Positions 1 through 64,000 of a DNA stretch of 64,000 nt are shown piece by piece. The notes below the pieces were generated by a model. That model did no database searches. It was not told the DNA's origin and was given only the letters and a program-made list of their open reading frames with translations. This DNA comes from Luteimonas saliphila (GTDB lineage: Bacteria > Pseudomonadota > Gammaproteobacteria > Xanthomonadales > Xanthomonadaceae): the NCBI RefSeq assembly GCF_016774335.1, contig NZ_JAETWA010000030.1:1-64000 (forward strand), read 5' to 3'. The position numbers and the translations under genes are program-made. Position 1 is the first letter of the stretch; each line of letters starts with the position of its first letter.

Positions 1-452
1 TGGTGATCGTGGACGATGCCACGCACGAACCGGTGGCGATCGAGGTCGAGCGGGCGATCTGTGGAAACGGCGTCAGCCGTGTACTGGATCGGCTTACGCT
101 CAGCCGGGGTCTTCCGAAGGTGATCCGGACCGATAACGGCAAGGAATTCTGCGGCAAGGCGATGGTCGCCTGGGCGCACGAGCGCGGGATCCAGCTCCGC
201 TTGATCGAGCCGGGCAAGCCGAACCAGAACGCCTATGTCGAATCGTTCAACGGCCGGCTGCGCGACGAATGCCTCAACGAGCACCTGTTCACCAGCCTGC
301 TCCACGCACGCACGGTGATCGAAACCTGGCGCCGCGAGTACTGCGAAGAACGACCCAAGAAAGCACTTGGTGGCCTGACGCCAGCCGCCTATGCCAAGCA
401 GCTAGCTGAATCCGCTACAGTGAACCCGGACTCCAGATCAGACCGCTACTGA
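1..452 (+). CDS. IS3-family transposase OrfB, C-terminal part (5' end outside window)
   Basis: C-terminal half of an IS3-type DDE transposase/integrase (rve fold) that catalyses strand transfer of the insertion sequence. The first complete codon in the window is at 3; the reading frame is already open at the window edge, so the true start and the first catalytic Asp lie outside. Visible landmarks are VDDATHEP near the start, RTDNGKEF carrying the second catalytic Asp, and [12 protein letters not shown] carrying the catalytic Glu. The tail [16 protein letters not shown] is usual for the IS407/IS3 groups. The stop is just inside the element's right end. It is convergent with, and overlaps, the tail of the cassette gene on the other strand. 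Confidence 0.93.
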
Positions 453-475
453 AAGCGGGGGGACGTCGAGTCCAC
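1..475 (+). mobile_element. Right end of an IS3-family insertion sequence (partial)
   Basis: The element is recognised from its transposase; only the right end is present. After the transposase stop come about 20 bases including AAAGCGGGGGGACGTCGAG, which resembles a terminal repeat of this family, but the matching left end is outside the window, so the exact boundary (about 465-490) and any target duplication cannot be fixed. It lies at the 3' end of an integron cassette gene on the opposite strand. Confidence 0.65.
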
Positions 476-729
476 TGAGGCGACCAACCATTTGATAAAT
501 AGCTAACGAGGTTCTTTGACCCGTAGAAGTGGATCCTGCCATTTTTGGTAAAAGCCAAGGCAGATTGATCGACTTTGAGCCCGCTCGCGCGCGCCTTGGC
601 CGTCAATTGAGCAAGCAAGTCCGAGTTCCCAGAATCTGTGCCGCTAGTGGAGCGCGCATCAAACACCGCAAAGTTGACCCATCCACCCGATACAGCGCGT
701 TCTCTCAAATGCGCGAGGTTGATCTTCAT
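415..729 (-). CDS. Integron cassette protein of unknown function, 3' end probably altered by the IS
   Basis: Small protein of 104 residues starting [12 protein letters not shown]; a purine-rich GGGGG precedes the ATG at 729. Function is not recognised. The reading frame runs into the IS end: roughly the last 20 residues (after LVSYLSNG) are encoded by IS terminal sequence, so the native C-terminus and its own attC appear lost. It lies directly downstream of an attC on the same strand, as expected for a promoterless cassette gene read from the attI side. Base composition is clearly lower in GC than the chromosome around it, a sign of transfer. An open frame extends 14 codons upstream, but the ATG at 729 has the better ribosome site. 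Confidence 0.6.
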
Positions 730-804
730 GTGTGCCCCCTTTCCTGATTGGTAGAAGTAGGCTAAGACCAAATATTCTCACCGTATGAGACTCAATCCGT
801 AGCC

Positions 805-864
805 GCCTAACGCTTGAGTTAAGCCGTGCCGCGAAGCGGCACCGGCCTGAACGAATTGTTAGGC
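805..864 (-). other. attC recombination site of an integron cassette
   Basis: A 60-bp imperfect palindrome bounded by the 7-bp cores GCCTAAC and GTTAGGC. Inside, GGCCGGTGCCGC pairs with GCGGCACGGCTT around a short TTC apex, leaving an unpaired base on one side as integron attC sites do. The TAA stop of the upstream cassette gene is inside the GCCTAAC core, the classic position. The family hallmark (conserved outer cores, conserved folding rather than sequence) is met. Confidence 0.9.
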
Positions 865-1335
865 AAATGCCTCGGATGTCCCATCGTTGTATATCGCATT
901 TGAAGCGACGAAGTTGCACTTCATGTTCGAAAGATCTGTTGCAAGCATCCATTGATGCTCTGGGATGAACTGATTGAAGGTGAATCCAATTCCTGGGTTG
1001 GGAAGAGGCCTCCCGGGAGTCATGGGGTCGTTGATTGTGACTTGGAGGCGGAATTTAACGTCTCCAAACAAATCGCAAAATTCGATAGATCCCTTTACCG
1101 CTCGTGTCGGCTTCGAGTTTTGCGATAGCGTGTAGAGGCAATCAAACCAGATATGCTCCTCGTAATCACCACGATCAAATCTCTTTTTGGAGATAGATAA
1201 CGCCACTAGCGAGTCTTTGGGTGTATCCGTAGAAGTTGGAATCATGCTGTTTGCAAATTGCTGTGCGCCGCTATTCGCCTCTAGCAAGGCGAGTCGGCGT
1301 TCAACTTCAGTGACCCGCTCTTCTAAAGTGCTCAT
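859..1335 (-). CDS. Integron cassette protein of unknown function
   Basis: 158 residues. The first about 22 residues (MSTLEERVTEVERRLALLE) form an amphipathic heptad pattern, probably a short coiled coil used for oligomerisation; the rest looks beta-rich, without a family I recognise. No signal peptide or membrane segment. Start ATG at 1335 has GAGGGGG about 6 bases upstream, and the stop codon is part of the following attC, so the gene and attC form one cassette. AT-rich relative to the chromosome. First gene after the GTTAGGC core at 1352-1358, hence the cassette nearest the presumed attI side. Function cannot be inferred from the sequence. Confidence 0.75.
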   Translation of the reverse strand: MSTLEERVTEVERRLALLEANSGAQQFANSMIPTSTDTPKDSLVALSISKKRFDRGDYEEHIWFDCLYTLSQNSKPTRAVKGSIEFCDLFGDVKFRLQVTINDPMTPGRPLPNPGIGFTFNQFIPEHQWMLATDLSNMKCNFVASNAIYNDGTSEAFA

Positions 1336-1650
1336 CGCAACCCCCTCATTTGCCTAACACCAAGTAGACCCCACATCCGGGGTTTTTCTGGCCAGATTGT
1401 CGCGCAAAGCGGGGGCAATACGAAATAGCGCCTAGGTACCGCCGTTATGCAGGGCACGCCAGCAGGTCTCCCCGCATCCCCCACCACCGCCGCCCATTCT
1501 CTGGGGAGACTCATCTCGCACCCGCCGCCGGCCCTGCCGGCGCGCAGATCGTTCACGCCACAGGGAAGCGGCGGGGCGGTGCCGTTGGGCTTGCAGGCAC
1601 GCAGGGCGTGCCGGCCCCGGCATCCCACATGGAATGCAAAGGAGAATGCA
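1336..1650. other. Gene-free stretch with an isolated integron core site; no integrase
   Basis: The core GTTAGGC (minus strand, 1352-1358) marks the insertion edge of the first cassette; its surroundings do not fold like an attC, so it may be a decayed attI or half of a truncated attC. CCCCGGATGTGGGG lies just beyond it. A tyrosine-recombinase intI gene would be expected on the plus strand to the right, but the sequence up to 1650 shows none of its motifs. The rest holds only the ribosome site AAGGAG (1638-1643) of the next gene. Confidence 0.5.
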
Positions 1651-2148
1651 GTGAGCCAGGATCTGATCGACCTCACCCTGTCCGAGGCCCAGTTGTCGGC
1701 GGTGGACAATGCCCTGTTCGAGCTGGAAACCCAGCTGTCGGGCCTGATCGCGATGAGCGTGCAGCAGCGGCGCAAGCTGATGCGGATGGGCGACAAGTCC
1801 GAATCGTTCTGCCGGCAAACGCTGAGCGCGCTGGCGCAGAACCCGCAGGTGGTGCCGCCGAGCCTGCAACTGGCCGCCGCGCAGGCGGACCTCGCCACCC
1901 TCGATGCGTTGCGCCCGCGCCTGCAGCGGCTGCAGCGCCTGGCCGAACGCGCGGTGGACAGCGAGACCGCGCTGGGCAGCGACATCATGCGCTGCGCGCT
2001 GGATGGCTATGCGCTGCTGAAGGTGGCCGGCCGCAACCAGGGGATGGAGGGCGTCGGGGCCTCGCCCACCATGGCGACGCGCCGATGCGCCTTTCAGCGG
2101 CGGGCGGACCGTGCGCGTTTTCCGTCGTTGCGTTGCGCAGTCGCGTGA
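1651..2148 (+). CDS. Conserved hypothetical protein, cytoplasmic, helical
   Basis: 165 residues beginning with GTG (MSQDLIDLTLSEAQL) placed 7 bases after AAGGAG. The protein is predicted to be mostly helical and soluble; family not recognised beyond resembling an uncharacterised xanthomonad protein type. The segment GSDIMRCALDGYALLKVAGRN ends the convincing coding part; the last about 35 residues (after GRNQGMEG) are Arg/Ala-rich and overlap the 3' end of the convergent transpeptidase gene by 55 bases, so the C-terminus may have been altered. A decayed second copy of the same gene lies at 7069-7269. Confidence 0.6.
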   Translation: MSQDLIDLTLSEAQLSAVDNALFELETQLSGLIAMSVQQRRKLMRMGDKSESFCRQTLSALAQNPQVVPPSLQLAAAQADLATLDALRPRLQRLQRLAERAVDSETALGSDIMRCALDGYALLKVAGRNQGMEGVGASPTMATRRCAFQRRADRARFPSLRCAVA

Positions 2149-2903
2149 CCTTGCGCGAACTCGGGGAAGGTCTCCGCGATCGGCGCCTCATCCGGCAGGA
2201 TGTAGAACACCCCGCCCCGCTCGAACGTCGGTCGGACGACCCGCTCGTAGAACTCGGGCGAGACGTTGATGCAGCCGTGGGTGACGCGGTTGTCGTCTGG
2301 CGAAGGCGAGGCGAGGCGTTCGGCGCGCTTCTCGGCCGGGACGCCACTTGCGGTCGGGTGGATGGAGACCGCGGAATCGTAGTCCACCCACAGCACGCGC
2401 CCGGCGTCGATCGACGGGCCGTAACCGCCCACGAAGCGACCCGCGGGCGTGGTGCGATCCCGGCCCGGAATCTCGCGAAGCGCGAGGCCGGCGATGCCGG
2501 GCGCGGTCTGATCGCCGATCGCCGAACCGAACAGCCCGGGTGCCGCGCCACGAAGCCGGCCGTTGCCGCCGAACACCAGGATCTGTGCGGCGGCCTTGTC
2601 GATGACCGCGAACGGATAGCCCTGGTTGTCCCTGGCGGCGACCACCCAGCCCGCCAGCTCGATCACCGTGTCGGAGACCTCCTGGCCTCGCGGAAGCTGG
2701 TCGGCGGAGGCGGCCGGTTGCGCGACCGCGTCCTTGGCGCTGGCCACGCCGAGGCTCGCGAACGCCAGCGCCAGCGCCAGCGCGCCACAGACGGCGCGGA
2801 TCGCAGGGTGTGTGCAGGTACGGATGGGAAGGTTCCTTGGAACGAAGACTGATGAAGCGAAGACCGGTTGCGGACCCGGGATCCCGGTGGCCAGCAAGGC
2901 CAC
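2094..2903 (-). CDS. L,D-transpeptidase-like YkuD-domain protein, exported
   Basis: Up to 269 residues. YkuD enzymes cross-link peptidoglycan or attach proteins to it using a catalytic Cys. Here a hydrophobic segment (about residues 36-55) acts as signal or anchor, followed by a variable region and the YkuD core with an IHP histidine (about 182) and THGCINV (208-214), Cys211 being the likely nucleophile. The Arg that usually follows Cys-X in this motif is replaced by Asn, as in some proteobacterial relatives. The start is uncertain: the only in-frame candidates before the signal segment are GTG at 2903 and TTG at 2897, both inside a hairpin. Same strand and just downstream of the Lpp-type lipoprotein gene, suggesting a shared envelope role. 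Confidence 0.75.
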   Translation of the reverse strand: MALLATGIPGPQPVFASSVFVPRNLPIRTCTHPAIRAVCGALALALAFASLGVASAKDAVAQPAASADQLPRGQEVSDTVIELAGWVVAARDNQGYPFAVIDKAAAQILVFGGNGRLRGAAPGLFGSAIGDQTAPGIAGLALREIPGRDRTTPAGRFVGGYGPSIDAGRVLWVDYDSAVSIHPTASGVPAEKRAERLASPSPDDNRVTHGCINVSPEFYERVVRPTFERGGVFYILPDEAPIAETFPEFAQGHATAQRNDGKRARSARR

Positions 2904-2907
2904 CGGG
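2883..2907 (-). repeat. Perfect hairpin between the lipoprotein and transpeptidase genes
   Basis: Ten-base arms CCCGGTGGCC and GGCCACCGGG around a five-base loop. No T-run follows on either strand, so it is not a typical intrinsic terminator; it may stabilise the 3' end of the abundant lipoprotein mRNA or reduce translation of the transpeptidase whose candidate start lies in it. Confidence 0.55.
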
Positions 2908-2948
2908 TCCCGGTTTCAGGTCCTCGGTCGCGAACCGTGCAAGCGCGA

Positions 2949-3218
2949 TCAGCCGCGCGGTACGCGGCGCGGGGCCGTTTCGAGCTGCTGGACGCGGCTT
3001 TCCATCTGGTCCAGGCGCTGGTTGGCCTGCTGTGCGGACTGATTGGCTGATTCTGCGCTCTGGGCCGCACTCTGCACCCGCGTGTCGAGTGTATCGAGGC
3101 GTGAGTTGATGCCCGCGAACTCGTCATCGTAGGTGGCACAGGCGGAAAGACCCACGGTGGCGACGATCGCCACGCCGAGCGTACGCACGATCGCCACATG
3201 TTGTCTGGTCAGAAACAT
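2949..3218 (-). CDS. Lpp/OprI-like small outer-membrane lipoprotein
   Basis: 89 residues. A basic N-terminus and hydrophobic stretch end in the lipobox LSAC with the lipidated Cys at about residue 27. The mature part is a heptad, Ala/Gln-rich helix (SRLDTLDTRVQSAAQSAES and QANQRLDQMESRVQQLE) like the trimeric coiled coil of murein lipoprotein. Family proteins anchor the outer membrane to peptidoglycan through a C-terminal Lys; this one ends RRVPRG with no terminal Lys, so covalent attachment is not obvious. AGGAGG lies 7 bases before the ATG. The L,D-transpeptidase gene follows on the same strand, the enzyme class that attaches Lpp in enterobacteria. Confidence 0.85.
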   Translation of the reverse strand: MFLTRQHVAIVRTLGVAIVATVGLSACATYDDEFAGINSRLDTLDTRVQSAAQSAESANQSAQQANQRLDQMESRVQQLETAPRRVPRG

Positions 3219-3466
3219 TCCAATCCTCCTTCGTCTGGGGAACTGGAATATAGCCGCGTTTTCGTCGGCGCCCCGAGCCGGCTTCAGCTGGGGTTGGAGT
3301 ACGTGGATGGATCGTTAAATCGTGGCAGCCGATGGGACGTTCATTCCGGATCACTGGGTCTGCACTGCAACCCGCAGCACATGGTTGACCATCGCAACTA
3401 TATCCGCCCTCCCCGATCCGCACACAGGACGGCGAAGCTCACCGGCCGTGGCGAGGAGCGCCGCCG

Positions 3467-3586
3467 CTATCGCAGAAATTCCTGCGGCAGCAGTACGAAC
3501 GCGATGAGGATCAGCGCCAGGCACAGCCAGCGCCATGCGCCCATGCCCCGCCAGGCAGCCTTCCATGCGTCGCGCGGCGTGGTCAT
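3467..3586 (-). CDS. 39-residue single-span membrane protein in the iron operon
   Basis: Begins MTTPRDAWKAAWRGMGAWRW and continues with a hydrophobic segment rich in Leu/Ile/Ala (about residues 20-34) before ending QEFLR. Its ATG overlaps the stop codon of the PepSY gene (ATGA), so it is very likely translated by coupling. Positively charged N-terminus suggests N-in, C-out topology. It is the last gene of the Fur-box operon; a role with the PepSY protein in siderophore-iron handling is inference from position only. It is too short for most gene finders. No family recognised. Confidence 0.7.
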   Translation of the reverse strand: MTTPRDAWKAAWRGMGAWRWLCLALILIAFVLLPQEFLR

Positions 3587-4734
3587 GCGACGGCTCTCGA
3601 CTTTGCGGACCGTCGTGCCGCGGCGCGAAGTACGTCCGCCACGCGCAGGCCATAGAGGTACGCGCCGGTCAGGCTGAGCGCGGTCAGCAGCAGCCCGAAC
3701 ACGAACCAGATCACTTGCGTGACGAGGCCACCAAACGTGCCGAAGTGCAGCGGATCGGCCATTTCCGAAATGCGGTGGTGTACGTCGAGTTCGCCGGCGA
3801 TGCGGCGGCCGATGAGGGTGCTGCCGGTCGGGTCGAAGCCGAGCGCATTGGCGCGGTCACGCACCAGCCATGCCTCGGCCTGGCCTTCGATCACCAGGCC
3901 GCGGTCGGAGAGCGCCAGCCGGCGCACCTGCAGGCCCGGCCACTCGTCGTGCGCCTGCGCGATGGCGCGGTCGATCGCGGTGGGTGTGATGGGCTGCGTC
4001 ACTGTCGCTCCCGGGTCCGTCAGTTCCTTCGGCAGCACGTCCGGTTGTCCGCCGGCGCCGCCGCCGAGCGATTCGACCAGGTACCAGCCGCCGGTGGCGG
4101 CGATCAGCGCGATGAACCACAGGCTCCACACGCCGGCCAGCCGGTGCACGTCGCCCCAGAAGCGGCGCTGACGTTCCGGGCGGGGCAACGAGAAGAAACC
4201 GCGCCACCATTTCCTGTAGATCACCAGACTGGTCACCAGCGTCACCAGCAACGCGACGGACAGCGCGGACACGATCGGCACGCCGAACTTCACCGGCATC
4301 ATCAGGTGGCGATGGGTGTTGCGCAGGAAGCGCTGGGCGTTGAACCAGTGTGTGTCCCCGGTCACCGTGCCGCGATAGGGATCGACCCAGACGAAGCGCA
4401 ACCGGCCATCGTCGGTCTCCATGCTGGCCATCGCCGCCGAACGCGGACCCTTGGGCGCGGACAGGCCATTGAGCGTCCAGGCGGGGTAGGCGCGCTGCAC
4501 CGCACCGACCATCGTGCCCAAGCTGGCGTGCTGCGGCCCGGGCGAGACGCGCATCTGCGGATGCAACGCCCAGTCGATCTCGTGCGAGAACACCGCCAGG
4601 GTCCCGGTGAGGCAGACGAAGGCCATCAGCACGCACAGCTTCAGGCCGACCCAGCTGTGCAGGTCGAACCACACGCGCCGCCTGCCCTTCCCGGGCACGG
4701 CGGCGGCGTCTGCGGATGACAGGGCCGGTGGCAT
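3583..4734 (-). CDS. PepSY-associated transmembrane (PiuB-like) protein
   Basis: 383 residues with four clear membrane helices: about residues 28-50 after a basic start (FDLHSWVGLKLCVLM), 155-175, 200-222 and 335-362. The HSWVGLKL, HRHLMMP and DVHRLAGVWS motifs carry the conserved histidines of this family, which is associated with reduction or release of iron from siderophores at the inner membrane. Large periplasmic PepSY-like loops lie between helices 1 and 2 and between 3 and 4. Located 24 bases downstream of the TonB receptor on the same strand, the usual arrangement, and followed with ATGA overlap by a small membrane protein. Expected to be Fur-regulated with the receptor. Confidence 0.88.
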   Translation of the reverse strand: MPPALSSADAAAVPGKGRRRVWFDLHSWVGLKLCVLMAFVCLTGTLAVFSHEIDWALHPQMRVSPGPQHASLGTMVGAVQRAYPAWTLNGLSAPKGPRSAAMASMETDDGRLRFVWVDPYRGTVTGDTHWFNAQRFLRNTHRHLMMPVKFGVPIVSALSVALLVTLVTSLVIYRKWWRGFFSLPRPERQRRFWGDVHRLAGVWSLWFIALIAATGGWYLVESLGGGAGGQPDVLPKELTDPGATVTQPITPTAIDRAIAQAHDEWPGLQVRRLALSDRGLVIEGQAEAWLVRDRANALGFDPTGSTLIGRRIAGELDVHHRISEMADPLHFGTFGGLVTQVIWFVFGLLLTALSLTGAYLYGLRVADVLRAAARRSAKSRAVA

Positions 4735-4758
4735 TCGCTGGCTCGTTGGGCCCGTGGG

Positions 4759-6945
4759 TCAGAAGCGGTAGCGCGCCTGCAGGTACAGCCGCCGCGGCTC
4801 GCCGGGGAAATGGCCGGTGCGTTCGATGAAGCCGCTGGCCGCGTAGACCTTGTCGAACAGGTTCTTGACGTTGGCCTGGAAGGTCCAGTCGCGCCACTGC
4901 GTCTGCCAGCTGGCATCGAAGATGGTGTAGGCCTTGACCGCCTGGCCCTCGAGCGAGACGCGGTCGCCGACATGGTCGACACCGAGGGCGATCGACGAGG
5001 CGATGGCCGGCAGGTCGTAGCGGGTCCAGAGGCCGAGCTTGTGCCGCGGCGCGTTGGCGAAGCGGTCGCTGTCGCCGGTGGTGTTGCCGGCGGCGGCCGG
5101 GTCGCCCTCGAGCACGCGCGCGTCGTTGTAGCCGTAGGCCAGGTTGAGCACCCAGCGCTCGGTGAGATCGGCCAGCAGGTCGAGCTCGAAGCCGTCGCTG
5201 CGCACCAGGCCGAGCGCGGCCAGGTCGTCGACGCCGTCGTTGCCTGCGTCCTCGCCGGTGCCCTGTACCACGTTGCTGCGCTCGATCCGGTACACCGCGG
5301 CGTTGAGCGTGATGCGCCCGCCGGCGAGGCTCGACTTGGCGCCCAGTTCCCACTGGCGGCTGCGCTCGGGATCGAACGGCCCGCCGGCCAGCGGGTTCTG
5401 GCTCCCGGCCGACTGCGGCGAGAAGCCGGTCGCCATGCTGGCGTAGAGGTTGACCGCGTCGGTCGCCTCGAACGTGGTGCCCATGCGCCACGTCAGGTCG
5501 TTGCCGTCGATGGCGGTCCCGGCGACGCGATCCTTGTCTTCGAAACGGTCCCAGCGCAGGCCGGCGAGCAGATGCCAGCGGCCCAGGTCCATCTGGTCCT
5601 GCAGGTAGAGGCCATCCTGGCGGCTGCGGGTGCGGGTGGCGGGTCGGAACGGCAGCGTGTCGAGTCCGTAATCGGCGCCGCCGCTGAGCCCGTACACCGG
5701 GTCGAACAGGTCCAGCCCCGGCACCGGGCCGCCGCGCTCCACGCCCCCGGCGGTGCGGCCGATGAAGTAGGCGTCGAGTTGCGACATCTCGCCGCCGAAC
5801 AGCAGGGTGTGGGCGATGCTGCCGGTGGTGATGTCGAGGGCGGCGTGGCCTGCGGTCGCCAGTCCTTCCACGTCGCGTGCCTGGTCGCGGAACTCGCGCC
5901 ACACCGTGCGCCCGTCGGCGGCGATGCCGCGCGACTCGTGGTACTGCTGGCGCTCGGCGTTCTCGAACCAGCGCACGGCGAGGCTGACATCCAGGGCATC
6001 GGTCGGTGCCGCGGTGTAGCGGGCCAGGCCGATGCGGGCGTCGAGTTCGAGGTAGTCGGTGGGCTCGTTGGTGTTCCACTCGCGGTCGGTCAGGAACACG
6101 CCGTCGTCGCTGGCCGGCACGCCGCGCAGCCGGTTGGCGTCGAGGTCCTGCTGCAGGTCGGTGTACTGCAGCAGCAGTTCACCAGTGTCGCCGACATCGA
6201 AGGCGAAACCGACGTCGCCGATCAGGCTGTCCTGCGAGGTGTTGTTGCGGAAACCCTGCTCGTGGTCGACGTGCACGCCGACGCGATAGCGCACCCGCCC
6301 CGCTGCATCCAGCGGACCGGAGGCCTCGAGCGAGGCTGCGCCGTAATCGAAATTGCCGGCCTCCAGGCGCAGCTGGCGCTCGGGCAGCGCGGTCGGTTTC
6401 CTGGTGGCGTAGTTGATGACGCCGCCAGGATCGCCGGAGCCGTACGCCGCACCGGCCGGCCCCTTGAGCACCTCGACGCGCTCGATGTTGAACAGCTGCG
6501 GCACCGAGAAGCCCGCGTAGGGGTCGCCGCGCAGGCCGTCGTACAGCACGTTCTCCTGACGGAAGCCGCGCAGGACCACGCCGGCGTAGCTGAAGAAGCT
6601 GATGCCGCTGATGTTGCGGTAGAGGTCGGTCACCTGGTGCGCGCCCTGGTCGTCGATCAGGTCGCGGTTGATCACCTGCACCGACTGCGGCACCAGTTCC
6701 AGCGGGGTATCGGTACGGGTCGCCAGGCTGCTGTCCTCGACCCTATACAACCGTTGCGCCCGTCCCACGACGCGCACGGCATCCAGGTCGGTGGCATCCG
6801 AGTCCTCGGAGGGAGCCTCCGTGCTCGACGCGGCGCCAGGCGCGTCCCGTTGCTGGGCAGCCACGCCGAACGGCGCTAACACCAGTGCCGCAACGATGGA
6901 AAGGGTGAGGTGCGAACGACGGGTCATCACTGCGCCAGTAACCAT
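4759..6945 (-). CDS. TonB-dependent siderophore receptor
   Basis: 728 residues. A signal peptide (about residues 7-30, cut after GVAA) precedes a TonB-box-like DLDAVRVVG, the plug domain (LVPQSVQVINRDLIDDQGAH, then VLKGPAGAAYGSGDPGG) and a 22-strand beta barrel ending in the aromatic LQARYRF needed for outer-membrane assembly. Members take up ferric siderophores using TonB energy; the substrate cannot be read from sequence, but similarity in style is to FhuA/FpvA-type receptors. A Fur-box-like sequence is 12 bases upstream of this ATG. An internal ATG at 6927 (MTRRSHLTLS) is an equally plausible start and gives a more typical signal peptide and a longer leader. Confidence 0.93.
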   Translation of the reverse strand: MVTGAVMTRRSHLTLSIVAALVLAPFGVAAQQRDAPGAASSTEAPSEDSDATDLDAVRVVGRAQRLYRVEDSSLATRTDTPLELVPQSVQVINRDLIDDQGAHQVTDLYRNISGISFFSYAGVVLRGFRQENVLYDGLRGDPYAGFSVPQLFNIERVEVLKGPAGAAYGSGDPGGVINYATRKPTALPERQLRLEAGNFDYGAASLEASGPLDAAGRVRYRVGVHVDHEQGFRNNTSQDSLIGDVGFAFDVGDTGELLLQYTDLQQDLDANRLRGVPASDDGVFLTDREWNTNEPTDYLELDARIGLARYTAAPTDALDVSLAVRWFENAERQQYHESRGIAADGRTVWREFRDQARDVEGLATAGHAALDITTGSIAHTLLFGGEMSQLDAYFIGRTAGGVERGGPVPGLDLFDPVYGLSGGADYGLDTLPFRPATRTRSRQDGLYLQDQMDLGRWHLLAGLRWDRFEDKDRVAGTAIDGNDLTWRMGTTFEATDAVNLYASMATGFSPQSAGSQNPLAGGPFDPERSRQWELGAKSSLAGGRITLNAAVYRIERSNVVQGTGEDAGNDGVDDLAALGLVRSDGFELDLLADLTERWVLNLAYGYNDARVLEGDPAAAGNTTGDSDRFANAPRHKLGLWTRYDLPAIASSIALGVDHVGDRVSLEGQAVKAYTIFDASWQTQWRDWTFQANVKNLFDKVYAASGFIERTGHFPGEPRRLYLQARYRF

Positions 6946-6957
6946 GGGAGCTGCGAA

Positions 6958-6977
6958 TGTTAATGATAATGATTCCT
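6958..6977 (-). promoter_or_regulatory. Fur-box-like operator upstream of the TonB receptor
   Basis: The sequence GTTAATGATAATGATTCC contains a perfect GATAAT hexamer flanked by GTTAAT and GATTCC, matching the tandem-hexamer Fur consensus. It sits 12-31 bases before the two candidate receptor starts, so Fe-Fur would block both promoter and initiation region. Supports iron-repressed expression of receptor, PepSY protein and small membrane protein as one operon. Confidence 0.8.
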
Positions 6978-7068
6978 AGCCGCAAGATGAATGTGGCCTT
7001 CGGGTGGCACGGAGTGGCGGCATTGATTGGGAGGGAATCAACTACCCGGGCTGATGTCGCCTACCGGG

Positions 7069-7269
7069 TCAGGCATCTCTCGCATCGCGACGAACCTTCG
7101 GCAGCGGCACAAGCGGATGCCGATGGGCTGCTTGAGCGCAGCGTCCTGTCGGGGTGCTGGCGTGGCAGGTGACTGGGCACGGGTCGCATCGCTGGGCCGC
7201 GCCGGGCAGCGGCATCGTGCGCTACGGGCTGGATGGCCATGACGTGCGGCAGGTGGTGAGGCGCAATAC
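7069..7269 (+). pseudogene. Decayed copy of the hypothetical gene at 1651-2148
   Basis: Two separate frames match that protein in order. The first reads SGISRIATNLRQRHKRMPMG against SGLIAMSVQQRRKLMRMG; after a deletion and frame change the second reads APGSGIVRYGLDGHDVRQVV against ALGSDIMRCALDGYALLKVA. There is no start codon and no single open frame. It lies in the otherwise gene-free 6985-7343 interval between the TonB receptor and rarA; I see nothing else in that interval besides the Fur box region at its left edge. Confidence 0.65.
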
Positions 7270-7343
7270 GCCCGGATGCGGGCCCCACCCCAGCGCCCTC
7301 ACGCAAGCGGGGAGCAGGAATGGCCTGGCGGCACGGCGACGGA

Positions 7344-8714
7344 CTAGCTGTCGTCGGTTCGAGGTTCGCGCCTGTCCGCGCGCGCGCGACGCAGGGCGTC
7401 GAGCTTTTCCTTGAGCTTGAGCTCCATCCCGCGCGCTACCGGCTGGTAGTACACCCGCTCGCCCATGGCATCGGGGAAGCCGGTCTGGTCCAGGGCCACG
7501 CCGCCTTCGCTGTCGTGGTCGTACTGGTAGCCCTTGGCGTAGCCGAGTTCCTTCATCAGTTTCGTCGGGGCATTGCGCAGGTGCATCGGCACGTCCTGGG
7601 TGCCGTATTCGCCGACATCGCGTTTGGCGGCGCCGAAGGCGCGGTAGGCAGCGTTGGACTTGGCGGTGCTGGCCAGGTAGATCACCAGTTGCGCCAGGGC
7701 GAGGTCGCCTTCGGGGCTGCCGAGACGCTCGTAGGTGTCCCAGGCGTCGATCGACATCTGCAGCGCGCGCGGGTCGGCCAGGCCGATGTCTTCCACCGCC
7801 ATGCGCGTCATCCGGCGCGCGAGGTAGATCGGGTCGCAGCCGCCATCGAGCATGCGCGCGAACCAGTACAGCGCGGCGTCGGGGTTGGAGCTGCGCACCG
7901 ATTTGTGCAGGGCCGAGATCTGGTCGTAGAACTGTTCGCCGCCCTTGTCGAAGCGGCGGGTGCGGTCGGCCAGCACCTGCTCGAGCACGGCGTCGGTGAC
8001 GGTGCCGCCCTCGCCCGCCAGTTCGGCGGCGATTTCCAGCAGGGTCAGGCCGCGGCGCACGTCGCCGTCGGCGGCCACCGCGATGAGGTGCAGCTGGGCC
8101 TGTTCGATCCGCAGGCCACGGGCGCCAAGGCCGCGGTCGCCGTCTTCGAGCGCCTGTTGCAGCGCCAGTTCGATGTCGTCGGCCGACACCGCCTCCATCA
8201 CGTGCACGCGGCAGCGCGAGAGCAACGCGGAATTGAGTTCGAACGAGGGGTTCTCGGTGGTGGCGCCGACGAAGACGATCGTGCCGCGCTCGATGTGCGG
8301 CAGGAACGCATCCTGCTGCGCCTTGTTGAAACGGTGCACCTCATCGACGAACAGCACGGTACGGCGTCCTTCGGCGAACCGGTGCGCGGCCTCGGCCAGC
8401 ACCTGGCGTACTTCCGGCAGGCCGGACAGCACCGCCGAGACCGAGCGGAACTCGGCATCCGCGTAACGCGCCAGCAGCAGCGCCAGCGTGGTCTTGCCGC
8501 AGCCGGGCGGGCCCCACAGCACCATCGAATGCACGCTGCCGGCCTCGATCGCCTGGCGCAGCGCGGAGTCCGGCGACACCAGCCGTCGCTGCCCCACCAT
8601 CTCCTCGAGCGTGCGCGGGCGCATGCGCTCGGCCAGCGGGCGCAGCGCGGTGCGGTCGACCGTCAGCAGGTCGCCGCGTTCATCCGGGGGAGCGGAGGGT
8701 CTGGCGCGGGGCAC
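7344..8714 (-). CDS. rarA: Replication-associated recombination protein A (RarA/MgsA) AAA+ ATPase
   Basis: 456 residues from a GTG at 8714; the usual family length is about 440-450. Clamp-loader-like AAA+ ATPase acting at stalled replication forks. Walker A GPPGCGKT (about residues 68-75), Walker B VLFVDEVHRF, sensor 1 GATTENPSF, then the MgsA C-terminal domain with YWFARMLDGGCDPIYLARR and PMHLRNAPTKLMKELGY. The conserved family core starts near LRPLAERMRPRTLEEMVGQ, so an ATG inside that core is too late and the upstream GTG was chosen. The open frame continues far upstream only because of high GC. The gene cluster continues with an exported protein and lolA on the same strand. Confidence 0.92.
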   Translation of the reverse strand: MPRARPSAPPDERGDLLTVDRTALRPLAERMRPRTLEEMVGQRRLVSPDSALRQAIEAGSVHSMVLWGPPGCGKTTLALLLARYADAEFRSVSAVLSGLPEVRQVLAEAAHRFAEGRRTVLFVDEVHRFNKAQQDAFLPHIERGTIVFVGATTENPSFELNSALLSRCRVHVMEAVSADDIELALQQALEDGDRGLGARGLRIEQAQLHLIAVAADGDVRRGLTLLEIAAELAGEGGTVTDAVLEQVLADRTRRFDKGGEQFYDQISALHKSVRSSNPDAALYWFARMLDGGCDPIYLARRMTRMAVEDIGLADPRALQMSIDAWDTYERLGSPEGDLALAQLVIYLASTAKSNAAYRAFGAAKRDVGEYGTQDVPMHLRNAPTKLMKELGYAKGYQYDHDSEGGVALDQTGFPDAMGERVYYQPVARGMELKLKEKLDALRRARADRREPRTDDS

Positions 8715-8914
8715 GGGTGGGAACGGGCGGAAAGCGGGCCGCCACGATACCAAGGCGGGGTCGCAGGCTGTGAGAAGGCGCGTGTGCGTGATGGGGTCGC
8801 CCCCGGGGAGCAGCCCCCCGCCTGGCCCGGGGGGCAGCGGCCGTGAACCAGCTTCTAGAGACCGCTGGGCAAGGGAGTGATCTTGACCGCGCGAGGTGTG
8901 GTCCCGGCGAACCC

Positions 8915-9622
8915 CTAGCGCGCGCCGACGGCCCCGAGTTCGTAGTTCACGCGCTGCCAGGCGTTGGCGACCTGGTCGTACAGCGCCTCGATCCGCACCG
9001 GCGTATTGCCATTGCGACCGAAGTCGGCGATGCCCGCGGCGTTGATCCGCAGCAGCCTGCGGCCGCCTTCGACGGTGCTGATGTCGTCGAGCTGCAGGCG
9101 CGCCCCGGTGTCGCCGAACTGGCGGTCGAGTTCCACCGCCACGCGCTCCTCGAGCTGGCGCACCAGCGCCGAATCGTTCGGTACTTCGCGCTCGCCGGCG
9201 GAGACGCCGCCGATCATGATTCGGGGATAGCCGGCGCTGGCGAAGGTGGTGTCGTAGAGCGTGGTGAAGCGGAAGCCGATCCACTCGGCATCGTCGCCCA
9301 GGCGCATGCGTCCCTGCCCGCTCACGGTGCGGTCGCGCACGCTGGCGATGACGACGTCGAACGATTCGATCGCCACCGCGATCGAGGGCGTGTTCATCTG
9401 CTCGGCCAGCGCCGCGACCACGACCGCGGCCACGGCGTTGTCGAGGGCTTCGTCGCCGCTGGTCGCCAGGCGCTGCGGTGCAGGGACCGTAGGCTGCACG
9501 GTGGGCGGCGTGGCGATCGGCGCGGATTGCGCCAGCACCGGCACCGTCGCCAGGCACGCCGCCAGCAGCAGCACCCGGGTGCTGCGCCTGCGTCGTGTCA
9601 TCGGTTGCGGTTGCCCATGCAT
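8915..9622 (-). CDS. Hypothetical exported protein
   Basis: 235 residues from ATG at 9622 (preceded by GGGGA); a second ATG at 9601 is possible. Twin-Arg-like basic start (MTRRRRSTRVLLLAACLA) and hydrophobic core with cleavage near VLAQSA indicate export. The rest is soluble, Val/Ala-rich, with no family recognised. Located 38 bases after lolA on the same strand and before rarA, so possibly co-transcribed with the lipoprotein carrier. The 200-base gap to rarA contains only GC-rich inverted sequences. Confidence 0.6.
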   Translation of the reverse strand: MHGQPQPMTRRRRSTRVLLLAACLATVPVLAQSAPIATPPTVQPTVPAPQRLATSGDEALDNAVAAVVVAALAEQMNTPSIAVAIESFDVVIASVRDRTVSGQGRMRLGDDAEWIGFRFTTLYDTTFASAGYPRIMIGGVSAGEREVPNDSALVRQLEERVAVELDRQFGDTGARLQLDDISTVEGGRRLLRINAAGIADFGRNGNTPVRIEALYDQVANAWQRVNYELGAVGAR

Positions 9623-9660
9623 GCGTTTTTCCCCGTGTCGTCGCCGTGGCGTCGGACGGG

Positions 9661-10287
9661 TCAGCCTTCGCCGACCACGTCGACGCCCGCGGGCGGCGTG
9701 AATGTGAAGGTGTCGCGGTTGAAGGAAGGATTGCGCTTCCAGCCGCTGAACCTGATTTCGGTGCGTTGGCCGAGCGCATCCACGATTTCCATCCGCGCCA
9801 GGCCCTCGCCCGAGAGGCCGAGCCTGGCCGACTGGAAGGCGGCCTCGTCGCCGCCCTGCTTCGGCTTGAGCAGCAGCCACTGCAGGCCGTCTGCTTCGCC
9901 GGCGTCCTCGACCAGGAAATCGCGGTCGAGGCGGGCCGGGTCGATCAGCGCGGCGAGCGGGCTGTCCTGCTCGGCGCCGCCCTGCGGGCGGCGGCTGACC
10001 TGGTCGAGGTCGGGATCGTGCACCCAGACGGTCTCGCCGTCGGCCACGATCAGCTGCGGATAGGGCTTCTCGTATTCCCAGCGGAACAGGCGCGGCGCGG
10101 CCAGCGCCACGCGACCGCTGGACGATTCGCGCACGCGGCCGTTGTCGTCGAACACCTGCTGCACGAACTGCCCGTCGAGACCCTTCAGGCCCTTGGTGAA
10201 GCCGTCGAGCCGTTCGCGCGCGCCGGCATGCGCAAGGCCGGCCAGCAGGGCGACGGAGACGAGCAACCAGCGACAACTGCGGATCAT
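9661..10287 (-). CDS. lolA: Outer-membrane lipoprotein carrier protein LolA
   Basis: 208 residues from ATG at 10287, with GGAAG as ribosome site. Periplasmic chaperone that carries lipoproteins released by LolCDE to LolB at the outer membrane. Signal peptide MIRSCRWLLVSVALLAGLAHA, then the LolA fold with GLDGQFVQQVFD, SGRVALAAPRLFRWEYEKPYPQ and the typical C-terminal FSGWKRNPSFNRDTFTFTPP followed by GVDVV. All segments needed for the hydrophobic cavity are present and the length is normal. Just downstream of ftsK on the same strand, the gammaproteobacterial order ftsK-lolA-rarA, here with an extra exported-protein gene between lolA and rarA. Confidence 0.93.
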   Translation of the reverse strand: MIRSCRWLLVSVALLAGLAHAGARERLDGFTKGLKGLDGQFVQQVFDDNGRVRESSSGRVALAAPRLFRWEYEKPYPQLIVADGETVWVHDPDLDQVSRRPQGGAEQDSPLAALIDPARLDRDFLVEDAGEADGLQWLLLKPKQGGDEAAFQSARLGLSGEGLARMEIVDALGQRTEIRFSGWKRNPSFNRDTFTFTPPAGVDVVGEG

Positions 10288-10355
10288 GGAAGGCTTCCTG
10301 GTGGAGAGAGGTGGCGGCCAGTCTGCGCAGAACAAGCTGAACGCGCTCGTGCCAT

Positions 10356-10389
10356 CCCTGCCCCTGTTCAAACGCAAAGGGGGGCGGGG
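10356..10389. repeat. GC-rich hairpin downstream of ftsK, upstream of lolA
   Basis: CCCTGCCCC faces GGGGCGGGG across a loop containing TTCAAACGCAAAG. Possible processing or termination structure in the ftsK-lolA interval; no clear T-run on the minus strand. Confidence 0.4.
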
Positions 10390-10494
10390 GGTGGACGCGG
10401 GAGGGCGGGCCTCGATCGATGGCGCGGAAGCGTTCATCCGGGGTTCCGGCTGGCGGCGGGTTGCCGACGCAGCGGCGTGCTTGCCCCCTCGCCC

Positions 10495-10605
10495 GCGTTT
10501 GCCGGTGACTGCGCTGATCGCACGCGCCTGCGGCGCGCCCTCATCCGCCTCGACACCTTCTACCCCGGTGGGCACGTCGTCCCGTGAACGGGAGAAGAAA
10601 AAGCA
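10495..10605. repeat. Degenerate intergenic repeat of xanthomonad type
   Basis: The segment carries CCCTCATCCGCC, ACCTTCTACCCCGGTGGG and CGTCCCGTGAACGGGAGAAG, a pattern that recalls the dispersed CCTCATCC...ACCTTCTCCC...GGGAGAAGG repeats common between genes in this bacterial group. Recognition is from memory of the pattern; arms CCCGT and ACGGG pair locally. With the hairpin at 10356-10389 it fills most of the 368-base ftsK-lolA gap, where I see no gene. Confidence 0.4.
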
Positions 10606-10655
10606 AGCGCCGCTCCGAACGCCCGGCGCGCTCTGGCGGGCCTAGTTCGGCGGGT

Positions 10656-15300
<4,645 letters not shown>

Positions 15301-15321
15301 TCGGCGCATCGGCCCGCGCGC

Positions 15322-16209
15322 GTGGACAAACTCCTGCTCAAGCAGTGCCTGTACCACGGCAGCTGGCTCGCGCTTCCGTTCATCGCCTGGTTGCTGTGGC
15401 GCCTGCGGCGACCGCGGCTGCGCTGGCTGGTGGTCCTGCTGCTGGTGCCCAGCCTGGCATTCGCGTGGGCGCGGTTCGTGGAACCGCGCATCATCCGGGT
15501 GCACGAGACGACGCTCGAAGGCACCGGCCTGGAGGCGGACATCGCGCTGGTCAGCGATATCCACCTGGGCGTGTACAAGGACCGCGCCTTCCTCGAACGC
15601 GTGGTCGACAGGATCAATGCGCTTCCGGTGCAGGCGGTCGCGATCGCCGGCGACTTCACCTACGAGCCGGGGGAACACTCCCTCGCGGCGATGTTCGCGC
15701 CGCTAGCGCGACTGCGGGTGCCGGTGTACGCCGTGCTCGGCAACCACGACCAGCAGGCGCCGGGCCCGGACATCGACCTGGCGTTGCGCGAAGCGCTGCG
15801 CGACCACGGCGTGCAGGTGATCGAAGGCGGCATCGTCGATGCAGGCGGGTATCGTTGGGCCGGGCTGGGCGACCGCTGGGCGGGCAAGGACGATCCGGAA
15901 TTCCTGCGGGTATCGCCTTCGCCCCTGCCGACGCTGGTGCTCGCCCACAACCCCGACAGTGCGACCGGCCTTGCGCGCGCGGACGCGACCCTGCTCCTGG
16001 CCGGCCATACCCACGGCGGCCAGATCCGCATCCCGTGGCTGTACCGTCGCGTGATCCCGAGCGCGCACGGATTCGACCGCGGCGAACAGGTGGTGCGTGG
16101 CGTGGATGGCGAGGTTCGCGTGTTCACCACCGCCGGAGTGGGCGAGATCGGCCTGCCGATGCGCCTGTTCAACCCGCCCACGATCGACGTGCTGCACCTG
16201 CGTCCCTGA
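15322..16209 (+). CDS. Membrane-anchored metallophosphoesterase
   Basis: 295 residues from a GTG at 15322, 21 bases after trxB. Two hydrophobic segments (about residues 12-27 and 35-50) anchor it in the inner membrane with the catalytic domain outside. Calcineurin-like motifs are all present: DIHLG (about 79-83), GDFTYE (110-115), GNHD (140-143), HNPD and GHTHGGQ, giving a dinuclear metal site. It resembles the YkuE/YaeI type phosphodiesterases; substrate is not determinable. Probably co-transcribed with trxB upstream and the acetyltransferase-like gene 10 bases downstream. Confidence 0.85.
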   Translation: MDKLLLKQCLYHGSWLALPFIAWLLWRLRRPRLRWLVVLLLVPSLAFAWARFVEPRIIRVHETTLEGTGLEADIALVSDIHLGVYKDRAFLERVVDRINALPVQAVAIAGDFTYEPGEHSLAAMFAPLARLRVPVYAVLGNHDQQAPGPDIDLALREALRDHGVQVIEGGIVDAGGYRWAGLGDRWAGKDDPEFLRVSPSPLPTLVLAHNPDSATGLARADATLLLAGHTHGGQIRIPWLYRRVIPSAHGFDRGEQVVRGVDGEVRVFTTAGVGEIGLPMRLFNPPTIDVLHLRP

Positions 16210-16219
16210 CGTCCCGACC

Positions 16220-17344
16220 ATGGCCACCGTCCGACTGCTCGACACGCTCGCCACCGTCGCGCCCCGGGACTGGGATGCGCTGCGCGGCAACGACGATCCC
16301 TTCGTGTCGCACGCCTTCCTGCACGGCCTGGAAGCCCACGGCTGCCTGCGCGAGGACTGGGGCTGGACGCCGCACCATCTCACGCTGTGGGAGGGCAACG
16401 CGCTGGTGGCCGCGGCGCCGGCGTACATCAAGACCAATTCGCACGGCGAGTTCGTGTTCGACCACGCCTGGGCGCACGCTTACGCGCGGCACGGGCTCGA
16501 CTATTTCCCGAAGCTGCTGTGCGCGGCGCCCTATTCGCCGGTGACCGGTCCGCGGCTGCTCGCGCCCGATGCGACGCTGCGCCGCGCGCTTGCCGATGCG
16601 CTTGTCGCGGAAGTCCGGCGGCTGGGTCTGTCGTCGGCACACGTCAACTTCCACCGTGCTGACGAGGACGACGCCTTCGGCGAGGACTGGCTCGCGCGCA
16701 TCGACCTGCAGTACCACTGGCGCAACGAGGCCGGATGGCGCACCTTCGACGACTACCTCGCGGCGATGGACCACAAGCACCGCAAGAACATCCACCAGGA
16801 ACGCGCGAAGGTGTCGCGCGCGGGCATCGCGCTGCGCACCGTGCATGGTGCCGACGCCAGCGAGGCGGACCTGGCGACCATGCACCGCTTCTACCTGCAG
16901 ACCTTCGCCGAGTACGGCAACTCGCCGGCGCTGACGCTGCCGTTCTTCCGGCACCTGGCCCGGGCGCTGCCGCGGCAACTGGTGATCTTCCTGGCCGAAC
17001 TCGATGGCGAGGCGATCGCCGGCGCGCTGTGCCTGCGCAGCGGGGACACGCTCTACGGGCGCTACTGGGGTGCGGCCGTGGTCGCGCCCGGGCTGCATTT
17101 CGAGACCTGCTACTACCAGGGCATCGACTACTGCCTGCGCGAAGGCCTGCGCGGGTTCGAGCCCGGCGCCCAGGGCGAGCACAAGATCGCCCGCGGCTTC
17201 CTGCCGACCCTGGTCCGCAGCCGTCACTGGATCGCCGACCCGCGGTTCCGCGAGGCGCTGGCAGCCTGGTGCGCCGAGGAGCGCGCAGTGGTCCAGCGCA
17301 ACAAGAGCTGGCTGGACCAGCGCACCCCGTTCCGCCCCGCGTAG
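16220..17344 (+). CDS. GNAT/FemAB-like N-acyltransferase (peptidogalycan biosynthesis family)
   Basis: 374 residues from ATG at 16220 (MATVRLLDTLATV). Soluble protein of the family with DPFVSHAFLHGLEAHGCL, then AFGEDWLARIDLQYHWRNE, FDDYLAAMDHKHRKNIHQER and LRSGDTLYGRYWGA, and the C-terminal FEPGAQGEHKIARGFLPTLVRSRHWI characteristic of DUF482-type acyltransferases with a GNAT fold. The natural substrate is unknown; the family name implies peptidoglycan-related transfer but this is not demonstrated here. The stop codon TAG is part of the first REP unit that follows. 10 bases downstream of the phosphoesterase. Confidence 0.82.
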   Translation: MATVRLLDTLATVAPRDWDALRGNDDPFVSHAFLHGLEAHGCLREDWGWTPHHLTLWEGNALVAAAPAYIKTNSHGEFVFDHAWAHAYARHGLDYFPKLLCAAPYSPVTGPRLLAPDATLRRALADALVAEVRRLGLSSAHVNFHRADEDDAFGEDWLARIDLQYHWRNEAGWRTFDDYLAAMDHKHRKNIHQERAKVSRAGIALRTVHGADASEADLATMHRFYLQTFAEYGNSPALTLPFFRHLARALPRQLVIFLAELDGEAIAGALCLRSGDTLYGRYWGAAVVAPGLHFETCYYQGIDYCLREGLRGFEPGAQGEHKIARGFLPTLVRSRHWIADPRFREALAAWCAEERAVVQRNKSWLDQRTPFRPA

Positions 17345-17515
17345 GAGCGCCTTCAGGCGCGACGCTCTTTCGCCAGCGTGGGCACAGCCCAAGGAGCATC
17401 GCGCCTGGAGGCGCCCCTACAATGCTGGGGGTGAGGCCCGCGGAGGATCGCGCCTGAAGGCGCTCCTACAATCGGGGCGAGGCCGAAGGAGCATCGCGCC
17501 TGGAGGCGCTCCTAC
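17341..17515. repeat. Array of four GTAGGAGC-type REP hairpins
   Basis: One plus-strand unit (17341-17365, GTAGGAGCGCCTTCAGGCGC) and three minus-strand units (17396-17420, 17445-17469, 17491-17515) whose hairpins read CGCGCCTGGAGGCGC or CGCGCCTGAAGGCGC. The last three form a tandem series with a period of about 47 bases. The conserved GTAG head is that of xanthomonad REPs mobilised by RAYT transposases; no such transposase gene is in the window. The array reaches from the stop of the acyltransferase gene to 10 bases before aat. Confidence 0.9.
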
Positions 17516-17524
17516 AATGCGGGG

Positions 17525-18271
17525 GTGAGCCTCCGCGTGCCGCGACTCGATGCAGACCCGAACGCCCCGTTCCCGGCGGCCGACAGCGCACTGCGCCGAC
17601 CCGACGGCCTGCTCGCGCTCGGCGGCGACCTGTCCCCCGCGCGGCTGCTCAACGCCTATCGTCACGGAATCTTCCCCTGGTACTCGGAAGGCCAGCCGAT
17701 CCTGTGGTGGTCGCCCGATCCGCGCCTGGTGTTCCGTACCGAAGGCGTCCGCCTGTCCTCGCGGTTTCGCCGCACCCTGCGCGCCTCGGCCTGGGTGGCG
17801 CGCGCCGATACCGCATTCGCGCGGGTGGTCGAACGGTGCGCCGCGGCGCCGCGGCGCGGACAGGCCGGGACATGGATCACCCCGGCGATGCAGGCCGCGT
17901 ACCTGCGCATGCATCAGCTGGGGCATGCGCACAGCGTCGAAGTATTCGCCGGTCCGGCTCCCGATGCGGCACTGGTCGGTGGCATCTACGGCATCGCCAT
18001 CGGGCGGATGTTCTTCGGCGAAAGCATGTTCAGCGACGCCTCCGGCGGCTCCAAGGCGGCCCTGGCCGCACTCGCGCGCTGGCTGCATGGACTCGGATGG
18101 CCGCTGGTGGATGCGCAGGTCGAGAACGCGCACCTGATCGGCCTCGGCGCGGAGCGCATGCCGCGCGAGCGCTTCCTCGCGGAACTCTGGCCGCTGGTCG
18201 CCGCTCCCGCCGGTCCCGGCGCGTGGACCACGGCGTTCGGCATGCGCCCGGTCTCGTGCCTGTCTGAATGA
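17525..18271 (+). CDS. aat: Leucyl/phenylalanyl-tRNA-protein transferase
   Basis: 248 residues from a GTG at 17525. Adds Leu or Phe from tRNA to proteins with N-terminal Lys/Arg, feeding the ClpS-ClpAP N-degron pathway; clpA and clpS are encoded in this same window at 21-24 kb. Family signatures are [68 protein letters not shown] and [16 protein letters not shown]. Length is normal. The translation start lies directly after a REP array, which leaves almost no room for a standard leader. Confidence 0.96.
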
Positions 18272-18380
18272 CCTGGCCCCGAGGCCTACCCGTTTTTTGC
18301 ATCGCCCCGGGCAGCGTGGCAGAATGGTCCGCTTCATCGCGGCACGACCGTCGCACCCTCCTCCACCGGCAACAGGACGC

Positions 18381-18599
18381 ATGGCGAAAGACGACGTCAT
18401 CGAATTCGAAGGCACGATCTCCGAAACCCTCCCGAACACCATGTTCCGGGTGAAGCTGGAGAACGGCCACGAAATCATTGCGCACATCTCCGGACGGATG
18501 CGCAAGAACTACATCCGCATCCTGACCGGCGACAAGGTCAAGGTCGAGATGACGCCCTACGACCTGACCAAGGGTCGCATCACCTACCGCATGAAGTAG
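18381..18599 (+). CDS. infA: Translation initiation factor IF-1
   Basis: 72 residues, the normal length. A single S1/OB-fold domain ([55 protein letters not shown]). It binds the ribosomal A site during initiation. Follows aat by 109 bases on the same strand, the same gene neighbourhood as in many proteobacteria. ACAGGACGC precedes the ATG. Confidence 0.98.
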
Positions 18600-18715
18600 A
18601 GCCACGCGCGGGCGCCATGCCGTCCGACGCCCCGGCCCGCCGCATGTGCTGATCTGCACATGCGTCCCCGACGCCACGCACTTATCCTCCGGACACCTGA
18701 GCCCGGAGATTCCCG

Positions 18716-20578
18716 ATGCGCGTTCCCGTTGCCGCCCGAACCCTCGTCCTGTCCATCGCCCTCGCGCTCGCCGGCGGTGGCGCCATGGCGCAGGATGCGC
18801 CGTCCCTCGCGCCCACCGCGGATAGCGCCACGTCGCAGGCCCGACGCCTCGACGCCTGGTTCGCGGCGAAATACCAGGAGCAGTTGCGCTTCAGCCCGAT
18901 CGCCATGACCTTCCTCGGCCGCAAGGAGCTGTACGACCAGCTCGACGACATGTCCGAGGCGGCCGAGGAACGACAGCTGGCCTGGCGCAAGGCCAGCGTC
19001 GAGGAACTGGAGAAGACGTTCGACTACGCCACGCTCGACGACGAGGCGAAGCTGTCCTACGACCTGTGGAAGCTGCAGTACGAGAACGCGCGCGATGCCA
19101 TGCGCTTCCGCGACAACGTGTACGTGTTCAACCAGATGCAGGGCGCGCAGTCGTTCCTGCCGACCTTCCTGATCAACTTCCACAAGGTCGAGGACGAGTC
19201 CGACTATCTCGCCTACCTCGAGCGCATCGAGGCGGTGCCGCGCGCCTTCGGTCAGATGCTCGAACGCGCGAAGCGCAACGCCGAAGCCGGCTACCGCATG
19301 CCCCGCTTCGCCTACGACGGCGTGCTGACCGAGGCGCGCAGGGTCGTGAGCGGGGCGCCGTTCGGCGAGGGCGCGGATTCCGCGCTGTGGGCGGACCTGC
19401 AGGCCAAGGCCGACGCGCTGGTCAAGGCCGGCAAGGTCGATGCCACGCGCGCGGACGAGCTCAAGTCGCAGGCCCGCGCCGCGCTGGTGGCGCACGTGCA
19501 GCCGCCGTATGCCGAGCTGATCGCCTGGGCCGAAGCCGATCGAAGCAACGCGGCCGGGAATCCGAGCGGCGTAGGCAGCACCCAACCCAATGGCGCCGAC
19601 TACTACCGGCACCAGCTGCGCATGCACACCACCACCGACCTCACCGCCGACCAGGTGCACCGCATCGGGCTGGACGAGGTCAAGCGCATCCACGGCGAGA
19701 TGGAAGCGCTGAAGGACAAGGTCGGCTTCGAAGGCGACCTGCAGGCGTTCTTCGCCCACATCTCGACCGACCCGAAGTTCAAGTTTCCGGACACCGACGC
19801 CGGCCGCCAGGCCTACATCGACGAGGCCACGGCCGCGATCGGCAACATCAAGAAGGTGCTGCCGCAGTACTTCGGCCTGCTGCCGAAGGCGGACCTGGTG
19901 GTCAAGCGTGTAGAGGCCTTCCGCGAACAGCCGGGCGCCGCGCAGCACTACTTCCCCGGCACGGCCGACGGTTCCCGCCCGGGCGTGTACTACGCGCACC
20001 TTTCCGACATGGGCGCGATGCCCAAGCCCGAGTTGGAGGTCATCGCCTATCACGAGGGCCTGCCGGGCCATCACATGCAGATCTCGATCGCGCAGGAGCT
20101 GACCGGGATCCCCGAGTTCCGCACCCAGGCGCGCTCGACCGCCTACTCCGAGGGCTGGGGCCTGTATTCGGAATGGCTGGCCAAGGAGATGCCGGGCACC
20201 TACCAGGACCCCTACTCCGAGTACGGCCGGCTGAGCTCCGAGCTGTGGCGCGCGGTGCGGCTGGTGGTCGACACCGGGCTGCACGCCAAGGGCTGGACCG
20301 AGCAACAGGCGGTGGACTACTTCAAGGCCAACACCGCGATCCCGGAAGCATCGGTCCGCTCCGAGGTCCAGCGCTACATCACCTGGCCGGGCCAGGCGAC
20401 GGCCTACAAGATCGGCATGATCCGGATCCAGGAACTGCGTCGGAAGGCGGAATCGGAACTGGGCGAGCGCTTCGACATCCGCGGCTTCCACGACGCGGTG
20501 CTCGGCGGCGGCGCGCTGCCGATGGAGCTGCTGGAACGGCGCGTGGACCAGTGGATCGAGGCCCGGAAAAAAGCCTGA
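18716..20578 (+). CDS. DUF885 family exported metalloprotein
   Basis: 620 residues with a signal peptide cut near GGAMAQ. The DUF885 signature YHEGLPGHHMQ (about residues 444-454) followed about 35 residues later by STAYSEGWGLYSEWL gives the HExxxH-like and Glu metal ligands of a zinc carboxypeptidase-like fold; family members are thought to be peptidases but the substrate is unknown. Predicted periplasmic or secreted. No operon partner: 116 bases after infA and followed by a long intergenic repeat region. Confidence 0.88.
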   Translation: MRVPVAARTLVLSIALALAGGGAMAQDAPSLAPTADSATSQARRLDAWFAAKYQEQLRFSPIAMTFLGRKELYDQLDDMSEAAEERQLAWRKASVEELEKTFDYATLDDEAKLSYDLWKLQYENARDAMRFRDNVYVFNQMQGAQSFLPTFLINFHKVEDESDYLAYLERIEAVPRAFGQMLERAKRNAEAGYRMPRFAYDGVLTEARRVVSGAPFGEGADSALWADLQAKADALVKAGKVDATRADELKSQARAALVAHVQPPYAELIAWAEADRSNAAGNPSGVGSTQPNGADYYRHQLRMHTTTDLTADQVHRIGLDEVKRIHGEMEALKDKVGFEGDLQAFFAHISTDPKFKFPDTDAGRQAYIDEATAAIGNIKKVLPQYFGLLPKADLVVKRVEAFREQPGAAQHYFPGTADGSRPGVYYAHLSDMGAMPKPELEVIAYHEGLPGHHMQISIAQELTGIPEFRTQARSTAYSEGWGLYSEWLAKEMPGTYQDPYSEYGRLSSELWRAVRLVVDTGLHAKGWTEQQAVDYFKANTAIPEASVRSEVQRYITWPGQATAYKIGMIRIQELRRKAESELGERFDIRGFHDAVLGGGALPMELLERRVDQWIEARKKA

Positions 20579-20672
20579 GGTATCGATGACACCTCTGACG
20601 TCGTCCGGGCGTCGGTACGAAGGCATTGCGCGGATGACGTGGCGTCGTGCCTGTCCGGCTCCGGATGGACGC

Positions 20673-20782
20673 CTTCTTGCGCCGGGGGCGGGCCGCTTCT
20701 CCCTCGGTCAGGGCATCCTGCCCTGACTCGGGCGCGCGCCATCCATGGCGCGCTGGTCGCGGCCCACCCCCGGCGCAGGAAG
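20673..20782. repeat. Composite hairpin element 1 (110 bp)
   Basis: Terminal inverted repeats of 24 bases (20673-20696 and 20759-20782, 22 of 24 matching; arms start CTTCTTGCGCCGGGGGCGGG) enclose two further hairpins: TCAGGGC-ATCCT-GCCCTGA (20708-20726) and GCGCGCC-ATCCAT-GGCGCGC (20734-20753). The whole would fold as a three-way junction in RNA or single-stranded DNA. No open reading frame of interest. Part of the 566-base gene-free interval between the DUF885 gene and clpA. Confidence 0.8.
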
Positions 20783-20939
20783 GCTCGTCCGACTCGGGTG
20801 TCCGCGCCCTCGTTGAACCGGACAAGCCGCGGCGCTTCGTCATCTTCGTCTCTTCGCCGCACCTGGCGCGGCGAGGGCGAAATGGTTCCTGATGTGCCGG
20901 CCCGGGGCCCCGAAGACGGAAGACCGTCCGCCGCGCGCC

Positions 20940-21048
20940 GCAGCGCCGCGGCCGGGGATTGCGCAAGCGGCACAGGGATGTGCCGCGGCCGCGAGTGCGG
21001 GCACGGACGCCTGCCCGAGCGGTGCGGAATCCCCGGCCGGGGCGCTGC
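20940..21048. repeat. Composite hairpin element 2 (109 bp)
   Basis: Terminal inverted repeats of 21 bases (20940-20960 and 21028-21048, 20 of 21 matching; GCAGCGCCGCGGCCGGGGAT) enclose GCGGCAC-AGGGAT-GTGCCGC (20967-20986) and CGGGCA...TGCCCG (20998-21017). Same plan and nearly the same length as the element at 20673-20782, although the sequences differ. A simple hairpin CGCCGC-ACCTGGC-GCGGCG (20855-20873) lies between the two. Confidence 0.75.
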
Positions 21049-21094
21049 GGCCCATCCGGAGGCGCGCGCTCAGGCTTGGAGGCATCCGCTGATC

Positions 21095-21122
21095 AAAAAA
21101 AGGGCGGCCACTGGCCGCCCTT
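21095..21122 (-). terminator. Intrinsic terminator of clpA
   Basis: Minus-strand stem AAGGGCGGCC-AGT-GGCCGCCCTT followed by seven T, 23 bases after the clpA stop codon. Confidence 0.93.
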
Positions 21123-21144
21123 CGTGTGCGACGTGCTCGCGACC

Positions 21145-23427
<2,283 letters not shown>

Positions 23428-23504
23428 GGGGAGGCAACCTCCGGGGAACTGCGACCTAAATGGGGCCGCGTTCCGGCTTTTCCATGCCCCGGCCTGGCTC
23501 CCTT

Positions 23505-23825
23505 TTAGGCCTTTTCCATGGTGCAGAGCAAGGGGTGCTGGTTGAGCCGGGAATATTCGTTCACCTGCGCGACCTTGGACTCCGCCACCTCGCGGCTGTA
23601 GACCCCGCACACGCCGCGCCCGCGGGTGTGGACGTGAAGCATGACCTGGGTGGCCTTCTCCAGGTCCAGGGCGAAGAACCGGACCAGGACGTCGACCACG
23701 AAGTCCATCGGGGTGTAGTCGTCGTTCAGCAGCAGGACGGAGTACAGCGGCGGCCGCGCCAGCTCCGGCTTGCTGGTCTCCACGACGGTGCCGTGTTCGT
23801 GCTCGGGGGCGTGCTTGCGGGTCAT
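23505..23825 (-). CDS. clpS: ClpA adaptor protein ClpS
   Basis: 106 residues from ATG at 23825. Binds N-degron substrates and delivers them to ClpAP. The conserved core reads [34 protein letters not shown] and ends [13 protein letters not shown] and TPMDFV are the substrate-pocket and ClpA-contact residues. The flexible N-terminus (about 25 residues) is usual. An open frame continues upstream of the ATG but lacks the conserved part. Together with Aat at 17.5 kb it gives both halves of the bacterial N-end rule in this window. Confidence 0.96.
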
Positions 23826-23935
23826 CGCTCCATTATACGAAGGGCGGAGGATCCTCCGGTCCACGCGGCACGGCATGGACGATCCGGCGCCCGGCGCGAG
23901 ACAATCGACGCTCCACGACCCGGGGGATCCCACCG

Positions 23936-24415
23936 ATGCATCGCCGCGCCCGACTGACCGCCTGCTGCCTGCTGCTGACCGCCCTGCCCGTTTTCCAGGC
24001 CTGGGCCGAGGATCCGGCGGTGGCCACGCGCCTGGATGCCCGCGGCATCCAGTACTCGGTCGACGAGGACGGCGATTACCGCGTCACCTACAACTATGCG
24101 GACGAGGGCCGGAGCCAGCTCGCGTTCGTGGCCGGGCGGACCGAAAGCATCGCCGGCTTCCGGATCCGCGAGGTGTTCGCGCCCGCCGCCTGGGTGGGCA
24201 AGGACGGGATCGACGGCGCCCGCGCACTGGCCCTGCTGGAGGAAAGCCGGCGGCAGAAGCTCGGCAGCTGGGAGATCGGCGGCGACGTGCTGTATTTCGT
24301 GATCAAACTGCCCGACAACGTCGACGCGGCGCAGCTCGAGGCGGCGCTGGACATCGTGGCCGAGGTCGCGGACAACAAGGAAATCGAGCTCAGCGGCGAG
24401 CGCGACGAGCTGTGA
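23936..24415 (+). CDS. Hypothetical exported protein, YbjN-like fold possible
   Basis: 159 residues. Signal peptide [20 protein letters not shown] with cleavage near AWAE. Mature part alternates beta and alpha segments ([18 protein letters not shown], then [18 protein letters not shown]), reminiscent of YbjN/type III chaperone-like domains, but this assignment is tentative. GGGGG precedes the ATG. Divergent from clpS and 16 bases before the Nudix gene, so it may head the nudJ-mnmA-hflD unit. Confidence 0.65.
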
Positions 24416-24431
24416 GCGGATACCGCCCCGG

Positions 24432-24911
24432 ATGAGCTATCGCGAAGGACGCTTCTGGCAGCCCGACGTCACCGTGGCCACGGTGGTGGTCGAGGGTGGC
24501 CGGTTGCTGTGCGTGGAGGAACGCGTCCAGGGCAGCCTGGTGCTCAACCAGCCCGCCGGCCACCTCGAGCCGGACGAGACCCTGCTGGATGCCGCGCTGC
24601 GCGAAACCCGGGAGGAAACCGGCTGGGACGTGCGCCTGACCGCGTTCATCGGCGCCTACCAGTGGAAGGCCCCCGCCCGCCCGGGAGAAGACGAGGGGCG
24701 CCATTACCTGCGCTTCGCGTTCGCTGCCGAGCCGGTCGCCCACGATCCGGCGCGGACACTGGACGAGGGCATCGTGCGCGCGGTCTGGATGACGCCCTCG
24801 GAGCTGCGCGCCGCCGCGGATCGCCACCGCAGCCCGCTGGTATGGCGGGTCGTGGCCGACCATCTGGCCGGGCGGCGCCAGCCGCTGTCGCTGGTCTCGC
24901 AACTGGAATGA
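24432..24911 (+). CDS. nudJ: Nudix hydrolase, NudJ type
   Basis: 159 residues. Nudix box spans residues 43-65 with G43, E49, R57-E58, E61-E62 and G64 as required for Mg-dependent pyrophosphate hydrolysis. The start [19 protein letters not shown] and the middle [20 protein letters not shown] match the NudJ (YmfB) group, which acts on nucleoside tri- and diphosphates and thiamine pyrophosphate precursors. As in E. coli it lies immediately before mnmA; here stop and start overlap (ATGA), so translation is coupled. Confidence 0.9.
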
Positions 24912-26080
24912 GCGCGCCGCAGATCATCGTCGGCATGTCGGGCGGGGTCGATTCCTCGGTTGCCGCGCTGGTGCTGCGGGAGGCCGGCGAATCGATCGCC
25001 GGCCTGTTCATGCAGAACTGGGCCGACGACGATGCGCAGGACGGCGCGAGTGCCCCTTCGGGCAGGACGCCTAAAGTGGCCGGCACCGGCGAGTGCCGCG
25101 CCGAAGACGACCGCCGCGACGCGGTCGCGGTCTGCGGCCGGCTCGGCATTCCGATCCACTTCCGCGATTTCTCTTCCGAGTACTGGAGCGGCGTGTTCGA
25201 GCACTTCATCGCCGAGTACGCCGCCGGGCGCACGCCCAACCCCGACGTGCTGTGCAATCGCGAAATCAAGTTCAAGCATTTCCTGGACGCCGCGCGCGGC
25301 CTCGGCGCGGAGCGCATCGCCACCGGCCACTACGCGCGCATCGCGCACGCGGGCGGGCGCTGGCAACTGCTGCGCGCGGCCGACCGCGGCAAGGACCAGA
25401 GCTATTTCCTGCACCAACTGGGCCAGGACCAGCTGGCCGCGACGCTGTTCCCGCTCGGGAACCTGCCCAAGACCGATGTACGCGCGATCGCGCGCAAGGC
25501 CGGCCTGCCGACCGCGGACAAGAAGGATTCGACCGGCATCTGCTTCATCGGCGAACGCGACTTCCGCGGATTCCTGTCGCGCTACCTGCCCGCGCGCGAG
25601 GGCGAGATGCGCACGCCCGGTGGCCGCGTGGTCGGGCGCCACCCGGGCGTGTTCTACTTCACGCTCGGCCAGCGCGAAGGCCTGCAACTGGGCGGCGTGC
25701 AAGGTTTCGACGCCGCGCCCTGGTACGTGGTCGGCAAGGACGTCGAACGCAACGTGCTGGTGGTTGACCAGGGCAGCGACAGCCCCTATCTCAAGTCGAC
25801 GCGGTTGTGGAGCGAGCCGGCGCACTGGATCGGCGGCGCGCCGCCGGCGCGCAGGTTCGAGTGCACCGCACAGACCCGTTACCGGCAACCGGAGGAACCC
25901 TGCCAGGTGAGCATCGACGAATCCACGCAACGCCTCGCGATCGTGTTCCGCAACCCGCAACGCGCCGTGACGCCGGGCCAGTCCGTGGTGCTCTACGACG
26001 GCGAGGCCTGCCTCGGCGGCGCGGTCATCGCGGCCACGGATGCTCCCCTCGAACGGCAGGCGCACGGAGCGGCGGCATGA
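24908..26080 (+). CDS. mnmA: tRNA-uridine 2-sulfurtransferase MnmA
   Basis: 390 residues. Makes 2-thiouridine at wobble position 34 of Lys, Glu and Gln tRNAs. PP-loop GMSGGVDSS (residues 9-17); catalytic cysteines Cys116 ([12 protein letters not shown]) and Cys212 ([12 protein letters not shown]). Other family blocks TGHYAR, DQSYFL and TPGQSVV are intact. Between the conserved NWADDD and CRAEDD there are about 16 extra residues ([19 protein letters not shown]) compared with E. coli, probably a surface loop. ATGA overlaps with nudJ upstream and hflD downstream tie the three genes into an operon. Confidence 0.97.
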
Positions 26081-26679
26081 ACGACGACCGCGTCCTCGCC
26101 CTCGCCGGCCTGGTGCAGGCGCTCAGGCAAGTGCGGCGCATCGCCGAAACCGGGCAGGCCGACGCGGGCGTGCTGTCCACCTCGCTCGACAGCGTGTTCC
26201 GCATCGACGCCGCCTCGCCGGAGGAGGTTTACGGCGGCGCAGCCAATGTCCGCTCCGGCCTGCTGCTGCTGCGCGACTACCTCGGCAACCAGGGCGACGA
26301 CCCGCAACTGCCGAAACTGGCGCTGTCGGTGACCCAGCTCGAGCGCCGCTTCGTCGCCAACGACGCCGTTGCCGAACGCGTCCACGAGGGCATCCTCGCC
26401 ATCAAGGTCCGGGCCGACCAGTTGGGCAGCAGCCATCCCGACGTGCTGTCGGAACTGGGCAGCCTCTACGCCGAAACCGTCAGCCACCTGCGCCCGAAGG
26501 TGATGGTGCAGGGCAATCCGCACTACCTCGGCCAGGCCGGCGTGGTCGCCGAGATCCGCGCCGTCCTGCTCGCCGCACTGCGATCGGCGGTGCTGTGGCG
26601 CCAGCTCGGCGGCAGCGTCTGGGACCTGTTCCTGCGCAAGCGCGCGCTGCAACAGTCGATCGAGGGCTGGCTGGACTGA
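26077..26679 (+). CDS. hflD: High-frequency lysogenization protein HflD homolog
   Basis: 200 residues, normal length for the family. Helical protein ([60 protein letters not shown] and C-terminal [13 protein letters not shown]). In E. coli HflD is a peripheral membrane protein that affects phage lambda lysogeny; its normal role is unclear. Start overlaps the mnmA stop by four bases. The nudJ-mnmA-hflD order matches other gammaproteobacteria. Confidence 0.93.
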
Positions 26680-26723
26680 GCGTGCCCGGCCGCCGCATGC
26701 GACCACCCCGACGCGATGGCCGC

Positions 26724-27077
26724 TCAGCGCATGGACAACAGGCCGCGACGACGGAACCAGGACTCGAGTGGCAAGGGCGCCAACGGCGGCACCGCCGCCA
26801 GTAGCGCCCACAGCAGCGCCCACAGCGCCCACCGCAGGCGCATGCCTGCGACCACCGCGACCACCAGATGGAGCAGGAAGGCGGCACCGTGCAACCGGCC
26901 GAAGAGCCAGACGCCGAGGTCGGTGGTCGCGGTGACGTACTTGAGGAGCATGCCGAGCAGCAGGTCCGCCCACGTCGCGGCTTCGATCAGCGCCACGACC
27001 GTGAACGCCTTTCCGGCCGGGGACAACGCATGGGATGGCTTCACGAGTCCCTGATGTCCGGCGACGAGTGCGGGCAT
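26724..27077 (-). CDS. DUF3817 family small integral membrane protein
   Basis: 117 residues with three hydrophobic helices (about 25-45, 60-80 and 82-100) including FTVVALIEAATWADLLLGML, LHGAAFLLHLVVAVVAGMRL and ALWALLWALLAAVPP. The EAATWADLL and LHG spacing matches DUF3817 proteins, whose role is unknown. The start may be a few residues further in; no strong ribosome site was seen. Convergent with hflD and followed by nothing on the same strand; 129 bases separate it from acnB. Confidence 0.7.
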   Translation of the reverse strand: MPALVAGHQGLVKPSHALSPAGKAFTVVALIEAATWADLLLGMLLKYVTATTDLGVWLFGRLHGAAFLLHLVVAVVAGMRLRWALWALLWALLAAVPPLAPLPLESWFRRRGLLSMR

Positions 27078-27169
27078 GGCCCCAGCCGACGCATGTCGTT
27101 GCGATGCTCGCGTCGCCCAACGCCAGGTACGCGCAGACAGGTGCGTTCGCGAACGAGCGCGAGGTGGCC

Positions 27170-27200
27170 GGCCGGAAAGCGCCTTCGACGCTTCCCGGCC
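27170..27200 (-). terminator. Hairpin downstream of acnB
   Basis: GGCCGGGAAGCG and CGCTTTCCGGCC (11 of 12 pairs) around a seven-base loop, 6 bases after the acnB stop on the minus strand. There is no T-run, so it could be a Rho-stabilised 3' end instead of an intrinsic terminator. Confidence 0.5.
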
Positions 27201-27206
27201 CGGTGC

Positions 27207-29798
27207 CTACGCGGCGACCGGTTCGGCGGTGCCGCGATACTCCTCGATCTGGTCGAAGTTCATGTAGCGGTAGATCTCCGCGCCCTGGTCGTTGATCACG
27301 CCGATGTCGGCCATGTACTCGGCCTTCGTCGGGATGCGGCCCAGCCGCGAACAGATGGCGGCGAGTTCCGCCGAACCGAGGAACACGTTGGAATTGCGGC
27401 CCAGCCGGTTCGGGAAGTTGCGCGTGGACGTGGAAAACACCGTCGCGCCCTCGCGCACCTGCGCCTGGTTGCCCATGCACAGCGAGCAGCCCGGCATCTC
27501 CATGCGCGCGCCGGCGGTGCCGAAGGTGCCGTAGTGGCCTTCCTTGGTGAGTTCGCTGGCGTCCATCCGGGTGGGCGGCGCGACCCACAGGCGCGTGGGG
27601 ATGTCGCGCTTGCCCTCCAGCAGCTTCGCCGCGGCGCGGAAGTGGCCGATGTTGGTCATGCACGAGCCGATGAAGACCTCGTCGATCTTCGTGCCGGCGA
27701 CCTCCGACAGCGACTTCACGTCGTCGGGGTCGTTCGGACAGGCCAGCAGCGGCTCGTGCACGTCGGCCAGGTCGATCTCGATCACCGCCGCGTACTCGGC
27801 GTCGGCATCGGGTTCGAGCAGTTGCGGATCGGCCAGCCACTCCTCCATCTTCGCGATCCGGCGCACCAGTGAACGCGCATCCGCATACCCTTCGGCGATC
27901 ATCCACTTCAGCAGCGTGATGTTGCTGGTGAGGTACTCGATGATCGGCGCCTTGTCGAGCCGCACGGTGCAGCCGGCAGCGGAGCGCTCGGCCGAGGCGT
28001 CGGAAAGCTCGAACGCCTGCTCCACCTTCAGCTGCGGCAGGCCCTCGATCTCGAGGATGCGGCCGGAGAAGATGTTCTTCTTGCCCTGCTTGGCGACCGT
28101 CAGCAGGCCGGCCTTGATCGCGTAGTACGGGATCGCGTTGACCAGGTCGCGCAGAGTCACGCCCGGCTGCAGTTCGCCCTTGAAGCGCACCAGCACGCTT
28201 TCTGGCATGTCGAGCGGCATCACCCCGGTGGCGGCGGCGAACGCGACCAGGCCGGAGCCCGCGGGGAACGAGATGCCGACCGGGAAACGCGTATGCGAGT
28301 CGCCGCCGGTGCCGACGGTATCGGGCAGCAGCATGCGGTTGAGCCAGCTGTGGATCACGCCGTCGCCAGGACGCAGCGAGATGCCGCCGCGGGTGGAGAT
28401 GAATTCCGGCAACGTGTGGTGGGTCTTCACGTCCACCGGCTTGGGATAGGCCGCGGTGTGGCAGAACGACTGCATCACAAGGTCCGCGCTGAATCCGAGG
28501 CAGGCGAGATCCTTGAGCTCGTCGCGCGTCATCGGGCCGGTGGTGTCCTGCGAACCCACCGAAGTCATCCGCGGCTCGCAGTAGGTGCCCGGGCGCACGC
28601 CCTGCCCTTCCGGCAGTCCGCAGGCGCGGCCGACCATCTTCTGCGCCAGCGAGTAACCCCTGCCGCTGTCGGCCGGCGGCTGCGGCTGGCGGAACAGGTC
28701 GGTGGCGGGCAGGCCTAGCGATTCGCGCGCCCTGGCGGTCAGGCCGCGGCCGATGATCAGCGGGATGCGGCCACCGGCACGGACCTCGTCGAACAGCACG
28801 TCGGACTTGACCTGGAACCCGGCGATGACCACGCCGTCCTTCAGCGCCTTGCCCTCGTACGGGCGCAGCTCGACGACGTCGCCGTGTTCCATCCTCGACA
28901 CGTCGAGTTCGATCGGCAACGCGCCGGCGTCCTCCATGGTGTTGTAGAAGATCGGCGCGATCTTGCTGCCCAGGCACACGCCGCCGTAGCGCTTGTTGGG
29001 GATGTACGGAATGTCCTGCCCGGTCCACCACAGCACGCTGTTGGTCGCCGACTTGCGGCTGGAACCGGTGCCGACCACGTCGCCGACGTAGGCCACCAGG
29101 TGACCTTTCTCCTTCAGTGCCAGGATCTCGCCGATCGGACCGCGCCTTCCGTCCTCCTCCGGCACGAACGGTGCGTCGGGACGCCGGTTCTTGAGCATCG
29201 CCAGCGCGTGCATCGGGATGTCAGGGCGGGTGGTCGCGTCCGGCGCGGGCGACAGGTCGTCGGTGTTGGTCTCGCCCGGCACCTTGAACACGGTGATGGT
29301 GAGCGACGCCGGCACTTCCGGCTTGCTCGTGAACCATTCGGCCGCCGCCCAGCTCTCCAGCACCGCACGGGCGTTGGCGTTGCCGGTCCTGGCCTTCTCC
29401 TCGACGTCGTGGAACGCGTCGAACACCAGCAGGGTGTGCTTCAGGCCCTCGGCCGCCACCGCCCCGAGCTCGGCATGGTCGAGCAGTTCGACCAGCGGAT
29501 GGATGTTGTAGCCGCCGAGCATCGTGCCCAGCAGTTCGGTCGCGCGCCGAGGCGTGATCAACGGGGTCTTCTCGGTGCCGAACGCGATCGCCGCCAGATA
29601 CGAGGCCTTGACCTTCGCGGCGTCGTCCACGCCGGCCGGCACGCGCTGGCTGAGCAGTTCGACCAGGGTCTCGGCCTCGCCCGCGGGCGGCTGCTTGACC
29701 AGTTCGATCAGCGCGGCGGTCTGCTGCGCGGAGAGCGGCAACGGCGGGATGCCGAGGACGGCGCGTTCGGCGGCGTGGTGGCGATAGGCTTCCAGCAT
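27207..29798 (-). CDS. acnB: Aconitate hydratase B
   Basis: 863 residues, typical for AcnB. TCA-cycle enzyme converting citrate to isocitrate through a 4Fe-4S cluster. The AcnB domain order is present: N-terminal HEAT-like region ([20 protein letters not shown]), the swivel domain with [17 protein letters not shown], then the cluster domain with [18 protein letters not shown] and [11 protein letters not shown] giving the three cluster cysteines. GGAGAA lies before the ATG. vapC ends 46 bases upstream on the same strand, so read-through from the vapBC promoter into acnB is possible. Confidence 0.97.
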
Positions 29799-29844
29799 GA
29801 CGGGGTTTCTCCGGAGAATGGCGGCGGGAAATTCGGGCGGGCGA

Positions 29845-30276
29845 TCAGTCGGCGGGCTTGGGCGCGATCACCTTCAGGCCCTTGAAGTAGTCGCGGAAGA
29901 AGCCGGCGTCGCGGGTGATCAGGCCAGCGCATTGCAGCAGCGCATGCGCGCCGACGATGAAGTCGGGCACCGTGCGCGGCGATACCTGTCCGCCCTGCCC
30001 GGCCGCGCGTCGCCGCTGGTTGAAACGGCGCTGCATCTCGCCGGCGCGGATCGCGGCGCGGCGCTCGACCGGGAGATAGCGCATGCCCATCTCCTCGACC
30101 ACATCCATGATGTCGGTGCCGTGGCCGAGGCCGGCGGTGATCTCGCTCACGACCACGTCGCACAGCACCACCGGCCCCTGGGCGAGCGCGTCGCGCACGC
30201 ACTGCTCGGCGGCATCGGCCATGCGCGCATCGTCGCCGAGCAGGTCGATCAGGATGGAGGTGTCGATCGCGATCAT
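29845..30276 (-). CDS. vapC: VapC-type PIN-domain toxin
   Basis: 143 residues. PIN-domain ribonuclease toxin: conserved acidic sites are in [13 protein letters not shown] (Asp5), the [10 protein letters not shown] segment, and the C-terminal [19 protein letters not shown]. These coordinate Mg for tRNA or mRNA cleavage in the family. Nine bases downstream of the AbrB-type antitoxin on the same strand. Length is in the normal 130-145 range and the acidic residues are intact, so the toxin should be active. Confidence 0.9.
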
Positions 30277-30285
30277 CGGCGGCGG

Positions 30286-30531
30286 TCAGGGATCGACCGG
30301 GTCGCCCGGCGCGCGTCCGCGCAGTTCGCGCATGACGTCGTCGGTGCTCACACCCTCGGGCAGGCGGAAGCGGCCGCGGGCGCGCGAGATCGCGTCGTCC
30401 ACATTCTTGCGCAGGATGATGCGGCCGCCCTCCAGCTCGACCTTGAGCAGGGTGCCCTTGGTCAGGCCGAGCGCGTCGCGCACCGCCTTGGGCAGGGTGA
30501 TCTGGCCTCGCTCGGCGACGGTGGCTTCCAT
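30286..30531 (-). CDS. vapB: AbrB/SpoVT-domain antitoxin (VapB type)
   Basis: 81 residues from ATG at 30531, chosen because GGAG lies 6 bases before it; an ATG at 30543 lacks such a site. The swapped-hairpin DNA-binding domain reads VAERGQITLPKAVRDALGLT and GTLLKVELEGGRIIL; the C-terminal tail (about residues 45-81) would neutralise VapC. Autoregulation is likely through the palindrome overlapping the -10 box just upstream. Confidence 0.88.
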   Translation of the reverse strand: MEATVAERGQITLPKAVRDALGLTKGTLLKVELEGGRIILRKNVDDAISRARGRFRLPEGVSTDDVMRELRGRAPGDPVDP

Positions 30532-30553
30532 AGCGGGCTCCATGAACGAAACG

Positions 30554-30574
30554 GTATGGATGAATTATACATAC
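30554..30574 (-). promoter_or_regulatory. vapBC promoter and probable operator
   Basis: Consensus -10 TATAAT (30564-30569, minus strand) lies within a 21-base interrupted palindrome, GTATG...CATAC. This is the normal layout for antitoxin autorepression. The -35 is weak. Confidence 0.6.
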
Positions 30575-30700
30575 TTTTGAACGCATACTCGCATCCGCAC
30601 CCCGGGGGGCCGGTGCCCGCCCGTCTCGGGTTCGCGACATGAACCGGCGTAGACTCGATGGCAGACCCTGCCGCCCCGCAGCCACAGGAGCCCCCCGGTC

Positions 30701-33469
<2,769 letters not shown>

Positions 33470-33567
33470 CCGCCCGCACACAGGAAGCACCGCCCACCGC
33501 AGCGCGACGGGCGTTCGCAGCGATCGCGCGGCATCGCGCCGGCGATCGACCCCGGGTCGCTACGGCA

Positions 33568-33616
33568 GGCTGCTCCATCACCGTGCTGCATCGACTCGCG
33601 GCACGCAAGGTCGCGA
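33568..33616 (+). pseudogene. Duplicated remnant of the acnA 3' end
   Basis: GGCTGCTCCATCACCGTGCT and onward matches the last 49 bases of acnA (33419-33467) with a few indels and substitutions: the acnA tail GLLHYVLRQLAARKA corresponds to LLH..VLHRLAARKV here, but in shifted frames. There is no initiation site. It lies in the gap between acnA and a convergent lipoprotein gene. Confidence 0.6.
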
Positions 33617-33652
33617 GGCTTCCGGCGCGCGGACCGCGTCTGCGGAAGCGCC

Positions 33653-34153
33653 CTACAGTGCGGGCGTCCAGCGCGCGCTGGCCAGCTTCCAGTCCCCGTC
33701 GACGAGTCGCCAGCCCGTTTCCACGTCGTAGACTCGCGCGGTGTCGGGCAGCAGGCGACCGGAACCCCCGCGCAACATCGCGGTGAAGCGCACGACGGCA
33801 TGGGTGTCGGCCATCTCCATCCGCAGGGGACCCGCGCTGATGCCGATGTCGCGATGCCGCAGCAGGTAGGCGGCCGCCAGTCGGCGTGCGCCGTCGCGAT
33901 CGAGCCCGCCATTGCCGATGAAGTCTTCGGCGAGGTGTTGCTGCATCGCAGCAGCGTCGCGCTTCTCGAGCGCGGCCTGCATGTCCTCGACGGTCTGCCG
34001 CAGCGCGGCCTCCGGATCGCCCCGGGAGCACGCAGCAGACAGCAGCAGCGATGCTGCGAACACACCCGCGACAGTCGCGCGGAAGCATGCCTGCACCTTC
34101 GCCGCCGCCCCTGCGCCGCGACCCGCTGCGGCCTCTACGATCCGCGTTTCCAT
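33653..34153 (-). CDS. Putative lipoprotein with NTF2/SnoaL-like domain
   Basis: 166 residues from ATG at 34153. A long N-terminal stretch leads into a hydrophobic core and lipobox LSAAC; the mature domain ([75 protein letters not shown]) has the alpha-beta pattern of the NTF2-like superfamily, often small-ligand binders or enzymes of unknown substrate. Start uncertain because of the unusually long pre-signal segment. Convergent with acnA and divergent from rpfB. Confidence 0.7.
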
Positions 34154-34224
34154 GGCCCTTACTCTACGGCAACCATGCGCGCGCCGCGCGCCGGGAAGGC
34201 CGCCGTGCGCGCCTTGCCAGTCCC

Positions 34225-34258
34225 TGGAGCCTATGCTCCAATCCATACCGAACGGTAT
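34225..34258. promoter_or_regulatory. Two palindromes upstream of rpfB, possible operator
   Basis: TGGAGC-CTAT-GCTCCA (34225-34240) is followed by the perfect 14-bp palindrome ATACCGAACGGTAT (34245-34258), 41 bases before the rpfB ATG. The second has the form bound by many TetR-family regulators of fatty-acid genes. The regulator is not encoded in the window. Confidence 0.5.
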
Positions 34259-34299
34259 CGCCCAGAATGCCGGCCTCACAATTCCGTGGAGGGGATGGA

Positions 34300-35973
34300 A
34301 TGACGACGCAACGCCCGTGGCTCGCGCAGTATCCAGCCGGAGTTCCGCATCAGATCGACGTCGACGAATTCGCATCGATCCCGGCCGTGCTCGAGCAGTC
34401 GATCCGCCAGTTCGGCGATCGACCGGCGTTCACCAACATGGGCAAGGCGCTGACCTACGCGGAGATCGATCGGCTCAGCCGCCAGTTCGCCGCCTACCTG
34501 CTCGGCGAACTGAAACTCAAGAAGGGCGATCGCGTCGCGATCATGATGCCCAACTGCCTGCAGTACCCGATCGCCACTTTCGGCGTGCTGCGCGCCGGTC
34601 TCACGGTGGTGAACGTCAATCCGATGTACACCGCACGCGAACTGCGCCACCAACTGGTGGACTCGGGCACGAGCGTGATCCTGGTGCTCGACAACTTCGC
34701 CAGGACCGTACAGGACGTACTCGCCGACACGACGGTGCGCCAGGTCCTCACCACCGGGCTCGGCGACATGCTCGGCTTTCCCAAGGGCGCCATCGTCAAT
34801 TTCGTACTGCGCAACGTCAAGAAGATGGTGCCCGACTACGACATCCCGTCGGCGGTGCGCTTCCGCGACGCGCTCTCGCTCGGCAGCAAGCACGAGTTGC
34901 CGGATATCTCGATCACCCACGAGGACATCGCGTTCCTGCAGTACACCGGCGGCACCACCGGCGTGGCCAAGGGCGCGATGCTCACCCACCGCAACCTGGT
35001 GGCCAACATGCAGCAGGCCTCGGCGTGGATCGGAACGAACGTCAAGCTCGGCCAGGAAGTCATCGTCACCGCGCTGCCGCTGTACCACATCTTCGCCCTG
35101 ACCGCGAACGGCCTGGTCTTCATGAAGTACGGCGCGAAGAACATCCTGATCACCAATCCGCGCGACATGCCGGGCTTCGTCAAGGAGCTCAAGCGCGAGC
35201 CGTTCACCGCGATCACCGGCGTCAACACCCTGTTCAACGGGCTGCTGAACACCCCCGGCTTCGACGAGATCGATTTCTCGAAGCTGCACCTCACCCTCGG
35301 CGGCGGCATGGCGGTGCAGCGCGCGGTGGCGGAGCGATGGAAGAAGGCCACCGGCGTCACCCTGGTCGAGGCCTACGGCCTGACCGAGACCTCGCCCGCC
35401 GCCTGCATCAACCCGATGGACCTGGCCGACTACAACGGGGCGATCGGGCTGCCGGTGCCCTCCACCGACGTCTGCGTCAAGGACGAGGAAGGCCGCCAAC
35501 TGCCCGTCGGCGAGGTCGGCGAGCTCTGCGTGAACGGTCCGCAGGTGATGAAGGGCTACTGGAACCGCCCGGAGGAGACCGCCGCCGCGATCGATGCCGA
35601 CGGCTGGCTGCACACCGGCGACATGGCGAAGATGGACGAGCAGGGCTTCTTCTACATCGTCGACCGCAAGAAGGACATGATCCTGGTGTCCGGCTTCAAC
35701 GTCTATCCCAACGAGATCGAGGACGTCGTGGCGATGATGCCCGGGGTGCTGGAGGTCGCCGCGGTCGGGGTGCCGGACGACAAGTCCGGCGAGGCGGTCA
35801 AGCTGGTGATCGTGCGCAAGGACCCGGCGCTGACCGTCGAGCAGGTCAAGGCCCACGCCCGGGAGAACCTGACCGGCTACAAGCAGCCCAAGTTCGTCGA
35901 ATTTCGTGACGAACTTCCCAAAACGAACGTCGGCAAGATCCTCCGGCGGGCGCTCCGGGACGAGGCGGCGTGA
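34300..35973 (+). CDS. rpfB: RpfB, long-chain fatty-acyl-CoA ligase
   Basis: 557 residues; homologous to FadD. Activates long-chain fatty acids to CoA esters; in xanthomonads it turns over DSF family signals. ATP/AMP-binding motif [14 protein letters not shown] (about residues 214-227), the [11 protein letters not shown] motif, and adenylation-domain end [22 protein letters not shown]-terminal [20 protein letters not shown] with the catalytic Lys in the last TNVGKILRR. Strong AGGGGATGG ribosome site before the ATG. rpfF follows 178 bases downstream in the same direction, as in Xanthomonas. Confidence 0.95.
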
Positions 35974-36013
35974 AGGCCGGGTAATGCCACCGGGGCTCCG
36001 ACCCCGGCATAAA

Positions 36014-36068
36014 CTGCCCCTGTAGGGCAGAAATAGCTTGCATACCCTGCGACATGGGTGCATAGAAT
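36014..36068 (+). promoter_or_regulatory. Hairpin and weak promoter between rpfB and rpfF
   Basis: CTGCCC-CTGTA-GGGCAG (36014-36030) is followed by a weak promoter-like pair TTGCAT (36038) and TAGAAT (36063) with a 19-base spacer. It would allow rpfF to be expressed apart from rpfB. Confidence 0.35.
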
Positions 36069-36151
36069 CAGGCGGTCGGACGTACTTCACATTTCCGGCC
36101 GCCAACACCCTTGGTCCGACGTGACCCTGGCGGCCCCCCCAGGGGACCCTC

Positions 36152-37081
36152 ATGACCAACGTCGAGCTGCTGCACCGCGACCATTCCTTCAACACCATCC
36201 GCGTCGAACACGATGCGTCCAACGACACCCACTGGTGCTACATGCATGCCCAGCAGGCGTTCGCCGACGCGTCCTACCGGGCCTGCTTCTCGCCGAAGAT
36301 GCTGCGCGAGCTTCGGCTGTTCGCCCGACACGCGATCGACACCATCGACCAGGCCGCGAAGGAATCGCCCACGCATCTCGCCCACGTCGTCCTGGGCTCC
36401 GACACCCACGTCTTCAACCTCGGCGGCGACCTGGCGCTGTTCCTGAAGCTGATCCAGGCGCGCGACGGCGACGGCCTGCTGCGCTATGCCAGCGAGTGCG
36501 TCGACAGCATCCACCTGCTGCACAGCCGCATCCACCCCAACGCGCACACCATCGGCCTGGTCGAGGGCGATGCGCTGGGCGGCGGCTTCGAGCTCGCCCT
36601 CGCCTGCCAGACCGTCGTCGCCGAAAAGGGCGTGCAGATGGGCTTCCCGGAAGTGATGTTCGGCCTGTTCCCGGGCATGGGCGCGTACTCGCTGCTGACC
36701 CAGCGCGTCAGCCCGAAGGTCGCCGAGGACATGATGCTGTCCGGGGTGATGTACAGCAGCGACGAATTGCACCGGATGGGCCTGGTCGACGTGCTCGTGC
36801 CCAAGGGCGAAGGCGTTCGCGCGGTGCACGAGATCGTCCGCCAGAACCGGCGGTCGGCCGGCGCGAGGCTGGCGCTGCATCGTGTCCGCGAGGGCGCGAA
36901 TCCGGTCACCCACGAGGAACTGATGCGGATCACCCGGATCTGGGTCGACACCGCCCTGCAGCTCGGCGACCGGCAGTTGCGGACCATGGAACGGCTGGTG
37001 CGTGCGCAGCTCAAGCGGCCGACCGACCAGGACGACGCCACGATCGGCAACGAGGGCGTCGGCGGCCACCGGATGCGCTGA
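36152..37081 (+). CDS. rpfF: RpfF, DSF synthase (enoyl-CoA hydratase/thioesterase)
   Basis: 309 residues. Crotonase-fold enzyme that makes cis-2-unsaturated fatty acid signals from 3-hydroxyacyl-ACP by dehydration and thioester cleavage. Catalytic glutamates at about 147 (GDALGGGFELAL) and 167 (GFPEVMFGLFPGMGAYS) keep the 20-residue spacing of Xanthomonas RpfF (E141/E161). AGGGGA precedes the ATG. C-terminal tail (about 20 residues after QLKRPT) is longer than in Xanthomonas. Convergent with rpfC, only 40 bases apart, the typical layout. Also carries FNLGGDLALFLKL, conserved in the family. Confidence 0.97.
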   Translation: MTNVELLHRDHSFNTIRVEHDASNDTHWCYMHAQQAFADASYRACFSPKMLRELRLFARHAIDTIDQAAKESPTHLAHVVLGSDTHVFNLGGDLALFLKLIQARDGDGLLRYASECVDSIHLLHSRIHPNAHTIGLVEGDALGGGFELALACQTVVAEKGVQMGFPEVMFGLFPGMGAYSLLTQRVSPKVAEDMMLSGVMYSSDELHRMGLVDVLVPKGEGVRAVHEIVRQNRRSAGARLALHRVREGANPVTHEELMRITRIWVDTALQLGDRQLRTMERLVRAQLKRPTDQDDATIGNEGVGGHRMR

Positions 37082-37121
37082 CCCGCGTTTCGACCGGATC
37101 GGTCGTGGGCGCCGCGCCGTT

Positions 37122-39272
37122 TCAGGCGTCGGCGTCGGCCTTGAGCGGAACCAGATCGCCCTGTTCGCGCAGGGCGGCCAGCGCGTGTTCCAGTTGCTGG
37201 CGCATCCGGTTGCTCATGCCCTGCCATTCGCGGACCAGTTGCTCGACCGGCATGCGCATGCCGGCCGAGGCCGTCTCGCTCAGCCGCATCGCGCCCATGT
37301 TCGCGGCGGTTCCCTTGAGCGCATGGCAGACGTCGCGGAACTCGTCCCAGCGGCCCTCGCCGCCCGTCGATTCGATGTCGGCGATGCACTTGCGTGCGTC
37401 GCGCGCGCACTCGGCGAGGAAGCGCTGCACGAACTCCTCGCCCAGGCCCATCTCCCGCAGCTCGTCGAGGATGTGCTTGGACACCACCGTCTGCGGCACC
37501 TCGCCCGCGGGCGGCGCCTGCTCGGCCGGGAACGCGATGTCCGCGTTGCCCTCGGCGATCTCGGCCAGCTTCTGCAGCAGGCGGTCGACCGCGATCGGCT
37601 TGGTGAGGTAGGCGAAGGCGCCGGCACGCTCGCACTCGGCCTGCGCCTCGCTCGTCGCGTCGGCGCTGAGCACGATGAACGGCGTGCGCCTGCGCCCGGC
37701 CTCCATGAATCGGGCCTGCTTGATCACTTCCAGGCCGCTGATGCCGGGCATGTGCAGGTCGGTGACGACCGCATCGAACTGCTGGTTCTCGATCGCGTCG
37801 AGGATGTCCTCGCCTGCGTTGACGATGAAGGCCCGGTGCCCGGCCTTCTCCAGCAGCTTGCGCATCACCATCAGGTTGGCCGGCTGGTCGTCGCCGACCA
37901 GGATCCGCAGCGAACGCACGCGAGCGCGGTGGCGCACGAACGGATCGGCGAAGGCGATGACGTTGTCCTGCCCGCGGCCTTCCGGCTCGGCCTGCACCTC
38001 GGCCAGACGCAGCGGCAGGTCGACGCGGAAATGCGAACCCACGCCGACTTCGCTTTCCGCGGCGATCGTACCGTCCAGCAGTTCGGTCAACGCCTTGGCG
38101 ATGGTGGTGCCCAGGCCGGTGCCGCCGAAGCGACGACCGCGGCCGGACTCCACCTGCTCGAAGGCGTCGAAGATGCGCTCGAGCGCCGGCGCCGGGATGC
38201 CGATGCCGGTGTCGCGCACCGAGAAGCGCAACGTCGCATGCTCCCCCGCCGTCTCCTGCAGCAGGGACACATCCAGCGAGACCTGCCCCTCCTCGGTGAA
38301 CTTGATGGCGTTCGAGAGCAGGTTGAGCAGGATCTGACGCAGGTGGTTGGCGTCGCTGTGCAGCAGGTCCGGCACGTCCTTGCCGATGTTCAGCTCCAGC
38401 GCCAGCCCCTTGGACTGGGCACCGGGCAGCAGCATCACGTGGATGCCCTTGAGCTGCTCGCGCAACGAGAAATCGGTGTCGATGCGGTTGAAACGGCCCG
38501 CCTCGATCGCGGACAGGTTGAGCACGTCGTCGACCAGCAGTTGCAGCGAGCGCGCGGAGGTCTGGATGACCTGGGCGCTGTCGCGCTGGTCGACGTCGAG
38601 TTTCGAGGACATCAGCAGCTCGGACATGCCGACGATGCCGTTCAACGGCGTCCGGAATTCATGGCTCATGTTGGCCAGGAAGCGGCTCTTGGCCTCGCTC
38701 GCCGCCTTGGCGGCCTCGGTTGCGGCGATCAGCGCGCGCAACAACGAGATCAGGTACAGCGGGATCGCGATCAGGCCGATCACCAGACCCCAGCCCAGCC
38801 ACGCGTTGGCCTGCCAGTACGGGGTGGACAGCACAACGGTCGAGAAGGTGAACACGGCGAAGCCGATCGCGGTGTACAGGTAGCGCGGCCCGTAGCGCAG
38901 GCCGTTGCCGATCGTGACCCACAGCAGGATGACGTACATCGGCGCAAGCTTCTCGCCGAGCAGGTACATGCCGGTACCCATCAGCGCGTTGTCGATCACC
39001 ATGCCCAGCACGCGGCGCGGGTGCGATATGCCGGGACTGGCGACGATCCAGGCGAGGATGCCGAAGGCGATGACGAAATCGACCGCCAGGATTGTGCGCG
39101 AGGCGGCCAGCGGCCGCGCCAGCGCGGGATCCGCCCCGAACGCGAAATGCAGGTACAGGTAGACGACCGCGAGCATCACCACGCGCACGCTGGCCTGCCC
39201 GTGCTCGCTGTCCGGGCGCCCGGACAGGCGACCCCGGACCAGGTCGTACAGCGGGGCCGTGCGGCTATTCAA
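37122..39272 (-). CDS. rpfC: RpfC, hybrid sensor histidine kinase for DSF
   Basis: 716 residues from a TTG at 39272 (the first 60 codons of the open frame are upstream sequence within rpfG). N-terminal sensor with five membrane helices (about residues 27-180), then HisKA with [16 protein letters not shown] (His204), HATPase with NAIKFT and DTGIG boxes, receiver domain with [12 protein letters not shown] (Asp505) and LTKPI, and C-terminal Hpt domain [10 protein letters not shown] (His650). Spacing of His, Asp and Hpt is 6 to 7 residues offset from Xanthomonas RpfC. Senses DSF and phosphorylates RpfG. Start overlaps the rpfG stop by 8 bases; GAGGG lies before it. Confidence 0.95.
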
Positions 39273-40413
39273 TGCCCGGTACCCTCGCCGCGGTCGGATA
39301 GCGCTGGCAGATCTCATCGATCCGCCCACGGCTCTGCAGCAGCGCCGCCGCGCATGCGGGATCGAACAGCTTGCCCGACTGCTCTTCGATGTAGGCCAGC
39401 GCCTCGTCGATGCTCCAGGCCCGCTTGTAGGGACGCTTGGACACCAGCGCATCGAACACGTCGGCGACGGCGACGATACGTGCCTCGATCGGGATCTGGT
39501 CGCCTGCCAGCCCGTCTGGGTAACCGCTGCCGTCGAAACGCTCCTGGTGGTGCAACGCGATGGTCGCGCCCATCTGGATGAAACGGTTCTGGCTGCCGGT
39601 GAGCAGGTCGTAGCCGATCCGGGGATGCTCGCGCATCAAGGCGGTCTCGGCCTCGTCGAGCGGGCCGGGCTTGAGCAGCACCGAGTCCGGGATCGCGATC
39701 TTGCCGATGTCGTGCAGGGGCGCGGCCAGTTCGATCATCCGCACTTCGTCCTCGAACATCCCCAGCTGCTCGGCGATCAGGCCGGCGATCGCGGCCAGCC
39801 GCGCGAGGTTGGCGCTGGTGCCGGAATCGCGGTACTCGATCGCGCGCGCCAGCCGGTGCAGGGTCTCGCGCTCGCGCTCCTCCACCTCGTGCATGCTCGA
39901 AAGCAGGCGCTGCTCCAGCGAGAGCGCGCGTTGCTTGATCGACTCGGACTGCTGGCGCAGCTGCAGCAGGTTGCGGCAGCGCGCCCTCAGCTCGCGTGGG
40001 CGCACGGGCTTGACCAGGAAATCGATGACCCCGGCGTCGAGCGCGGCCTGCCGGATCGGCTCGTCGCCGACCACGGTGACCAGCACGATCGGCACGTCGC
40101 GGTGGAGCAGCGGCTTGCGGAAGCGGCGCGCGAACTCCAGCCCGTCGATCACCGGCATGCGGTAGTCGAGCAGCAGCAGGTCCGGGCGGTTCTCCTCGCA
40201 CCAGCGCAACGCCGCCTGGGGATCGCCGAAGTCGAGCACTTCCAGCTCGGGACTGATGTCCTCGAGGATGTGCCGCAACATGGTGCGGGCGGATGTCTGG
40301 TCGTCGACGATGACGATGTTCATGTGCTCGGCGGGTCCCGGGGGCGACGGGTCGGGTCGTCCGCTGTGGGACCGCCGCCTGATGGAATAATCGTAAGCAA
40401 GTCCTGTGCCCAA
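39265..40413 (-). CDS. rpfG: RpfG, response regulator with HD-GYP c-di-GMP phosphodiesterase
   Basis: 382 residues from TTG at 40413, chosen because AGGAGG lies 8 bases upstream. Receiver domain [20 protein letters not shown]... with phosphoacceptor Asp about 83 ([13 protein letters not shown]) and the Lys in [14 protein letters not shown] domain with [10 protein letters not shown] (HD) and [15 protein letters not shown] (GYP), intact metal and active-site residues. Hydrolyses c-di-GMP after phosphorylation by RpfC. First gene of the rpfG-rpfC operon; Xanthomonas rpfH, which separates them there, is missing. Confidence 0.96.
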
Positions 40414-40427
40414 GTCGGCTCCCTCCT
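40411..40427 (-). promoter_or_regulatory. Perfect Shine-Dalgarno setting the rpfG TTG start
   Basis: AGGAGG (40422-40427) and GAGCCGAC precede TTG at 40411-40413. This site selects the start and rules out the ATG at 40323, which lacks a good site and would drop the first part of the receiver-flanking segment. Confidence 0.75.
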
Positions 40428-40588
40428 GTTGTGCGACCTGGTACACGAAATGAACGGGAATCCGCCCGTCCGCAGGTCACAAGCTGACCGAATCATGCCC
40501 TAAATGCGCAGGTTTTGCGCCCGCCGTCCCGCGTCCGGGAATACCAAGTCGGGCGCGATCCGCGGCCGAGCCTGCCCGCGCACCGACG

Positions 40589-42112
<1,524 letters not shown>

Positions 42113-42165
42113 GTGGGGAGTCTGGAGTCTTCGGGAATCGGGAATCGGGACAGCCTAAAGGGTTT

Positions 42166-42247
42166 GTCATCCCGAGCGGAGCGAGGGATCCGGTTTCAGC
42201 CGCGTCGAGCCGGTCCGGGCGGGATCCCTCCCTGCGGTCGGGACGAC
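42166..42247. repeat. Dispersed inverted-repeat element between prfB and lysS
   Basis: Arms GTCATCCCGAGCGGAGCGAG (42166-42191) and a near-complement (42222-42247) pair at 22 of 26 positions. It resembles the widespread GTCATCCCGAGCG...GAGGGATC intergenic repeat. Short tandem GGGAATC units precede it. Confidence 0.7.
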
Positions 42248-42328
42248 AGATTCGGTCGGCCCCTGCCAGTGGCCCGGTCCCTGCCAGCTTCAGCGCTTGC
42301 GACACGCCCCATCGCCCGCCGCCACGGA

Positions 42329-43457
42329 TCAGACGGCGTCGATGCGTTTGGAACCGGCCTCGAGCCCGGATTTGAGGCTGGCTTCCACGAACTCGTCGAG
42401 GTCGCCGTCGAGCACCTTCTGCGTATCGCTGCGCTCGATGCCGGTGCGCAGGTCCTTGATCCGGCTCTGGTCGAGCACGTAGTTGCGGATCTGGCTGCCC
42501 CAGCCGATGTCGGACTTGGTGGCCTCCACCGCGTCGCGCTCGGCGTTGCGCTTCTGGATCTCCAGCTCGTACAGCTTCGCCGCCAGCATCTTCATCGCCG
42601 TGTCGCGGTTGGAATGCTGGCTGCGCCCGGTCTGGCAGGCGACCACGATGCCGGTCGGCACGTGGGTGATGCGCACCGCCGATTCGGTCTTGTTGACGTG
42701 CTGGCCGCCGGCCCCCGAGGAGCGGTAGACGTCGGTCTTCAGGTCCGCCGGATTGATCTCGATGTCGATGTTGTCGTCCACCTCGGGCGAGACGAACACC
42801 GAGGTGAAGCTGGTGTGGCGGCGGTTGTCGGAATCGAACGGCGACTTGCGCACCAGCCGGTGCACCCCGGTCTCGGTCTTCAGCCAGCCGTAGGCGTAGT
42901 CGCCCTCCACCCGCACGGTGGCCGACTTGATGCCCGCCACCTCGCCGCCGCTGACCTCCATCAGCTCGGTCTTCCAGCCGCGCGACTCGGCCCAGCGCAG
43001 GTACATGCGCAGCAGCATCTCGGCCCAGTCCTGCGCCTCGGTGCCGCCGGCACCGGCCTGGATGTCGACGAAGGCGTTGGTCGCGTCCATCTCGCCGGAG
43101 AACATGCGCTGGAATTCCAGCTTGTCGACCTCGCCGGCATGGCGCTCGACGTCGTCGACCACTGCCTGCGCGGTGTCCTCGTCGTCCTCGGCCTCGGCCA
43201 GGTCCAGCAATTCGCCGGCGCCGGCCAGGCCCTCGGTCAGGCTGCGGATGCCGTTGACGGTCTTGTCGAGGAGCGAACGCTCGCGGCCCAGCGCCTGCGC
43301 CCGCGCGGGATCGTTCCAGATGTCGGGGTTCTCGAGCTCGCGCTCGACTTCCTCCAGGCGTTCGCGCTTGACGTCGTAGTCAAAGAAACCCCCTGAGCGC
43401 ATCCAGCCGACCGGTCAGGTCGGCGATGCGCTGGCGCACGGGATTGAGTTCGATCAT
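42329..43457 (-). CDS. prfB: Peptide chain release factor 2 (programmed +1 frameshift)
   Basis: 375 residues after frameshift. The ATG at 43457 begins [18 protein letters not shown]; codon 26 is an in-frame TGA (43380-43382) and reading resumes one base later at GAC. Release motif SPFDSDNR and the catalytic GGQ ([14 protein letters not shown]) are intact. RF2 recognises UGA and UAA; when RF2 is scarce the ribosome slips and makes more. Located just upstream of lysS on the same strand with a repeat between. Confidence 0.97.
43379..43394 (-). promoter_or_regulatory. RF2 autoregulatory +1 frameshift site
   Basis: AGGGGG-TTT-CTT-TGA-C: an internal Shine-Dalgarno-like AGGGGG three bases before the CTT slip codon and a TGA C stop context, identical in form to the classic RF2 site. 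Confidence 0.97.
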
Positions 43458-43532
43458 ATCCGTCGAGCCTGCATTGCCAAAAAATGGGATTCTAGCAATC
43501 TTCCTTCGCGATACGCGGAGCCGGGACACCCG

Positions 43533-45440
43533 ATGGGCATGCGAACGCAACCGAACCTCAGCCGCCTTGCCACGAGCCTGCTTGCGCTGGCGCTTTCCCT
43601 GGCGTACGTGCCGCAGGTGGCCGCACAGGCGCCTTACGAGTTGCACCCGGACGCCCGACGCTGCTACCAGTTGCGCCAAAGCGATCCGGAGGCGGCGGCG
43701 CAACTCGCGGCGGAACGACTCGCCGGCGGTGGGCTGGCCCCTCCGGACGAGCTCGTGTTCGAGGCGTGCCGCGCCGTCTCGCGAGCGTTGATGGGCGATC
43801 GCGACGCCGCCCTGGCCGGTGTCGAGGCGGTCGAGGCGCTGTTGGCATCGCATCCGATGCCGACCGGTTTCGAACTGCGCGCACTGTCCAATGCGGGCGC
43901 GACGCTGCAGCTGGCGGGTGACATCACCGGCGCGCTGAACATGCACGAACGCGCTCTTCGCGCTGCCGCGCGCGAGGACGCCTGGGAGGCGCAGGTCGTT
44001 TCCCTGGTCAACATCGCGCTGCTGCATGGCGAGGAGCTGGCCGCCTACCAGCAGGCCGAAAACCTGTTCGCACAGGCAGCGGAGATCGATGACGCCCATG
44101 GCAGCGGCAAGGCGATCGTGTCCTACAACCGCGGCCTGAACTACCTGCGGATGGATCGCCGCGACGACGCGCACGCGCAGTTCGCGCTGGCGCTCGCGGC
44201 CGCGCGCTCGGCCAACGAAAGGATGCTGCTCGACCGCGCCCAGGCCGAACTGCTGGCGCTGGACGCCGGGCCCGGCGCGCGCGCCGGCCTCAGACGCCTG
44301 ATCGGGCAACAGCGCAAGGCAGGCGACGTGTCCGGAGCGGCGCGCAGCGCGCTGCTGCAGGCGCAACTCGCGCTCGATGCGGGCGACGCCGGGCTCGCGA
44401 TCGAGGACGTGGACAGGGCGTTGTCGCTGCTGCCGGACAGCACGTTCCAGACCGAGCGTCGCGACGCCCACGCGCTGCGGACCGCGGCCCTGGCGGCCCA
44501 GGGCCGTTGGCGCGAGGCATACCAGGCGAACGCCCGGATGCACGACGAGCAACTCGATCGCCTGCGCACCAACCAGCTCGCGAGCATGGCCAGGATCCAG
44601 GCGACGCTGGTGGACGAGCACAACCGCGACGAGCTCGCGCTCGCAAGGCAGCAGCGCGAGGTCAGCGCGCTGCAGGCCACGCACGAGCGGCGACAGCGCA
44701 ACCTGGCGTTCGGAGCGCTGGCCGTGCTGGTCCTGCTGGCCATCGGTTTCTTCGCATACCAGCGCCGGGTGACGCGACGGCTGCGCAGGTTGAGTACCCG
44801 CGACAGCCTGACCAAGCTGCTCAACCGCCACGCCGCGGGCAAGCGGCTCAATGCCATGGTGCCCGTGCGGGTCGATGCCGGCGACGCGCGGGCGGTGATC
44901 TTCCTGATCGACATCGACGGCTTCAAGGCGATCAACGACCGCCATGGCCACGACGCCGGCGACGCCGCACTGATCACCGTCGCCAGGACCCTGGTCGCGG
45001 CCTGCGGTCCCGACGCGGTGGTGGCACGCTGGGGTGGCGAGGAATTCCTGGTCGGCGAGCGCGGGCTGGATCGCGCCGGGGCCGGACAGACCGCCGACCG
45101 CCTCCGCCGCGCGATTTCCGGCGCCACGGTCGGTGGCGGCGTGGGCACGGTGACGGTGTCGATCGGCTTCGCGGCCGCGCCCGTGTTTCCGGCGCCGGGC
45201 AGCGCCGCGTCGGGAGCGGCTGCGGGGCACTGGCCGGACGCCGTCATCCTTGCCGACCGCGCGCTCTACGCCGCCAAGCGCGGCGGTCGCGACACGTGGG
45301 TCGGGCTGTGGGGTCGCGCCGGCGCGCCGGCCGCCATCGACGACGTCCTCGAGGAGCCCGGCGCGGCGATCGCCGATGGCGACGTGCTGCTCTCCGCCGG
45401 ACGCCCCGGCTTCGCATGGCCGCGGGCGGACGCGGGGTAA
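43533..45440 (+). CDS. Membrane diguanylate cyclase with periplasmic TPR-like region
   Basis: 635 residues. Signal/anchor at about residues 10-32 (LLALALSLAYVPQVAAQ), a long Ala-rich helical TPR-like periplasmic region to about residue 390, one membrane helix (LAFGALAVLVLLAIGFFAY) and a cytoplasmic GGDEF domain with GGEEF at 501-505 (WGGEEFLV), so c-di-GMP synthesis is expected. No RxxD inhibitory site lies upstream of the GGEEF. Divergent from prfB and 132 bases before the convergent rpfD-like gene. Likely provides a counter-activity to RpfG in this locus. Confidence 0.9.
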   Translation: MGMRTQPNLSRLATSLLALALSLAYVPQVAAQAPYELHPDARRCYQLRQSDPEAAAQLAAERLAGGGLAPPDELVFEACRAVSRALMGDRDAALAGVEAVEALLASHPMPTGFELRALSNAGATLQLAGDITGALNMHERALRAAAREDAWEAQVVSLVNIALLHGEELAAYQQAENLFAQAAEIDDAHGSGKAIVSYNRGLNYLRMDRRDDAHAQFALALAAARSANERMLLDRAQAELLALDAGPGARAGLRRLIGQQRKAGDVSGAARSALLQAQLALDAGDAGLAIEDVDRALSLLPDSTFQTERRDAHALRTAALAAQGRWREAYQANARMHDEQLDRLRTNQLASMARIQATLVDEHNRDELALARQQREVSALQATHERRQRNLAFGALAVLVLLAIGFFAYQRRVTRRLRRLSTRDSLTKLLNRHAAGKRLNAMVPVRVDAGDARAVIFLIDIDGFKAINDRHGHDAGDAALITVARTLVAACGPDAVVARWGGEEFLVGERGLDRAGAGQTADRLRRAISGATVGGGVGTVTVSIGFAAAPVFPAPGSAASGAAAGHWPDAVILADRALYAAKRGGRDTWVGLWGRAGAPAAIDDVLEEPGAAIADGDVLLSAGRPGFAWPRADAG

Positions 45441-45572
45441 GCGGCTGTCGCCCGTACCGGTCGGGCCCGTCCCAGCGCGCCGGGGAACCGTGGTGACGCA
45501 GCTTGGCACCTGGCGCCGGCGGACCCGGGAGCGGCGCGGCCCGGAGCCTCGCACGCCCGCCTAGTGGCGCCC

Positions 45573-46451
45573 TCAGGCCTCGCCCAGGCGCTCGCGAAGC
45601 CCGGCACGGTAGCGACGGCTGGCCGGAAGCACGGTGCCGTCGTCGAGATGCACGCGCGCGTCGCCCGTGTCGAGCGGCTCGATCGAGGCCAGGCGATCGA
45701 GATTGACCATGTAGCTGCGGTGGATGCGCAGGAACCGCGCCGGATCGAGCCGGGCCTCGATCCCCGCGATGGTGCTGCGCAGTGGGTAGTCGTGGCCGCG
45801 CACGCGCAGGTTCACGTAGTTGCCCGAGGCCTGCAGCCACTCGATGTCGCCGGCCGCGACCAGGAACTCGCGCCCGAGCTTGCGCACCAGGAAGCGGTCC
45901 GGCCGCTCCACCGATTCCACCGCGGGCGCGTCGTCGGGCGCGGCGAGGAAGCTGGCCTCGCCCTGCAGCCGGCGCAGCAACAGGCGATAGAGCTCGATGA
46001 TCAGCACGATGCCCGCGTAGGAACGCACGTCCTTGAGGTACTCGTAGAACAGTTCGCGCGGCCAGGGGCCGAAATCGTAGTCCACGCCCTGGGAGCGGTA
46101 GGCCAGGACGCGCAGCCCGACCATGCCGAGCACGTGCGCCAGCGATACCGCCACGCTGGCGGCCACGTGCAGCGGCAGCCGCTGCCGCCAGTTGTCCCAA
46201 TGGGTCGGCCAGCGCCGGGTGAACCCTGCGATCAGCGGGATCAGCACGGCCCACAGGATCGCGCTGCTGCCCTCCCAGACGGCCGGCTCCCACAGCGGCA
46301 CCCTGCCCGGCTGCGAGCGGTTGAGATCGATCCAGGTGGTGACGGTGTTGCCGACAGCGTTGGAGGCCAGGATCGCGGCGAAGATGCCGGCCTCCACCCA
46401 CGGTCGCCAGGGAAGATAGCGCTCGTAGGCGGTCCGCGTGGTGGGCTGCAT
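45573..46451 (-). CDS. rpfD: LytTR-domain membrane protein, RpfD-like
   Basis: 292 residues. Four N-terminal hydrophobic helices (about residues 18-35, 63-78, 93-115, 142-160) and a C-terminal LytTR DNA-binding domain (about 190-285: FLVRKLGREFLVAAGDIEWL, SGNYVNLRVRGHDYPLRST, LDPARFLRIHRSYMVNLDRL). Without a receiver domain it may be a membrane-bound transcription factor. Position within the rpf gene order and domain type match RpfD of Xanthomonas; exact orthology is inferred. Convergent with the GGDEF gene, divergent from the acyltransferase. Confidence 0.85.
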   Translation of the reverse strand: MQPTTRTAYERYLPWRPWVEAGIFAAILASNAVGNTVTTWIDLNRSQPGRVPLWEPAVWEGSSAILWAVLIPLIAGFTRRWPTHWDNWRQRLPLHVAASVAVSLAHVLGMVGLRVLAYRSQGVDYDFGPWPRELFYEYLKDVRSYAGIVLIIELYRLLLRRLQGEASFLAAPDDAPAVESVERPDRFLVRKLGREFLVAAGDIEWLQASGNYVNLRVRGHDYPLRSTIAGIEARLDPARFLRIHRSYMVNLDRLASIEPLDTGDARVHLDDGTVLPASRRYRAGLRERLGEA

Positions 46452-46602
46452 GCGCGCATTCTAGAGGGGCGGGACGACACCGCGGCTGCGGTTCGTCCCG
46501 CGTGGCCGCGATCCGTCCCCGCTGCCGGTCGCGCGGTCACTCCGGCCTTGGCATGCGTGCCGTGGCGCGCAGGCTGTACCGACTTTCCAACGGAAGCCGC
46601 CA

Positions 46603-47829
46603 ATGCCACGCCGCCACGATCTCGACTGGGTCCGCGTCTGCGCCTTCGCCCTGCTTGTTCTGTACCACGTCGGCATGTACTACGTGACCTGGGAATGGCA
46701 TGTCGACAGCCCGTACGCCAGCCCCGCGCTGGAGCCGTTCATGATGCTGAGCTCGCCCTGGCGGCTCGGCCTGCTGTTCCTCGTCTCCGGCGCCGCGACG
46801 GCGTTCCTGCTCGGCAAGGCCCGTGCGGAAGCGACCCGCGACGGCGGCCGGATCCGCTTTCTCGGGCCGCGTTCGTGGCGGCTGCTGGTGCCGTTGCTGT
46901 TCGGCATGCTGGTGATCGTGCCGCCGCAGTCCTACTACGAGGTCGTGGACAAGCTGCCGGGCGGCTACCACGACGGCTACCTCGCGTTCTGGGGCCGCTA
47001 CCTGGCGGCCGACGGCAGCTTCTGCCGGGGCGACGACTGCCTGATCCTGCCGACCTGGAACCACCTGTGGTTCGTCGCCTACCTGTGGGTGTACACGGTC
47101 GTGCTGTGGCTGCTGGCACGGTGCGTTCCCGGAGCGCTGGAGGGTGCCGGAGTCCGGCTGGCGGCGGGCCTGTCGTCCGGGATCGGCATCCTGCTCTGGC
47201 CGATCACGTTCTTCGCCCTCGCCCGGGTGGCGCTGATCGGCATCTTCGATTCCACCCACGCGCTGGTCGACGACTGGTACAACCACGTCCAGTACTTCGC
47301 CCTCTTCCTGCTCGGCTTCTCGATCGCGCGCGCGGAGGCGGTCTGGGACGCGATGTTCCGCCGGCGCTGGCTGGCGCTCGTGCTGTGGCTGGGAAGCTGG
47401 CTGGCGGTGGTCGCCTATTTCCACCAGTTCAGGGAGATCGCGCCGCCGCAGGCCCTGCGCCTGGCGATGCGCGCGGCCTGGGGCCTGAACCAGTGGTGCG
47501 CGATCGTCGCCATCCTCGGCTTCGCGCGGCACTGGGCGCCGGGCGACAGTCCGGCCCTGCGCTACCTGTCGCAGGCCATCTTCCCGGTCTACATCCTGCA
47601 CCAGACGGTCATCGTGCTGCTGGCCTACCACGCCAGGCCGCTCGACCTGCCGCCGCTGCTGGAAGGCCCGTTGCTGGTGGTGCTGACCTTCGGCCTGTGC
47701 TTCGCCGGCTACGAGGCGATCCGCCGGATCCCGCCGCTGCGCCCGTTGTTCGGGTTGAAGTACCGCGACCCGGCGCGGGTGGGGGCGGCAACGACAGCGT
47801 CGACGCGAAGCGCGACCAACGGCCGTTGA
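46603..47829 (+). CDS. Acyltransferase family 3 membrane protein
   Basis: 408 residues with about ten hydrophobic helices. Begins RRHDLDWVRVCAFALLVLYHVGM, the acyltransferase-3 motif with His at the first helix, and SPWRLGLLFLVSGAATAFLLG; further AYLWVYTVVLWLLA and QAIFPVYILHQTVIVLLAYH. Members transfer acyl groups to surface glycans or glucans; the acceptor is unknown. Start ATG at 46603. Divergent from rpfD with a 150-base promoter region between. Confidence 0.8.
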   Translation: MPRRHDLDWVRVCAFALLVLYHVGMYYVTWEWHVDSPYASPALEPFMMLSSPWRLGLLFLVSGAATAFLLGKARAEATRDGGRIRFLGPRSWRLLVPLLFGMLVIVPPQSYYEVVDKLPGGYHDGYLAFWGRYLAADGSFCRGDDCLILPTWNHLWFVAYLWVYTVVLWLLARCVPGALEGAGVRLAAGLSSGIGILLWPITFFALARVALIGIFDSTHALVDDWYNHVQYFALFLLGFSIARAEAVWDAMFRRRWLALVLWLGSWLAVVAYFHQFREIAPPQALRLAMRAAWGLNQWCAIVAILGFARHWAPGDSPALRYLSQAIFPVYILHQTVIVLLAYHARPLDLPPLLEGPLLVVLTFGLCFAGYEAIRRIPPLRPLFGLKYRDPARVGAATTASTRSATNGR

Positions 47830-47981
47830 TGCGCGATCGACCGGTGCGGGGGTGTGCGCGCCACCGTGGCGCCGATGGGTCCCGCCAGGACGGTGTGTGC
47901 GACACGCGTGGCGGCAGTTCTCCGCCCGCGCCGCCGGCGCGCTTCCGGCCACCGCCGCATCCTTCGCGAGCCGGATCGTCG

Positions 47982-49700
47982 CTAGGCCGGCTCGCGGTGC
48001 TCGACCACCAGCTGGATCGCGCGCGGACCGCGCCAGTCGTCGGGCGCCAGGCGGAAGGCGATGCGGCAACGTCCCGGCGGCGGTTCGCCGCTCCAGCCGC
48101 CGAACTGGATCGCATTGAACGGCCCGGCCGCGCCGGGGCCGCGCAGGACCAGCTTCAGGTGCCGCTCGCCGACCAGGCGCCATTCGGACACGTCGAACAC
48201 CCCGTCGAACAGCGGCTCTGGAAAGCCCTGCCCCCAGGGCCCGCCGTCGCGGAGCGCGTCGGCATGGCGGCGGTCGAACTCGCCCGGTGCCAGTTCGCCA
48301 TCGCTGAGCAGTTCCGCCTGTAGCAGCGTCGGGTCGAGCATGGACCGCACAACGTCGCAGAAGGCCCGCTCGAAGGCGGCGAAGCGATCCCGCTCCAGGG
48401 TCAGGCCCGCGGCCATCGCGTGCCCGCCGAACCGCCCGACCAGCCCCGGATGCAAGGCGTCCACGGCGGCCAGCGCGTCGCGGATGTGCAGGCCGGCGAT
48501 CGAACGCGCGGAGCCGCGCAACTGGTTGCCGCCGGGTTCCGACGGCGCGAACGCGACCACCGGGCGGTGCAGTCGCTCCTTGAGCTTCGACGCGACCAGC
48601 CCGACCACGCCGGCGTGCCATCCGGGATGGAACAGGCACACCGCCACCGTCGCGTCGCCGCCGGCCGGCGCCGGGACCGCGGCCAGTGCGGCTTCGGCTT
48701 CGTCGACCATGGTCTGCTGCACCCCGCGGCGCTCGGCGTTGATCCGGTGCAGTTGCCCGGCCAGTTCGCGCGCGTGCGGAGGATCGTCGCTGAGCAGGCA
48801 TTCGATGCCGAGCGACATGTCCTCCAGTCGGCCCGCCGCATTGAGCCTGGGTGCGACCGCGAAGGCGATGTCCGCCGCCGTCAGGGTCGCGGCTGTACGG
48901 CCGGACACTTCGATCAGTGCCTGCAACCCGGCACAGCCCTGCCCCGCGCGCAACCGCCGCAGGCCGGCGGCGATCAGCGCACGGTTGGTCGCGTCCAGCG
49001 GCACCAGGTCGGCGACGGTCCCGACCGCGACCAGGTCGAGCAGGCTCGACAAGTCGGGAACGTCGCCGGCGAAGGCGCCCGCGTCGCGCTGCTGCCGGCG
49101 CAGCGCCAGCAGCACGTAGAAGATGACGCCGACGCCGGCCAGCGCCTTGCAGGCGAACGCGTCCCCGCGCAGGTTCGGATTGACGATCGCATCGGCCGGC
49201 GGCAGGACCTCGCCCGGCAGGTGGTGGTCGGTGACCAGCACCCGCCAGCCCCGCGCCTTCGCCGCGGCCACGCCCGCGAGGCAGGCGACGCCGTGGTCCA
49301 CGGTCACGAGCAGGTCGGGTGTCAACGGGGCGAGTTCCTCGACCAGCGCCGGCGACAGGCCGTAGCCATGCACCATCCGGTTCGGCACCGCGTGCACCAC
49401 GTCGCGCGCGCCGAGCATGCGCAGGCCGCGCACCGCGAGCGCACAGGCGGTGGCACCATCGGCGTCGAAGTCGCCGACGACGAGGATGCGCGCACCGCGC
49501 TCGATCGCATCCGACAGCAGCGCGACCGCGGTCTCGAGCCCGCCGAGCGAGTCGGGCGGCAGCAGTTGCGCCAGCTTCGGTCGCGCCAGTGCGGGATCGT
49601 CGACCCCACGCGCGGCATACACGCGTCGCAGCAGCGGCGGCACATCGTCCGGCCAGTCGCCGCGCACGTCGACCGCGCGACGGCGGATGCGTGGCGTCAT
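47982..49700 (-). CDS. recJ: Single-stranded-DNA-specific exonuclease RecJ
   Basis: 572 residues from ATG at 49700. 5'-3' exonuclease of the DHH superfamily, used in recombination and mismatch repair. Motifs VVGDFDADGATACAL, VTVDHGV, VTDHHLPGE (DHH) and GDAFACKALAGVGV; later SIAGLHIRDALAAVD and GRFGGHAMAAGLTL of the DHHA1 domain, then the OB-fold C-terminus. The ATG overlaps the stop of rpfE (ATGA). Order greA-rpfE-recJ, as in Xanthomonas. Confidence 0.96.
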   Translation of the reverse strand: MTPRIRRRAVDVRGDWPDDVPPLLRRVYAARGVDDPALARPKLAQLLPPDSLGGLETAVALLSDAIERGARILVVGDFDADGATACALAVRGLRMLGARDVVHAVPNRMVHGYGLSPALVEELAPLTPDLLVTVDHGVACLAGVAAAKARGWRVLVTDHHLPGEVLPPADAIVNPNLRGDAFACKALAGVGVIFYVLLALRRQQRDAGAFAGDVPDLSSLLDLVAVGTVADLVPLDATNRALIAAGLRRLRAGQGCAGLQALIEVSGRTAATLTAADIAFAVAPRLNAAGRLEDMSLGIECLLSDDPPHARELAGQLHRINAERRGVQQTMVDEAEAALAAVPAPAGGDATVAVCLFHPGWHAGVVGLVASKLKERLHRPVVAFAPSEPGGNQLRGSARSIAGLHIRDALAAVDALHPGLVGRFGGHAMAAGLTLERDRFAAFERAFCDVVRSMLDPTLLQAELLSDGELAPGEFDRRHADALRDGGPWGQGFPEPLFDGVFDVSEWRLVGERHLKLVLRGPGAAGPFNAIQFGGWSGEPPPGRCRIAFRLAPDDWRGPRAIQLVVEHREPA

Positions 49701-50644
49701 CCGGGATCGAAGCCAGGCCGGGGCCGACGCCAGAAGCGCCAGCGCTGGCCGCGCGCGATCGTGAACGCGACGCCGTCGGCGGTGTCGAGCCGCAGCGATC
49801 CGAGCTGTCCGGCGCGCAGCACCGCCAGCGCGGGTTGCAGCCAGTCGCGTTCGAGCGCGGCGAGGTCGCGCGCACGGACCAGGTCGAACGCCGCGTCCGC
49901 GTCTGGCGCCTCGAAGCGGACGGGCAGCGGGCGGTGGATGCCGGCGGCGGCGGCGATTGCGGTTCCCACCTCTTCCTCGCTGTGGAAGCGCGCATGGGAG
50001 GGTTGCACGTGGTCGGGCAGCACGCCGCCGCCCCAGAACCACACGGAGTTGATCGGCGGCCTGCCTTCGGCCACGCGCCGTGCGTTCCATGGATGGTTGT
50101 GCAGGACCACCTGCGCCTCGCTCAGCAGGCTGCGCCAGCGGCGGCCTTCCGGACCCTCGGCCAGGTGCTCGAACAGGTCGGCGCCCAGCGCTTCGTCCGG
50201 CTCACTGAATGCGGGGAGCTTCGCGCCGGGCGGCAACCGCAGGTACCAGCGCGACGGCACCGGGGCGTCGATCGGGAATCCCGCGTCGCCGAACAGCGGT
50301 CGCAGCGCGGGCAACAACTGCGCGACATCCGCGTCGGTCACCCCCAGCGTTTCGCCGACGCCGAGCAGCCGCGCCCCGTTGATGTCGGGCTGGACCCGGC
50401 ACGGATCCGCGCGCAGCCACGCCGACCCCGCCGCATCGCCAGCGTCGAGCTGCCGCGTCAGCGCCGCCACCGGCCAATGGTTCGGAACCAGGCGCAGGTG
50501 CCGCAGCAACTGCGCGCGGCGCCCGGCGTCCAGCCCCTCCGTCACATCCGAACGCCCCAGCGCGATCGCGACCGACGCCGACAGCGCCTGCGCGCCGAGC
50601 CGGCGCGCGGCCGGCAGCAGCAGCGTGGCGGAGGCCGGGCTCAA
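49697..50644 (-). CDS. rpfE: RpfE, phosphoglycerate mutase-like regulatory protein
   Basis: 315 residues from TTG at 50644, seven bases after the greA stop. RpfE-type proteins are distant relatives of cofactor-independent phosphoglycerate mutase and are listed as regulators of pathogenicity factors, without a proven reaction. Recognisable blocks are HLRLVPNHWPVAALTRQLD, RWYLRLPPGAKLPAFSEPDE, LSEAQVVLHNHPWNARR and PPINSVWFWGGGVLPDHV. Between greA and recJ with overlaps on both sides, so translationally coupled. Confidence 0.9.
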   Translation of the reverse strand: MSPASATLLLPAARRLGAQALSASVAIALGRSDVTEGLDAGRRAQLLRHLRLVPNHWPVAALTRQLDAGDAAGSAWLRADPCRVQPDINGARLLGVGETLGVTDADVAQLLPALRPLFGDAGFPIDAPVPSRWYLRLPPGAKLPAFSEPDEALGADLFEHLAEGPEGRRWRSLLSEAQVVLHNHPWNARRVAEGRPPINSVWFWGGGVLPDHVQPSHARFHSEEEVGTAIAAAAGIHRPLPVRFEAPDADAAFDLVRARDLAALERDWLQPALAVLRAGQLGSLRLDTADGVAFTIARGQRWRFWRRPRPGFDPG

Positions 50645-50651
50645 GGCAGGC

Positions 50652-51128
50652 TCAGCCGCCGTAGCTCACGCCGACGATCTCGAATTCCCGCGCGCCGGCG
50701 GGCGCCTCGATGGTGACGCTGTCGCCCTCGTGCTTGCCGATCAGCGCGCGCGCCACCGGCGAGGAGATCGCGATCAGGCCCAGCTTGATGTCGGCCTCGA
50801 GGTCGCCGACGATCTGGTAGCGCCGTTCCTCGTCGGTTTCCACGTCGGCGATGGTCACGGTGGCGCCGAACACCACCTTGTCGCCGGCATCGAGCTTGGA
50901 CACGTCGATGACGTCCGCATGCGACAGCTCGCCCTCGAGCTGCTTGATGCGGCCTTCGATGAAGCCCTGCTGCTCGCGCGCGGCGTGGTACTCGGCGTTC
51001 TCCTTGAGATCGCCGTGCGCGCGCGCCTCGGCGATCGCGTTGATCACCGCCGGGCGCTTGACCGATTTCAGTTCCTCGAGTTCGGCGCGCAGGCGCTGCG
51101 CACCGGCCAGGGTCATGGGTGGTCTCAT
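50652..51128 (-). CDS. greA: Transcription elongation factor GreA
   Basis: 158 residues. Rescues backtracked RNA polymerase. N-terminal coiled coil ([40 protein letters not shown] with the acidic tip pair) and C-terminal FKBP-like domain ([19 protein letters not shown] to [13 protein letters not shown]). Starts MRPPMTL at 51128; an internal Met four residues in is possible. Follows carB by 15 bases; carAB-greA arrangement as in other gammaproteobacteria. Confidence 0.97.
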
Positions 51129-51143
51129 TCGTTTGCTTCCCTC

Positions 51144-54100
51144 TCAGGCGTCCGTGCGCAGCGTTGCGTGCAGTTCCTGCAGCGCCCACACCGGTCCGCT
51201 GCCGCGATAGTCCAGAGAATGCAGCAAGGCCCGGGCACCGGCAACCGTGGTCGAATAGGTGACGCGCTGCTGCAGCGCCTCGCGCCGGATCGAGAACGAG
51301 TCCGCGATCGCCTGCCGCCCCTCGGTGGTGTTGACGATGTAGGAGATCTCGCCGTTCTTGATCAGGTCGACGATGTGCGGCCGCCCCTCCAGCACCTTGT
51401 TGACCTGCTCGCAGTCGATGCCGTGCTCGCGCAGCCAGCTCGCGGTGCCCGCGGTGGCGACGATCGCGTAGCCGCGCTCGACCAGGTCGCGCGCCACCGG
51501 CAGCACGCGCTGCTTGTCGGGGTCGCGAACCGAGACGAAGGCCTTGCCTCCGGCCGGCGGGGCCTTGATGTTGGCCGCCTCCTGCGCGCGCGCGAACGCG
51601 GCGCCGAAGTTCCGGCCCACGCCCATCACCTCGCCGGTCGAGCGCATCTCCGGGCCGAGGATCGGGTCGACGCCCTGGAACTTGGCGAACGGGAAGATCG
51701 CCTCCTTGACCGAGAAGTAGTCCGGCACGATCTCGCGCGTGGCGCCCTGCTCGGCCAGGGTCTTGCCGGCCATGCAGCGCGCCGAGATCTTGGCCAGCGC
51801 CAGGCCCGTCGCCTTGGACACGAACGGCACCGTGCGCGATGCGCGAGGGTTCACTTCCAGCAGGAAGATCACGTGCTCGCCGTCGTCCCCGAGCTGCACC
51901 GCGAACTGGGTGTTCATCAGCCCGATCACATCGAGCGCGCGGGCGAGCGCGACCACCTGCTCGCGCAGCTGCGCCTGGACTTCGGCGGGCAGCGAGTACG
52001 GCGGCAACGAGCACGACGAGTCGCCCGAATGCACGCCGGCCTCCTCGATGTGCTCCATCACGCCGCCGATCAGCACGTTGCCTTCACGATCGGCGATCAC
52101 GTCGATGTCCACTTCCACCGCGTTGTCGAGGAAGCGGTCGAGCAGTACCGGCGAATCGTTCGAGACCTTCACCGCGTCGCGCATGTAGCGCGCGAGGTCG
52201 GCATCGGCATGCACCACTTCCATCGCGCGGCCGCCGAGCACGTAGCTCGGGCGCACGACCAGCGGGTAGCCGATCTCCCTCGCCAGCACCAGCGCCTCGT
52301 CGGCGCTGCGCGCGGTCCGGTTCGGCGGCTGCCGCAGGCCGAGCCGTTCGACCAGCTGCTGGAAACGCTCGCGGTCCTCCGCCAGGTCGATCGACTCGGG
52401 CGAGGTGCCGATGATCGGCACGCCATTGGCTTCCAGCGCCCGTGCCAGCTTCAGCGGGGTCTGCCCGCCGTACTGCACGATCACGCCCTTGGGCTTCTCC
52501 AGCTCGACGATCTCCAGCACGTCCTCGAGCGTGAGCGGCTCGAAATACAGGCGCTCGGAGGTGTCGAAATCCGTGGAGACGGTTTCGGGGTTGCAGTTGA
52601 CCATGATGGTCTCGTACCCGTCCTCGCGCAGGGCCAGCGCGGCATGCACGCAGCAGTAGTCGAATTCGATGCCCTGCCCGATCCGGTTCGGGCCGCCACC
52701 CAGGACCATGATCTTCTCGCGGTCGCTGGGCTGCGCCTCGCACTCGTCCTCGTAGGTCGAATACAGGTACGCGGTGCTGGTGGCGAACTCCGCCGCGCAC
52801 GAGTCGACGCGCTTGTAGACCGGCCTGACCCCATGCGCGCGACGCAGCGCGCGCACCGCCTGTTCGTCGCTGCGGACCAGCTGCGCCAGCCGCGCGTCCG
52901 AGAAACCCATGCGCTTGAGCGCGCGCAGGCGCGCGCCGTCGAGCGCGTCGATTCCCGCCGCGGCCACATCGCCCTCGACCGCGACGATCTCCTCGATCTG
53001 GTCGAGGAACCATGGATCCACGAACGACAGCGCGTGTACTTCTTCCACCGACAGCCCGGCGCGGAATGCGTCGGCCAGGTAGAACAGCCGTTCGGGACCA
53101 GGCTCCTTGACCTCGCGCCGCATGGTCGCGAGGTCGGTTTCGTCGGCGAGGTCGAGGCCGGTCGGATCGAAGCCGACCTTGCCGGTCTCCAGCCCGCGCA
53201 GTGCCTTCTGCACCGATTCCTGGAAGGTGCGGCCCATCGCCATCACCTCGCCGACCGACTTCATCTGCGTGGTCAGGCGGGCATCGGCCTGCGGGAACTT
53301 CTCGAACGCGAAGCGCGGGATCTTGGTGACGACGTAGTCGATCGAGGGTTCGAACGAGGCCGGTGTGCGGCCGCCGGTGATCTCGTTGCGCAGCTCGTCG
53401 AGCGTGTAGCCCACCGCCAGCTTGGCCGCGACCTTCGCGATCGGGAAGCCGGTGGCCTTGGACGCCAGCGCCGAAGACCGAGACACGCGCGGGTTCATCT
53501 CGATCACCACCACGCGCCCGGTCTGGGCGTTGATGCCGAACTGCACGTTGGAGCCGCCGGTATCCACGCCGATCTTGCGCAGCACCGCGATCGAGGCATC
53601 GCGCAGGCGCTGGTACTCCTTGTCGGTCAGGGTCTGCGCCGGCGCGACGGTGATGCTGTCGCCGGTGTGCACGCCCATCGGGTCGAGGTTCTCGATCGAA
53701 CACACGATGATGCAGTTGTCCGCGGTGTCGCGGACCACCTCCATCTCGAACTCCTTCCAGCCCAGCACCGACTCCTCGACCAGCACCTCGCCCACCGGCG
53801 AGAGCTCGAGGCCGCGCTTGACGATCTCCTCGAACTCCTCGCGGTTGTAGGCGATGCCGCCGCCGGATCCGCCCAGGGTGAAGCTCGGGCGGATGATCGT
53901 GGGGTAGCCGACCCGGGTCTGGATGTCGACCGCCTGCTCGAACGAGCGCGCGACCTCCGCCTTCGGGCATTCCAGGCCGATCTCGCCCATCGCCACCCGG
54001 AACAGCTCGCGGTCCTCGGCCATCATGATGGCCTCGCGCTTGGCGCCGATCAGTTCGACGCCGTACTTCTCCAGCACGCCGTTGTCGGCCAGGTCGAGCG

Positions 54101-54395
54101 CGCAGTTGAGGGCGGTCTGCCCGCCCATGGTCGGCAGCAGCGCGTCGGGTTTTTCCTTGGCGATGATCTTCTCGACCGTCTGCCAGTTGATCGGCTCGAT
54201 GTAGACCGCGTCGGCCATGTCCGGATCGGTCATGATCGTGGCGGGGTTGCTGTTGACCAGGACCACGCGGAAGCCTTCCTCGCGCAGCGCCTTGCACGCC
54301 TGCGCGCCGGAATAGTCGAACTCGCACGCCTGCCCGATCACGATCGGCCCGGCGCCGATGATCAGCACGGTCTTGATGTCGGTACGCCTGGGCAT
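51144..54395 (-). CDS. carB: Carbamoyl-phosphate synthase large subunit
   Basis: 1083 residues from ATG at 54395. Uses ATP, bicarbonate and ammonia from CarA to make carbamoyl phosphate for arginine and pyrimidine pathways. Two homologous ATP-grasp halves: first [21 protein letters not shown], second [20 protein letters not shown]-terminal allosteric MGS-like domain ([38 protein letters not shown]) for UMP and ornithine. ATG shares one base with the carA stop (TGATG). The gene's antisense strand has very long open frames due to GC bias only. Confidence 0.98.
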
Positions 54396-55531
54396 CAGTT
54401 CCTTCCTGCGGATTGGTTCGACATGGACGCCACGAAGCGGTCGAACAGCGGTGAGACATCGTGCGGGCCCGGCGAGGCTTCCGGGTGGCCCTGGAACGAG
54501 AACGCCGGCGCGTCGGTCAGCTCGATGCCCTGGTTGGTGCCGTCGAACAGCGAGCGATGGGTGACGCGCACGTTCGCCGGCAGCGTCGACTCGTCCACCG
54601 CGAAGCCGTGGTTCTGCGAGGTGATCATCACCCGGCCGCTGTCGAGGTCCTGCACCGGATGGTTGGCGCCGTGGTGGCCGTGCGGCATCTTGGCGGTCTT
54701 CGCGCCCGCGGCCAGCCCGAGTAGCTGGTGGCCCAGGCAGATGCCGAACAGCGGCAGCTTCTGCGCCACGAAAGTGCGGATCGCGGCGATGGCGTAGTCG
54801 CAGGGCTCCGGATCGCCGGGCCCGTTGGACAGGAACACGCCATCGGGGCGCATCGCCATCACCTCCTCCGCAGGCGTCTGGGCGGGGACCACGGTCAGCT
54901 CGCAGCCGCGTTCGGCGAGCATGCGCAGGATGTTGTGCTTCACGCCGTAGTCGTAGGCCACCACCCTGAACTTCGACGGCGTGCTCGCAAACGCGTTCGT
55001 ATCGAGGTCCAGCGGGCCTTCGGTCCACGCATACGCCTGTCGGGTGCTGACTTCCTTCGCCAGGTCCATGCCCTTGAGGCCGGGGAACTTGCGCGCGGCC
55101 TCGAGCGCCTTGTCCGCGTCGATACCGCCGGCCATCAGCGCGCCGTTCTGCGCGCCGCGCTCGCGCAGCAGGCGCGTGAGCTTGCGGGTGTCGATGCCGG
55201 AGATCGCGACCAGCCCGCGCGCGCGCAGCCATTCGGGCAGCGCGACCTGGCTGCGCCAGCTGCTGGGGCGTCGCGGGACGTCGCGCACGATCAGGCCGGA
55301 CGCCCAGACCTTGCGGGCTTCGTCGTCCTGGTCCGTGCAGCCGGTATTGCCGATGTGCGGATAGGTCAGCGTCACCAGCTGGCGCGCGTACGATGGATCG
55401 GTGAGCACTTCCTGGTAGCCGGTCATGGCGGTGTTGAACACCACCTCGCCGACCGACAGGCCGTTCGCGCCCACGGAAACGCCCTCGAACACGGTGCCGT
55501 CTTCGAGGACGAGGATTGCGGTTTCGGTCAC
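54395..55531 (-). CDS. carA: Carbamoyl-phosphate synthase small subunit
   Basis: 378 residues from GTG at 55531. Class I glutamine amidotransferase that supplies ammonia to CarB. CPSase N-terminal domain starts [20 protein letters not shown]; amidotransferase triad is in [13 protein letters not shown] (Cys), and the His and Glu of [13 protein letters not shown]. Preceded on the same strand by an intrinsic terminator 24 bases before the start, giving a leader-attenuation arrangement. First gene of carAB-greA. Confidence 0.97.
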
Positions 55532-55554
55532 TGGCTTCGCCTACGTGAGGTTGC

Positions 55555-55576
55555 AAAAAACCGCCGGAGCGGGCGG
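55555..55576 (-). terminator. Attenuator-type intrinsic terminator in the carA leader
   Basis: CCGCC-CGCTCC-GGCGG followed by six T (minus strand), 24 bases before the carA GTG. A possible -10 (TATCAT, 55614-55619) upstream gives a leader of about 80 bases. GGACCGGTTCC just before the stem could pair alternatively. Confidence 0.75.
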
Positions 55577-55714
55577 AACCGGTCCGGAGGCGGGGGGAAT
55601 CAGGCGAGCGGGAATGATACCGGGCGGCGGCAGAAAAGGAAAACCCGCTGTACAAGGCCGGGCGCGGCAGGCTAAGTTGATTCCGGGTGGTGACGCCGTG
55701 CGCCCGGGGGGGCC

Positions 55715-56206
55715 ATGAACGACAAGACCGTGTACGCCAAGACGCCGGCGGGGCAGCAGGAAATCGGGGAGCGCAAGGCAGGCCTGGACATCCGCCAGCG
55801 GCGGTTGTTGATCCTCGTCGACGGCCACCGCAGCGTGGCCGAACTGCGTGGCGTGTCGGGGTTCCCGGATGCCCTGGCGTTGCTGGAGGGGCTGCAGGCT
55901 CATGGCCTCGTGGTGTCCGCCGGCGGTACGCCGGTGGCGGCCGTCGCTCCTGCCGCATCGAAACCCGCCGCAGCGCCGAGCGGGCCGCCCACCACCGCCG
56001 CCGACCTGCGCGAACGTGGCCGGCGCGCGGCACGTGCGGTCAGCGACCTGCTGGGACCGATGGGCGAAGACCTCGCGATGCGGCTGGAGGAAGTGAAGTC
56101 GGCCGAGGCGCTCGAGGATCTCCTCACCCGCTCACGCAGGATGCTGGGCGAGGTGCGTGGCAGGTCCGCGCTCGAACGCTTCGAGAAGCTGCTCGAGGAA
56201 GGCTAG
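55715..56206 (+). CDS. Conserved hypothetical protein, probable winged-helix start
   Basis: 163 residues. N-terminal [20 protein letters not shown] and [20 protein letters not shown] look like a small winged-helix or similar domain found in uncharacterised proteobacterial proteins; then a Pro/Ala linker and a helical C-terminus ([20 protein letters not shown]). No signal or membrane segment. It lies between convergently placed neighbours: divergent from carA and ending 6 bases before dapB on the other strand. Function unknown. Confidence 0.7.
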
Positions 56207-56212
56207 CGCGGC

Positions 56213-56926
56213 TCAGTCGAACAGCAACTGGCGCAGCCCGTAGCGACCGGGAGGGCGGGTCGCCAGCTTGCGTGCCGCCAGCAGCGCGCCCTGCGCGAAG
56301 ATGTCGCGGTTGCCGGCGCGGTGCACCAGCTCGATCCGCTCGCCCGCGGTCGCGAACTGCACCAGGTGTTCGCCGACGATGTCTCCCGCGCGCAGGCTCG
56401 CGTAGCGTGGACTCGCCCCGCCGCGTACGGCGGACTCGCCCAGCGACAGCGCGGTCCCGGACGGGGCGTCGCGCTTGTGCGCGTGGTGCGATTCGACGAT
56501 GTCGCAGTCCCAGCCCGGCAGCGCCATGGCCGCCCGCTCGACCAGTTCGTCGAGCACCGCCACGCCGACGCTGAAATTGGCCTGCCACAGGATCGGGATG
56601 CCGCTGGCGGCGGCGTCCAGCGAGGCGCGCTGCGCCTCCGACAGGCCGGTGGTCCCGGATACCAGCGCAGCGCCCCGCGCCTGGCACAGCGCCCGCACGG
56701 CATCGAAGCCTTCGGGCAGGCTGAAGTCGATCGCGACGTCGAACGCGGGCGTGCCCGCAAGCTCGGACGCGGCGAAATACGGCGTGCCGTCGACCACGCG
56801 CTGGCCGACCGAGCGCTGCACCGCGGCCACCACCTCGAGTCCCTCCAAGCTCGACGCCAGCCGCAGCAGCGCCCGCCCCATGCGGCCGGAAGCGCCGTGA
56901 ACCAGCACTCGTACGGGTGTGCCCAT
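56213..56926 (-). CDS. dapB: 4-hydroxy-tetrahydrodipicolinate reductase
   Basis: 237 residues, shorter than the 270-residue E. coli enzyme but typical for xanthomonads. NAD(P)H motif VLVHGASGRMGRALL, GTTGLSEAQRASL, catalytic SHHAHKRDAPSGTAL, and C-terminal RAGNRDIFAQGALLAARKL. Makes tetrahydrodipicolinate for lysine and peptidoglycan. Upstream of carAB as in Xanthomonas, here separated by the opposite-strand hypothetical gene. Confidence 0.95.
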   Translation of the reverse strand: MGTPVRVLVHGASGRMGRALLRLASSLEGLEVVAAVQRSVGQRVVDGTPYFAASELAGTPAFDVAIDFSLPEGFDAVRALCQARGAALVSGTTGLSEAQRASLDAAASGIPILWQANFSVGVAVLDELVERAAMALPGWDCDIVESHHAHKRDAPSGTALSLGESAVRGGASPRYASLRAGDIVGEHLVQFATAGERIELVHRAGNRDIFAQGALLAARKLATRPPGRYGLRQLLFD

Positions 56927-56991
56927 GCCGGCAGGCTAGCCGCGCGCCCCACCCGCCGGCAAGCCCTCGGTCGCCGTCCAGACGACGCGGA

Positions 56992-58317
56992 TCAGGCCAG
57001 CTGCGGTGCGCCGATGAAGTAGCCCTGCCCGCATGCCACGCCGATCTGCTGCAGCATCCGCAGTTCCGCGTCGGTTTCGACGCCCTCCGCGACCAGGGTC
57101 GCCTGCGTGCCCTCGGCGAAGGTGCACAGCGCCGCGATCAGCGACTGCAGCCGCGGGTGGCGGTCGACGCCACGCACCAGGCTCATGTCCAGTTTGATGA
57201 TGTCGGGTGCGAGCGTGAGCACGTGCCGCAGGCTCGAGAAGCCCGCGCCGGTATCGTCCACCGCGATGCGGAAACCACGCGCCTGGAACGCGGAGAGCCT
57301 GGCGGCGAGCCGGGAGTAGTCCTCGACCGCGGTGTGCTCGGTGATCTCCAGCACGATCCTGGCCGGATCGACGTCGCCCAGCACATCGTCGAGCGCGTCG
57401 CTGCACGCGACCTCAGGCGAGACGTTCAGCGAAAGATAGGCGCCGCCGGCCGGCAGCGGGTCGCGCAGCGCCGCGCGCAGCGCCACCAGTTCCAGGTCCA
57501 CGCTCCGTCCGCAGCGTGCGGCATCCCGGAACCAGGTGTCGGTCGGCAGGCCGTATTCCTCCGGAAACCTCGCCAGCGCTTCCCAGCCCACGACGGTACG
57601 GTCCGCCAGGCGGACGATCGGTTGCCTCGCCACCCGCAGGCGACCCTCGCCCAGCACCTCGGTCAGGCGACGCTGGGCGGCGGCGTCCCCGCTGTCGCGA
57701 TCGGCATCAGCGCCTGCACGGCCGGCGACTTCCGCCTCCTGGCGCGACGCTTCGACCGCACGGTGCAGGCTGGCACCGGCAAGCGTGGCCAGATGCTCGA
57801 GCGCGAGCGTCTCCGCCGGGCCGAAACGATGCGGCTCGCACGAGGCGACCTTGAGCACGCCGACCGGCTGGTCGCGAAACTGCAGCGGCACGACCACCAT
57901 CGACCGCAGCCCGACGCGCCGGCAGGCGTCGCGGTCGACCCGCGCATCCTCCTCGCTGTCGTCGCAACGCAGCACGCACCCGCGCTCCATGCTCAGGCCC
58001 GACAGGCTGCCGGCGACGGGGATGCGCAATCCCAACCGCGCTTCCGCCATGCCGGACGCGAACCAGTAGACCATCGCGTCGCCGTCGCGGATTTCCAGGA
58101 CAGCGCCTTCCGCGCCGGTCAGTTCCTGTGCGTACACGGTCAACGCGGCAAGCACGTCCGACGGACCCGGCCCGGACGCCATGATCGCGCCCTGCGCCTC
58201 GACCACCCGCGTCAGCAGCGCCAGCGCCTCGGCGTCGGACAGAGCATCCGCTCCCGGCGCGGCGCGGCGCCGACGCTTGTCGACAAGGAACTGCATGGCC
58301 GCCTGCTTCCGTGGCAT
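56992..58317 (-). CDS. GAF-EAL c-di-GMP phosphodiesterase
   Basis: 441 residues from ATG at 58317 (MPRKQAAMQFL) with GGAG upstream. GAF domain about residues 45-190, short linker, EAL domain to the end. Catalytic residues are present: EALARF, LNVSPE, VLEITEH, DDTGAGFSS, IIKLDMSL and VAEGVET, so active hydrolysis of c-di-GMP is expected. No membrane segments: cytoplasmic. The GAF has no recognisable cysteine cluster. 66 bases upstream of dapB on the same strand. Confidence 0.9.
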   Translation of the reverse strand: MPRKQAAMQFLVDKRRRRAAPGADALSDAEALALLTRVVEAQGAIMASGPGPSDVLAALTVYAQELTGAEGAVLEIRDGDAMVYWFASGMAEARLGLRIPVAGSLSGLSMERGCVLRCDDSEEDARVDRDACRRVGLRSMVVVPLQFRDQPVGVLKVASCEPHRFGPAETLALEHLATLAGASLHRAVEASRQEAEVAGRAGADADRDSGDAAAQRRLTEVLGEGRLRVARQPIVRLADRTVVGWEALARFPEEYGLPTDTWFRDAARCGRSVDLELVALRAALRDPLPAGGAYLSLNVSPEVACSDALDDVLGDVDPARIVLEITEHTAVEDYSRLAARLSAFQARGFRIAVDDTGAGFSSLRHVLTLAPDIIKLDMSLVRGVDRHPRLQSLIAALCTFAEGTQATLVAEGVETDAELRMLQQIGVACGQGYFIGAPQLA

Positions 58318-58463
58318 TCTCCGCCCCCCCCTGCGGACACCATGCATACGGCGCCCATCGCGGACACGACGACCCTCCCACCGGCATGGTGGGCTGTCAA
58401 GTTGCAGGGCCGCATCGGCTGGCGCCCGCTCATCCCCCGCGGATCATGGCGCGGAGGGCTGCC

Positions 58464-59597
58464 TCAGGAGGTCATCCGCTCCCAGAAACCGCGGACGCCG
58501 TCGACGAAGGTGCTGGATTTTGGCGAATGCCGGCGGGCGCCGTCGCCGACGAAGGTGGCCTCGAACCTGTCGAGCAGGTCGCGCTGCTCCGGGGTCAGGT
58601 TGACCGGTGTTTCGACCACCACCTTGCAGTAGAGGTCGCCGGGCGCGCGGCTGCGCACCGACTTCACGCCCTTGTCGCGCAGACGGAACACCTTGCCGGT
58701 CTGGGTTTCGGCGGGAACGCGGATTTCCGCCTCGCCGCCGAGGGTAGGCACGCGCACCGTGTCGCCGAGTGCGGCCTGCGAGAACCGGATCGGCACCTCG
58801 CAGTGCAGGTCGTCGCCGTCGCGCTCGAAGATCGGGTGGGGACGCACCCGGACTTCCACGTATAGGTCGCCGGGCGACGACCCGGGCGGCCCGGCTTCAC
58901 CCTCGCCCGCCAGGCGGATGCGGTCGCCGTTGTCGACGCCCGCCGGGATCTTGACCGAGAGCACCTTCTCCTCCTCGACGCGGCCATTGCCATGGCAGGT
59001 CTTGCAGGGATTGGCGATGGTCTGGCCACGACCATGGCAGTGCGGGCACGGCTGCTGCATCGAGAAGATGCCGCGCTGGAAGCGCACCTGGCCGCGGCCG
59101 TGGCAGGTGCCGCAGGTCTCGAGCTTGCGGTCCTCCGAACCGGTGCCGGCGCAGTCGCCGCATTCGGCCAGGGTCGGGATCTCGATGCGCTTGTCGAGGC
59201 CTGCCACCGCCTCCTCGAGATCGAGCTCCATCACGTAGCCGACGTCGGCGCCGCGGCGCGGCCCGCCGCGCGCGCCACCGCCGCCGAAGATGTTGCCGAA
59301 GATGTCGCCGAAGATGTCGCCCATGTCGGCGCCACCGAAGCCGCCCGGGCCCGCGTTGCCGCCGCCCATGCCGTGCTCGAACGCGGCGTGTCCGTGCTGG
59401 TCGTAGAGCCGGCGCTTGCCGCCGTCCGACAGCACCTCGTAGGCCTCCTTGCACTCCTTGAAGCGCATCTCGGCCTCGTGGTCCCCCGGGTTGCGGTCCG
59501 GGTGGAACTTCATCGCGCAGCGGCGATAGGCCTTCTTCAGGTCCTCCTCGCTGGCATCGCGCGGGACGCCGAGGGCTTCGTAGTAGTCGCGTTTCAT
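58464..59597 (-). CDS. dnaJ: Chaperone protein DnaJ
   Basis: 377 residues. Co-chaperone that loads substrates on DnaK. J domain with HPD in [12 protein letters not shown], Gly-rich region ([20 protein letters not shown]), four zinc repeats ([40 protein letters not shown]) and the C-terminal substrate-binding domain. Complete and of normal length. Last gene of hrcA-grpE-dnaK-dnaJ; the 123-base spacer from dnaK holds a long inverted repeat. Confidence 0.98.
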
Positions 59598-59610
59598 GGA
59601 GACGGGATTC

Positions 59611-59720
59611 GTGATTCGTTATTGGTGATTCGGAACGGCGAAAGCGGACTCCAGGGGATCGTGACGGAAAAAGCGGAGCCGAAACCCCGCTTCTTCCGGT
59701 CGCCAATCACCGATCACCAA

Positions 59721-59724
<4 letters not shown>
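59611..59724 (-). repeat. Inverted repeat in the dnaK-dnaJ spacer
   Basis: GTGATTCGTTATTGGTGATT (59611-59630) and a near complement (59705-59724, 17 of 20 pairs) flank a smaller stem (AAGCGG / CCGCTT followed by TTT on the minus strand). The right arm includes the dnaK stop. It may partly terminate or process the mRNA to lower dnaJ relative to dnaK. Confidence 0.55.
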
Positions 59725-61640
<1,916 letters not shown>

Positions 61641-61748
61641 TGTGGTTCCCTCTGGGATCTGGTTCTGGTGGGCGGCGCAGCCGCCGATGACGCGTATCTG
61701 GGGCTGCCGCGGCGGCGCTTCAAGCGTCGCCGGGCGGTTCTTTCAGCA

Positions 61749-62255
61749 TCAGTCGTGCTTGGCCACGGCGACCAGCGCGGGGCGCAGCAGCTGCTCGTTG
61801 AGGATGTAGCCCTTCTGGAACACCTGGACAACGGCCCCCGGAGCCACGTCGGCGGACTCGACCGCGCTCATCGCCTGGTGGCGGTCGGGATCGAAACCGT
61901 CGCCGGGCGCGGGAGCGACCTCGACCAGGCCGGCGTTCTCGCAGACGCGGGTGAGTTCGCGCAGGGTCAGCACCACCCCGTCGCGCAGCGGGTCCTCCGC
62001 CGGGGCGGTGTTGAGCGCGGCCTCGAGGCTGTCGAACACCGGCAGCAGTTCGCCCAGCAGCTGCTTGTTGGCGAAGCGGCAGGCGTTGCGCACGTCGCGT
62101 TCGAGGCGTTTGCGCTGGTTCTCGATGTCTGCGCGGTCGAGCAGCGACTGCGCGCGGAGCTGTTCGAGTTCGGTCTCGAGGGCCCGGATCCGGCCGTCGC
62201 GGCCGTGTTCTTCTTCGGCCGCGGTGGCGGCGTCCTGCATGGGTTCGGTGGTCAT
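61749..62255 (-). CDS. grpE: Nucleotide exchange factor GrpE
   Basis: 168 residues. Long N-terminal helix (LETELEQLRAQSLLDRADIE, NQRKRLERDVRNACRFANKQ) for dimerisation, then the beta wing with PGDGFDPDRHQAMSAVES and VQVFQKGYILNEQLLRPALV. Releases ADP from DnaK. Located between hrcA and dnaK, all on the minus strand. Confidence 0.97.
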   Translation of the reverse strand: MTTEPMQDAATAAEEEHGRDGRIRALETELEQLRAQSLLDRADIENQRKRLERDVRNACRFANKQLLGELLPVFDSLEAALNTAPAEDPLRDGVVLTLRELTRVCENAGLVEVAPAPGDGFDPDRHQAMSAVESADVAPGAVVQVFQKGYILNEQLLRPALVAVAKHD

Positions 62256-62299
62256 GTCCTGGCGTGGGCTGGGCGGTCGTCAGGCCGCCGACCCGCCAG

Positions 62300-63361
62300 C
62301 TATGGGGCCGGCGGTTCCGGATTCAAGGCGGCACCGAGCACGTCGGCGGCCGCCTGCACCACCGGGATCACGCGCTCGTAGGCCATCCGGGTCGGGCCGA
62401 TCACCCCCAGCACGCCCAGCACCCTGCCGCCGGCGCCGTAGGGTGCGGTCACCAGCGACACGCCCTCCAGCGGCGCCAGCCCGGTCTCCTCGCCGATGAA
62501 GATGCGCACGCCCGGCGCCTTGATCGTGCGCTCCAGCAACTGCAGGATCTCGCGCTTGCGGGCGAAGGCCTCGAACAGCTCGCGCAGGCGGTCGAGGTCG
62601 GACAGATCCTGGACCCCGATCAGCCGGGTCTGGCCGGCGACCAGCATGTCGTCGCTGTCGGCCGGGGCCAGCGCCTGCTCGGCCAGTTCCACGGTGTGCG
62701 AGAGCAGCGCTTCCATCTCGTCGCGCGCGGCCTGCAGCTCGTGCACCAGGGTGGCGCGGATCTCGGCCACCGGACGGCCGGCGAAATGGGCGTTCAGGTA
62801 ATTGGCGACGCGCTCGAGCTCCGAGGCGTCGTAGGGACGGCGGGTCTGGATGATGCGGTTCTGCACGTCGTGGTCGGCGAACACCAGGATCGCCATCACC
62901 CGCTGCCCGTCCAGCGGCACGAAGTCGATGTGGCGGAAGGCGAACTGCTCGCGCCGGGGCACCGAGACCACGCCGACGAAGTGGGTCATCGCCGAGACCA
63001 GCTCCGAGGCGCTGCCGAGCAGCGACTGGGTGGTGCCCGACCCTCCGGCCAGTTCGCCGCGCAACCGCGCCATCTCCGTGTTGGCCAACGGCTGCACCTG
63101 CAGCAGCGAATCGACGAACACCCGGTAGCCCTGGGCCGTCGGGATCCGCCCGGCCGAGGTGTGCGGGGCCGACAGCAGGCCCTGGTCCTCGAGGTCGGCG
63201 AGGATGTTGCGGATCGTCGCCGGGCTCACGTCCAGCCCCGAGTGCCGGGCCAGGGTCTGCGAGCCCACCGGCCCGCCGTCGCGGATGTGCCGCGCGATCA
63301 GCGTGCGCAGCAATTGCCGCGCGCGCGGGTCGAGGTGGGTACCGGGCGGAGAGACGGCCAT
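62300..63361 (-). CDS. hrcA: Heat-inducible transcription repressor HrcA
   Basis: 353 residues from ATG at 63361. Winged helix (LDPRARQLLRTLIARHIRDG, DVSPATIRNILADLEDQGLL, HTSAGRIPTAQGYRVFVDSL) and the GAF-like HrcA domain ending VIGPTRMAYERVIPVVQAAA. Represses heat-shock genes through CIRCE elements; no CIRCE is visible upstream of this operon, so its targets may be elsewhere (for example groESL) and this operon may depend on a heat-shock sigma factor. First gene of the operon; the open frame continues upstream of the ATG. Confidence 0.95.
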   Translation of the reverse strand: MAVSPPGTHLDPRARQLLRTLIARHIRDGGPVGSQTLARHSGLDVSPATIRNILADLEDQGLLSAPHTSAGRIPTAQGYRVFVDSLLQVQPLANTEMARLRGELAGGSGTTQSLLGSASELVSAMTHFVGVVSVPRREQFAFRHIDFVPLDGQRVMAILVFADHDVQNRIIQTRRPYDASELERVANYLNAHFAGRPVAEIRATLVHELQAARDEMEALLSHTVELAEQALAPADSDDMLVAGQTRLIGVQDLSDLDRLRELFEAFARKREILQLLERTIKAPGVRIFIGEETGLAPLEGVSLVTAPYGAGGRVLGVLGVIGPTRMAYERVIPVVQAAADVLGAALNPEPPAP

Positions 63362-63609
63362 CGCCGCGATTAGATCGCCGATCGTCCGTGCGGAGCAAGC
63401 GACGGGTGATTCCGCCGTGCGCAGCCGGGCGGCAGCCGGGCGGCGCACGTCGAAGGCGCGGCGGGTGCGCGGCAGGGCGGGGCCCGGAGTGCGCACGACA
63501 GCCGGACGACCACGCGGCCTCGCCGCGCCGATCCCCGGCCTGGCGCGGACCGCGCGCGGCCCGCATTGCGTCTCGGCGGTTGAGAACGCGCGCACTACAA
63601 TGCCCGACC

Positions 63610-64000
63610 ATGCTCAGGCGCCTCACCCTTCGCGATTTCGCCGTCGTCTCGGCCTCCGAACTCGAGTTCGGCCCGGGCATGACGGTGATTTCCGGCGAGA
63701 CCGGCGCCGGCAAGTCGCTGCTGGTCGACGCCCTCGGCTTCCTATCCGGGCTGCGCGCCGATGCCGGGATGGTCCGGCACGGCGCGGCGCGCGCCGAGCT
63801 GCATGCCGACTTCGACCCCGCCGATGCGCCGGTCGCGCTCGACTGGCTGCGCGAGCAGGAGTTCGACGACGGCCAGGCCTGCACCCTGCGCCGAACCCTG
63901 CGCGCGGACGGCGGTTCGCGCGCCTGGATCAACGGCCGCCCGGCGACCCTGTCGCAACTCTCGCAACTGGCCGGCCTGCTGGTCGAGATCCACGGCCAGC
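63610..64000 (+). CDS. recN: DNA repair protein RecN, N-terminal part (3' end outside window)
   Basis: The first 130 codons from ATG at 63610 (MLRRLTLRDFAVVSASELEF) run to the window edge with no stop. SMC-like ATPase for double-strand-break repair: Walker A VISGETGAGKSLLVDALGFL (about residues 26-45), then RRTLRADGGSRAWINGRPAT and LLVEIHGQ, all family blocks. Divergent from hrcA with about 250 bases between, as in many gammaproteobacteria. No LexA-like operator was obvious before the ATG. Confidence 0.95.
   Translation, partial: MLRRLTLRDFAVVSASELEFGPGMTVISGETGAGKSLLVDALGFLSGLRADAGMVRHGAARAELHADFDPADAPVALDWLREQEFDDGQACTLRRTLRADGGSRAWINGRPATLSQLSQLAGLLVEIHGQ

Follow-up and report, generated by a model that had tools for sequence, protein, structure and literature searches.

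Integrons are described as one platform, composed of intI, attI and Pc, with one array of cassettes, and arrays without an integrase are usually read as debris or as off-target insertions. The genome studied here resembles the sedentary chromosomal integrons of Xanthomonadaceae in its attC type, its full-length IntI, its cassettes in a single orientation and the location of attI between divergent intI and array, and differs from them in having further attI heads, free of intI, spread over the genome. The arrays that follow these heads, termed here satellite arrays, are similar to CALINs (attC clusters lacking an integron-integrase) in that an attC array is found without a nearby intI. In Xanthomonas, CALINs occupy seven conserved loci and are contrasted with scattered attG insertion (PMC12444791, 2025). 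The available part of that report mentions no attI at them, whereas satellite arrays begin with a recognisable attI, and an attI at the array head would explain conserved array positions. Like a satellite site, attG receives cassettes outside the integron platform; it is described as divergent from classical att sites in the available part of PMC12901181, whereas the satellite site copies the sequence of attI. Another case of attI sequence outside its usual place is that of the delta-attI cassettes in class 1 and class 2 integrons (PMC12901181). As far as that source describes them, they have attI fragments in place of attC downstream of a cassette gene, whereas the satellite attI lies in host DNA upstream of the first cassette. 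A search of the openly licensed literature for multiple, duplicated or attI-like sites returned nothing equivalent.

The cassette array of the window

The window covers the opening 64 kb of a 181-kb contig (C28) from a 4.65-Mb genome assembled in 48 contigs. Relatives of this genome are Luteimonas: L. rhizosphaericola (G020), L. kalidii (G065), L. wenzhouensis (G027) and Luteimonas sp. J29 (G002). The features of the locus are as follows.

1–468, plus strand: contig edge, occupied by the right part of an IS3-family element, with the 3' end of the transposase at 3–452
469–735, minus strand: gene 2, the second gene of the array; ATG at 735, 89 codons, truncated at the 3' end by the IS, of no known family
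805–864, minus strand: attC of the gene 1 cassette; exact GCCTAAC...GTTAGGC pair; 84.0 bits, E = 2.6e-21, with a covariance model built from 22 attCs, this one included; fold z = -4.1
859–1335, minus strand: gene 1, the first cassette after attI; 158 amino acid residues, no known family
1348–1354, minus strand: GTTAGGC core, junction of the first cassette with attI; G020 has a different cassette at the same position
1349–1398, plus strand: putative satellite attI without intI, head of the array; aligns with intI-linked attI; 50.1 bits, E = 1.4e-10, with model R2, a score that is not independent because the site is one of the 83 training rows
1369–1382, no strand: CCCC-N6-GGGG dyad beside the core, found in linked and unlinked attI
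1651–2148, plus strand: host gene on the side where intI normally sits; flank 87% identical in G020

Read on the minus strand from position 1354 downward, the order is GTTAGGC core, gene 1, attC of gene 1, gene 2 and the IS. The original prediction placed a xanthomonad-type attC at 805–864, with the stop of the upstream gene in its core. Both statements were borne out, the first by the covariance model and by the predicted fold of the single strand (-16.6 kcal/mol, with 0 of 200 shuffles as good), the second by the TAA of gene 1, which falls within GCCTAAC. With R'' and R' cores and a stem structure, the site has the sequence features expected of an integron gene cassette. Over the whole genome, an attC pattern found 24 sites versus none for its reversed control, and the covariance model gave 94 matches at E ≤ 1e-4, a count in which some places may appear on both strands. 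The prediction of two cassette genes in the same orientation also stands (both are on the minus strand, in a block of 50% GC compared with 69% for the window), except that the reported 415–468 part of gene 2 is IS sequence: the IS fills 1–468, and three plasmid homologues of gene 2 align only as far as residues 89–91, residue 89 ending at position 469. The two of these homologues that were looked at are 92 residues long.

Neither protein had been assigned to a recognised family, and profile searches agreed, with one Pfam match far under cut-off and none in NCBIfam, PADLOC or PHROGs. Structure models made without alignments were of low quality for both proteins, with a mean pLDDT of 41 each. 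On plasmids, gene 1 has a single homologue (Variovorax, 56% identity over 77%) and gene 2 the three mentioned above (60–63%), all hypothetical. The gene 1 homologue (L241, CP063168.1) lies about 1.4 kb from a gene annotated as dihydroxy-acid dehydratase. No attC was found in three of the plasmid stretches (one for gene 1, two for gene 2) with the Luteimonas-trained model, which other attC types may escape. An Rfam search of positions 1–5000 gave one sub-threshold match. The interest of the locus lies in its attI site rather than in the two proteins.

Contig edge and the probable continuation of the array

The IS transposase matches Pfam rve_3 above cut-off (98.3 bits) and the NCBIfam IS3 transposase model with E = 5.6e-36, the latter under the whole-protein cut-off because only the end of the transposase is present. 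Positions 1–468 are identical, over all 468 bases, with the start of contig C29; the IS is repeated in the genome, and the assembly of C28 broke inside it, leaving the window at the left edge of the contig. The left part of the same IS ends three other contigs, C30, C22 and C6. Contig C30 carries three attCs in an orientation compatible with the window array, and beyond them four short stretches (58–306 bp, 78–84% identity) match G020 to the left of its corresponding array, in the expected direction. The attC orientation and the short flank matches suggest that C30, the IS and C28 likely form one array. A CALIN has at least two attCs without a nearby intI; one attC is in the window and three are on C30, across this likely junction.

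An attI copy without an integrase gene

The original prediction stated that no integrase was present. This holds for the 64-kb window, where tblastn at E up to 1 found no intI, and since the contig breaks inside a repeated IS the absence says little. It does not hold for the genome, which has a single, full-length intI with its own array on another contig (C44:2310–3248, 481 bits against a cut-off of 265). This intI stands beside a gene that, from its sequence, we take to be Lrp/AsnC-like. In Xanthomonas, by contrast, intI is placed next to ilvD in the available part of PMC12444791.

The GTTAGGC core upstream of gene 1 had also been noticed correctly, at 1348–1354; it is not half of an attC and belongs instead to an attI copy. 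Positions 1349–1398 match the attI of the order, the core of which reads CCTAACRCYWAGTAGACCCC-N5/6-GGGG. Where the attI adjoining intI on C44 reads CCTAACGCCTAGTAGACCCCAAAAGCGGGG, positions 1353–1382 of the window read CCTAACACCAAGTAGACCCCACATCCGGGG, and the host gene then follows instead of intI. The match with intI-linked attI of the order thus runs from core to dyad, the first cassette is joined at the core, and its attC has the same orientation. Core and dyad are all that is kept here: no GTCAA box and no distal block were seen at their usual spacing. The site lacks the adjoining intI of a complete integron, the gene being on the other contig, and it aligns with attI, unlike an attG target.

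Contigs C16 and C24 have the same layout as the window head, which brings the attI heads of this genome to four including that of C44. With the 83-head model, C16 and C44 score 65 bits each, the window 50 and C24 33, all four being in the training set. Since the upstream core belongs to an attI copy, the block at 469–1398 would be the head of a satellite array, an attI without its own integrase followed by cassettes. These cassettes would have been inserted in trans by the single IntI encoded on C44, through attI x attC recombination at the GTTAGGC core. We regard this reading, drawn from sequence comparison, as probable.

Three details of the surroundings were recorded. Positions 1521–1660, before the host gene, are near-identical to G020 though the bases between there and attI have diverged, and they match no Rfam family above threshold. 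An open reading frame adjoining the locus (2094–2903) has a weak match, under cut-off, to YkuD (L,D-transpeptidase). Short GCCGACC/GCCGATC tandem repeats directly adjoin the attI module of C24 (L045:2235–2330).

Dispersed attI sites in Luteimonas

A survey of 52 Luteimonas genomes found 51 attI sites, 18 of them linked to intI and 33 unlinked, the latter in 24 genomes. These counts are lower bounds because the survey filters were strict; two further heads in G075 surfaced only in a direct search of those stretches. An intI was found in 41 of the 52 genomes, including 22 of the 24 with unlinked sites. For 28 of the 33 unlinked sites, an attC of the expected strand follows on the expected side, no more than about 2.3 kb away (two are weak matches), and four of the remaining five have less than 130 bp of contig there. 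No piece of intI was found beside 32 of the 33. The exception, G030, has a broken piece, further attCs on the opposite side at a distance of about 5 kb, and no intact intI among our matches.

The dispersed layout is also seen within single large contigs, where unlinked sites lie 0.17 to more than 1 Mb from intI. On the 2.84-Mb contig C2 of G074, intI and its attI are at 1185792 and unlinked sites at 1980227 and 2430864; on the complete chromosome of L. granuli (G015, CP042218), intI at 1598420 and the unlinked site at 1771705 are 173 kb apart. The 3.3-Mb contig C1 of G075 has four arrays, each headed by an attI match, the three unlinked ones scoring 33.8, 21.3 and 16.2 bits, two of which are weak. 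Single-contig genomes from other genera of the family (G314, G156 and G316) show the same layout, as does G111, with an intI piece beside its site. A possible further head in G071 (12.9 bits) was left out of all counts. In G028 (C6:81487–82409), intI appears as two adjacent matched pieces beside its attI, suggesting a broken frame, and one stretch of G011 (L234, C7) has intI without an attI-model match upstream, an attI with an array being on another contig.

Distribution across Lysobacterales

Scanning a GTDB species collection with the exact attI pattern gave 91 matching stretches, 80 of which were listed. Among these 80 listed matches, 75 are from Lysobacterales, four from metagenome-assembled genomes (MAGs) with broader names and one from a MAG labelled Burkholderiales. 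Lysobacterales names among the listed matches are Luteimonas, Lysobacter, Pseudoxanthomonas, Thermomonas, Rhodanobacter, Dyella, Frateuria, Fulvimonas, Oleiagrimonas, Rudaea and unnamed family members; genera other than Luteimonas and Oleiagrimonas are presumably placed in this order. The core-to-dyad alignment was made for a set of 13 heads and for one of 83 heads from the order.

Together with the four heads of this genome, the listed matches make 84 heads. An intI match stands at the usual place and distance in 40 of them, two of which (Dyella) are only 29-residue fragments. The other 44 have no intI match, five of these having less than 300 bp on that side. An attC match is found on the cassette side of 33 of the 44 unlinked heads (two weak), and the 11 without one have 3–696 bp available there, with one sub-threshold match. 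In a sample of 297 genomes of the family, the site was detected at E ≤ 1e-4 in 61, with two or more sites in 21, and intI in 202; in two of the 21 multi-site genomes (G143 and G146) both sites adjoin an intI. Among 11 hand-picked unlinked sites at the family level, ten have attC on the cassette side only (one weak); at G111, which is among the 11, a short piece of intI adjoins the site. The remaining site (G088, L251) is an attI-model match within a long array, attCs lying to either side of it.

Conserved boxes and resemblance to the resident attI

Several short boxes beyond the core are found in heads with and without intI, although the boxes were picked from the same sequences, so that shuffled controls overstate their strength. 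GTCAA occurs at +55 to +100 in 37/40 linked and 33/41 unlinked heads (shuffled, 1.7 and 1.5), a GAGTAT-type box in 26/40 and 24/43 (0.5 and 0.4), and a distal TTATC-type box in 26/39 and 22/40 (4.2 and 4.9). Two others are weaker in unlinked heads, namely an ATCA box (25/39 linked versus 14/41 unlinked; shuffled, 2.2 and 2.3) and a distal GATAA-type box (25/39 versus 16/40; 5.2 and 4.7). The best position of a repeat similar to the dyad region falls at +170 to +179 in 20/39 linked and 21/40 unlinked heads. The distal block of linked heads overlaps the start of intI. We infer a role in binding or as promoters for the conserved outer boxes. By analogy they may be similar to the extra IntI-binding repeats of attI1, which favour attI x attC recombination according to the available part of PMC8946536.

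Unlinked cores tend to resemble the attI linked to intI in their own genome. Across 19 genomes and 28 sites, the alignment score per base was 0.734 to the own linked attI versus 0.601 to others, a difference not reached in any of 20,000 label permutations. The own linked core was best or tied for 13 of the 28 sites (1.5 expected), and 15 matched the attI of another genome better. Phylogeny confounds this comparison, part of the resemblance being due to common descent. An anchored within-genome comparison, which did not include C28, covered four Pseudoxanthomonas genomes with an orthologous unlinked site. At positions 14–38 they score 1.0, 1.0, 1.0 and 0.88 to their own linked attI and 0.71–0.83 to each other, whereas in the flank at 320–700 the relation is reversed (0.59–0.62 to own, 0.80–0.89 to each other). 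In P. japonensis, unlinked and own linked attI are the same at 70 of the 74 bases printed. Rhodanobacter, Dyella and Luteimonas give a mixed picture, and one Rhodanobacter pair (L115 and L152) is opposite, with 0.83 and 0.92 to own and 0.96 to each other. These few cases hint that tracts of limited length have been converted to the sequence of the intI-linked attI. It has also been proposed that attI and its integrase co-evolve (PMC8946536, in the part available).

Conserved positions and different cassettes

Comparing the non-cassette sides of the 84 heads revealed 15 pairs of orthologous unlinked sites, in Pseudoxanthomonas, Rhodanobacter, Dyella, Lysobacter and Luteimonas, with flanks 77–95% identical over 0.3–4.7 kb. 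Three pairs involve L084, the cassette side of which is too short, leaving 12 comparable. On the cassette side, 11 of these 12 have nothing or only attC-sized matches in common (up to 63 bp among those printed), with some of the compared sides short (L136, 361 bp; L117, 437 bp; L101 and L132, about 516 bp), and one Lysobacter pair has 374 bp in common. This genome contributes the pairs C28 with G020, C16 with J29 and C24 with G075. The cassette at the G020 site is different from, and longer than, the gene 1 cassette of the window; C24 and G075 are 89–91% identical over a 4.4-kb flank and likewise differ on the cassette side.

At the sequence level, then, attI copies, correctly oriented attC arrays, one intI per genome as a rule and conserved positions with different cassettes are seen, and the cores tend to resemble the attI of their own genome. 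From this we infer that IntI uses the satellite copies, or did so recently.

Origin and significance of the proposed satellite sites

Another explanation is that these are decayed integrons, each unlinked attI having lost its own intI by deletion and its array being a fossil that takes up no cassettes. Traces of such loss exist. What remains of intI at two Dyella heads (L088 and L139) is a 29-residue match to its start, and broken intI-start pieces adjoin a single site of the 33 unlinked ones in Luteimonas (G030, L216:5566–5815) and one of the 11 family-level sites (G111, L250:6351–6446), so that these last two are decayed integrons. The intI-like start ATGNNTTA is still present in 9/40 unlinked heads, versus 24/39 linked ones. 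Furthermore, the unlinked site of G068 adjoins a gene which in G000 is the neighbour of intI (80% over 1.5 kb), and the flank of G028 C22 is about 70% identical to flanks downstream of intI in Pseudoxanthomonas; as these two sites sit where intI sits in relatives, loss or relocation of intI is one origin of the copies. However, among 64 unlinked flanks (some loci counted twice), compared with 32 linked ones, only these two occupy a position held by intI elsewhere. Fossil arrays also fit poorly with the different cassettes at most orthologous unlinked sites and with the persistence of non-coding boxes in unlinked heads far above shuffled levels, as with GTCAA. As a general account, decay therefore appears unlikely.

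Chance insertion of cassettes at a generic attG site, as in CALINs arising from off-target integrase activity, is much less probable still. Such insertion is documented for other integrases (PMC12444791 and PMC12901181, in the parts available), and a host gene does adjoin the window site. Against it stand the described divergence of attG from att sites, the match of the non-cassette-derived side to attI over about 30–50 bp, dyad included, in most of the 33 unlinked Luteimonas sites, and the conserved loci of unlinked sites. Finally, an assembly artefact, in which the window head truly lies beside intI and was misjoined through IS or attC repeats, could be suspected in a 48-contig genome where many contigs end in attC or IS, but is hardly credible given that attI and host gene are contiguous both in the window and in G020 and that single-contig genomes have the same layout.

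Under the preferred reading, that of attI copies loaded in trans, a single integrase may work for a number of arrays placed around the chromosome. In its widest form, the Lysobacterales integron would be a distributed system, in which one IntI acts on several dispersed attI sites. These would keep their chromosomal places from one related species to the next and each exchange its own cassettes, and either selection or tract-limited conversion by the intI-linked attI would keep them matched to the resident integrase; we judge the case for this wider proposal to be evenly balanced. If attI itself has multiplied, each cell would offer several first positions for cassette landing, and the conserved positions of CALINs would be simply explained. 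Because many unlinked copies lack the intI start yet keep the boxes, they would be natural attI variants that separate the needs of recombination from those of intI expression. Searches by intI and attC alone would overlook satellite attI sites.

Cassettes in common between arrays of one genome

The window array has no cassette stretch of at least 150 bp in common with other arrays of its genome, and among 21 other same-genome array pairs across the order, cassette-side matches of that length were found in two. A cassette of about 390 bp does recur within this genome, at 84–95% identity, in the intI-linked array, on C24, on C17 (which overlaps C16) and on C6. With its 112-nt attC, it is the first cassette of both the C44 head and the C24 head (L046:1690–2081; L045:583–1034 and 1662–2054).
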